Shown here one piece after another: positions 1-43,146 of a stretch of 43,146 nt of DNA. Below the pieces are notes generated by a model. That model was not told the origin of the DNA. It saw nothing but the letters and a program-made list of their open reading frames with translations, and ran no database searches. Source of the DNA: Methanomicrobiales archaeon (GTDB taxonomy: Archaea > Halobacteriota > Methanomicrobia > Methanomicrobiales > Methanospirillaceae). Both the position numbers and the translations under genes were made by a program. Within the stretch, counting starts at the first letter, position 1. Each line of letters begins with the position of its first letter. The stretch spans positions 1 through 43,146 of the forward strand of contig JAAYCY010000024.1 in NCBI GenBank assembly GCA_012729535.1. Direction: 5' to 3'.

Positions 1-92
1 ACCACATCATACATATGTGCGTCGAGATTGACTGCAGTGACGACAGGTCCTGCAATTCTCTTTAAAACCCCTTTGGTTCGTTTTACTTCCAC
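1..92 (-). CDS. atpA: A-type ATP synthase catalytic subunit A, N-terminal fragment
   Basis: The first 30 codons of the nucleotide-binding catalytic subunit of the archaeal ATP synthase; the rest lies beyond the window edge. Read on the minus strand from a GTG at 92, the frame gives [18 protein letters not shown], then [12 protein letters not shown]. The [11 protein letters not shown] stretch is the conserved N-terminal beta-barrel of archaeal and vacuolar A subunits. The GTG overlaps the last codons and stop of atpF, which suggests translational coupling, and a GGTG ribosome-binding-like stretch lies just upstream. Position after atpF matches the usual archaeal order H-I-K-E-C-F-A-B-D. Confidence 0.85.
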
Positions 93-385
93 AGATCAAC
101 ACCCACTGATCGTTTAATTCTCTCCCGCATTGACAAACCGCCTTCCTCCTCACCAAGTGTGATAACAGTCGGGTGAACTGAGTTTTCGAGGGTAGTACGG
201 AGTCGTACTGGAATCTTTGCCATATCGCTGCTGTTGAGAACCAGAATTCCGATTGAACTATTATCCAAAACCCGGTTAACATATTCAACAACTATTTCTT
301 CAGATTCTGCTGCGTAGGTCTTTGTAATTCCGGCCAGTCTGAATCCGAGGATAAATTCACTATTACCGATTACCGCGATCTCCAT
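83..385 (-). CDS. atpF: A-type ATP synthase subunit F
   Basis: A 100-residue central-stalk subunit of the membrane-bound A1Ao ATP synthase, which couples ion flow to ATP synthesis. It begins [19 protein letters not shown], the Rossmann-like start typical of NtpF/AhaF (IGD/N....GFRLAG), and length matches the family (about 100 residues). The start is supported by a GGTGAT ribosome binding site 5 bases upstream. The start lies one base from the atpC stop, and the 3' end overlaps the atpA start, so it is cotranscribed and probably translationally coupled. Confidence 0.95.
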
Positions 386-386
386 G

Positions 387-1442
387 TTAGATCACCAGGT
401 ATTTTTCAATGGTTTCGCTGGATAGTCGGGATTCTTTACCTCGGGCGATTGCCCGTAAATTAAACACCTCGTGTTTTTTCTTCTCCAGAAATACAAGGAT
501 AGGATGGATTGAGAACGGATTAATCTTTGAGAGTTGTTCCATTCGTTCGAGCTGGGTTCTTGTCAGTTCAGCATCAACTTCCTGGTCAGATTTTTCCGCT
601 CTCAATTCTTCCAGGGCAACCTGGATCGATTTACCTTTAATCTTTGCCAGAAGGGAATCGATAACCTCATTTCTGCTTGCCATCTGGTTCATTTGTTGCA
701 GTTCATCAGGAGTAAATGTCGCACCGGATATGAAAAATTCTCGTGCATCTTCCTCATATCCGTCATTTCTCATTCTAAACAGCGTTTTAATGTTTTTCAC
801 ATCAATTTCCAGCTGGACAAATTTAAGAAACTGGTCTCCTCCCTTCACTCCTTTTTTCCCAACCTGAAGAAGATCTGCATACAACCGCTTATACAGGTCA
901 TTCTCAAGTTTAGAAAAAGAACCGATAGAACAACCTTCAGATATTTCGGCTGCCAGTGTTGGGTACATCTTCCAGGACTTGAGTGCATCTGCAACACGTT
1001 CACAGCTTTCTTCTTTTAAAACCCGGTCAAGAGTGGTCCGATCCAGACTTCCGGCAGGAATAAGTACTTCCTTGATCTTCCCTTCTTTCATACCCTGCAT
1101 TTTCCCGCGTAGGATAGTCAGGACATTGTAAATATCCCACCTGCGCAAGTACGCCATGGTAAATTCTTTCAGGGCACCGGGGGCAAGTTCTATGACCCTC
1201 TGGTATTCTTTCGCCAGGTTCCAGGATAGAGCTTCTTCAATCAGATCAATGCCTTCAAAGGAGGTTCCCAGTTCATCGACCTCTTTTTGATATTCTGTCT
1301 CTCCTATCAGACGAATTATCTCAGGTAGACTCATATTGAGCATTCGCTGGTATTCTTCAGGGGCGAGCAGTTTGGCCTTTCTCACCCGCAATCGAGTACT
1401 GACATAGATATAGGGTCCCGGGCCACTACTGGTCTGTACCAT
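387..1442 (-). CDS. atpC: A-type ATP synthase subunit C
   Basis: A 351-residue subunit that links the rotor stalk to the membrane c-ring (homologue of vacuolar subunit d). The protein is soluble and mostly helical, with the family's characteristic stretches such as [14 protein letters not shown] near the N terminus, [12 protein letters not shown]-like text in the middle (seen as [15 protein letters not shown]) and a C-terminal [16 protein letters not shown] motif. Length is normal for AhaC/NtpC. The ATG at 1442 is preceded by a strong GGGAGGT site. It sits 19 bases after atpE and 1 base before atpF, inside the operon. Confidence 0.95.
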
Positions 1443-1461
1443 TTTTATACCTCCCTGTTAA

Positions 1462-2037
1462 TCATCCAAAGAGAGTATCTGATGCTTCTTTTAGCCCTGA
1501 CTCCCATACCTGACTGAGAAAGGTGCGGTAACTGAAATCAACCTGAAGATTCCCATCTTCTGATTCAACAATAATTCCACCGTCAATATCAATAATCTGA
1601 CCAAAAGAGAACTCTGAAAATTCACTTTTTGTGAGCACGGCTTGTAAAGCTTTTTCATCGCGGGCGCAGCAACTGACTTTCCCTTCATTGATTTCTGCCT
1701 TTGCTTTTGTAAGCAGGGAAGATATCGACTCCTGGTGGAATGATTCAGGCATATCAGAAATTTTTTGAAGAACTTCCTGGTACACTTCATCCATAAGTTC
1801 CTTTTGTTTATTCAGGAACTCTCGTTTAACGGCAAGATGGCCTGCGGCTTCTTCCTGGGAGATGATATGAGAGGAAAATTTTTCCACCTCATCTTGTGCT
1901 GCAACTTTAATCGCTTCTGATTTCTGCTGTGCTATGTTCAGAATTTCTACCTTTTTAGTTTCGGCTTCCTTAAGTATTGTTTCAGATGTGTTCCGCCCTT
2001 TTTCTTTGATCTCTGCAATGACTGCTTCCAGTCCCAT
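1462..2037 (-). CDS. atpE: A-type ATP synthase subunit E (peripheral stalk)
   Basis: A 191-residue peripheral-stalk subunit that pairs with subunit H to hold the catalytic head against the membrane part. The N-terminal half is a long charged helix (about residues 1-100, rich in K, E, Q and A) and the C-terminal half is a compact domain, including IIDIDGGIIVESEDGNLQVD, which matches the conserved GGxxxxxxDGxxxxD region of family E subunits. Start at ATG 2037 is supported by GAGGG upstream. Spacing to atpK and to atpC is 19 bases on each side. Confidence 0.95.
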   Translation of the reverse strand: MGLEAVIAEIKEKGRNTSETILKEAETKKVEILNIAQQKSEAIKVAAQDEVEKFSSHIISQEEAAGHLAVKREFLNKQKELMDEVYQEVLQKISDMPESFHQESISSLLTKAKAEINEGKVSCCARDEKALQAVLTKSEFSEFSFGQIIDIDGGIIVESEDGNLQVDFSYRTFLSQVWESGLKEASDTLFG

Positions 2038-2056
2038 GTTTTAGTCCCTCACTCTT

Positions 2057-2308
2057 TTACTGGAACATGAGAAGAAGTGCCACAACGAGACCAAAGATGA
2101 CAATTGTTTCAGGAAGTACAGTAAAAACCAGTGCAATACCAAACATATCCTTGTTTTCTGCAACAGCTCCCACTGCTGCTGAACCGATTGCCATTTCACC
2201 AATTCCTGCACCAATGCCTGTCATTCCAACGGCGATACCTGCACCGATTGCTTTCATTCCTGCTGCTGTTGCTGTTGCTACTTCTACTGTCATTACTTCT
2301 GCTGCCAT
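2057..2308 (-). CDS. atpK: A-type ATP synthase proteolipid subunit K (c-ring)
   Basis: An 83-residue membrane proteolipid that forms the ion-translocating rotor ring. Two hydrophobic helices are visible (about 12-48 and 55-82), so this is a single-hairpin c subunit. The second helix has the ion-binding carboxylate E67 in LPETIVIF. The first helix carries a further acidic residue, E38, in GIGEMAIG. Whether the ring moves protons or sodium cannot be settled from sequence alone. The ATG at 2308 is preceded by GGTGA 7 bases upstream. It follows atpI by 24 bases. Confidence 0.95.
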   Translation of the reverse strand: MAAEVMTVEVATATAAGMKAIGAGIAVGMTGIGAGIGEMAIGSAAVGAVAENKDMFGIALVFTVLPETIVIFGLVVALLLMFQ

Positions 2309-2332
2309 AATTATTTCACCAATTTTCTTGTT

Positions 2333-4360
2333 TTAATTTTGTTCAATTAGTCGTCTGACCATTCCAAATGGAGTATATTTCCTTCCTCCACCACGGTAGA
2401 ATTTTGTAAAAAATTCAACATAGTGAAGACGAAGCGGATGTAATCCACCGCCAAGAGCCCCAAGAGCCGTATTTCCGACATGTCCAATGATAAATACAAC
2501 AATTCCAACAATGATAAGGACAATACCAAAAATCGACATGGATTTTAACTGTGGACTAACAATCATGTCTATTGCAATAAAATTCGTCACCATAGCGATA
2601 GCTACAGAAGAGAGACCGACTGCAATAAGACGGGTATACGAGAGCACGTTACTAATGATTGTCGGAACTTCCATCAGGTCAAGTGGGTTTTCACGTGCAA
2701 TTAGTAACAGTCCGATTACAGCTAAAATAATTCCGATTATCAATGGTACATTCATTCCTGCGATTATTGCAGGTGAACCTGTCAAATCCGGCATTAATGG
2801 AATCGCTGCAAATGACCATATTGCAATAAGAATTCCCCACATAACCAGCAACCATCCCACATGAGAGAACATCTTCAGTGAACGATGATGTCCGTGGTCC
2901 ATGACTGCTGAGTTACGAATTCCCCAGAGTCTTCCCAGTGTGATATGAAAAATACCAATCCAGACGGATAATACCAACAGTTCAGGAATATGTGAAGCAT
3001 GTTCAGCTGCTGCCGCCATTCCATGAGTTGTTGCTTCTTCCAGGGCATGTTCTGAGGCGCCTGACCCTCCGATGTTAATATGACGAGAGAGCCAGAATGG
3101 TTGCCATGGGAGAGAAAATCCTAAGAATTCTGAGAATAGTACGCCAAAAATTATACTACTGATACTACAGTTCCTCAGTATACCGATAAGCTGAGTTCCT
3201 GCTTCACTACCCTTAACAAAGGAACGAAGTCCCAAGGCTACAACGAGGAGCACAAGACCATATCCAACATCTCCCAATATCAATCCAAACATGAATGGAT
3301 ACAGAATTGACATCACGAGTGAAGGATCCAGTTCTGTATATCGTGGACGCGAGTATAAGTCGAGAAATAACTGAGTTGGTTTCGCAATATCAGGATTATG
3401 ATATTCAACCGGTGGCATCTCGTTGTAATCTTCAACTTCAAGTTCTGATATGTACACTTTACTGGCACATACCCTGTCCAGGTTTTCAAAAACCTTTGCT
3501 ACTTTGCTGGATGGAACCCATCCGGTTACAGAAAATGCGTGCTCGGAGGTGGCAAACCGAAGCGGTGCCTCTGCCTGTTCCACACTTCCTGTCAGAAATT
3601 CTTCCGAAGACATCAGGAAAAATTCATGCCGGTTTTTTATGGTTTCCATTTGCGCAGAGATTCCTGCAATTTCCTTTTTCAGTTCTTCGATTTTTTGTTC
3701 ATATTCCTGAATAATATGGGAAGCAGATCCCGTTTCCTGAGGAATCTGAATTTTCTGAAACTGGAAATCCAGGAGTTCTTTCTCTGCTGTTGAAACATCT
3801 GAGTTGTTCACAGCCAGAATGGTAAAGTTAGCCGATTTTGAAGAATTCTCCCATTTTTCATGAGGAACTGACAAATTAACCGGTTCTTTTGCATATCCAG
3901 CAATGAAACTGATGGTATCAAAACCCTGCAGAAGTTCCAATGGCGCAGGTGCATCAGTAAAGGGTCGCAGTGAATCAATTTTTTGTTCATATTCTTTAGT
4001 TTCGGACTCCAGCTTGTTTCTGGTTGCAAGGAGTTTCTCAACTTCTTCGCTTAGAGCAGGAAGATCCTCCTCAATCCGCCCTTTAAGTTCAAGAATTGAT
4101 GAACGTTCTGAATCACTTACCATGTCTTTGCTGATACCAAATGCACTGGCAATTGATCGAATTTTCACAAGTGCCGCGGATGATACATCGGCTCCGGCAA
4201 GTGGCATACCAATCCTGAATCCATCCCATTCATCATCTCCTTTCTCAACATAATCGTCGATATGGAAGATATTCATGCGATAGAGTTCAGTAATGACCGG
4301 CTCGAGTTGCTGCTTTGATGCGACGATGAGCAATCTGCTCATTGATTCAGGATGAAACAT
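2333..4360 (-). CDS. atpI: A-type ATP synthase membrane subunit I (a subunit)
   Basis: The large stator subunit that forms the ion half-channels beside the c-ring, 675 residues with the start chosen here. The N-terminal half (about 1-340) is soluble with coiled-coil arms; the C-terminal half has about eight membrane segments. The segment LSYTRLIAVGLSSVAIA contains the conserved arginine (R577) expected to face the c-ring carboxylate. The ATG at 4360 has a GGGAG site 7 bases upstream and overlaps the end of atpH by 14 bases. The frame stays open further upstream, but that extension lies inside atpH. A second ATG at 4342 is possible but lacks a ribosome binding site. Confidence 0.95.
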   Translation of the reverse strand: MFHPESMSRLLIVASKQQLEPVITELYRMNIFHIDDYVEKGDDEWDGFRIGMPLAGADVSSAALVKIRSIASAFGISKDMVSDSERSSILELKGRIEEDLPALSEEVEKLLATRNKLESETKEYEQKIDSLRPFTDAPAPLELLQGFDTISFIAGYAKEPVNLSVPHEKWENSSKSANFTILAVNNSDVSTAEKELLDFQFQKIQIPQETGSASHIIQEYEQKIEELKKEIAGISAQMETIKNRHEFFLMSSEEFLTGSVEQAEAPLRFATSEHAFSVTGWVPSSKVAKVFENLDRVCASKVYISELEVEDYNEMPPVEYHNPDIAKPTQLFLDLYSRPRYTELDPSLVMSILYPFMFGLILGDVGYGLVLLVVALGLRSFVKGSEAGTQLIGILRNCSISSIIFGVLFSEFLGFSLPWQPFWLSRHINIGGSGASEHALEEATTHGMAAAAEHASHIPELLVLSVWIGIFHITLGRLWGIRNSAVMDHGHHRSLKMFSHVGWLLVMWGILIAIWSFAAIPLMPDLTGSPAIIAGMNVPLIIGIILAVIGLLLIARENPLDLMEVPTIISNVLSYTRLIAVGLSSVAIAMVTNFIAIDMIVSPQLKSMSIFGIVLIIVGIVVFIIGHVGNTALGALGGGLHPLRLHYVEFFTKFYRGGGRKYTPFGMVRRLIEQN

Positions 4361-4676
4361 TAAGCTGCTCCCGGAATCGTGATACGAGCAGGTCAACTGC
4401 TTTTGGCAGGTTTTGCCGCCCTTTGTTTTCCAGAGCCATTGCTTCAGCCTTTCCGTCACTGATAATCCGCTGATACCGGTTATCAGCCTCTTTCCGTGCA
4501 TCTGCAATCCGCTGTTTTTTGAACTCTTCAGCATCTGCATGAGCTTTCTGAATCATGTTGTCTGCTTCGAGTTCGGCACTGGTTGTAATTGTTTTGCGCT
4601 TTTCCTGTGCCTCTGAAATCATCTTTTTGTAATCTTCTTCTGCAAGTCTGATATCCTTCAAGACCTCAATTTTCAT
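4347..4676 (-). CDS. atpH: A-type ATP synthase subunit H (peripheral stalk)
   Basis: A 109-residue peripheral-stalk coiled coil that pairs with subunit E. Almost the whole protein is a charged heptad-like helix (for example KKMISEAQEKRKTITTS, EEFKKQRIADARKEADN), as expected for AhaH/NtpF-type stators. It is the first gene of the operon, with a strong GGAGGG ribosome binding site 5 bases before the ATG. The gene overlaps the start of atpI by 14 bases. Confidence 0.93.
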   Translation of the reverse strand: MKIEVLKDIRLAEEDYKKMISEAQEKRKTITTSAELEADNMIQKAHADAEEFKKQRIADARKEADNRYQRIISDGKAEAMALENKGRQNLPKAVDLLVSRFREQLNVSS

Positions 4677-4724
4677 CCAACCCTCCTCTCATAGATGGTT
4701 CATTACTAAAGTGGATAGACATGA

Positions 4725-4732
4725 GTATATTT
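4725..4732 (-). promoter_or_regulatory. Candidate TATA box of the ATP synthase operon
   Basis: On the minus strand the AT-rich stretch AAATATAC lies about 50 bases before the atpH start, in a 200-base divergent spacer. This would put initiation near 4700 and a leader of roughly 25 bases carrying the GGAGGG site. It is a consensus match by eye only. Confidence 0.35.
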
Positions 4733-4876
4733 GTTATTGTTTTATTTTCGATTTACTAACAATGGGTTTTTTTGATTTAAAGGGTAGAAATTCAGATAAT
4801 GAAAAAAGACCGGTTCATACATATGTTAATATTTTCCTGTGTAAGATAATGGTAGGATAGAATATAGGGATGAGGT

Positions 4877-6460
4877 ATGGAATTATCAAAAGAGATCTGC
4901 TCTGTCACTAATCAGGTAAGAATAGGAAATTTTGATGGACGGATCATATCCTCTGCCCGGGATGATGGGAACGATGAACTCGCACAAGCTATTAATTTTA
5001 TGCTTGATGCATTCTCGGAACAATTCCACGCTGCAACAAAAGAATGGGAATTAACACAGACACAGGGTAAAGTTATAAAAAAATTCTATGAAGATTCACT
5101 GTCAGCTTTTTCAGATGCCTTTGCCCGGCTTGCGGATGGTGATATGAGTGGATCGGTGACCCTTCCAAAACCCATTCCTGGTATGGATTCACCTAATAAT
5201 CCGGTTAATACCATCCACACATCATTTAAACAGATAAAGGATTCTTTAACTAAAATTGAAAAGACTATATCTCAGATTTCCATATCGTTGGAAAATGGAA
5301 TACTTGAAATAAAAGAGAATAATGACCTCCGCCCGGGTATATTTAAATCTATTACCCAGAATGCGTATCATATCGTGAAGACGGTGAATGTTCCAGTTCG
5401 TGAATCCATCAGGGTATGTTCACAATATGCCGGGTATGATTTTTCAGCTCAATTTAATGCTTCCATCCCGCTTAAAGGAGAATGGAATGACCTTAAAAAA
5501 ACCATTGACACTACCGGGCTGCAGGTAAACGATGCATTTCGATTAATAAACCGCGAAGTGAGAGAACTTTCGAATCAGGCCCAGGAGGCACATACGAGTG
5601 TTGCAGAGGTTGCAAACAGTTCTGATCAGGTGGCAAAAAATTCTGCTGCAGTTTCCGATAATACTGAGCAGAGTGATGCAGGGGTCAGGCAGGTTCTCAG
5701 GGCAATGGAAGACTTATCGGTTACGGTTGGTGATGTATCTCAAAAAGCAGAATCAGTATCCCGTTTATCCCTGGATGGCACCCGGATGGCCCGGGAAGGT
5801 TCAGAATATGCAAAAAAAGCAGAGCAGGGAATGGGTCTTATTATTTCCAGTGCAGAGGAGGCTGATCACCTTATTGGAGATATTCAGGGTGAGATGAAAA
5901 AGATTGACGAGATAGTCAGACTTATCACCGATATTGCCAATCAGACAAATCTTCTCGCACTCAATGCAGCAATAGAAGCGGCACGTGCAGGTGAAATGGG
6001 AAGAGGGTTTGCTGTTGTTGCATCAGAAGTGAAAACATTAGCCCTCGAATCCCGTCAGTCTGCTGAAAAAATTACTGATATGATTGCCAACCTTCAGAAA
6101 CAATCACAAAAAGCTGCAGATTCGGTTACTGGTGCAACGGTTGCAGTCCGTGATGGCAATGTACTACTATCAGACACTCTTGCAATATTTGGGAAACTTG
6201 CAGACTCTGTTGAAGAAATTTCAATGAATATAGAACAGGTGGCAAGTATGAACGAAGAGCAGGCTGCTGCTGTAGAAGAAATAACTAGCAGCATGCATGA
6301 GGTATCTGCCATGATCAAAGATACTGCAAAAGAGGCTGTTGACTCTGCCTCAGCTACGAATGATGCTGCTGAATCAGCCCGGCAATTGAAAATTATTATT
6401 GACAAGGTTTCAGGTATAGCAGAGCAGATTTCTCTTTCAATGGCACGGTTTACTCTTTGA
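4877..6460 (+). CDS. Soluble methyl-accepting chemotaxis protein
   Basis: A 527-residue chemoreceptor that would signal to CheA/CheW. No membrane segment or signal peptide is visible, so it is cytoplasmic. The C-terminal half is the classical signalling helix pair; its tip, [20 protein letters not shown] (about residues 352-371), is nearly identical to the family consensus. The N-terminal 230 residues hold several helical segments that look like HAMP or poly-HAMP repeats (for example [18 protein letters not shown] and [21 protein letters not shown]). No ligand-binding domain is recognised. It is transcribed divergently from the ATP synthase operon. A nearby filament assembly module (8793-14503) makes a motility or surface-sensing link plausible but unproven. 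Confidence 0.93.
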
Positions 6461-6482
6461 TTGTTCGCGCAGAAAACCGTGG

Positions 6483-6508
6483 GAGATAACTCTCATGATG
6501 TTTTTTTT
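6483..6508 (+). terminator. Probable terminator after the chemoreceptor gene
   Basis: A small hairpin (GAGA/TCTC arms) followed within 6 bases by a run of eight T residues at 6501-6508, about 40 bases after the stop codon. T-runs are the usual archaeal termination signal; the hairpin is weak. Confidence 0.45.
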
Positions 6509-6621
6509 CATCTGCTCAGAAAGATAGAACTCATATCAGTCTTCCTTTATCGAATCCTTTATCTGCCTAATCGAGGAGGTACTATAAACAGAGAAGATTC
6601 CATGAGCTTGTGGGGGGCTAA

Positions 6622-8775
6622 ATGGATTTAGCGGAATCTATTCTGAATGAACTGGTTACTCTGCAAAAAAAGAATGAAGAACTGGTTAATATTATTACTC
6701 GTCTCGAGCATGAGTCAGATGTAATTATCCACCAGTTTGAAGATAAAATTGCAGACTTAAATAAAAAGATCAAAAAAGTTCAGGATAATGCTGCCAAATC
6801 GGAAAAAAAGTTCGAAGCACAGATACGTGATTATAAAAAAGAGCAGGAAGGACTGTTAAAAGAGAAAGAAAAAACTGAATTAGATTTATCAGAGAAGATA
6901 ACCGGACTGGAAGGGTTGATTGAGGAGTATGAAAAAGAAATTTCAACTAAGAAAAATTCACTTCGACAATTAACCGAAGAGAAGAAAAAACTGGAATTTT
7001 TAATCAGTCAGTATTCAGATAGTTCGAAAGAAGAACTATCCCGTTTTCAGAATGAGCTGAATAAGGAGCGGGAGAATGCAAAAACAGAATATGAAAGGTT
7101 ATCTTTAGAATTCGGAAAACAGATTGATGGGTTAAATACTGAAATTACAAGAAAAGACAAGGAACTTCGTGCTCTTGCTGCTGAATTAAAAAATAAAATC
7201 GCAATCGAGCAGGATGCAATAAAGCAGGAAAAGAAAAATGAAAAGATCCTCCTTGAATTGCATGAAAAACTCGAGTCAGAACAGAATATCCGAAAAAAAA
7301 TACAGGCAGAATATCTGGCGGACTCAGAAAGGATGTCTGATACAATTCTTTTTCTTGAAGGAAAAAATACTGACCTTGAAAACACCAATGCCGGATTTCT
7401 TCAAAAAAGTAACGAATTGCAGGAGAAAATCCAGGAATTATATCTTAAAGATACAAAAAACCAGGAACTGCTATCAGACCTTAAACGATCCAATTCTGCG
7501 TTACAGGATATTATTGATAAGAACCAGGTAGAATTAACTGAAAAAGAACAGAATATCAGCACGCTCAATACCAGGGTAACAGATCTTTTATTAATCCATG
7601 ATGAGTATGAGCACAGCATTTCCTTACTTCACGATACAATTGAGCAAAATCAGGCAAATATCTCTGAGCAAGATCAGATTATCACTGACCTGAATGCTGG
7701 TCTTAATTCCCTCCGGGAGGAGATGGAATCTGAAATTTCGGTATTGATGGACGATAACGAAAAGAAAAATCTTGCCCTTATTTCCTCAGAAAAATCCGTA
7801 TCTTTTCTTAAATCCGAACTTGGGTCTGTAAAGCTGGAATATGATGAACGCATTTTATCCCTGGAAAAGACCATCCATGATTTGCAAACACAGGAAAAAT
7901 TTTTAAGAAAACAGGCAGAAGAACACGACAAAGTATTAACAAATAAAATTACCTTGCTTTCCTCCGATCTTGAAGATTCCCGGTCTGAATTAATCAATTT
8001 CACTCAACAAAAAGATGAGCGTGAACAGGAGTTCAGGAAAGAGATTGCCCACCTTCATGAGGAACTGATAAACAGGGCTGATGAATGGAAGGAGCGGCTG
8101 GAATCAAAATCGCGTGAACTTGCAGAGAGAGATCGCCACATCTCAATGATTAGTGGTAATAATGAGGCTCTTCGTTCAGAATCAGAGCGTATCAGGTCCA
8201 GGTTGTTACTTCTTGAAAAGACCATTCGTGAAGATAATGAAGAGCCTGTTCATGCATTGTATCGCCAAATCCAGGATCTTTCTGTGAAGCTGGCTAACAA
8301 GGAGTCTGAAAACTCAATTCTCTCATCAAGAATAATCCGTCTTGATACGGAGAACACGCGTCTTACTCATATTCTGTCAGAAAACTGTCCAGAACCTGGA
8401 TGGAAAGATAACTCTGATGCGAGTGGAAACAATCAGGTAACAACCCTGGTATCTGATCAGAAAATATCCCCTGAATTATCCAAATATTTGTCTAATCTCG
8501 ACGATCCTGTACAGGCAATGCAGGCTGCAGCTGATATTCTGGTACTAGGTCCCCAGATAATTGATCATCTGATTCCCCTGTTATATCGTGGGACGATAAA
8601 CCGCAGGGCCTGGATTGCAGTGCTCCTGTATGAAATGAATGATCAGCGGGCAACAAAACCACTGTCAGATCTTCTTGATTCTTCCGAAAGTGGTCTTCGT
8701 GAATTGATATGGGACACTCGTCTCCGGTTTAGGGAATGGAGGAGGACCGGGATAGTGTCTACCCTGGCCCATTAA
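6622..8775 (+). CDS. Long coiled-coil protein with C-terminal HEAT-like domain
   Basis: A 717-residue protein of unknown function. Residues about 5-560 are a nearly unbroken charged coiled coil rich in E, K, L, Q, S and D, with no membrane segment or signal peptide. A short linker follows, then about 615-705 form a helical domain (SKYLSNLDDPVQAMQAAADI, HLIPLLYRGTINRRAWIAVL, QRATKPLSDLLDSSESGLRE) resembling HEAT-repeat units. The ATG at 6622 has a GGGGGG site 5 bases upstream. It follows the chemoreceptor gene by 160 bases and converges on the filament platform gene with 17 bases between. By general SMC/tropomyosin-like character it could be a scaffold or cytoskeletal partner; no specific role can be assigned. 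Confidence 0.85.
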   Translation: MDLAESILNELVTLQKKNEELVNIITRLEHESDVIIHQFEDKIADLNKKIKKVQDNAAKSEKKFEAQIRDYKKEQEGLLKEKEKTELDLSEKITGLEGLIEEYEKEISTKKNSLRQLTEEKKKLEFLISQYSDSSKEELSRFQNELNKERENAKTEYERLSLEFGKQIDGLNTEITRKDKELRALAAELKNKIAIEQDAIKQEKKNEKILLELHEKLESEQNIRKKIQAEYLADSERMSDTILFLEGKNTDLENTNAGFLQKSNELQEKIQELYLKDTKNQELLSDLKRSNSALQDIIDKNQVELTEKEQNISTLNTRVTDLLLIHDEYEHSISLLHDTIEQNQANISEQDQIITDLNAGLNSLREEMESEISVLMDDNEKKNLALISSEKSVSFLKSELGSVKLEYDERILSLEKTIHDLQTQEKFLRKQAEEHDKVLTNKITLLSSDLEDSRSELINFTQQKDEREQEFRKEIAHLHEELINRADEWKERLESKSRELAERDRHISMISGNNEALRSESERIRSRLLLLEKTIREDNEEPVHALYRQIQDLSVKLANKESENSILSSRIIRLDTENTRLTHILSENCPEPGWKDNSDASGNNQVTTLVSDQKISPELSKYLSNLDDPVQAMQAAADILVLGPQIIDHLIPLLYRGTINRRAWIAVLLYEMNDQRATKPLSDLLDSSESGLRELIWDTRLRFREWRRTGIVSTLAH

Positions 8776-8776
8776 C

Positions 8777-8790
8777 AGGTTTTTTTTTAA
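8777..8790 (+). terminator. T-run terminator after the coiled-coil gene
   Basis: A run of nine T residues at 8780-8788 lies directly after the stop of the coiled-coil gene, in the 17-base gap before the convergent platform gene. Confidence 0.45.
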
Positions 8791-8792
8791 TA

Positions 8793-10718
8793 TTAAAACA
8801 TGAAATTAAAGGCAATAAGTGCACCGATAATAAGGACGCAACTATGCTTTACCCCTGCCTTTATTGAAGATTCGCCCATAAGTCCTGCCATCAGGCCTGA
8901 ACAGAGTCCCTGAATCAGGCAGATATGATACAATAACCGGTCCATTGTGATTAAAGATGTTGATCCCAGGTTTGCCAGTGGACCTGCCATTGAAAGCCCT
9001 TCTTTACTCTGGGCTGCAAGAACAGTGAGGAACTGGGTATTGATTACTCCGACTACGAAAATAAAGACGAAAAAGGAGAGGTAGACGATAGCTGTATAAA
9101 TAAACATCTCAGAAAACCTGTCACGACGCAGGTTTTCTGACATTCGTGCATCAGTTGCGGCAATCCTTAATAACGATGAAATTGAACTGCTCATAGTAGC
9201 AGCCCGGGTAATCAGGGTTACCGTTCGTGCAATAAGTGCTGTCCTGACCCTGTGCTCAAACCGTATCAATGCATCAGAAAAGTTGGCTCCCCATTCAATG
9301 TCACGGTGAATGCGGTTGATTTCATACCCCAGTATTCCCATATTTGCCCGTGCAATTACTGCAATAGATTGAGTAAGGGTAATTCCCACTTCATTGATCC
9401 CAGCCATTCTGTCAAGGAAGTCAGGGATCATTGCTTCAAGGGAACGTATCTTCTGGTTCCAGCGGGTATAAAAGATTGCAAACGGAATAAGCGCAATAAG
9501 GAGGGCAATCATGAGTTGGTCATCAATATAATTGATATTGTCCTCAAAAGTCCCTGGAGGGATAGTCATGAAAATATATATTGCGTAAATCAGGGCAATT
9601 GGCACCGTTACGTAAAAGGATAATTCAGGATGCTGGACAAATCCCTGAATCGGGTTTGCCAGCCACCGTTTTAATGGTTTAATCCGGTCAAACTTTGCAA
9701 TCGCGGTAAACAGGTGTTCTTCACTTCCGGCATCCCTGATTCGGACATCAGTATACTGATTAAGCCATTTGGCTTTCGTATACCTGACAATATTCTCATC
9801 TTTTATTGAGATCGTATCAATCATCAGAATAAATATCGTGGCTCCGATAGGGAGAACCAGGTATCCTATTAATGATAATTCCAGAATCGCTGAAGATCCC
9901 ATCATTCCCATGACTACTAAGATAACTATGAGAAACAGTGGTCCGGCTATAAATATCGTAACATATATTTCTGCAACCAGACCCAGGAACTGAAGGAATT
10001 GTTTCTGCTCAAATTTCGCTTCCTCCTGAAGAATAAAAACCCGATCCTGCAGGAATTGTGCCAGGTTACCCCCACTTTCCACGGTGGAAATCAAATCCTG
10101 TAAAAAATCACGAAGTTTTCTACTTGGTGTAGTCTCAGCTACATTCTTCAGGGCATTTATAATGTCATACCCAAAAAAATCCGCATCTCTGACTGCCTGC
10201 CTGAATTCATAGGAAATTTCTCCATATATTGCAGACATTTCTGAAATTGACCTGAGAATGGTGATTATTTCTGCTCCACCCTTTCTCATTGCATACATGT
10301 ATGAAACTGCATTGGGTAGTCCGATAGTTATCTTGGTTTCTCGTGTTTTCTTCGACAAAGCAGGAATATTTGTATAGATCACGTAGCAAAGAACACTCCC
10401 GGTAATAAACATGAAGATACCGAGCAGAACCTCGACTATGATGATAATTGGAAGTCCGCTGGTATCCGGGTCAATTGAGAGGTTCAGTACATTGTATAGT
10501 TCAGGTTTGAGACCCAGGTCTAAAGAAAAAAGAGCGAACCCTGTAATAAAACCGATGATTGCACAAAATATTCCCACACCGATTGAAGCAAGAATAGCAG
10601 TATTTAAAAATTGTTCCAAGGTTAGGCCTGACCTGATACCCATGAGGTTATTATGAAGATCATGGTATTTTTCCGGATTCCTAAAAACCATCCAGTTGAC
10701 AATTTTTCCGGCGATCAT
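8793..10718 (-). CDS. ArlJ/PilC-like type IV filament assembly membrane protein
   Basis: A 641-residue polytopic membrane protein that forms the inner platform on which an ArlI/PilB-type ATPase acts when assembling archaella or archaeal type IV pili. Two GspF/T2SSF modules are recognisable: one at about 115-310 (VSYMYAMRKGGAEIITILRS, TVESGGNLAQFLQDR) and one at about 430-640 (MIPDFLDRMAGINEVGITLT, IEWGANFSDALIRFEHRV), with about nine membrane segments overall. It is longer than a typical ArlJ (about 550). The ATG overlaps the stop of the upstream ATPase gene by 4 bases, so the two were coupled. With the ATPase split by an IS, translation of this gene may also be affected. Archaellum versus pilus cannot be decided here, because no other arl genes or pilins are in the window. 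Confidence 0.88.
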   Translation of the reverse strand: MIAGKIVNWMVFRNPEKYHDLHNNLMGIRSGLTLEQFLNTAILASIGVGIFCAIIGFITGFALFSLDLGLKPELYNVLNLSIDPDTSGLPIIIIVEVLLGIFMFITGSVLCYVIYTNIPALSKKTRETKITIGLPNAVSYMYAMRKGGAEIITILRSISEMSAIYGEISYEFRQAVRDADFFGYDIINALKNVAETTPSRKLRDFLQDLISTVESGGNLAQFLQDRVFILQEEAKFEQKQFLQFLGLVAEIYVTIFIAGPLFLIVILVVMGMMGSSAILELSLIGYLVLPIGATIFILMIDTISIKDENIVRYTKAKWLNQYTDVRIRDAGSEEHLFTAIAKFDRIKPLKRWLANPIQGFVQHPELSFYVTVPIALIYAIYIFMTIPPGTFEDNINYIDDQLMIALLIALIPFAIFYTRWNQKIRSLEAMIPDFLDRMAGINEVGITLTQSIAVIARANMGILGYEINRIHRDIEWGANFSDALIRFEHRVRTALIARTVTLITRAATMSSSISSLLRIAATDARMSENLRRDRFSEMFIYTAIVYLSFFVFIFVVGVINTQFLTVLAAQSKEGLSMAGPLANLGSTSLITMDRLLYHICLIQGLCSGLMAGLMGESSIKAGVKHSCVLIIGALIAFNFMF

Positions 10719-12121
10719 GCTACAATAACAGATAAATCATCGAGATTCTCTATAACATTATTTTTATCAATGTAATAAGCCTGGATTATTTTTGTGAAAC
10801 TGACATAATCCCTGATGTTTTGTTCTCTGACAGATGATAATACCCTTTTTCTCCTTTCCATCTCATCAAGCAGTTTATCGGGCCCCCAACCATGGAATGC
10901 TGCAATCTCGCTCAGCACCTGTGACCTGCCGGTATAACTAAACTCATCGGTCACGGGATTATATTCAAACACGGTGTTTACCATGATATTTCCTGTTGCT
11001 GGATCTATTCCGGCTATTTCAACAATTTCATCGCATCGCCTGACACGATCCGGTCCAATCTGGATCTGCTTTTGAATGCTCATGATATTAAGGGCCTGGA
11101 GCATGTTTCGTGGAACATTTAGTGGTTCGTTTTCAAGCCGGTGAATTGCTGCATCAACACTCCCTGCATGCATGGTTGAGAATGTGGTATGTCCGGTGTT
11201 CATTGCCTGGAATAATGTCTGTGCTTCATGTCCACGGACTTCACCGACCAGGATATATTCAGGTCTCTGTCTCATAGCAGCTTTGAGGAGCATGAACATG
11301 TCAACCTGGGTGCCTCCACCTTCAGCAACAATTTCTCTGGTGACACTTGCAATCCAGTTATCATGAAACAGAGTAACTTCCCTGGTATCTTCTATGGAGA
11401 TTACTTTTGCAAGTGGGGGAATAAACAGGGACACGGCATTCAGGGATGTGGTTTTACCTGATGCCGTCCCACCAATAAACACCAGGCTTTTATTGTTTTC
11501 TATCGATAGCCAGAAATATGCCAGCATATCTGCATTAAATGTATGAAGTTCCATCAGGTCAACCGGGGTAAAAGGTGTCTCCCTGAATTTTCGTATGGTA
11601 AATGAAGTTCCCCGTGAGGTTACTTCGGTTCCAAACATAAGCTGCAGACGCGAACCATCAGGCATGGTTGCATCGACAATCGGGTTTGCAGATGAGATAT
11701 GTTTTCCTGATCGCTGGGCAAGAGTGATGGCAAGGGATATAAGTGAATTACTATCAAAAGAGATATTTGTCCTTATATTCTGTTCCTTTCGGTGAAAGAG
11801 AAATATGGGGACATTATTTCCGTCACACGAGATATCTTCGATGAGCGGATCAATCATTAAAGCGTTGATCCTGCCCCAGCCCAGGTAATTGCGAATAAGG
11901 TAATAATCAATCTTAAAGAGCGACTTCTTCTCTATATTGATACCGTAGTAATCAATGAGTTCAGACACCTTGGAAATAAGAAGTTTCTTCCTTTCAATGC
12001 CAAGTTCTTCATCGGTGAGGATAAGCACATCACGCAAATCCTCATGAATCCGTTCAAGTAGTTCATATTCAAACGGAGATAATTCTGGTTCGAAAAGGAG
12101 GTATTCTTTTAATTTATTTTT
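10715..12121 (-). pseudogene. ArlI/PilB-like filament ATPase, 3' part (split by IS)
   Basis: The C-terminal 468 codons of a type IV filament assembly ATPase interrupted by an insertion sequence. It contains the N-terminal-to-core junction EYLLFEPELSPFEYELLERI, Walker A GGTASGKTT (about 11450-11475), the Asp-box and Walker B region ILVGEVRGHEAQTLF, and the His-box TMHAGS, so the catalytic core is intact. No ATG remains in frame at the fragment's 5' end; the first possible start is a TTG at 12037 without a clear ribosome binding site. Joining codon AAA at 12121 to GTT at 13976 restores one frame of 644 codons. The missing part (13967-14503) is on the far side of the IS. Whether this fragment is translated is unknown. 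Confidence 0.9.
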
Positions 12122-12123
12122 AA
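12118..12123. repeat. Target-site duplication, left copy
   Basis: TTTTAA next to the left end of the insertion sequence; the identical hexamer is at 13972-13977 on the other side. Deleting one copy plus the element restores the ATPase reading frame. Confidence 0.85.
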
Positions 12124-12150
12124 CCTGAACTACGGAGTTTTGTACACTAC
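12124..12150. repeat. IS left terminal inverted repeat
   Basis: Reads inward on the plus strand as CCTGA-ACTAC-GGAG-TTTT-GTACACTAC. It pairs with the 28-base right end (13944-13971) at CCTGA, GGAG and GTACACTAC, with one length difference. The transposase stop codon (12147-12149) lies within this repeat. Confidence 0.85.
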
Positions 12151-13838
12151 CCCACTGAAATCCTGCGCCCGGCGAACAAATCGGTCATACCTAATGCCAC
12201 TACTTGCTTTTTCAGATCAGTTGTTACATTCACATAGAATATTTCACTCTCTTTGCCCAAATCAACCTCTAATTTCTCTACCCTAGCTAATTTTCTGAGG
12301 AATGCAGACTCTGATAGTGTCACATCTTTAGATTCTGATGAATTAATCATCCAGCGAAGAGCTGAAACCAGTCGATATGCCAGAGTACAAACAAAAATAA
12401 TGGCCCTAACTCTTGATTCTAATCTATGGCGGATTGGCTTGAGATCCTCTTCAGTCTTAATCGTCCTGAATGCCTTCTCAATGAAATCTTTTTCAAGATA
12501 CATTTTGACAACCTCCTGAGCTGAATAAGAACAATCAGATGAATACAACAGAAATTTTCCATCCATGGATTTCGCTTCATCAACCATTTTTTCATTGATT
12601 GACCATGAGAAATCCACAATTTTCTCGTCTTCAGGGTATTCAATAATAAAGAATCGTTTCCACCCATTCAAGATTGTTTTCACTGCCAATTTTAAATTTT
12701 GTTGTGAATTGAAACGTAAATCTGATTTCAATTGGGATAATTCCTGCGATATCACATAAATCGCTTTATTTCTTCGGATGAGAGATTTCGTAGCTTTCGT
12801 CACATTCCTGTATACGACTGCTTCTCGCATTTGTCCATACAATTCAGCCTGAATTTTACCTGCATATAATTCTCCGGTATTTTTGCATGGAACCATAAAA
12901 TCAGGATTCTCCGGAATCTCTGTAGACATTATGATCTTTTTTGCTTCATTAGATATTTTTGGAACTCCGCAAATTATCTTCCAACCCATATTTTCAAGAG
13001 CATTTACCGTCTTGTTTGAACTGTTCCCCCGGTCCCAAATAATTGTACCATTCTGAATTGAAAAGTCAGATAAACGAGGAATAACATGCTGCATTGTTGT
13101 CATTGACGTATGATTTCCGGGATGAATCATATGAGCCAGAGGTTGTTTATCATATTTTGAGACTAAAAGAGAGAGATTAAACTGCTGTTGTCTCCAGTTC
13201 TCAGCATTATGTCCTTTTTCTGCAATAGGGCATGTATTCCCATACGTGATCATTGAGGTCATATCATAGGCCAAAAATTCACTTTCATCTTTTGGCAACG
13301 GGTTTTGATTACGCCAAATTGCATAAAGAGATTCATCAATCGCTTTCGTATTATCCACAATTCTACCTGATGCTGGATCTTCGCAGCAAATACAGTCAAG
13401 AGCAGCAAAAAAAGCGTCCCTGTCAACCCCTTTGGGGGATAATTTTGAGAGTTCCGGGAGTGATGTCCCGTCTATCCAGTCTTCAAGTTGAGAGGCACTT
13501 TCCGGATCCAATACCCGATTTATTGCCCATAGCGTTAGCAGTTTTCCAGGACTATTTGCTTTTCTTCTTCCTTTAAGGCCACAAATTCGATCAATAGTCT
13601 CGACCATGTGCATTTGGCTCGCAATTGACCACAAAACAGTTACATCACCTGCTCGAACGGAGCGGTCAGGGGGCTTCCATGCCATCACGGTTTTTTTGGG
13701 TAAAGGGACTTTTTCCTGATCACTCTCTACACCTAGATATCGAACGAATTCACTTCGAACCTTCTTCCCATCTCTTACGCTCCGGTATTCGCTCAGGTAA
13801 ACCTTGTTCCCTTTTTTCATCCGTCGAATCCACGTCAT
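12147..13838 (-). CDS. IS1634-family DDE transposase
   Basis: A 563-residue transposase that cuts and joins the ends of the surrounding insertion sequence. The N terminus (KGNKVYLSEYRSVRDGKKVR, then VRYLGV) and the LAYDMTSM, IWDRGNSS and FIEKAFRTIKTEEDLKPIRH motifs are typical of IS1634/IS4-like DDE enzymes. From these motifs the likely catalytic triad is D192, D269 and E454. Length is normal for the family and the frame is intact, so the enzyme is probably active. The ATG at 13838 lies one base from a palindrome that repeats the terminal motif of the element (13840-13860), and there is no obvious ribosome binding site, so the message may have a very short leader. Confidence 0.93.
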   Translation of the reverse strand: MTWIRRMKKGNKVYLSEYRSVRDGKKVRSEFVRYLGVESDQEKVPLPKKTVMAWKPPDRSVRAGDVTVLWSIASQMHMVETIDRICGLKGRRKANSPGKLLTLWAINRVLDPESASQLEDWIDGTSLPELSKLSPKGVDRDAFFAALDCICCEDPASGRIVDNTKAIDESLYAIWRNQNPLPKDESEFLAYDMTSMITYGNTCPIAEKGHNAENWRQQQFNLSLLVSKYDKQPLAHMIHPGNHTSMTTMQHVIPRLSDFSIQNGTIIWDRGNSSNKTVNALENMGWKIICGVPKISNEAKKIIMSTEIPENPDFMVPCKNTGELYAGKIQAELYGQMREAVVYRNVTKATKSLIRRNKAIYVISQELSQLKSDLRFNSQQNLKLAVKTILNGWKRFFIIEYPEDEKIVDFSWSINEKMVDEAKSMDGKFLLYSSDCSYSAQEVVKMYLEKDFIEKAFRTIKTEEDLKPIRHRLESRVRAIIFVCTLAYRLVSALRWMINSSESKDVTLSESAFLRKLARVEKLEVDLGKESEIFYVNVTTDLKKQVVALGMTDLFAGRRISVG

Positions 13839-13839
13839 T

Positions 13840-13860
13840 GTAGTGTATAATTAACACTAC
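13840..13860. promoter_or_regulatory. Palindrome at the transposase start, possible operator
   Basis: A 21-base inverted repeat with perfect 7-base arms GTAGTGT and ACACTAC around a 7-base AT spacer, one base upstream of the transposase ATG. The arms are the same motif found at the inner edge of both terminal repeats (12144-12150 and 13944-13951). An AT-rich TATA-like stretch lies at about 13865-13880, so the palindrome would overlap the initiation region. Binding of transposase here to repress its own gene is an inference. Confidence 0.5.
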
Positions 13861-13943
13861 AAGTAGATAAAATTTTGCATCGATGAAAGATTTTTTTTGA
13901 AAAAGAGAGCCAAATCAGAGAGTTCAAAAAATGAGAATCGTTA

Positions 13944-13971
13944 GTAGTGTACCCTATCTCCTTTACTCAGG
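13944..13971. repeat. IS right terminal inverted repeat
   Basis: Reads inward on the minus strand as CCTGA-GTAAA-GGAG-ATAGG-GTACACTAC. It matches the left end (12124-12150) at the three conserved blocks. Confidence 0.85.
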
Positions 13972-14503
13972 TTTTAACATTCAGAGCAATAACTATTTTT
14001 GCAAGACCCGGGTCCACCCAGTATTCCTGAATGGATTCAAATGGGTAAGAGAGGTGAATATCAAGCAGGCTGCCATGTTTTTCAAAATTGTATTCTTCAT
14101 ATCCTTTTTTATGTGACAGGTTAAGCCTTCGAAGTAGTTTTCTCTCATATCCCGGATCGACACTTTCCTTTTCAGTTTTGAATGTCTTTGCAAAATCATC
14201 TTCTCCTGCTGTAATTTCTTCCTCCCGTTTTAAGACTGGCAGTTTTATCCGGGTTATTGATGATTCTGTTTCAGGTTTTTTCTTTTTATCCCTCGTAATG
14301 CCTTCTTTTTCTTGTTTATTTTTTTGGACTTTTTTTGTTGTCAGGGGCAGTAATTCAGGTAATATTTTATTTTTCCGTTTCGTTTCCTGAATTTGAGATT
14401 TTTCCCTTTTTCTACCTGCCAAAAAAGCAGGGACTTTTATTCGAATAGATCGGGGTTTTTTAATTTTACCCGCAGGATCACCGGTTATTTCAGAATTCCC
14501 CAT
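13967..14503 (-). pseudogene. ArlI/PilB-like filament ATPase, 5' part (split by IS)
   Basis: The N-terminal 176 native codons of the split filament ATPase, followed by two codons and a TGA that run into the end of the insertion sequence. Residues 1 to about 110 are very basic and low in complexity (many K, E, R, T, S, P), a likely disordered extension not usual in ArlI. Residues about 130-176 (HLSYPFESIQEYWVDPGLAK, then IVIALNV) match the start of the conserved N-terminal domain of ArlI/PilB ATPases. The start is set at ATG 14503 because GGTGGT lies 6 bases upstream; a TTG at 14521 in the same frame lies upstream of that site. The catalytic core is in the fragment at 10715-12121. Confidence 0.85.
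13972..13977. repeat. Target-site duplication, right copy
   Basis: TTTTAA next to the right end of the insertion sequence, identical to 12118-12123. Confidence 0.85.
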
Positions 14504-14738
14504 ATCATAACCACCAGACAATAATAAAAAGAGGTGTTACCCAGGCACCAGTAGAAATATCATATGCTATCATAACATAAAAATAATAACAATTCCTGAT
14601 GATTTCCCGATATTGATGAATTCTTAAAAATTATATCTTGTAAAAAAAGTGTTTGAATATCTGCCGGGCATTTAAAAATCAATCCAAAGATTTAATTTGT
14701 ATGTGCTGATGAAATAGTGGTAATCGGATCTTCGAATA

Positions 14739-15575
14739 ATGGCCGGAATTAAACTTGAACAACACATGCCTACCGGATTATCAACCCTTGATCCGGTTTT
14801 TGATGGAGGAATACCTCCAGGATCAGTAGTACTACTTAAGGGGGATATTGGTTCAGGGAAGGTTGAGTTTGCATATAGTTCGATGATATCTCTGTCACAC
14901 CTGATGGGAAGGGAAAACCCGAACAAAAAGGTAATGATACCTAAGGAAATCAGATATATTACGGTTACTAAAAGAAAGGAGTCGATAATTAGGGAAATTT
15001 CACTTTCTTTTCATGCAGATATCCTGTCAAATATTGATAAGATCAAGTTTGATGATCTTTCTGACATCTACTTTGATACCAGTCTTGTCCCGATCAGCTG
15101 GTACTCAGAATACGATGATATCATTGAAAGAATGACTGCGCGCCGCAAAATTCATGAAAATCTCCTTACGACTCTCTCATTTACTCTGGATGAAATAGAA
15201 CACCAGAGTATGGTCATTATTGATTCCCTGACTGAGATTGCTACTCAGTATATTGCAGCAGGTAGATGGCCGGATCTATCAGCATACCTGAGAGGAATGC
15301 AGCGTGTTGCAAAAAAATGGAATACTACCTTTTACCTGATCCTAACAAAAGGCATATTAAACCAATACCAGGAAATTGAAGTCTCTGATGCCATGGATGC
15401 GGTAATTCACTTTAAATGGGAAGAGTCTTCAAGTGCCAAACGGCAACGTGTCTTATATATAGAAAAATTCCGTGGAGTAATGATCCATTTAGAAGACCGT
15501 GACCTGGTAAAATTTTCAGTGAAAATTACTCCTGAACGTGGATTTGAGGTTAGTAATATCAGGGTGGTCATATGA
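14739..15575 (+). CDS. KaiC-like RecA-superfamily protein with degenerate P-loop
   Basis: A 278-residue single-domain KaiC/RadA-like protein. The fold signature is PTGLSTLDPVFDGGIPPGSV followed by a P-loop-like GDIGSGKV (residues 35-42) in which the usual Thr/Ser after GK is Val42, so ATP hydrolysis or magnesium binding is doubtful. The Walker B strand MVIIDSLTE ends with D162. The stop overlaps the next gene's ATG by 4 bases (15572-15575), making a coupled pair with a KaiC-like gene that has an intact P-loop at the same residue numbers. It is divergent from the split ArlI-like ATPase gene, with 235 bases between. ArlH, the KaiC-like partner of ArlI, is a possible analogue, but orthology is not clear. 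Confidence 0.8.
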   Translation: MAGIKLEQHMPTGLSTLDPVFDGGIPPGSVVLLKGDIGSGKVEFAYSSMISLSHLMGRENPNKKVMIPKEIRYITVTKRKESIIREISLSFHADILSNIDKIKFDDLSDIYFDTSLVPISWYSEYDDIIERMTARRKIHENLLTTLSFTLDEIEHQSMVIIDSLTEIATQYIAAGRWPDLSAYLRGMQRVAKKWNTTFYLILTKGILNQYQEIEVSDAMDAVIHFKWEESSSAKRQRVLYIEKFRGVMIHLEDRDLVKFSVKITPERGFEVSNIRVVI

Positions 15576-16282
15576 CTCAATCCCAGGAGGCCGCCCGTTT
15601 CCAGTTTGGGATCAAAGGGCTTGATGAGATGCTATCCGGCGGGCTCATTGAAGGGACGGTATCCTCTATCATTGGTGCTTATGGAACTGGTAAAACAAAT
15701 TTTGCCCTGTACTTCACCTGGCAGGGCCTGCTTCTGGGACAAAACGCACTTTATATTACTCTTGAGGAACGGACATCACGTATCCTTGGATACATGGAAA
15801 CCAAAGGATGGGATATATCACAATTCCTTGACAAGAGTTTTACGGTCGTAAATCTTGATCCGTCAGATTTTAACCTTGCAATAAACAGTGTAAAAAATGA
15901 ACTGCCAACCCTGATAAAAAAAACCGGTGCTCATCGTGTTGTGATAGATCCAGTATCGCTCTTTGAAGATCTGTTCCACGATGATGCAACACGCAGAAGG
16001 GAAATGATGCGGTTTTTGGAAAGCCTTCGTGATTTAAAATGTACATCGCTACTTATCAGTGAAGCGGATAAAATGAATGCCTTCTCAAGCAAGCATAACC
16101 TGATTGAATACCTCAGTGATACGGTAATTCTGCTCAAGTATGCACGGGGCAGCGATGTGTCTGATGTCCATCTTGCAATAGAAATAGCAAAGATGAGAAT
16201 GTCAAAACATTCACGTGAAGTCAAACCTTTTGAAATATACTCGGACTCTGTGACAGTTTATACTGAAGCAACTGTCTTCTAA
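15572..16282 (+). CDS. KaiC-like RecA-superfamily ATPase
   Basis: A 236-residue single KaiC domain. FGIKGLDEMLSGGLIEGTV leads into an intact Walker A, GAYGTGKT (residues 35-42). A paired-acid motif follows (ALYITLEERTSRI), and Walker B, RVVIDPVSLF, ends near D126. SLLISEADK is like the sensor strand of RadA/KaiC proteins. Archaeal single-domain KaiC proteins are regulatory ATPases, often linked to signalling or motility. The start overlaps the stop of the upstream degenerate paralogue, suggesting that the two products act as a complex. The gene after it is 20 bases away on the same strand. Confidence 0.85.
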   Translation: MTQSQEAARFQFGIKGLDEMLSGGLIEGTVSSIIGAYGTGKTNFALYFTWQGLLLGQNALYITLEERTSRILGYMETKGWDISQFLDKSFTVVNLDPSDFNLAINSVKNELPTLIKKTGAHRVVIDPVSLFEDLFHDDATRRREMMRFLESLRDLKCTSLLISEADKMNAFSSKHNLIEYLSDTVILLKYARGSDVSDVHLAIEIAKMRMSKHSREVKPFEIYSDSVTVYTEATVF

Positions 16283-16302
16283 AGGATTTTCGTTTTTCTT
16301 TT

Positions 16303-17418
16303 ATGGACATTTTCTGGAGAGATATACCAAGCCAGCGTAACAGTATGGCCTGTCTTTTGGCAGCATGCGATCGTGCAGGATACCACCTTAAAATATCCGA
16401 CGGTCCGGAGCCAGACATCACCCTGTATAGTCTGAACTCAATTACCGGCCCTGCTTATTTTGATGAGATCAGGAATGCAGATTGCATAACTATCGCAGGT
16501 GGGCCCCATGCATGTGCAAGATGGAAAGATTTGATAAAATTCGCAGATTATGTCATAATCGGTGAAGGAGAATACACTGTTCCAAGACTATTGCAAAGTA
16601 TTGAATCCAAGACAGTGCCTCCGCCTGGTGTGGCCACTTCTGACGGGTATACACCAACAGACCATGCAGTGTTTCTTGACGGCAATCCAAGTTTTGGAGA
16701 ATACAAAGGGTACATAGAGATCTCACGGGGATGTCCGTTTGGATGCACTTATTGCCAGACTCCACGGATTTTTGGTAATAAAATAAGGCATAGAAGTATA
16801 TCTTCCATAGTGGAACACGCAAAGGCATTTCGTGATATCAGGTTTTTAAGCCCTAATGCCCTGGCATACGGGACAGATGGCATTCATCCTGATCTCTCTC
16901 ATATACAGTCTTTAATTAAGGAACTTGCCCGATTGCCTGGTAAAAAACTGTTCCTGGGAACATTTCCTGGTGAGATAAGACCTGAATTTGTGAATGAAGA
17001 AGCAGTGGATCTCATTACCACCCATTGTTCTAATACGAAGCTTCACATCGGTGCCCAGTCAGGCGCAGAGTCAACTCTGGCAAAGATCAATCGTGGTCAT
17101 AGCTGTGATGCGGTCTGGGATGCCATTGACTGTTGTGTTGATCAGGGAATTACCCCGGTTGTTGACATTATCGTGGGGTTTCCCGGAGAAACCGATGATG
17201 AGATGATGCGAACAGTTCAGTTCTGTCGTGAAGTATCAAGAGTCGGGTATGTGCATGCCCACCGGTTTTTTTCTCTTCCCGGAACACCCCTGGAGGGGAG
17301 TCTTTCCCGTGACCTGATACCTGAGGTGGTTATGGCCTTTGGATCTCTTGCGTTATCAGGCAGATTAACAGGTTCATGGAACAAACCTGAGATAAGATTT
17401 TTTAGCAAAATTCCCTAG
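16303..17418 (+). CDS. B12-binding-domain radical SAM protein (MJ1487-like)
   Basis: A 371-residue radical S-adenosylmethionine enzyme. The N-terminal third resembles a cobalamin-binding Rossmann domain (ADCITIAGGPHACARWKDLI, YVIIGEGEYTVPRLL) as in the B12-SAM class, without the DxHxxG base-off motif being obvious. The iron-sulfur site is CPFGCTYC, preceded by YIEISRG. Later motifs of the TIM barrel are LHIGAQSGAESTLAKINRGH and DIIVGFPGETDDE. It resembles the archaeal family I know as MJ1487-like B12-binding/radical SAM proteins, whose substrate is not established. It lies 20 bases after the KaiC-like pair and 9 bases before the phosphoesterase, so probably in one transcript. Confidence 0.8.
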   Translation: MDIFWRDIPSQRNSMACLLAACDRAGYHLKISDGPEPDITLYSLNSITGPAYFDEIRNADCITIAGGPHACARWKDLIKFADYVIIGEGEYTVPRLLQSIESKTVPPPGVATSDGYTPTDHAVFLDGNPSFGEYKGYIEISRGCPFGCTYCQTPRIFGNKIRHRSISSIVEHAKAFRDIRFLSPNALAYGTDGIHPDLSHIQSLIKELARLPGKKLFLGTFPGEIRPEFVNEEAVDLITTHCSNTKLHIGAQSGAESTLAKINRGHSCDAVWDAIDCCVDQGITPVVDIIVGFPGETDDEMMRTVQFCREVSRVGYVHAHRFFSLPGTPLEGSLSRDLIPEVVMAFGSLALSGRLTGSWNKPEIRFFSKIP

Positions 17419-17427
17419 TAATAACGT

Positions 17428-18069
17428 ATGTTGAAAGCGCTCCTGCTTGCAGATCTGCACGGAGAATACGGGATGCTCGAATCCTTTATGGAATTAGCGC
17501 CCGATGTCGTCTTCATCGCAGGGGATATCACCAATATGGGAACTGCAAAGGATGTTGAGACCTGTTTTTCCCGGATCGATATCCCGAGTTTTTCGGTTCC
17601 CGGAAATTGTGATCCAAAGGAGGTCATTGATGCACTTGAACAGAGCAGCAGTGTCAACCTTCATGGTTCGTACCTGAACCTGGGCCGGATATCTCTGGTA
17701 GGGATTGGAGGATCCAACCCCACACCATTTGGAACTCCGTTTGAACTGACAGATAAACAGATAGATGATCTGATGAAAGTCTCAATGGGACGGATGCAGA
17801 AGAGTACTCATAATGTCCTCATCAGTCATGCGCCTCCTCAGGGTTATCTGGATGAAATCGGTGGTAACCATGTAGGCAGTGCCAGCATTCGTAAGTATGT
17901 GGATCAGTTTGATCTCGTCTGCTGTGCCCATGTTCATGAACAGCGTGGAATTGTTGAGGAGAGTGGAATCAAAGTGGTAAATCCTGGTCCGGCTGCTATG
18001 GGCAACTGTGCTATGATTCACTTTGGTGAAGATGCAAAAGACATTGAGGTAAAATTACTCACTGTTTAG
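17428..18069 (+). CDS. Small calcineurin-like metallophosphoesterase
   Basis: A 213-residue enzyme with all hallmark metal-binding motifs of the calcineurin-like phosphoesterase fold: D-x-H in LLADLHGEY, GD in FIAGDITN, GNCD in VPGNCDPKE, the His of ISHAPP and HVHE in CCAHVHEQ. It is likely a phosphodiesterase or phosphatase; the substrate is not evident. The gene follows the radical SAM gene by 9 bases. Its end overlaps the convergent CYTH gene by 11 bases. Confidence 0.87.
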   Translation: MLKALLLADLHGEYGMLESFMELAPDVVFIAGDITNMGTAKDVETCFSRIDIPSFSVPGNCDPKEVIDALEQSSSVNLHGSYLNLGRISLVGIGGSNPTPFGTPFELTDKQIDDLMKVSMGRMQKSTHNVLISHAPPQGYLDEIGGNHVGSASIRKYVDQFDLVCCAHVHEQRGIVEESGIKVVNPGPAAMGNCAMIHFGEDAKDIEVKLLTV

Positions 18070-18586
18070 ACAGAAGTAATTCTAAGTAGGATATGCTGAT
18101 ACGCTCTCCTACGACTCCGATTTTTTTCGCAAGATTATCTACGCGTATTGCTGCCTGCTTTGCATTATTTTCAGTTACAAGTTCAATCTCAACAAATTGC
18201 CCCAGTTTTTCTACATTGTCAACGGCTATTGAGAAGTCCTCGAAGGTATAATACTCCCTGAGTTTTGTAACCTGTGCAACCTGTTTAAAACCCAGACTGG
18301 TGATAATAGTATCAAAGGTTTTTGCATCTTCGAGATGTACGTTATGTTCCTCCCGAATTTTTGATCCCATGAGGGTATTTTTTGGGCCTTTATAGGTCAG
18401 GGTGATTTTCCCACCGGCACTACGTACCCTGAGTGCTTCATCGGTGATGCCAAAGTCACGGTGCGGTGCATTATAATATATGTCCTCCTCGGTGACAGTT
18501 TCTGAATGATGCCCCCCTATGGTCTTAATATTTGTTCTGATTTCGTCAATATTGTCAACTTTGACTTTTATTTCTATCTCAAGCAT
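18059..18586 (-). CDS. cyaB: CYTH-domain protein (class IV adenylate cyclase CyaB-like)
   Basis: A 175-residue CYTH-fold protein, the superfamily of class IV adenylate cyclases and thiamine/tripolyphosphate phosphatases. The N-terminal signature EIEIKVKV (ExExK) provides the metal-binding glutamates. Further tunnel residues appear in EALRVRSAGGKITLTYKGPK, the SKIREEHNV strand and the GQFVEIELVTEN strand. Archaeal homologues are usually annotated CyaB, but the activity could equally be hydrolysis of a polyphosphate substrate. The ATG at 18586 is preferred: GGATAG is 4-9 bases upstream, while the in-frame GTG at 18592 is worse placed. Confidence 0.85.
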   Translation of the reverse strand: MLEIEIKVKVDNIDEIRTNIKTIGGHHSETVTEEDIYYNAPHRDFGITDEALRVRSAGGKITLTYKGPKNTLMGSKIREEHNVHLEDAKTFDTIITSLGFKQVAQVTKLREYYTFEDFSIAVDNVEKLGQFVEIELVTENNAKQAAIRVDNLAKKIGVVGERISISYLELLLSKQ

Positions 18587-18636
18587 ATACACTATCCTTT
18601 ATTTATCTTGTTTGCCACTTACTTAAGGAATCAGGA

Positions 18637-19320
18637 ATGTCAATACAAGAAGGAGACTTTATCCGGCTGAGCTTTACCGGATATGTAAACGGAACCCTCT
18701 TCGATACTACCGATGAAGAAAAAGCCCGCGAAGCCGGTACTTATGATGAACACAAAAGCTACACACCAAAAGTTGTGTGTGCCGGTAAAAGACAGATTGT
18801 TTTAGGTCTTGATGAAGCACTTATCGGGAAGGAGATAGGGTTTGAAGAGACGATAGAAGTTCCTCCCGAGAAGGCCTTTGGTGAGCACGAACAGGAACTT
18901 CTCCGCTCGTATGAGAAGAAGTCGTTCTCAAAAAAACCAGAACGCGGCATGCAGGTAAATCTTCCGGATGCCGGGACTGGGACTGTGGTAAATGTTATTG
19001 GAAACCGTGTCATTGTTGACTTTAACCATCCGCTTGCAGGACAGACCATCACCTATACCTACCGGATTGAATCCATTGTTGACCAGGTCACTGAGCAGAT
19101 TGCAGGAATTGTTAAACTCTTTACTGGGTATGACATGGAGGTAACTCTTGAGGATACTACTGCTGTCATACAGTTACCACCGGGTATATACTATGCAAGC
19201 AGGACCTGGCTCAATATGAAGCCATATGTGACATCCACGATTTTTGAGGATGTGACAGGCATTGAAGAAATTCAGTACCTTGAGAAATATGTAAAACCCA
19301 AAAAAGAGACTGAAGAATAA
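18637..19320 (+). CDS. FKBP-type peptidyl-prolyl isomerase, SlyD-like long form
   Basis: A 227-residue protein-folding enzyme that isomerises proline bonds. It begins QEGDFIRLSFTGYVNGTLFD, the FKBP core, then has the insert-in-flap region typical of SlyD-type enzymes (FGEHEQELLRSYEKKSFSKK), returns to the core with DFNHPLAGQTITYTYRI, and adds a C-terminal domain of about 75 residues (TEQIAGIVKLFTGYDMEVTL). That extended layout is like archaeal FKBP26-type proteins, which act as chaperones. AGGAATCAGGA just before the ATG gives the ribosome binding site. It ends 3 bases from the convergent cyclophilin gene. Confidence 0.92.
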   Translation: MSIQEGDFIRLSFTGYVNGTLFDTTDEEKAREAGTYDEHKSYTPKVVCAGKRQIVLGLDEALIGKEIGFEETIEVPPEKAFGEHEQELLRSYEKKSFSKKPERGMQVNLPDAGTGTVVNVIGNRVIVDFNHPLAGQTITYTYRIESIVDQVTEQIAGIVKLFTGYDMEVTLEDTTAVIQLPPGIYYASRTWLNMKPYVTSTIFEDVTGIEEIQYLEKYVKPKKETEE

Positions 19321-19323
19321 TCT

Positions 19324-19785
19324 TTACGCAATTGTTGCTTTCAGGATGACAATATCCTCTTTTGGTTTGTCAAACCTGTCTCTTTTTACTTTAGAGATTG
19401 CATCCACAATGTCCATACCTTCAATGACTTTTCCAAAGACCGGATGCTTTGGGTCAAGGTAGTTGTTATTTACGAGATTTATAAAGAACTGGCTGCCCCC
19501 GGTGTTCGGTCCGGCGTTGGCCATGGAAATTGTTCCGCGATCATTTTTGTTAGTCTTTCCAAACTCATCTTTAATAGTATAGCCCGGACCTCCGGTTCCC
19601 CTACCCTCCGGACACCCGGCCTGGACCATAAATCCATCAATTACCCGGTGAAAAATTATCCCATCGTAAAATCCTTTTTCAACGAGTTTTTTAAAATTTC
19701 CCGCAGTTATTGGTTTATCCTCGTAGAGTTCGATGATAATATCCCCCATAGATGTGCTCAATTTTACCTTCACAGGTTCTTCCAT
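19324..19785 (-). CDS. Cyclophilin-type peptidyl-prolyl isomerase
   Basis: A 153-residue cytosolic cyclophilin. It shows the family's active-site text: FHRVIDGFMVQAGCP (catalytic Arg and Phe), GGPGYTIKDEF, MANAGPNTGGSQFFI and the LDPKHPVFGKVIEGMDIVD stretch. No signal peptide. Unrelated in fold to the FKBP encoded convergently next door, yet the two genes have the same activity. On the minus strand a TATA-like AATAAATA (19804-19811) is centred about 23 bases before the ATG, so the transcript may be leaderless. Confidence 0.95.
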   Translation of the reverse strand: MEEPVKVKLSTSMGDIIIELYEDKPITAGNFKKLVEKGFYDGIIFHRVIDGFMVQAGCPEGRGTGGPGYTIKDEFGKTNKNDRGTISMANAGPNTGGSQFFINLVNNNYLDPKHPVFGKVIEGMDIVDAISKVKRDRFDKPKEDIVILKATIA

Positions 19786-19803
19786 ACTTGTACATGTGGG
19801 ATG

Positions 19804-19811
19804 TATTTATT
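19804..19811 (-). promoter_or_regulatory. TATA-like element of the cyclophilin gene
   Basis: AATAAATA on the minus strand, centred 20-26 bases before the start codon. This is the spacing at which archaeal initiation would fall on or near the ATG, predicting a leaderless mRNA. Consensus match by eye only. Confidence 0.4.
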
Positions 19812-19934
19812 GAAAATTTCTTCCCCCAATTTTCATCATTTATGCGTTCCTGAATGGGGTAAAAATGTGATGGAATTTCACGGGTTCAGAGTAAAAATAT
19901 GAATATATTTATAATATGTGAAGAATATGATCTT

Positions 19935-19942
19935 CTATATAT
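19935..19942 (+). promoter_or_regulatory. Candidate TATA box of the first PKD protein gene
   Basis: CTATATAT about 112 bases upstream of the ATG at 20048, predicting a leader of roughly 80-90 bases. The second PKD gene has a near-identical element at a similar distance (23258-23266). Confidence 0.4.
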
Positions 19943-20047
19943 CAAGAGTCAGTTCCAGGATATGTGTTTCAGGTCATAATTGACGTCAGGTATGGATCTG
20001 TGTTCATTATCCGGGACTGACTATTCCACGTGGGGAGTGTTAAAGTC

Positions 20048-23000
20048 ATGCATGAACGGCCGTTATATTATGTATTTGCCCTCTTTGTGGCAATATTGGT
20101 GATAAACCTCGTCAGCCCGGCATTCGGGGATGGGGAGATTGGTATTGAAGGTGAAGTAATATACAGTATTTCTGCTAACGAAACTTTTTTTGATGTTACA
20201 AATCCGGTTTCGATAAATTGTACTGTAAATATTGATCCGGATTCTCCCTATCATCCAAAACAGGTAAATTGGACCGTTACTGGTAGAAATGGGGTGTACC
20301 GTACATCTAATAAGATAGATTATGATGATAAAAACTGGACAACTGATATTGCTGATCCAGGTATCTATGGGCTTGATTGTATCGCTTATAATTCTACCGG
20401 TCATCCAGACCCGAATTTTCCCGAACAAACACTCGGCCTAGGTTACATTCTGGCATATAATCCAGTTTCAGCGAATTTTACGAATTTAACTCCAACTACG
20501 GGTGTTCTTCCATTAGGAGTAAAATTTTTCAGTGACGATTTCACCGGTGGACCAGACAAATGGGAATGGCAATTAAATGGTGTAAATACTTCCGGAATCA
20601 ATAGAAACGGGACTGTTATCTTTCCTACTGCAGGGAATTCTCAAAGGGTAAATCATACGGTATGGAATACTTCATACATCACTGATACATCGAGTCCATA
20701 TTATTACAAGAGATTGTGGGTCAATAGCTCGACTCATAATGATTATAATATTGTTGCAAAAAAAGGAATTATTACCCGATTTAATACGACTGTCAGCACT
20801 TTTACCGGACAGGCAAAAGGACCGGTACCTTTAGAACTTCATTTTCGTGATAATTCAACTGGTGATGATATTAATGGCTGGAATTGGTCATTCGGTGATA
20901 AAACTCCTAATGTAGTCGGGAATCCTAATCCTGATCATACATACACAAAACCAGGTCTTTTCGATGTGACTCTTAATGCCAGCAGCCCGTGGGATTTCAA
21001 TGAGACTACACGAACGAAATATGTAAATGCATATCTGCCTCTTTCAGCGAACTTTACGTATACAAATATCACAGGAGGTTGTAAACCTCCGGTATTCCCC
21101 GTGACTTATACATTCACTCCTAATGAAACTGCATCTGGAAACAGCATACCTGATGTCTTTAACTGGAGTTTTGGTGATGGAACAGCCAATAATACTAACA
21201 AGATTGCATCTCATGAATTTCTTATGCCTGGTTGGTATTCCATTAATTTGACAACCAGAAACCTTACTCATGATATTAACCAGACAAAATCAGAGAAGAT
21301 TCGTATCAGTGGATTATATGCAAATTTCACTGCTGATAAAACAAGAGCCTTCCAGGTAACTACCAATGAACCAATCAAGGTGAATTTTACCTATAATGAA
21401 CCCGATGTGTTTGATGCACGTGGTCATACCTGGGATTTTGGTAATGGAGATGGAACACATAGTGGAAATCAAAAAGTTAACACAATATATACACAACCTG
21501 GAGATTATACCGTCACCTTTACTGTTAACAATTCATGCGGGGAGACAAACAGCACGCAAAAAGTAATCTCAATTATTGAATGGCCTGTTCCAAATTTCAC
21601 ATATTCACCAACATATGGTTCATTCCCACTAAAAATTCAGTTCAATGATATATCTACAGATTCACCTGACCAGTGGGAATGGGACTTCGGTGATGGTTCC
21701 GGACATAGTCTTCTCAAGAATCCTGAACATGAATATCAGAATCCTGGAAGTTATGATGTTACGCTTTGGGTTCAGAATACTAAAATAGAAGGTGGACCTG
21801 GACAAAGGTCTACGACTAAAAGAATTGTCCTTTCAGAAGGTTTCGAGACAAAATTCGAAGCTGATCCCGTCCGTGGAGTCAGTCCGCTTACTGTTCAGTT
21901 CACTGATACCACTGAGCCTCCATTTGTTGATGAATGGTCCTGGGACTTTGGTGACAACACCGTTAACAAAACACAAAACCCGAATCATACTTATTATGAT
22001 GCTGGAAATTTCCTCGTTAACCTTACGGTAAAAAATTCCACAACACAGGTTATGGGAACTGACCAGAGTACTATCGAAGTTGTAGAACCTATTCATGCAA
22101 ACTTTGAGCCAAACCGAACTGCCCGGATGAATGAAACAGTTGGTGTTACATTTAAGGATCTCTCCACAGGAAACATTTCAGACTGGTTCTGGCAGTTTGG
22201 TGATGGCAATATTTCATCTGAACAAGAACCTACGAATTTCTTCCCTGAATTTAAAGAGTACAATGTAAACCTCACGGTATACAACACGTATTATCAAGAT
22301 GTCTCCAGTTTCAATGAAACGGTAAATATAACCGAGATGCGGGCACCGCTTGCCGATTTCATTGGGTACCCAAGAATTGTGGAACGTGATGAGGATGTTT
22401 ACTTTGAACAAAAGGCTCAGGGCCCGGAAATTAGTTCTTATTTATGGGAGTTTGGTGACGGACAGACTTCTACAAATCCAAATCCGGTTCACCAGTATAC
22501 ACTTCCAGGAAAGTATAATGTCAACCTTACCGTTAAGAATCCATGGGGAAATGACACCGAACCTAAACCGCGATATATCTCTGTAAAAGGACTTATCGCT
22601 GATTTCACAACCGTTCCAGCTGAATGGGCAGTTATGAACACTCCCGTCACATTCATAGATGCTTCACATGGCAGTCCGGACAGTTGGACCTGGGACTTTG
22701 ATGATGGCACTATTGAGACTCTAACAAAAGGTGAAACAAAACATACATTCACAAAGAATGGAACGTTTAATGTAAATATGACGGTAAAGAACTGGGAAGG
22801 GAAAACTGATTCAAAAACAAAACCGATTACAATAGTTGATAAGACCATTCCACAGGGTGTTGACTTTGAGATTCCTGAACTTAAGTACAGTGGAACTCAT
22901 CCGTTTTATGTACAATTTGAAGACTCTACTCCTCCCCAGGCAAATGTAGTTGAATGGTTCTGGGAGTTTGGTGATGGTACAAACTCATTTGATAAAGAAC

Positions 23001-23107
23001 CAAACCACACCTACCAGAAACCTGGACAATATACAGTCACTCTCACTGTGCGCAACGATGCCGGGACAAATGAGAAGAGAAGGGTTGCCTACGTGGTAGT
23101 GTTATAG
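20048..23107 (+). CDS. Giant secreted PKD-repeat protein
   Basis: A 1019-residue exported protein. It has a signal peptide (MHERPLYYVFALFVAILVIN, then LVSPAFG), then one degenerate and nine canonical PKD domains in tandem, each with the WxWxFGDG core (for example WNWSFGD, WEWDFGDGS, WSWDFGDN, WFWEFGDGT) and an NVTLTV-like end strand. PKD domains are Ig-like folds common in methanogen surface and adhesion proteins. Many NxS/T sites could be N-glycosylated. There is no membrane anchor or PGF-CTERM-like tail at the C terminus, so it is either released or held by other surface proteins. ATG 20048 is preferred because GGGGAG lies 10 bases upstream; an in-frame GTG at 20030 precedes that site. A T-run follows the stop. 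Confidence 0.88.
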   Translation: MHERPLYYVFALFVAILVINLVSPAFGDGEIGIEGEVIYSISANETFFDVTNPVSINCTVNIDPDSPYHPKQVNWTVTGRNGVYRTSNKIDYDDKNWTTDIADPGIYGLDCIAYNSTGHPDPNFPEQTLGLGYILAYNPVSANFTNLTPTTGVLPLGVKFFSDDFTGGPDKWEWQLNGVNTSGINRNGTVIFPTAGNSQRVNHTVWNTSYITDTSSPYYYKRLWVNSSTHNDYNIVAKKGIITRFNTTVSTFTGQAKGPVPLELHFRDNSTGDDINGWNWSFGDKTPNVVGNPNPDHTYTKPGLFDVTLNASSPWDFNETTRTKYVNAYLPLSANFTYTNITGGCKPPVFPVTYTFTPNETASGNSIPDVFNWSFGDGTANNTNKIASHEFLMPGWYSINLTTRNLTHDINQTKSEKIRISGLYANFTADKTRAFQVTTNEPIKVNFTYNEPDVFDARGHTWDFGNGDGTHSGNQKVNTIYTQPGDYTVTFTVNNSCGETNSTQKVISIIEWPVPNFTYSPTYGSFPLKIQFNDISTDSPDQWEWDFGDGSGHSLLKNPEHEYQNPGSYDVTLWVQNTKIEGGPGQRSTTKRIVLSEGFETKFEADPVRGVSPLTVQFTDTTEPPFVDEWSWDFGDNTVNKTQNPNHTYYDAGNFLVNLTVKNSTTQVMGTDQSTIEVVEPIHANFEPNRTARMNETVGVTFKDLSTGNISDWFWQFGDGNISSEQEPTNFFPEFKEYNVNLTVYNTYYQDVSSFNETVNITEMRAPLADFIGYPRIVERDEDVYFEQKAQGPEISSYLWEFGDGQTSTNPNPVHQYTLPGKYNVNLTVKNPWGNDTEPKPRYISVKGLIADFTTVPAEWAVMNTPVTFIDASHGSPDSWTWDFDDGTIETLTKGETKHTFTKNGTFNVNMTVKNWEGKTDSKTKPITIVDKTIPQGVDFEIPELKYSGTHPFYVQFEDSTPPQANVVEWFWEFGDGTNSFDKEPNHTYQKPGQYTVTLTVRNDAGTNEKRRVAYVVVL

Positions 23108-23124
23108 GAAACATCATAAAATTC

Positions 23125-23132
23125 TTTTTTTT
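23125..23132 (+). terminator. T-run terminator after the first PKD gene
   Basis: Eight T residues 18 bases after the stop codon, in an AT-rich setting with no clear hairpin. Confidence 0.4.
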
Positions 23133-23257
23133 ACATTAGAATCAGAAATTTTATAAATTATTTCTCCCAGTTCAATATTCTCTATTTGATCCTAAAACTG
23201 ATTTTAATTCCCGATGCGAATAAAGAACCGGGTGTATATGGGACGTATTTCCATACC

Positions 23258-23266
23258 TATATATAT
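23258..23266 (+). promoter_or_regulatory. Candidate TATA box of the second PKD protein gene
   Basis: CTATATATA about 118 bases upstream of the ATG at 23377, predicting a leader of about 90 bases. The spacing resembles that of the first PKD gene, but the leaders show no clear sequence similarity. Confidence 0.45.
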
Positions 23267-23376
23267 GATGAACAATATAACCCTGATTAATTCCTGTCGC
23301 GAGTTGCACCAGTAAGGGGAATGCATATCGGAAAAACAGGGCATTCTCGTATGGAAGGGAAGGGGACGATATTATT

Positions 23377-26300
23377 ATGGGTAAGCTTCAGCTAATTCCG
23401 TTCCTCGCAGCAGCATGTATTTTGCTGCTTTTGGTGACCGGATCTATGGCAGCTCCATCGAAAGGAGTCATATATGTAGACTCTTTTCCGAAAGGTGCTG
23501 AGATATATCTCACAAATGAATCGGTCTCACCGGATAACCTGACAGTAGAAGATACTGCGGGTATAACTCCGCGTGAATTTTTCGTGGATCCCGGAACATA
23601 CCGGTTATTCCTGAAAAAATATGGATATATTACCTGGTGGAATGAGTCTTTTGACGTTACTCCAGAATCATACCAGGTATTTAATGTCACCATGACAGAG
23701 ATGAATCCTCAGTATGGGGCATTACATATTGACTCTAATCCACCGGGGGCAAAACTTGTTCTTCAACGGTTTATTCCGGATATTACCAGTGTCATTTATA
23801 GTGATACCCCGGCTTCCCTGGAATCACTACCACCGGGAACCTATAACTATACACTGACTAAGGAAGGTTACTATCCAGAAGAAGGGACCACTACCATAAC
23901 TGCAGGAGATGTTACTGAAATTTATGTTAATATGGACCCAATTCCTGATTCTGCAATCATTACCTTTAAGAGTGAGCCAAATACTGCACGGGTTATCATT
24001 GCCGGTGGGAATTTCTCAGCGATGCAGTCTGGTCTGAAGACAGATATTGAAACATACCTTGAGTCATATGAAGGAACTGCAGATGAAGCATCCGCTCACA
24101 TCCAGAGTATTGTAGGAGCAGAAACCGTTCCACCGATAAAGATCGTCGCCGGACTTGTCGGGACAACTCCGTTCTCAATGGAACTGCATGAAGGAAAATA
24201 TGTGTACAAATATTTCCTTGATGGCTATTCAATGAAAGAGGACATTGGTACATTTGATGTCACGGTTGGAAATGACGATACCATTCTCGAAACACTGATT
24301 CCTGATCAGGAATTTGTTCAGGTATTCTTTGAAACTAATATCGATGACGAAGGAGGAGCCAGTGTCAGTGTAAACGGAGATGTATATGGTCCGACTCCCT
24401 GCTGGGTACCGCTTCCATCTCAGGAAATTGTCGATGTCATCTTTGACCAGATGCCTCTCTATGCAAAGAAAACCGTTCGGGTAGATACTACTCTCTTTGA
24501 AGGACGGCCATCCAAATGGGGAGACATCGTCCAGTTAGAACTGATGACATATTATATCACCACGATTACTGATGCTCACAGTTCTATTAATCCCTCTGGG
24601 TTACCCCTGGATCCGTTCGAGGTAAAAGCTGGAAACACAACTCTCTTCACACTTTCAGGTGAGCAACCAGCCTGGGTCATTGATAATTTCACCGTTACCC
24701 GGGACGGACATGCACCATTGCCATATGATGACTACCGGAACCAGAGTAGTGTGACTTATCCTCATACCACAACACTTGAAAATGCAACACTCTCCCTGAC
24801 ATCGGCAAAGAAAAAAGTCTTTGTCAATGCAAAAGCAGGAAAGGGAGGAACGGTCAACTATCCGGGTATTACCATGTATGATTATGGATCGAATACCCTG
24901 GGGTATAATTTTACACCTGATGCAGATTATTCTGTAAAACAACTGTATGACAATGAAGTACCAGTTCCATGGGCACCTTCATACGGGATTTATAATATTC
25001 AGGAGAATCACACCCTTCGGTGTGAGTTCTCCCCGAATTATATCTGGATCACTCCATTAACAGGTCCGGGTGGCAAGATCCTTGACGGTGCAGAAGAAGC
25101 AGTTCCATACAAGATTCCATATGCAGGTACAACCCGTCAGCATGAGGCTGTTGCTGATCTAGGATATAAGTTTGTTAAGTTTGAAGAGGAAAGAGAATCT
25201 GAAGTCTTCCAAAGTGAAGCAGACCATTATTACTGGGGACCGATAAGTGGCCTTACTGCAAATACCACGGTAACTGCATTGTTTGAACCGCTAAACTTCA
25301 CCATTAACTCACGGGTTGAGGATGAAACCAAGGGAATGATTGTCCCTGCACATGACAATTATACAGCCAGTTACGGGGAGAACCTCTCTTTTAAGGTGAC
25401 CGGATTTACCGGGTTCCAGTTTTCGGATCTTACTGACAATGGAATATCAAAGGGAGCAGTAAACCCCTATAATATCACTGTTACTGAGGATCATGATATT
25501 GTTGCACATTTTCAGTCTGACGTCCTGACTATCACGGCGGTTGCTGGTGAGGGCGGAAAGATAGAGCCGAACGGCTCAGTGGAAGTCACCTTTGGCGAGG
25601 ACCAGTGCTTCAATATCACCGCAAATCCGAATTATTACATTTCATCAGTAATTGTTGATGAGGAAGATCTAGGGAATCAGACAAGCCCCTATACCTACTG
25701 CTTTGACAATGTAACGACAGATCATGCGATAGAGGCTGAATTTTTACAATATGCCTATACTATCACTCCGACAGCAGGTACTGGTGGGACAATCAGTCCG
25801 TCAACTCCACAGGTTGTCCCGATTGGAGATGACATCACCTTTACCATTACTCCGGGTAGTTGCTATACCATACTTGATGTGCAGGTTGATGGAGTAAGCA
25901 AGGGAGCACTCTCAACATACACATTTGAAGATGTGAATGCTGACCATAGTATCCATGCGGATTTCAAGATAAAGAAATATGAAATCCTGGTAAACCAGAG
26001 TGAAGGAGGAGTTATTGAACCTGCTGGAACAGATGGTATTGTTGATGTAAATTGCGGAAGCAACCAGCGGTTTAATATCACTCCCGATGCTGGTAATGCC
26101 ATTTATGATGTTGTCGTTGATGGGGAGTCTGTAGGAACTGACAAACAGTACACGTTTGTGAACGTTACATCTGACCATTCCATCGGAGCAGTATTTATTA
26201 TTCCTCCCGAACCTGACTTTGAAGCAGACCGTGTCCGTGTTCCACCAAAGTACCCGGTAACATTCAAGGACTTTACCCGGAACAACCCAACCGACTGGCT

Positions 26301-26955
26301 CTGGGACTTTGGTGATGGGGAGATTACTACAACCCGTGAACCAGTACACCTGTATGCCGAAGTTGGAAATTACACGGTTACCCTTTCCGCATATAACGCT
26401 GCAGCATTTGACGGCGTTAATACAACAAAAGTCAATTATATTGAAGTTACCAACAATCCTATCGCAGAATTTTCTGTAGACAAGACTGGTGGAATACTTG
26501 GTTCAGATGTTCAGATATCATTTTCGGACACTTCATTAAACACAAATGGTGTAGCATATGGCTGGGTCTTTGGCGATAACTCTCCAGGTTCACTTGCAAA
26601 GAATGTCTCCCATAAATATACCGCTCCGGGGGTTTACCAGGTAACACATCAGGTCGAAAAGCCGTTTATTGCAAAGGACTATGCATACGAGACAATAACA
26701 ATCCTTCAAAAACCTGAAGCAGATTTCATTGCCCATCCGGTATCAGGCAAATCACCGCTTACCGTGCAGTTTGAGGACCGTTCACAAGGATTCCCGACTT
26801 CATGGCTCTGGGACTTTGGAGATACCGTGAAATCATATGATCAGAATCCGGTTCATATTTACGGAGCATCAGGGAATTACACGGTGTCGCTCAGTGTTTT
26901 CAGCGATGAAGGAAGTTCATTAAAGACACAGGAAGGTTTTATCACCGTCCTGTAA
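23377..26955 (+). CDS. Giant secreted PEGA / InlB-like / PKD repeat protein
   Basis: A 1192-residue exported protein with a signal peptide (KLQLIPFLAAACILLLLVTG, then SMA). Layout: two or three PEGA domains (about 30-215, for example IYVDSFPKGAEIYLTNES, LHIDSNPPGAKLVLQRF); a middle region (about 215-480) of unclear fold; about six repeats of 65-85 residues (480-945) of the divergent InlB/Flg_new type, as in AVAGEGGKIEPNGSVEVTFG ending DHAIEAEF; and three C-terminal PKD domains (WLWDFGDGE, YGWVFGDNS, WLWDFGDTV). No C-terminal anchor. Together with the preceding PKD gene it forms a pair of surface or matrix proteins, probably adhesive by domain content. The ATG follows an AGGGGA site about 10 bases upstream. 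Confidence 0.88.
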   Translation: MGKLQLIPFLAAACILLLLVTGSMAAPSKGVIYVDSFPKGAEIYLTNESVSPDNLTVEDTAGITPREFFVDPGTYRLFLKKYGYITWWNESFDVTPESYQVFNVTMTEMNPQYGALHIDSNPPGAKLVLQRFIPDITSVIYSDTPASLESLPPGTYNYTLTKEGYYPEEGTTTITAGDVTEIYVNMDPIPDSAIITFKSEPNTARVIIAGGNFSAMQSGLKTDIETYLESYEGTADEASAHIQSIVGAETVPPIKIVAGLVGTTPFSMELHEGKYVYKYFLDGYSMKEDIGTFDVTVGNDDTILETLIPDQEFVQVFFETNIDDEGGASVSVNGDVYGPTPCWVPLPSQEIVDVIFDQMPLYAKKTVRVDTTLFEGRPSKWGDIVQLELMTYYITTITDAHSSINPSGLPLDPFEVKAGNTTLFTLSGEQPAWVIDNFTVTRDGHAPLPYDDYRNQSSVTYPHTTTLENATLSLTSAKKKVFVNAKAGKGGTVNYPGITMYDYGSNTLGYNFTPDADYSVKQLYDNEVPVPWAPSYGIYNIQENHTLRCEFSPNYIWITPLTGPGGKILDGAEEAVPYKIPYAGTTRQHEAVADLGYKFVKFEEERESEVFQSEADHYYWGPISGLTANTTVTALFEPLNFTINSRVEDETKGMIVPAHDNYTASYGENLSFKVTGFTGFQFSDLTDNGISKGAVNPYNITVTEDHDIVAHFQSDVLTITAVAGEGGKIEPNGSVEVTFGEDQCFNITANPNYYISSVIVDEEDLGNQTSPYTYCFDNVTTDHAIEAEFLQYAYTITPTAGTGGTISPSTPQVVPIGDDITFTITPGSCYTILDVQVDGVSKGALSTYTFEDVNADHSIHADFKIKKYEILVNQSEGGVIEPAGTDGIVDVNCGSNQRFNITPDAGNAIYDVVVDGESVGTDKQYTFVNVTSDHSIGAVFIIPPEPDFEADRVRVPPKYPVTFKDFTRNNPTDWLWDFGDGEITTTREPVHLYAEVGNYTVTLSAYNAAAFDGVNTTKVNYIEVTNNPIAEFSVDKTGGILGSDVQISFSDTSLNTNGVAYGWVFGDNSPGSLAKNVSHKYTAPGVYQVTHQVEKPFIAKDYAYETITILQKPEADFIAHPVSGKSPLTVQFEDRSQGFPTSWLWDFGDTVKSYDQNPVHIYGASGNYTVSLSVFSDEGSSLKTQEGFITVL

Positions 26956-26964
26956 TTTTTGTCC

Positions 26965-28893
26965 CTATTCCATTTCTTTTCTTATTTCTGCAATCTGGTC
27001 CCTAAGTCTTATCGCTTCTTCGAAGTCCAGACGCTGGGCTGCTGATTTCATTTTAGATTCAAGATTAATAATCAGGTTAGGCAGGGCTTTTTTCGAAACT
27101 TTCTTTTTCTTTTTAATGTCAATGTCCTGCTCTTTAACCGGTTTTTGAATGGTTTTAGGAGTAATACCATGTTTTGTATTATATTCTACCTGCAGGGCTC
27201 TTCTTCTGCTGGTTTCATCAAGTGCTTTTTGCATTGAACCCGTGATGTTATCTGCATAAAGGACAACAAAAGCTTCAGAGTTTCTGGCTGCTCTCCCGAT
27301 GATCTGAATCAGGCTTCTTGCATCCCGCAAAAATCCTTCCTTGTCAGCATCCAGAATACCAATAAATCCGACTTCCGGAATGTCAAGCCCTTCACGAAGG
27401 AGGTTAATTCCTACCAGGACATCGTAAATACCAAGACGAAGTTCTCGTATGATCTCGGTTCTTTCAAGGGTGTCAATATCTGAATGAAGATACCTGGTTT
27501 TGATTCCGAATGAAAGGAGATATTCGGTTAGTTCTTCAGCAAGACGTTTCGTCAGCGTGGTAATGAGGATTCGATCTCCACGCGTGATGGTTATCTGAAT
27601 CTCTTTTTTAATGTCTTCCATCTGGCCCTGGATCGGTCTGACCTCCACGACCGGGTCAACAAGGCCGGTTGGCCGGATAATCTGTTCAACAACCTGGTTT
27701 GAGTGTTCAAGTTCATAATCACCCGGAGTAGCTGACACACACACTACATTCTTCAGGTAATGTTCGAATTCAGCAAACCTGAGTGGCCTGTTATCAAATG
27801 CAGATGGAAGCCGAAACCCGTATTCAATCAGGGGTGTTTTTCGTGAACGGTCACCATTAAACATCGCCCTGACCTGGGGCAGGGTCTGGTGACTTTCATC
27901 AATAAACATGAGAAATCTCTGAGGGAAGTAGTCCAGGAGGCAGTATGGTTTTTCACCCGGCTTTCTTCCGTCAAAAAAGCGTGAATAATTTTCAATCCCT
28001 TTGCATGAACCGGTCTCCCGGATCATCTCGATATCATATGTTGTCCTCTGGCGGAGGCGGTGAGATTCTAGCATGCCAAGGTGAGGGAGTCGGTCCTGGA
28101 GTTCTTTTTCAATTTCTATAAGTGCCTGTTCTTTTTGTGCTTCATCAATGACATAGTGACTTGCCGGGTATACATAAATATGACGGAGATTTTCAACCGG
28201 ATTTCCGGTAGTTCTGTTTATCTCAACAATCCGCTCAACTTCGTCTCCAAAAAGCTCGATCCTGATGATATTATTGTAGTAACTCGGGACCAGGTCAATA
28301 GTGTCCCCTTTAACTCTGAACCTTCCGGGAATAATTTCTAACTCATTTCGCTCATACAGGTTGTCAACAAGCCTGCTGATGATCTCCCGTCTATTGATCT
28401 TCTGGCCTATACCAAGGTCAAATCCCATCCGCTTATAGGTATCCGGTTTTCCAAGACCGTAGATACAGGAAACCGAAGCAATGACGATAACATCAGTACG
28501 GCTGAGCAGGGATGCAGTAGCAGAAAGCCGCATCATCTCGATTTTTGGATTTATCTGGGCATCTTTCTCGATATACTGATCTTTTTTAGCGATATATGAT
28601 TCTGGTTGGTAATAATCGTAATATGAAACAAAATATTCAACCCGGTTTTCAGGAAAAAAGTCTGAAAATTCATGGTATAACTGGGCGGCCAGTGTCTTAT
28701 TGTGAGCAATAACAATGGTCGGCAGCTGAACCTGCTGGATGACGTTAGCCATAGTAAAGGTCTTTCCAGACCCGGTAACTCCAAGAAGAGTCTGGAAGGA
28801 ATTATCATTTCTGCACCCGTTGACCAGTTTATCAATCGCTTGTGGTTGTGAACCGGTTGGTTTAAAATCTGATACCAGTTTAAATTGATTCAT
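26965..28893 (-). CDS. uvrB: Excinuclease ABC subunit B
   Basis: A 642-residue damage-verification helicase of nucleotide excision repair; it is loaded by UvrA and recruits UvrC. Walker A is GVTGSGKTFTMANVI. The beta-hairpin region YYDYYQPESYIAKKDQYIEK that clamps damaged DNA is intact. Helicase motifs such as FIDESHQTLPQ, NLLREGLDIPEVG and QIIGRAARNSE follow, and the C-terminal UVR domain (KSAAQRLDFEEAIRLRDQIA) binds UvrC. Length is normal for bacteria. The start overlaps the stop of uvrC by 4 bases. The gene converges on the second PKD gene with 9 bases between. Confidence 0.97.
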   Translation of the reverse strand: MNQFKLVSDFKPTGSQPQAIDKLVNGCRNDNSFQTLLGVTGSGKTFTMANVIQQVQLPTIVIAHNKTLAAQLYHEFSDFFPENRVEYFVSYYDYYQPESYIAKKDQYIEKDAQINPKIEMMRLSATASLLSRTDVIVIASVSCIYGLGKPDTYKRMGFDLGIGQKINRREIISRLVDNLYERNELEIIPGRFRVKGDTIDLVPSYYNNIIRIELFGDEVERIVEINRTTGNPVENLRHIYVYPASHYVIDEAQKEQALIEIEKELQDRLPHLGMLESHRLRQRTTYDIEMIRETGSCKGIENYSRFFDGRKPGEKPYCLLDYFPQRFLMFIDESHQTLPQVRAMFNGDRSRKTPLIEYGFRLPSAFDNRPLRFAEFEHYLKNVVCVSATPGDYELEHSNQVVEQIIRPTGLVDPVVEVRPIQGQMEDIKKEIQITITRGDRILITTLTKRLAEELTEYLLSFGIKTRYLHSDIDTLERTEIIRELRLGIYDVLVGINLLREGLDIPEVGFIGILDADKEGFLRDARSLIQIIGRAARNSEAFVVLYADNITGSMQKALDETSRRRALQVEYNTKHGITPKTIQKPVKEQDIDIKKKKKVSKKALPNLIINLESKMKSAAQRLDFEEAIRLRDQIAEIRKEME

Positions 28894-30449
28894 TCTTTCA
28901 TCTGTTTTTGTCGGAGTTTTTTCTGGTAGGATATGGCAAACCTGTGGGCTTCATCACGAATCTCCTGGACTAACAGGGATGCCGGGCTTTTCTTTTTAAT
29001 AGAGAGCGGTTGATTTCTTCCTGGAATAAAAATCTCTTCTTCCCGTTTTGCAATAGAAATCAGCGGGATGGAGATTCCCAACTGATCAAGGGAGTTTTTG
29101 GCTGATTTTAGCTGACCTTGTCCGCCGTCAACCACAATGAGGTCAGGCATAGGCTGATTTTCCCGAGAAAGGCGTGAATAGCGTCTTTTTACTACTTCAC
29201 TGATCGCTGCATAGTCATCTGAGGGGCCGGCGGTATTAATTTTATACCTCCGGTAGTTACGTTTGTCAGCTTTACCATCCTTAAAGGAAATCATTGAGCC
29301 CACTGTCCCTGTCCCATGCAAGTGGGAGATGTCAAAACACTCAATTACTTCCGGTGGATTATCCATGTGAAGGGCCTCACCAAGTTCAGCCAGTCTCATC
29401 TTTCCGGTGAAGAAGGAAATCTCCAGGTTTTTGTATGCCAGCTCGAGAAGATGTTTTTTCTCCCCCTGTTTTGGAACCGTAACAGAAACATGTGTGCCTC
29501 TCAACCTGGCAAGATATTCCTGTATTCCAGAACCTGGCAGTTCGGGAAGTATGAGTTCGTTTGGTGGTTTGTTTGTTGCATAATACTGAAGGATAAATTC
29601 ATCCAGAAAATCTTCTGTCTGTGGAAAAACGAACTCCTCTTTACTGGTGAGAGATCCACGTTCAACAAGAAACAGGATGAGATACACCGTTTCTCCTGAT
29701 ACAATATAGTTGATAATATGTTCATCAGCCTTTTTCTGTCGCTGGACATACTGTCTTTCTGATAAATTTTCGATAGCAGAAATCCTGTCCCTGAGTACCA
29801 AAGCCTTTTCATATTCTTCAGATTCTGCATAACCCTGCATCTCTTTCTGAAGATTAGAGATCAGATCCTGGTTTTTCCCCTTAAGCAGAAGATCTGCACC
29901 CTTTACCAGGTACTGATATTCAGATTCAGAAATTTTTCCAGTACAAGGAGCTGCGCAAGTTCCAAGATGAGAACGAAGACAGGCCCTTTTTGTCATCTTC
30001 CTACAGGTTCTGAGATGAAAAGTCTGTTTAATAAATTTTAGAATCTGGTCTCTTTCTGCAGCAGATACAAAAGGCCCGTATAATGTTCCGCTTTTTTTCT
30101 TCGTCCTCTCTCTGGCAATTCCTATGCGGGGAAATGGCTCATCACTTATCTGAATAAAAGCGTAACTTTTTGCATCTTTCAGATCGATGTTAAATTTCGG
30201 CTGATATTTTTTTATCAGATTATTTTCAAGGATGAGTGCTTCAACTTCTGAACCTGTAACGATAACATCGATATCCCGGATAAGGGAAACCAGGATGTCT
30301 ATCCTCGGGGTTATGCTTTTTTTTTGAAAATAACTACAGACCCGTTTTTTGAGGTTCTTTGCTTTGCCTACATACAGGATGTTTCCTACGTCATCTTTAA
30401 ACTGGTAGCAACCCGGATTTTCAGGGATGGTGGAAAGTTCCATGGTCAT
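28890..30449 (-). CDS. uvrC: Excinuclease ABC subunit C, short form without HhH domain
   Basis: A 519-residue dual-incision nuclease of excision repair. The N-terminal GIY-YIG-type nuclease (GCYQFKDDVGNILYVGKAKN), the Cys-rich segment (CRKMTKRACLRSHLGTCAAP), the UVR domain (about 205-240) and the RNase H-like C-terminal nuclease (IECFDISHLHGTGTVG, LIVVDGGQGQLKSA, RDEAHRFAISYQKKLR) are all present. It ends right after that nuclease, so the tandem helix-hairpin-helix DNA-binding domain of bacterial enzymes (about 610 residues) is absent. The start has two nearby ATGs (30449, 30443). It overlaps uvrB by 4 bases and starts 28 bases after uvrA. Confidence 0.96.
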   Translation of the reverse strand: MTMELSTIPENPGCYQFKDDVGNILYVGKAKNLKKRVCSYFQKKSITPRIDILVSLIRDIDVIVTGSEVEALILENNLIKKYQPKFNIDLKDAKSYAFIQISDEPFPRIGIARERTKKKSGTLYGPFVSAAERDQILKFIKQTFHLRTCRKMTKRACLRSHLGTCAAPCTGKISESEYQYLVKGADLLLKGKNQDLISNLQKEMQGYAESEEYEKALVLRDRISAIENLSERQYVQRQKKADEHIINYIVSGETVYLILFLVERGSLTSKEEFVFPQTEDFLDEFILQYYATNKPPNELILPELPGSGIQEYLARLRGTHVSVTVPKQGEKKHLLELAYKNLEISFFTGKMRLAELGEALHMDNPPEVIECFDISHLHGTGTVGSMISFKDGKADKRNYRRYKINTAGPSDDYAAISEVVKRRYSRLSRENQPMPDLIVVDGGQGQLKSAKNSLDQLGISIPLISIAKREEEIFIPGRNQPLSIKKKSPASLLVQEIRDEAHRFAISYQKKLRQKQMKE

Positions 30450-30477
30450 AGTAATTCATCCTGTGAGTCTGCAGGTA

Positions 30478-33333
30478 TCAGGCTTTAGCTGGTTTTTTCC
30501 TGGATTTTTTCTGAAGGGGAAGTGATGGTGTATTTTCAAGGAGTTTACTAAGGAACATCCCGGTATGACTATCTGAGTTTCCTGCAATTTCTTCGGGTGT
30601 TCCAACCGCAATAATTTCCCCTCCGGCATCGCCACCTTCCGGTCCAAGGTCGATAATATAATCAGCAGACTTGATAACGTCAAGGTTGTGTTCAATAACA
30701 ATTACGGTATTTCCTTTTGCCACCAGTTCAGTAAAGACCTGGATGAGTTTCCTGACATCATGGAAATGAAGACCGGTTGTCGGTTCATCAAGCAGGTATA
30801 CTGTCTGACCTGTCGCACGTTTTGACAATTCACGGGTCAGTTTAATCCGCTGTGCTTCTCCTCCTGATAGAGTCGTTGCACTCTGACCCAACTTAATATA
30901 ACCAAGACCGACATCCACCAGTGTCTGGAGTTTGTTTCTGATCTTTGGGATTGATGAGAAGAGTTCAATTGCTTCATCAACACTCATGGCAAGAACATCA
31001 GCAATTGATTTGTCCTTATATTTGACTTCAAGAGTCTCACGGTTATACCGGGTTCCCTTACATTCTTCACATTCGATGTATACATCCGGAAGAAAGTTCA
31101 TCTCTATCTTTATGAGGCCGTCTCCCTGACATGCCTCGCATCGGCCACCTTTTACATTAAAAGAGAATCTCCCTGCTTTATATCCACGGATCTTTGCTTC
31201 TTTTGTCTCGGCAAAGATCTGCCTGACTTCATCAAATAGTTTAGTATATGTTGCCGGATTTGAGCGGGGAGTTCTGCCTATCGGGGACTGGTCAATAACG
31301 ATTACCTTGTCAACCGGTTCATCACAGGTAACAGATTTGTGTTTTCCTGGATCTACCCGGGAGTGATATACCATTTTCTGTAAAGCCGGGTAGAGTGTAT
31401 CATAAATCAGTGTTGATTTTCCAGATCCTGATACACCGGTGATAAGAGTCAGTGTTCCAATAGGAAGTCGTGCGGTGATATTTTTCAGATTGTTCTCCTC
31501 ACACCCTGTGATGGAGATAAACCTGTCACTCTTCCGTCTGCTTGTTGGAACGTCTATCTTCATCCGTCCGGAGAGGTATGCCCCGGTCAGTGACTTTTCA
31601 TGGTTTTCAATATCTGTAGGAGTTCCCTCGGCAATGATCTCACCTCCGTTAAGACCAGCTCCAGGACCCATGTCAATGACCCAGTCTGCAGCCCGTATGG
31701 TATCTTCGTCATGCTCGACAACAATAAGAGTATTTCCGAGATCACGTAGTTGCCTTAAGGTATCAATGAGACGATTATTATCTCGCTGGTGAAGACCGAT
31801 GGATGGTTCATCCAGGACATAGAGCACGCCCATAAGGTTTGCTCCAATCTGTGTTGCAAGACGAATTCGTTGTGCTTCACCCCCTGACAGGGTTCCGGCA
31901 TTTCTTGAAAGTGTCAGGTACCCAAGTCCCACACGTTCAAGGAATGATAACCGTGCAAGGATCTCCTTGAGAATTTGTTTTGCAATTTCAGCCTCCTTTT
32001 CAGGGAGTGAAAGGTTATTAAAAAAATAAAATCCGGCAGAAATGGAAAGGTCAGTAACATCAATGATTGACTTATCAGCAATCCTGACCGATAAAATTTT
32101 TTCCTTAAGGCGCTTTCCTTTGCAGACCTGGCATGGAGAGATTCGCATAAATTTTTCCAGTTCACGTTTGCGGTAATCTGAATTAGTCTGGCTGTAAAGT
32201 CGTTCTGCCTGGGGAAGCAATCCTTCCCATGTCCCTTTGTGAGACCATTCTCCTTCACCCTGCCTGTACTTCATGTGGAATGAAATCTTCTCGTTTGATC
32301 CGTACATCAGAGCGTTGTATTGTTTTTCGGTGAGGTCTTTTATGGGGGTGTTAACCGTAAAACCGAAATGACTTGCAATTGCTCCGACAAATTGTGATCG
32401 GTACCCATCCAGAAAATTTCTGTAAGTTGCAATTGCCCCTTCAGCAATTGATTTCTCCTTATCCGGAATGATCAATTCCCGATCAAAGTCCATTCTAAAC
32501 CCGAGGCCCTTACATTCCGGACATGCTCCAAAAGGACTATTAAAGGAGAACATCCTTGGCTGCAGTTCCTCAAATGTAATTCCACAGACCGGGCATGCCA
32601 TTTTTGATGAATAGAGATGGTCTGTTCCATCTTCGCACAAAACAATAAGGAGGCCGTCAGATCGCCCGATCGCCTGTTCACATGCTTCAACCAGACGTGA
32701 ATGGTCAGAAACTGAAAGCCGGTCAATAACCAGGTCGATATCATGCATTTTGTATCGTTCAAGGATGATCTCTTCATCCGTCCTCATGATCTCACCATTT
32801 ACCCTGACCCTTGCGAATCCCTCCTTGTTCAGATCCTTGAAGAGTTGCTGATATGTCCCCTTCTTTTTCCTGATTATGGGTGCAAGGATAGTTACCTGCC
32901 CGGAACATTCTTTTTCAATATGTTCTGCTATCCGTTCTGGTGACTGACCAATAATCGGAAGGTTGTGTTCAGGACAATACGGGATCCCAATTCTGGCATA
33001 CAGCAGACGGAGATAATCATATATCTCAGTAACAGTCCCGACGGTAGACCGCGGATTTTTGGATGTCGATTTCTGTTCTATGGAAATTGCAGGTGAAAGA
33101 CCCTCGATAGAATCAACATCCGGTTTATTCATGAGTCCAAGGAATTGTCGTGCATATGAGGAGAGGGATTCAACATATCTTCGTTGTCCCTCCGCATAGA
33201 GTGTATCAAATGCCAGGGTTGATTTACCTGATCCTGAAAGACCCGTAACAACGACAAATTGATCTCTTGGGATTGTAACGGTGATATTTTTCAGGTTATG
33301 TTCTCTGGCACCTTTAATGGTGATATTCTTCAT
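30478..33333 (-). CDS. uvrA: Excinuclease ABC subunit A
   Basis: A 951-residue damage-sensing ABC ATPase that starts nucleotide excision repair. Two ABC modules are complete: Walker A sequences GLSGSGKSTLAFDTLYAEG and GVSGSGKSTLIYDTL, two LSGGEAQRI signatures, and the C-terminal zinc module (CEACQGDG ... CEECKGTR). The additional zinc-binding site of the insertion domain is CPVCGITFEELQ ... CPECKGLG. Length matches bacterial UvrA. It is the first gene of a uvrA-uvrC-uvrB operon. Such operons in methanogens are generally regarded as of bacterial origin. Confidence 0.97.
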   Translation of the reverse strand: MKNITIKGAREHNLKNITVTIPRDQFVVVTGLSGSGKSTLAFDTLYAEGQRRYVESLSSYARQFLGLMNKPDVDSIEGLSPAISIEQKSTSKNPRSTVGTVTEIYDYLRLLYARIGIPYCPEHNLPIIGQSPERIAEHIEKECSGQVTILAPIIRKKKGTYQQLFKDLNKEGFARVRVNGEIMRTDEEIILERYKMHDIDLVIDRLSVSDHSRLVEACEQAIGRSDGLLIVLCEDGTDHLYSSKMACPVCGITFEELQPRMFSFNSPFGACPECKGLGFRMDFDRELIIPDKEKSIAEGAIATYRNFLDGYRSQFVGAIASHFGFTVNTPIKDLTEKQYNALMYGSNEKISFHMKYRQGEGEWSHKGTWEGLLPQAERLYSQTNSDYRKRELEKFMRISPCQVCKGKRLKEKILSVRIADKSIIDVTDLSISAGFYFFNNLSLPEKEAEIAKQILKEILARLSFLERVGLGYLTLSRNAGTLSGGEAQRIRLATQIGANLMGVLYVLDEPSIGLHQRDNNRLIDTLRQLRDLGNTLIVVEHDEDTIRAADWVIDMGPGAGLNGGEIIAEGTPTDIENHEKSLTGAYLSGRMKIDVPTSRRKSDRFISITGCEENNLKNITARLPIGTLTLITGVSGSGKSTLIYDTLYPALQKMVYHSRVDPGKHKSVTCDEPVDKVIVIDQSPIGRTPRSNPATYTKLFDEVRQIFAETKEAKIRGYKAGRFSFNVKGGRCEACQGDGLIKIEMNFLPDVYIECEECKGTRYNRETLEVKYKDKSIADVLAMSVDEAIELFSSIPKIRNKLQTLVDVGLGYIKLGQSATTLSGGEAQRIKLTRELSKRATGQTVYLLDEPTTGLHFHDVRKLIQVFTELVAKGNTVIVIEHNLDVIKSADYIIDLGPEGGDAGGEIIAVGTPEEIAGNSDSHTGMFLSKLLENTPSLPLQKKSRKKPAKA

Positions 33334-33796
33334 AATTAGCGATTAAAATGTGTAATTCGGTCAAAAATCGGCTCAAATTCGTTATTTGTTATTCTTCCAT
33401 CTGGTTTGCATATACCTGTTGATTGCCAAGGTTCAAATGGGTTATCTGTCTCCCGGATGGTATACCCATATAATTTATAATGTGGATGTTTTAGGATCAA
33501 TATGCCAAAAAATATCTAGCTTATTCAGGCGTATTTTTCTAATTAGAGGTGGATATAATCAAAAACTTAAAAAGTCCTGATTCAAAAAAAAATTAACTAA
33601 AGGAATGGGTTTAAAAATAATAAATAATCAATATAATCGATTTAATAACGGTGTTATATTATGGCTAAATGGTCCCCTTATAAAATGGTGGCTTACCCTG
33701 AGATATGGCAATAGTGTGCTTCTGTGAAGGTCAATATATAATACAAAACAAATAAAATTAAAAGAATGATATTTTTTAATTTAATGTAGTAATTAC
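33334..33796. other. AT-rich intergenic region, 463 bases
   Basis: A strongly AT-rich spacer between the divergently and convergently arranged uvrA and SHOCT genes. It should contain the uvrA promoter; on the minus strand a TATA-like GGTATATGC is near 33408-33416, about 75 bases before the uvrA start. A less AT-rich island at about 33650-33735 has a 17-codon plus-strand reading frame (MAKWSPYKMVAYPEIWQ, from 33661) with no ribosome binding site. No tRNA, repeat array or convincing gene was found; it may hold a decayed gene. Confidence 0.5.
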
Positions 33797-34429
33797 TTAT
33801 TTTTTATTTTGATTCACCGTTCCGAGGATTTCTTCCTTCAGATGGGCAAATTCCTGTTTGGATAGGTCACCATCTTTGTACATTTTCACAATTTTATCCA
33901 GTTCCTTCATCCGTTCCTGAAGGTTTGCCTCTCTGGGATTAACTGGTCGCTTGTTATCTTCTTTAATTTCAAATTGTGGGACAAGTACTAGAAGCAATGC
34001 ACCAAGAGTGGTAACAATCCACCCGACCGGGATAGAAAGATCAGTGTTCTGCATCATATTTGCCATCACCGGATCCATCTGGCCTCCCATGGACGGAGTA
34101 AGTCCCCCGGAAAGCAGCATCTGGACAGCATATCCCATAGTTGTGGCTGAATATGCATCATACGCAAGAAGGACAAATGCCAGTCCACCAGTCAGGTAAA
34201 GTAGTTTAATCCTCTCTGTATAAACAAGGAATGCAGAAGCCAATGCCAGAATAATGTAGAAATATCCTGATGGAGTCGGACAGTAGAGGCACGTTACTCT
34301 TCCAATTATGGGAAGATCAACATACATCGCAATGCCCCCTATTAACAGGGCTACAACCCCAATATATCCCACTAGTTTTTGAATAATTCCTGTAGCCTTG
34401 CTTAGGTCTATCTCATCATTCAGGTTCAT
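33797..34429 (-). CDS. Four-helix membrane protein with C-terminal SHOCT domain
   Basis: A 210-residue membrane protein of unknown function. Four hydrophobic segments (about 18-40, 55-72, 76-96 and 134-153) are followed by a cytosolic tail. The tail's last 30 residues (LDKIVKMYKDGDLSKQEFAH, then LKEEIL) match the SHOCT motif (L..L...GxIT..EF...K..LL), a short oligomerisation or targeting domain. A CxxC pair (CLYC) lies between helices 1 and 2 and could bind metal or form a disulfide. Start ATG 34429. Divergent from the pyrophosphatase gene with about 90 bases between. Confidence 0.78.
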   Translation of the reverse strand: MNLNDEIDLSKATGIIQKLVGYIGVVALLIGGIAMYVDLPIIGRVTCLYCPTPSGYFYIILALASAFLVYTERIKLLYLTGGLAFVLLAYDAYSATTMGYAVQMLLSGGLTPSMGGQMDPVMANMMQNTDLSIPVGWIVTTLGALLLVLVPQFEIKEDNKRPVNPREANLQERMKELDKIVKMYKDGDLSKQEFAHLKEEILGTVNQNKK

Positions 34430-34521
34430 GTGTATGCCTAGTTAGGAATATTCCTCTTAGGCAATTTAAAGGATCGGTAATTGATATGTACAGTAAACAC
34501 GCATTTCTGTGTATATCATAT

Positions 34522-36147
34522 ATGCAATTAACTTATATTCTCGGACACCGGCAGCCTGATACTGACAGTATTGCCAGTGCAATAGCCTATGCCTCCCTTT
34601 TAAACCAGGTTCACCTTAATTCATATATTCCAGCAAGATGCGGCGACCTGAATGCTGAAACCCGTTATGCCCTGGAAATTGCAGGCATTGAACCTCCGCT
34701 TCTCATTGAAAATGTTGAACCTTCTGTTGGTGACATTCCATTCCTGTATACCCAGAAAGCACCAATGAATCTTCCTGCTATTGATGTTGCTTCCCTGATG
34801 GATGATTATGATCTCAGAAACATCCCGATAGTTGATACTGATGATCGGTTCCTTGGTCTGGTGAGTGAACATGGCCTGGCGAGATCATATGTTAGTCCTC
34901 ATGCAAGTCTCCCATTAAAAGTCGGACCTATCAAGCTGGAAGATCTGGCCCGAATCCTCCAGGCAGAAATTGTTCACGCAGCACACGAAGAGATTCATGG
35001 AGGAGCATCCATCGTTATTGATGCTCTCCACATCTCCCTGGCCCGGCTTGGGTCTGCTGATGTTGCTATCATCGGGGATAATGAACCGTCTCAAATAGCC
35101 CTTATCGCAGAAGGGATCTGTGCACTGGTAATTGCTGAAGGAGCTCACCTGGGAGAACGGGTTCGGGATAGTGCAAAAAAAATGGGGGTAACTCTCCTTA
35201 CAACACCTCTTGATGCATTCAGTGTCGGTAGAATGCTTCACCTTTCCGGCCCGGTAGAGACAATCATGGCAAAAGATGCAGAAACCCTTCACCGTGATGA
35301 TCTTCTTTGTACTGCAGCACAAACAGTTGCCAATTCACCATACCGGACAGCATGCGTAACTGATGAAGATGGACATTTTATCGGGATGCTTTCCCGAAAC
35401 TCCTTCCTTGAAGATGTTCACAAATCCGTGATCCTGGTTGACCACAATGAGTACGCCCAGGCAGTAGAAGGAATTGAAACCGCAGAAATTCTTGAGATCA
35501 TTGATCATCACCGACTTGGAACCATCGCTACACTTCAGCCAATCAGGTTCAGGAACGAACCGGTTGGATCTACATCCACGATAATTACCATGCGGTTCAG
35601 GGAAGAACAAATAGTCCCTGATAAAGGTGTTGCAACACTTCTTCTTGCCGGTATCCTGTCAGACACGCTTGTCCTGAAAATGTCAACAACAACAGATCAG
35701 GACCGGGAAGCTGTCCGGTATCTCTCAGAATTAACCAAAATTATCCCGGAAGAGTTTGGGAGTGAATTAATCAATAAGGGAATGAACCTTGAAGGTGTCC
35801 CGGTTGAAGAATTAATTGCCAGGGATATCAAGGATTACACGCTGCAGGATAGATCTGTCTCTATTGCACAGATAATGACCGGGTCTAAAGATTATGCATT
35901 TCAGCAGGATTCAAAAATTCGTGAATCACTTCGCCAGTTCCAGACAATTAACGGGTATGACCTGAGCATTGTTCTGGTAACTGATGTAATAGGCCAAAGA
36001 AGCTACCTATTTGCATCCGGTGATTCAGGTCTGGTAACCAAACTGGGATATCATGATCAGCCGGTAGTTCTTGAGGGAGTAATGTCCAGGAAAAAAGATT
36101 TCTTTCCTGTGTTCGGTCAACGGTTCAGGCAGGTTGTCCTGAGCTGA
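34522..36147 (+). CDS. Manganese-dependent inorganic pyrophosphatase with CBS/DRTGG insert
   Basis: A 541-residue family II pyrophosphatase, hydrolysing PPi to phosphate in the cytosol. DHH domain: GHRQPDTDS gives metal ligands H9, D13 and D15, the classical numbering when the ATG at 34522 is used; an ATG 12 codons upstream (34486) would spoil it. LVDHNE and EIIDHHRLG supply the rest, and a DHHA2 domain completes the C terminus. Between the two halves of the DHH domain sit a CBS domain, a DRTGG domain (about 140-235) and a second CBS domain, the regulatory layout known to bind adenine nucleotides in bacterial enzymes. The stop abuts the stop of the convergent cfbB/cbiA gene with no spacer. 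Confidence 0.93.
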   Translation: MQLTYILGHRQPDTDSIASAIAYASLLNQVHLNSYIPARCGDLNAETRYALEIAGIEPPLLIENVEPSVGDIPFLYTQKAPMNLPAIDVASLMDDYDLRNIPIVDTDDRFLGLVSEHGLARSYVSPHASLPLKVGPIKLEDLARILQAEIVHAAHEEIHGGASIVIDALHISLARLGSADVAIIGDNEPSQIALIAEGICALVIAEGAHLGERVRDSAKKMGVTLLTTPLDAFSVGRMLHLSGPVETIMAKDAETLHRDDLLCTAAQTVANSPYRTACVTDEDGHFIGMLSRNSFLEDVHKSVILVDHNEYAQAVEGIETAEILEIIDHHRLGTIATLQPIRFRNEPVGSTSTIITMRFREEQIVPDKGVATLLLAGILSDTLVLKMSTTTDQDREAVRYLSELTKIIPEEFGSELINKGMNLEGVPVEELIARDIKDYTLQDRSVSIAQIMTGSKDYAFQQDSKIRESLRQFQTINGYDLSIVLVTDVIGQRSYLFASGDSGLVTKLGYHDQPVVLEGVMSRKKDFFPVFGQRFRQVVLS

Positions 36148-37503
36148 TTATTTCTTTTTATATACAGACGCTGCCCGGATAAAATTGTCTGCAAATGACT
36201 TTGAAAACCAGGCATGAGTATAACTACCGATGGTTTCATGGCAGAACAATCCATCCTTGCCATTGGAGATTCCTTTGCCCCTGCTCAGTCTTATCCCGAA
36301 CCGGGCATCATCTGCCGGAGTTACAAAAGAATAATGAAATTCATGACCACGGATTTCTATTCCTTCTGTCGTAATTTCTGTTCCTCCGGTGGTAATCCCT
36401 TCACTGTAACTGAGTGCCTGAAATCGTGTTGCCATTTCTGTTTTAGCGGGGAGGATACCTGCCCACCGGTAGGTTTGGTCTCCGAAAAGCCCCTCAGTCA
36501 GGTACATGAGTCCTCCGCATTCACCATAGACCGGAAGGCCGCTGTCACAAAATTTTTGAATTTCTATTCGGCAGGGACTTGATTCAAGAAGATCTGCATG
36601 AAGCTCAGGGTATCCTCCACCCAGGTATAGGGCATCGACATCAGGGAGATGATCCTGCATCGGGCTGAAGAATTGAAGATTTGCGCCTGATGATATGAGA
36701 AGGTCAAGGTTATGTTGATAATAAAAACAGAATGCACTATCCCGTGCAATGCCAATTCGGATCTGTTTTTCCTGGTTTACTTCTAACGTTTTTTTTACCG
36801 TCAGAGGTGGTGCAGACGATGCAATTTTTAAAATTTCGGGAATGTCACATGATTCTTCAATAATAAAAACCGGTTCCTCCACTGGTTTTTCATCTCCCAT
36901 TAAGAGGCCCAGGTGCCTGCTTTCTGTATGAAATGAAGGATCTTTCGGGACAAATCCCAGTTGGGGGATTTTGGCTTCCCCTTTTAAAAGATCTGCGTGA
37001 CGAGGGCTCCCAACCTCGTTCAGGATAACTCCTGCCATGGTTGAACTAGGTTCGTAGTTTTTAAAACCTGATGCAATGGCATGAACACTCGCTGACATAC
37101 CATGAACTGGAATTACAAGAAGAAGAGGAGCTTTTAATAACCGGGCGATATATGCAGAGCTGGCATACGTTGTGCTGTCCATTCCATCATACATACCCAT
37201 GACACCTTCAATGACAGCAATATCAGCTCCATTAATGCGCCTATAGAATGTTTCCAAAACTCCGTCTTCACCTGCCATCACTACATCGAGGTTACCTGAA
37301 ACCCTGCCACATATGCGGGAATGATGGCTGGGGTCAATAAAATCCGGACCTATTTTAAATGGTTGAACGACTAGCCCACGTTTTTTGAGCGCTGCCATGA
37401 GTCCACGGGTTATCGTGGTTTTTCCACATCCGCTATGGATCCCAGCAATAACGATTCGTGGGATGTTAAAGGAAATCTCTTCCAAATTGGTGCCCTGATC
37501 CAT
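36148..37503 (-). CDS. cfbB: Cobyrinate / Ni-sirohydrochlorin a,c-diamide synthase
   Basis: A 451-residue glutamine amidotransferase that amidates the a and c side chains of a corrin or nickel-sirohydrochlorin ring using ATP. The N-terminal ATP-binding half has IAGIHSGCGKTTITRGL and VQPFKIGPDFIDPSHH. The C-terminal glutaminase half has ALYLGGGYPELHA and the nucleophile Cys in VYGECGGLMYL, with His in RGHEFHYS. In methanogens this family includes CfbB of coenzyme F430 biosynthesis and CbiA of the B12 route; sequence alone does not choose between them, so the symbol is provisional. It follows polB by 8 bases and is probably cotranscribed. Confidence 0.88.
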   Translation of the reverse strand: MDQGTNLEEISFNIPRIVIAGIHSGCGKTTITRGLMAALKKRGLVVQPFKIGPDFIDPSHHSRICGRVSGNLDVVMAGEDGVLETFYRRINGADIAVIEGVMGMYDGMDSTTYASSAYIARLLKAPLLLVIPVHGMSASVHAIASGFKNYEPSSTMAGVILNEVGSPRHADLLKGEAKIPQLGFVPKDPSFHTESRHLGLLMGDEKPVEEPVFIIEESCDIPEILKIASSAPPLTVKKTLEVNQEKQIRIGIARDSAFCFYYQHNLDLLISSGANLQFFSPMQDHLPDVDALYLGGGYPELHADLLESSPCRIEIQKFCDSGLPVYGECGGLMYLTEGLFGDQTYRWAGILPAKTEMATRFQALSYSEGITTGGTEITTEGIEIRGHEFHYSFVTPADDARFGIRLSRGKGISNGKDGLFCHETIGSYTHAWFSKSFADNFIRAASVYKKK

Positions 37504-37511
37504 TATTCCTC

Positions 37512-40007
37512 TTAAAAGAAATCTGAAAGGGTGGTCCGTGACGGGTCAACGTCTGACCAGTTCCATCCAATGGGTTCTAATATTCTGGATATTGGTGATT
37601 TGATTGTCTTCTCAAGCATAAGTTCAAGGTCAGGGATGAATTCTTTCGGGACCTGGTCGCCGTATTCAAAGCAGATTACATCCGTTTTTGGATAATTCCC
37701 ATTCACGGATTTGATGTATATTCTCTTCGGTTTGCTCCCCTTTCCAAAATTTGTTCCCAGGTTGTTATTAGAATATGTTGCACCCCGAACCTGGGCATCA
37801 TCAGTTTCATAGTCCTTGAGTTCTTTACCGATTCCACCTGGAATTCCAATTTCATCCAGGGGATATCCGCCAAGACGATAAGTTTTGATGATATCACCAA
37901 GGTATTTTTTTATTTCAGGAAGATCTGCTCCCTGGAGAATTTTATTCATGACTTCTTTCATAACTTTCCTGGTCAGGAGTGGTGAATCTGATCGTTTTGC
38001 TTCAAACCCGACCATGTCTACTTCGTCAACGGACTTTCCTTCTTTCCAGATGAGATTTCCTGCATATCGTTTCTTTTTACCTCCCTGGAAGAATCTGCGG
38101 TATACTTTTTCAAATTTTATTGAAAAATAGTGTTTTTCTGCATGGAGTTTTTCCCTGGCAAACTGGTTATAACTCTCGTTTAAAACTCCTTCTATCTCTC
38201 TTGCCTTTTTAATTGTCTCATCAAGGGAGCCTGAAGGGATTTGAATCATACAGGAATCAGTGTCTCCGTATATGACACTATAGCCCATGTTCTCGATGAT
38301 GTTTCTGGTATGTTCAATAATTGCCCTGCCAACCGATGTGACCGCAGAGCCTATCTCCCGATCGTAAAGCCTGAACCGTGAATACCCGCTTACCCCGTAG
38401 TAGGTGTTCATGATAACCTTGATGACATTCTGTTGCATGTCATAGAGATGATATTCTGGTGATCCAAAGGGGTATTCATTACGCTTATTTTTTTTCTGAT
38501 CACGTTCCAAAAGGAGTTCGCTGATAATGCTCCGCGTCAGCCCATCTGGCTTTGAATGAAACCTGATACCATTCGGGGCGATGAGATCTCCGTCCGGGCT
38601 TTTTGTCTCTGGTGACGCGTTGATGGTCATCATTGCCATGGGATACAGGGATTTAAGATCCAGCACTACGACATTTTCCCTGATACCTGAACTTGGTTCA
38701 AAAACAGTTGCCCCTTCAAATTCATCACCCGGACTGTACCCCTTTGAAGGAAGGATAAATTTTCCATGAGCTTTTCGTAGAATATAGATGTCAATAACAT
38801 TGGAAGAATTGAGCGTGCGGTCCAGTGGACATCCAACATATCGTGCAATTTCCTGGTAAAATTCAATGATATTATTCTTCTGGTTTATCTTTACACAGAG
38901 TTCCACATCTTTAAAGTTATATTCGACCAGTTCTTCAGGGGCCTCATTCCACATTCGTGTTGTCATCCCGGGCTGGTAATGAAATGCCTTCACATCACCT
39001 ACCTCTCTCTCTCCTACCGCGTCAAGCCGGTATGAATCGAGTTTGGAAGACTGCATTTTTTTGTATCCTGAGAGAAGGTCAAAGTCAACCCGCCCCCTTA
39101 CTCCTGATCTTTCGCTCATTCCAGAAAGCCGTGCAAGACAGTCTGGTGGAAGACCCAGGGCCCGGATTCGGCCAAAAATAAAGGGAAGGTCAAAATCTGT
39201 AAAATTCCATCCGGACAATATATCTGGATTTTTTTCCCTGATAAATGATGCAAACTGTTCAAGAAGAGATTTTTCATCCTCGAATATTCTGACCGAATGG
39301 TTTTCTTCTCTAAAACATCCGTTAGGGAGAACTTTTTCACAGATTTTTTCTTTTTTAATGGTATTTGCTAAATTCTGAAGAAGAAAGGTGGTATACGCAT
39401 TGTCAAAAGAATCCCAGGCGGTTATGCATATGATACTGTCTCGTCCTGGATTTGGAAGCCCTCCCTTGTCATCTTCACATTCTATATCAAGGAGACAATA
39501 TCGGGAAGGTGCATGGACATCAGCAATACGGACATCTGAATAAGAAACGACTGAAATTCCTGAAGGAATTTCTACTCCTCCGGTAATCCCTGCATCAATC
39601 AGGTATCTCGTCGCAAAGGGAATGTCTGCCTCAAAATGTTTGTATCCTTCCCTGACATCCCTGACATCGGAAGGGCGGTTCGTATATATTCTGCGAAGTT
39701 CTTCGCCATGAATCGATTGAAATGAACGACTATCTATCTTCAGGACCGGATCCGGGTGATTCCGGGTAACCTGTGTTACCGGGATATAGAAATATGGATA
39801 AAATCCAGTGACCTTCACTTCGTGAAAATCGCCATTCAGGGTTCTTCCAAATATATGGATAATCGGGCCATCTGCAGCAGTTGAGTATTCAACCTGACTT
39901 ATTCCCAGTCTGATATAATTCTGGTTTCCTGATTCTTTCGCATGATCCTGTTCTGTAAAGTCAGAACTGGGTATTAGTTGCTTGGTTGTACTATTTCCAT
40001 CAGTCAC
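37512..40007 (-). CDS. polB: DNA polymerase, family B
   Basis: An 831-residue replicative-type polymerase with proofreading exonuclease. The exonuclease sites are LLDIECED, SGWNFTDFDLPF and the later YNFKDVELC; the polymerase sites are motif A DLKSLYPMA, motif B NTYYGVSGY and motif C IYGDTDSCMI. The thumb ends in the LGTNFGKGSK region. I place the start at GTG 40007: AGGAGGAT lies 5 bases before it, and it overlaps the malate-dehydrogenase stop by 8 bases. An ATG at 40049 in the same frame has no ribosome binding site and would overlap by 50 bases. Confidence 0.94.
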   Translation of the reverse strand: MTDGNSTTKQLIPSSDFTEQDHAKESGNQNYIRLGISQVEYSTAADGPIIHIFGRTLNGDFHEVKVTGFYPYFYIPVTQVTRNHPDPVLKIDSRSFQSIHGEELRRIYTNRPSDVRDVREGYKHFEADIPFATRYLIDAGITGGVEIPSGISVVSYSDVRIADVHAPSRYCLLDIECEDDKGGLPNPGRDSIICITAWDSFDNAYTTFLLQNLANTIKKEKICEKVLPNGCFREENHSVRIFEDEKSLLEQFASFIREKNPDILSGWNFTDFDLPFIFGRIRALGLPPDCLARLSGMSERSGVRGRVDFDLLSGYKKMQSSKLDSYRLDAVGEREVGDVKAFHYQPGMTTRMWNEAPEELVEYNFKDVELCVKINQKNNIIEFYQEIARYVGCPLDRTLNSSNVIDIYILRKAHGKFILPSKGYSPGDEFEGATVFEPSSGIRENVVVLDLKSLYPMAMMTINASPETKSPDGDLIAPNGIRFHSKPDGLTRSIISELLLERDQKKNKRNEYPFGSPEYHLYDMQQNVIKVIMNTYYGVSGYSRFRLYDREIGSAVTSVGRAIIEHTRNIIENMGYSVIYGDTDSCMIQIPSGSLDETIKKAREIEGVLNESYNQFAREKLHAEKHYFSIKFEKVYRRFFQGGKKKRYAGNLIWKEGKSVDEVDMVGFEAKRSDSPLLTRKVMKEVMNKILQGADLPEIKKYLGDIIKTYRLGGYPLDEIGIPGGIGKELKDYETDDAQVRGATYSNNNLGTNFGKGSKPKRIYIKSVNGNYPKTDVICFEYGDQVPKEFIPDLELMLEKTIKSPISRILEPIGWNWSDVDPSRTTLSDFF

Positions 40008-40869
40008 AGGAAATCCTCCTGCAAAGGTCTGATATAAACGCTGCAGCATTATTCATTTGTTCTAATTCCCAGGAGTCCAGTTTTATTTCTAATATTGAAC
40101 AGATACCTTCACGTCCGATGATCATAGGGACACCGAGCGAGCAATCTGAAATCCCGTATTCACCATTGAGAATTCCAGAACAGACCAGAGATGAGTGTGA
40201 ATCGGTCAGGATGGATACAACAAGGTGCCAAATATGATGTACCGGGGCATATTCTGTAGCGCCTTTACCTTTAATTATCTCCATACTGGCATTTCGCAGT
40301 GTTGTCAGTATTTCTTCCCTTGTCTGTATATCTACATCAAGGCCAAAATGGCTGAATACCGGAACCTGGTGTTCTCCATGTTCACCTAATATGAGACCTT
40401 CAGAGCTGATATTTCGTAACCCTAGTTCGTACTGGAACCGGGCTCCGTCCAGTTGACCTCCAAAGCCAATTATCCTGTTTTTTGGAATTCCAAGTTTTTT
40501 CCATAAGTAATAAGTCAGGACATCTGCCGGGTTTGTAATAACAATGACAATACCCTTGAAATCTGGTATTAATGCCGCGAGTTCTGAAGCAACCGGAACA
40601 TTACAGTCCAGCAAGGCAGCTCTTGTCTTGATTGTAGGATTTCGGGGTAAACCAGCAGTATATAATACAATATCACAGGAAGCGATATCCTCCGGCTTAG
40701 TAGAGATTCTGACCGGGCATCTCATGTGTTCAATGTCAAGTCTTTGCGCCTCAAGGAGCGACTGGTTGCTATCATATAATACCAGGGTATCAACGAGGCC
40801 GCCTGACGCCGCCCGGGTAGCAACACCCCCTCCAATGCGCCCGGTTCCGAATATTGCAAGGCTGGTCAT
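40000..40869 (-). CDS. Malate/lactate dehydrogenase family protein
   Basis: A 289-residue NAD(P)-dependent 2-hydroxyacid dehydrogenase, probably malate dehydrogenase. The N-terminal Rossmann strand is SLAIFGTGRIGGGVA, followed by the acidic cofactor-binding residue in LVLYDSN. Substrate arginines are seen in AGLPRNPTIKTRAALL, where the two Arg positions match malate rather than lactate enzymes. ITNPADVLTYY and the catalytic His in LGEHGEHQVPVFS follow; HGE replaces the usual HGD. The protein is slightly shorter than the typical 305-320. The gene overlaps polB at its 3' end and is divergent from pyrD with 52 bases between. Confidence 0.86.
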   Translation of the reverse strand: MTSLAIFGTGRIGGGVATRAASGGLVDTLVLYDSNQSLLEAQRLDIEHMRCPVRISTKPEDIASCDIVLYTAGLPRNPTIKTRAALLDCNVPVASELAALIPDFKGIVIVITNPADVLTYYLWKKLGIPKNRIIGFGGQLDGARFQYELGLRNISSEGLILGEHGEHQVPVFSHFGLDVDIQTREEILTTLRNASMEIIKGKGATEYAPVHHIWHLVVSILTDSHSSLVCSGILNGEYGISDCSLGVPMIIGREGICSILEIKLDSWELEQMNNAAAFISDLCRRISCD

Positions 40870-40921
40870 CTCATACTCGTAGGAACGAAGAATAGATAAT
40901 TACCATCATGCCCACTCTCTC

Positions 40922-41812
40922 ATGATGATTACACTACGTCCCGGACCTGTGAACCTGGGGGGGGTGGATACTGGAAATCACCTTGTACTAGCGGCGGGTG
41001 TGCTTGGAACTTGCGCATCTTCCCTGGCCCGTATGATCCGAAGGGGTGCAGGAGCTGTTGTTACGAAATCTATTGGTCCTGAGCCCAGGTCAGGACACCC
41101 TGGCCCCTGCCTTGTTGTCCTTGAAGATGCTCTCATGAATGCCATGGGACTTCCAAATCCCTCAAAAGAGTTTACAGAAGAACTCTCCAAATTTTCAGAT
41201 GAACCGGTAATTGTCAGTATTTTTGGGGGGAATCCAGAGCAGTTTAACGAAGTTGCCGGGTGGTTTGCAGATAAAGCCCGGGCATTTGAACTCAATGTCA
41301 GTTGCCCCCATGCATCAGGATTTGGTGCGCAGATTGGTACAAATCCTGACATGGTAAAAGCCTGTACCGAAGTGGTAAAGGATTGGAAAAAGCCAGTATG
41401 GGTGAAACTCACTCCTAATGTTACTGATATTACCGAGATTGGAAAAGCAGCGCAGGAAGGAGGAGCGGATGCAATTGTTGCCATTAACACGGTCAAAGCC
41501 TTGCGTATTTCTACTGAAATGAGGAGGCCGGTCCTGGGAAATGGCTTTGGTGGTCTTTCTGGAAAGGCCATCTTTCCTATTGCCATTCGATGTGTGTATG
41601 AACTGTATGAAGCCTGCGATGTCCCGATAATTGGTTGTGGGGGAGTGTCCAGTGCAAATGATGTGATTGAGATGATGATGGCCGGGGCAACAGGTGTTGA
41701 GATAGGGAGTGCTGTGGCAGGAGATCCTGATATTTTCAGAACCATTTCTGATGAACTATATTCTGCCGAAGGACTGCCATCAAAAGAAATTGTGGGGTGT
41801 GCCCATGTCTGA
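40922..41812 (+). CDS. pyrD: Dihydroorotate dehydrogenase, catalytic subunit (class 1B)
   Basis: A 296-residue FMN enzyme of pyrimidine synthesis that oxidises dihydroorotate to orotate. The TIM-barrel FMN sites are LVLAAGVLGT, KSIGPEPRSGHPGP, NAMGLPNPS and GCGGVSSANDVIEMMMAGAT. ELNVSCPHA provides the catalytic Cys of class 1 enzymes. A PyrK electron-transfer subunit encoded immediately after, with an 8-base overlap, identifies it as the NAD-linked class 1B type. Two adjacent ATGs (40922 and 40925) are possible starts; there is no clear ribosome binding site, so a leaderless or short-leader transcript is possible. Confidence 0.94.
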   Translation: MMITLRPGPVNLGGVDTGNHLVLAAGVLGTCASSLARMIRRGAGAVVTKSIGPEPRSGHPGPCLVVLEDALMNAMGLPNPSKEFTEELSKFSDEPVIVSIFGGNPEQFNEVAGWFADKARAFELNVSCPHASGFGAQIGTNPDMVKACTEVVKDWKKPVWVKLTPNVTDITEIGKAAQEGGADAIVAINTVKALRISTEMRRPVLGNGFGGLSGKAIFPIAIRCVYELYEACDVPIIGCGGVSSANDVIEMMMAGATGVEIGSAVAGDPDIFRTISDELYSAEGLPSKEIVGCAHV

Positions 41813-42566
41813 TGGTATGCCGGTTGTGGTGACGATCACTAAAAAAGTAAAAGAAAGTCCGGGAGTGACTACAATCTTTTTTGACCGTTCATTTGCATCA
41901 GATCCAGGACAATTTGTAATGGTATGGCTTGCGGGCATCGATGAGATTCCCATGGCACTCTCATATCCGAATGCCATTACCGTTCAGCGCGTTGGTGATG
42001 CAACTTCAAGGCTGATTAATCTAGAGCCTGGGGAAAAAATTGGTATACGAGGTCCGTTTGGAAATGGGTTCTCTTTGAAGGGGAAAATACTCGCCATTGC
42101 CGGAGGTGTCGGGGCTGCTCCTCTTCTCCGGATTGGTCTTGAGTTCCCTGATGTGACCTTCCTTTTAGGAGCAAGGAATTCTGATGAACTCATTTTCAAG
42201 GATAATCTCTCCAGGAAGTGCAGGATACATATTGCTACAGATGATGGTTCTGCCGGGTATCATGGATATGTTGCAGGTCTGCTTGACGAAATTGCGCTTG
42301 AAGAATATGACACCATCGTTGTCTGTGGGCCTGATCCAATGATGCGATCGGTGTTAAGTACACTTCAGATACGAAATTCGGTTGAAAAATCCCAATTTAG
42401 TCTGCATCGTTACATGAAATGCGGGGTTGGAGTATGTGGATCATGTTGTATGGATCCCGATGGTGTATGCGTCTGTAAAGACGGTCCAGTTTTTCCTGGT
42501 TTATCCCTGATATCCAGTGAACTAGGTAAATACCATCGTAATGGTGCTGGATTAAAGGAAAGGTAG
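41805..42566 (+). CDS. pyrK: Dihydroorotate dehydrogenase electron-transfer subunit
   Basis: A 253-residue iron-sulfur flavoprotein that passes electrons from dihydroorotate dehydrogenase to NAD+. The FAD-binding barrel and ferredoxin-reductase fold are seen in IRGPFGNGFSLKGKILAIAG and GGVGAAPLLRIG, then VCGPDPMM near the NAD site. The [2Fe-2S] cluster cysteines are in KCGVGVCGSC followed by VCVCKDGPVF near residues 206-227. The ATG at 41805 overlaps the pyrD stop and has GGGGTG 7 bases upstream. The same frame is open earlier (to 41709), but that part lies inside pyrD. An AT- and T-rich stretch after the stop probably terminates the transcript. Confidence 0.93.
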   Translation: MSDGMPVVVTITKKVKESPGVTTIFFDRSFASDPGQFVMVWLAGIDEIPMALSYPNAITVQRVGDATSRLINLEPGEKIGIRGPFGNGFSLKGKILAIAGGVGAAPLLRIGLEFPDVTFLLGARNSDELIFKDNLSRKCRIHIATDDGSAGYHGYVAGLLDEIALEEYDTIVVCGPDPMMRSVLSTLQIRNSVEKSQFSLHRYMKCGVGVCGSCCMDPDGVCVCKDGPVFPGLSLISSELGKYHRNGAGLKER

Positions 42567-42740
42567 ATATTGATTTTTATTTTTTTATGAAGAAAAAAAA
42601 TGGTTTGATAAACCGCCTATTATGAAAAGTAGAAAATGTATAAATACGACTCCGTTGCTTTATATCTCTCATTAATCCCTTTTAATCAATAAAAGAGAAT
42701 AAGAAGCCTTATACGTTCACTGATACAAAAGAAGTATGTA
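42567..42740 (+). promoter_or_regulatory. pyrK downstream region with possible promoter elements
   Basis: A T-rich stretch at 42568-42590 probably terminates pyrDK. Two TATA-like elements follow on the plus strand: TGTATAAATACG (42637-42648) and CTTTATATC (42658-42666). They point toward the structured element at 42743 and not toward any plus-strand gene in the window. Consensus matches by eye only. Confidence 0.4.
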
Positions 42741-42742
42741 AT

Positions 42743-42847
42743 ACCACAAAGAGGGGTATGGTGCAATCTACACCAAGCTGATATGTTAATTCATGTTTGG
42801 TACTCCTCGCATCAACAACGCCATACCTTCTTTGTTGGTCTTTTTTA
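42743..42847 (+). ncRNA. Candidate structured small RNA or long terminator hairpin
   Basis: An imperfect inverted repeat of about 20 base pairs: 42743-42763 (ACC, ACAAAGAG, GGTATGGTG) pairs with 42819-42839 (CGCCATACC, TTCTTTGT, GGT) with two single-base bulges. The 55-base interior contains a second hairpin, ACCAA (42772-42776) and ATATG (42781-42785) with CATGT (42792-42796) and TTGGT (42797-42801). Six T residues follow at 42841-42846, as for an independent terminator. The strand is chosen from that T-run and from upstream TATA-like elements. No known RNA family is recognised. Confidence 0.42.
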
Positions 42848-42873
42848 GAAATTTGATTTTATTCTCTGGCCTG

Positions 42874-43146
42874 CTATTCTGCATAATTTTTCAGGAATGT
42901 GTGAGGAAACTCATTTCGATAAGTATAATTAGTAATGACTACAACTTTGTTATCCCACACGCTTCCTGAATCATCAGGAGCCGGCGGCCGGGGTTTGTTG
43001 TTTCGAGGGGACTGATACAAAAGTATATAAGTTTCTGTGAGCAACGTAAGAGGCCGTTTTAATGGAGAGCCGACGAATGCACGAGTTGCAATATCGGTTC
43101 TGACATAGGAATACTGGTAATGTGGATATCTGTCTACATCTGCCAA
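42874..43146 (-). CDS. Unrecognised protein, C-terminal fragment
   Basis: The last 90 codons of a minus-strand gene whose start lies beyond the window. The fragment is rich in Tyr, Thr, Asn, Pro and Arg (for example HYQYSYVRTDIATR, YQSPRNNKPRPPAPDD, NYTYRNEFPHTFLKN), with an NYT sequon and no membrane segment in this part. I do not recognise a family. It could be the C terminus of a larger enzyme or surface protein. The frame is open to the window edge, which supports a real gene; composition alone does not. Confidence 0.55.
   Translation of the reverse strand: MADVDRYPHYQYSYVRTDIATRAFVGSPLKRPLTLLTETYILLYQSPRNNKPRPPAPDDSGSVWDNKVVVITNYTYRNEFPHTFLKNYAE

Follow-up and report, generated by a model that had tools for sequence, protein, structure and literature searches.

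An IS1634-family insertion sequence splits a predicted PilB3/GspE-like pilus ATPase gene in Methanospirillum

Insertion sequences of the IS1634 family are 1500–2000 bp long, generate target duplications of 5–6 bp in AT-rich tracts, prefer Euryarchaeota, and typically have poorly conserved ends with a leading C (De Palmenaer et al., PMC2266710). Our literature search on insertion sequences in Methanospirillum found nothing relevant. The gene described here encodes an ATPase with the same core and C-terminal domain as the archaeal GspE/PilB3-type pilus ATPases (exemplified by the A. fulgidus structure 2OAP and the PilB3_C domain), and it likewise has a T2SSF partner encoded alongside; it differs from them in a longer, variable N-terminal extension and, here, in being cut by an IS1634-family element. 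With the archaellum motor ATPase ArlI/FlaI (4IHQ, 4II7), the protein shares a superfamily and an overall architecture, but it scores below the ArlI cut-off and is encoded outside the arl cluster of a genome that has true ArlI genes elsewhere. The DNA analyzed (43,146 nucleotides; hereafter “the window”) is contig C10 of a Methanospirillum draft genome that totals 3.09 Mb in 86 contigs and is possibly metagenome-derived.

The insertion element and the split gene

The element occupies positions 12124–13971 of the window (minus strand) and is a complete IS1634-family insertion sequence of 1848 bp. Its imperfect terminal inverted repeats both open with CCTGA, and 12 of the first 20 bases pair. Perfect 6-bp copies of the target-site duplication, TTTTAA, flank it at 13972–13977 (N-terminal side of the ATPase gene) and 12118–12123 (C-terminal side). 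The transposase ORF (12147–13838, minus strand; 563 aa) has a full-length match to NF033559, the IS1634-family model (218 bits vs. a cut-off of 100; model positions 1–481 of 483), as well as to PF01609 (DDE_Tnp_1). Thus, the intactness of ends, duplication, and transposase that the initial annotation had ascribed to this element was confirmed. Both the length and the AT-rich duplication lie within the family’s ranges; with its large DDE transposase and ends opening with C, the element differs in nothing of substance from described members. Of its termini, CCTGAACT fits the family end consensus (C-----YT), and CCTGAGTA agrees with it at positions 1 and 7 and departs from it at position 8.

The limits of the element could be fixed independently, because an 1848-bp copy in M. 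stamsii aligns with it over exactly positions 1–1848 at 85% DNA identity; the present element is one more copy of this kind. In M. stamsii, this copy occupies another locus and has no matching duplication beside it. With the ends so fixed, we estimate that six AT-rich bases would match by chance in about 1 of 1000 cases. Within the assembly, the only full copy is the one that splits the ATPase gene, with no sister copy against which it could be dated directly. Copies are also present in six relatives within the order (73–89% protein identity). Contigs C46 and C66 of the same genome hold partial, diverged, and decayed remnants of related IS1634 elements. A related element in another genome (G133; L033, 1009–2859) is bordered on either side by TTAGTAA; this 7-bp duplication exceeds the family’s usual 5–6 bp by one base.

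The interrupted gene encodes a T2SSE-family ATPase of 644 codons and is split after Val176. When the element and one copy of the duplication are removed (12124–13977), the minus strand has a single frame, free of internal stops, between the ATG at 14503 and the stop codon at 10715; the predicted join reads ...IALNV-KNKLKEYLLFEPEL.... To the base, this is the 644-residue frame and junction that had been proposed before our comparisons. As the sequence stands, an N-terminal fragment of 178 aa (13967–14503, minus strand; 177 native residues) begins at the ATG at 14503, and its frame stops within the element’s first five bases. The C-terminal fragment (10715–12123, minus strand) contains the whole T2SSE core and the PilB3_C match; it is open over more than 440 residues, is co-oriented with the transposase, and has its first possible in-frame start past the element at a TTG (12037). 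The cut corresponds to residue 49/50 of A. fulgidus 2OAP, presumably within the N-terminal domain. The partner gene (8793–10718, minus strand), which encodes an ArlJ/TadC/PilC3-like membrane protein of 641 aa, is intact; its start and the stop of the ATPase gene overlap in an ATGA.

Were the two fragments ever one gene? All 10 congeneric orthologues compared (638–643 aa) and all 8 from the wider order are single uninterrupted frames, and we therefore rejected two separate ancestral genes; none of these relatives has the gene in two parts. Residues at the join, ...NNLKSRLTEYLLFEPEL in M. stamsii (L005) and ...HNVRSKLREYLLFEPEL in a second orthologue (L006), match the predicted junction. In both congeners whose gene order was compared, M. 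stamsii and G003 (3.54 Mb), the order around the ATPase is that of the window: a KaiC-sized pair, the ATPase, the partner gene, a protein of 686–727 aa, and a chemoreceptor-sized gene. Among the good genomes of the order, 82 of 109 have an ATPase orthologue at an E value of 1e-150 or better, indicating that the gene is common but dispensable. Recurrent disruption was considered and rejected: across 150 genomes surveyed in the order, 101 of them bearing an orthologue, the only other break reported was an in-frame TAG (G129).

Identity of the interrupted ATPase

The initial annotation had left it open whether the ATPase served an archaellum or a pilus. The evidence favors the latter. The protein’s domain matches are to T2SSE (115.3 bits; Pfam cut-off, 24.9) and PilB3_C (31.4 bits; cut-off, 27), and the gene is coupled to that of the T2SSF membrane partner. 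Among solved structures, A. fulgidus 2OAP comes closest to it, at 452 bits vs. 276 bits for Sulfolobus FlaI. An ArlI call calls for at least 550 bits against NF058587; the C-terminal half scores 395.5 bits, and two intact orthologues score 391.3 and 390.5 bits. Two other genes of the same genome do exceed this cut-off, one on contig C85 (707 bits), adjoining ArlH, and one on contig C29 (705 bits), adjoining ArlJ. The split gene is not in an arl cluster: its neighbors are KaiC-domain genes that are not called ArlH and the ArlJ-like protein, which reaches only 77 bits against a cut-off of 550. The sub-cut-off scores, together with the true ArlI genes elsewhere, rule out the archaellum ATPase as the target of the insertion. 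From sequence comparison, we conclude that the target is a PilB3/GspE-like, non-archaellum pilus ATPase by predicted function.

The genome contains no second intact copy of the split gene; its three other ATPases of this kind are paralogues with 39–51% identity. One of them, on contig C31, has PilB3_N and PilB3_C matches and two adjoining T2SSF genes, and looks like part of a further intact pilus system. The contigs with the archaellum motor sets (ArlH-ArlI on C85, L052; ArlI-ArlJ on C29, L053) are each about 3.6 kb long, and the two different sets share 80% DNA identity across 2324 bp. This pair is either a real duplication or a sign of a second Methanospirillum in the bin.

Age of the insertion

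A scan of residues 177–644 revealed no stop, no frameshift, and no change at any of the 175 positions where the other 18 orthologues all agree, in keeping with the earlier observation that the gene bears no further lesion. If the fragment has been unconstrained, the roughly 390 non-synonymous sites without a hit would limit neutral drift since the insertion to about 0.008 substitutions per site at most (3/390, 95%). Relative to M. stamsii, the transposase has a dS of 0.77, while the ATPase reaches 1.99 and the partner gene 3.0; dS at such levels is close to saturation, and we used only the ranking. Because the transposase value lies below those of the ATPase and its partner, the element’s lineage seems to circulate within Methanospirillum and to have moved between species after their split. 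The lack of decay and the lower transposase dS support a recent insertion, as had been surmised from the intact ends, duplication, and transposase. Relaxed selection on the C-terminal part was sought as well, and no clear excess emerged: its dN/dS to relatives is 0.03, vs. about 0.02 among the relatives themselves, and 6 genus-invariant positions are changed in it, vs. 0–5 in the others.

Consequences and alternative explanations

We consider it very probable that a recent IS1634 insertion into a PilB3/GspE-like pilus ATPase gene has inactivated one pilus system; this is ordinary insertional inactivation. A single IS1634-family transposon inserted into the ATPase gene and duplicated 6 bp of its target. 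In the sequence of events that we propose, the insertion would have severed the N-terminal domain at the equivalent of 2OAP residue 49/50 and left the catalytic half with poor restart codons only. Translation of the downstream membrane protein would probably be lowered too, as its start overlaps the ATPase stop. This one type IV pilus system would be inactivated and archaella would be kept; the latter should be unaffected, since ArlH, ArlI, and ArlJ are encoded elsewhere. The earlier proposal that the insertion abolishes an archaellum or pilus system is thus likely to hold for one pilus system but not for the archaellum, which has two ArlI genes of its own, and the catalytic half remains an open frame. 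Loss of ATPase function is likely, although a truncated catalytic fragment could still be made. The assembly is a draft in 86 contigs, and some members of the population could lack the element.

Here, a pilus ATPase that is common but has received little study has been cleanly mutated by a natural insertion, in a genus, Methanospirillum, whose need for genetic tools was still being voiced in 2019 (PMC6469973). If the strain were cultured, it could reveal which surface filament this pilus system makes. If such ATPases were labeled FlaI/ArlI by an automatic pipeline, a loss of motility would be predicted here in error.

Might the C-terminal half nevertheless work as a truncated ATPase, with transposase transcription running into it, translation restarting at the TTG at 12037 or a GTG at 12028, and pili still being assembled? 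Its whole T2SSE core shows no decay, it is co-oriented with the transposase, and its open frame extends back to 12184. However, no in-frame ATG occurs among the codons inspected between 12184 and 11900, a GAGG lies only about 2 bases ahead of the TTG, and the part that is lost includes the beginning of the N-terminal domain, where a YW motif is conserved throughout the order. The absence of decay is equally well explained by recency, and we regard a working truncated form as improbable.

We ascribe still less weight to the idea, raised in the initial annotation, of an on/off switch by excision; in such a switch, the element would leave precisely and a fraction of natural Methanospirillum populations would regain the ATPase. 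With its transposase intact and its 6-bp duplication perfect, the element could in principle permit such restoration, but every fresh IS insertion has these features, and nothing beyond them points to a switch. In general, DDE elements seldom excise precisely. At this site, every other orthologue surveyed is unbroken, and M. stamsii carries the closest copy of the element elsewhere, with no matching duplication; the switch is thus unsupported. Least probable of all is an assembly chimera in which an IS contig was joined to a truly intact gene. The draft state of the assembly, with its 86 contigs and possible metagenomic origin, speaks for such an error, but a chimera would not be expected to show exact element ends or a perfect target duplication, and the element’s single-copy status in the assembly makes a repeat-driven misjoin unlikely. 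Insertional inactivation of the pilus ATPase gene remains our preferred reading.

Two other genes of the window deserve mention. Convergent with the pilus genes is a fast-evolving gene (6622–8775) for a 717-aa protein without a Pfam match; it is 56% identical to its M. stamsii counterpart, vs. 92% for the neighboring partner gene, and G003 and M. stamsii each have an ORF of similar size at the corresponding position. A metallophosphoesterase gene (17428–18069) has a dS of 0.46 and a third-position identity of 77% to M. stamsii, while the dS values of its neighbors exceed 1, a pattern as if this gene had recently been exchanged between species.
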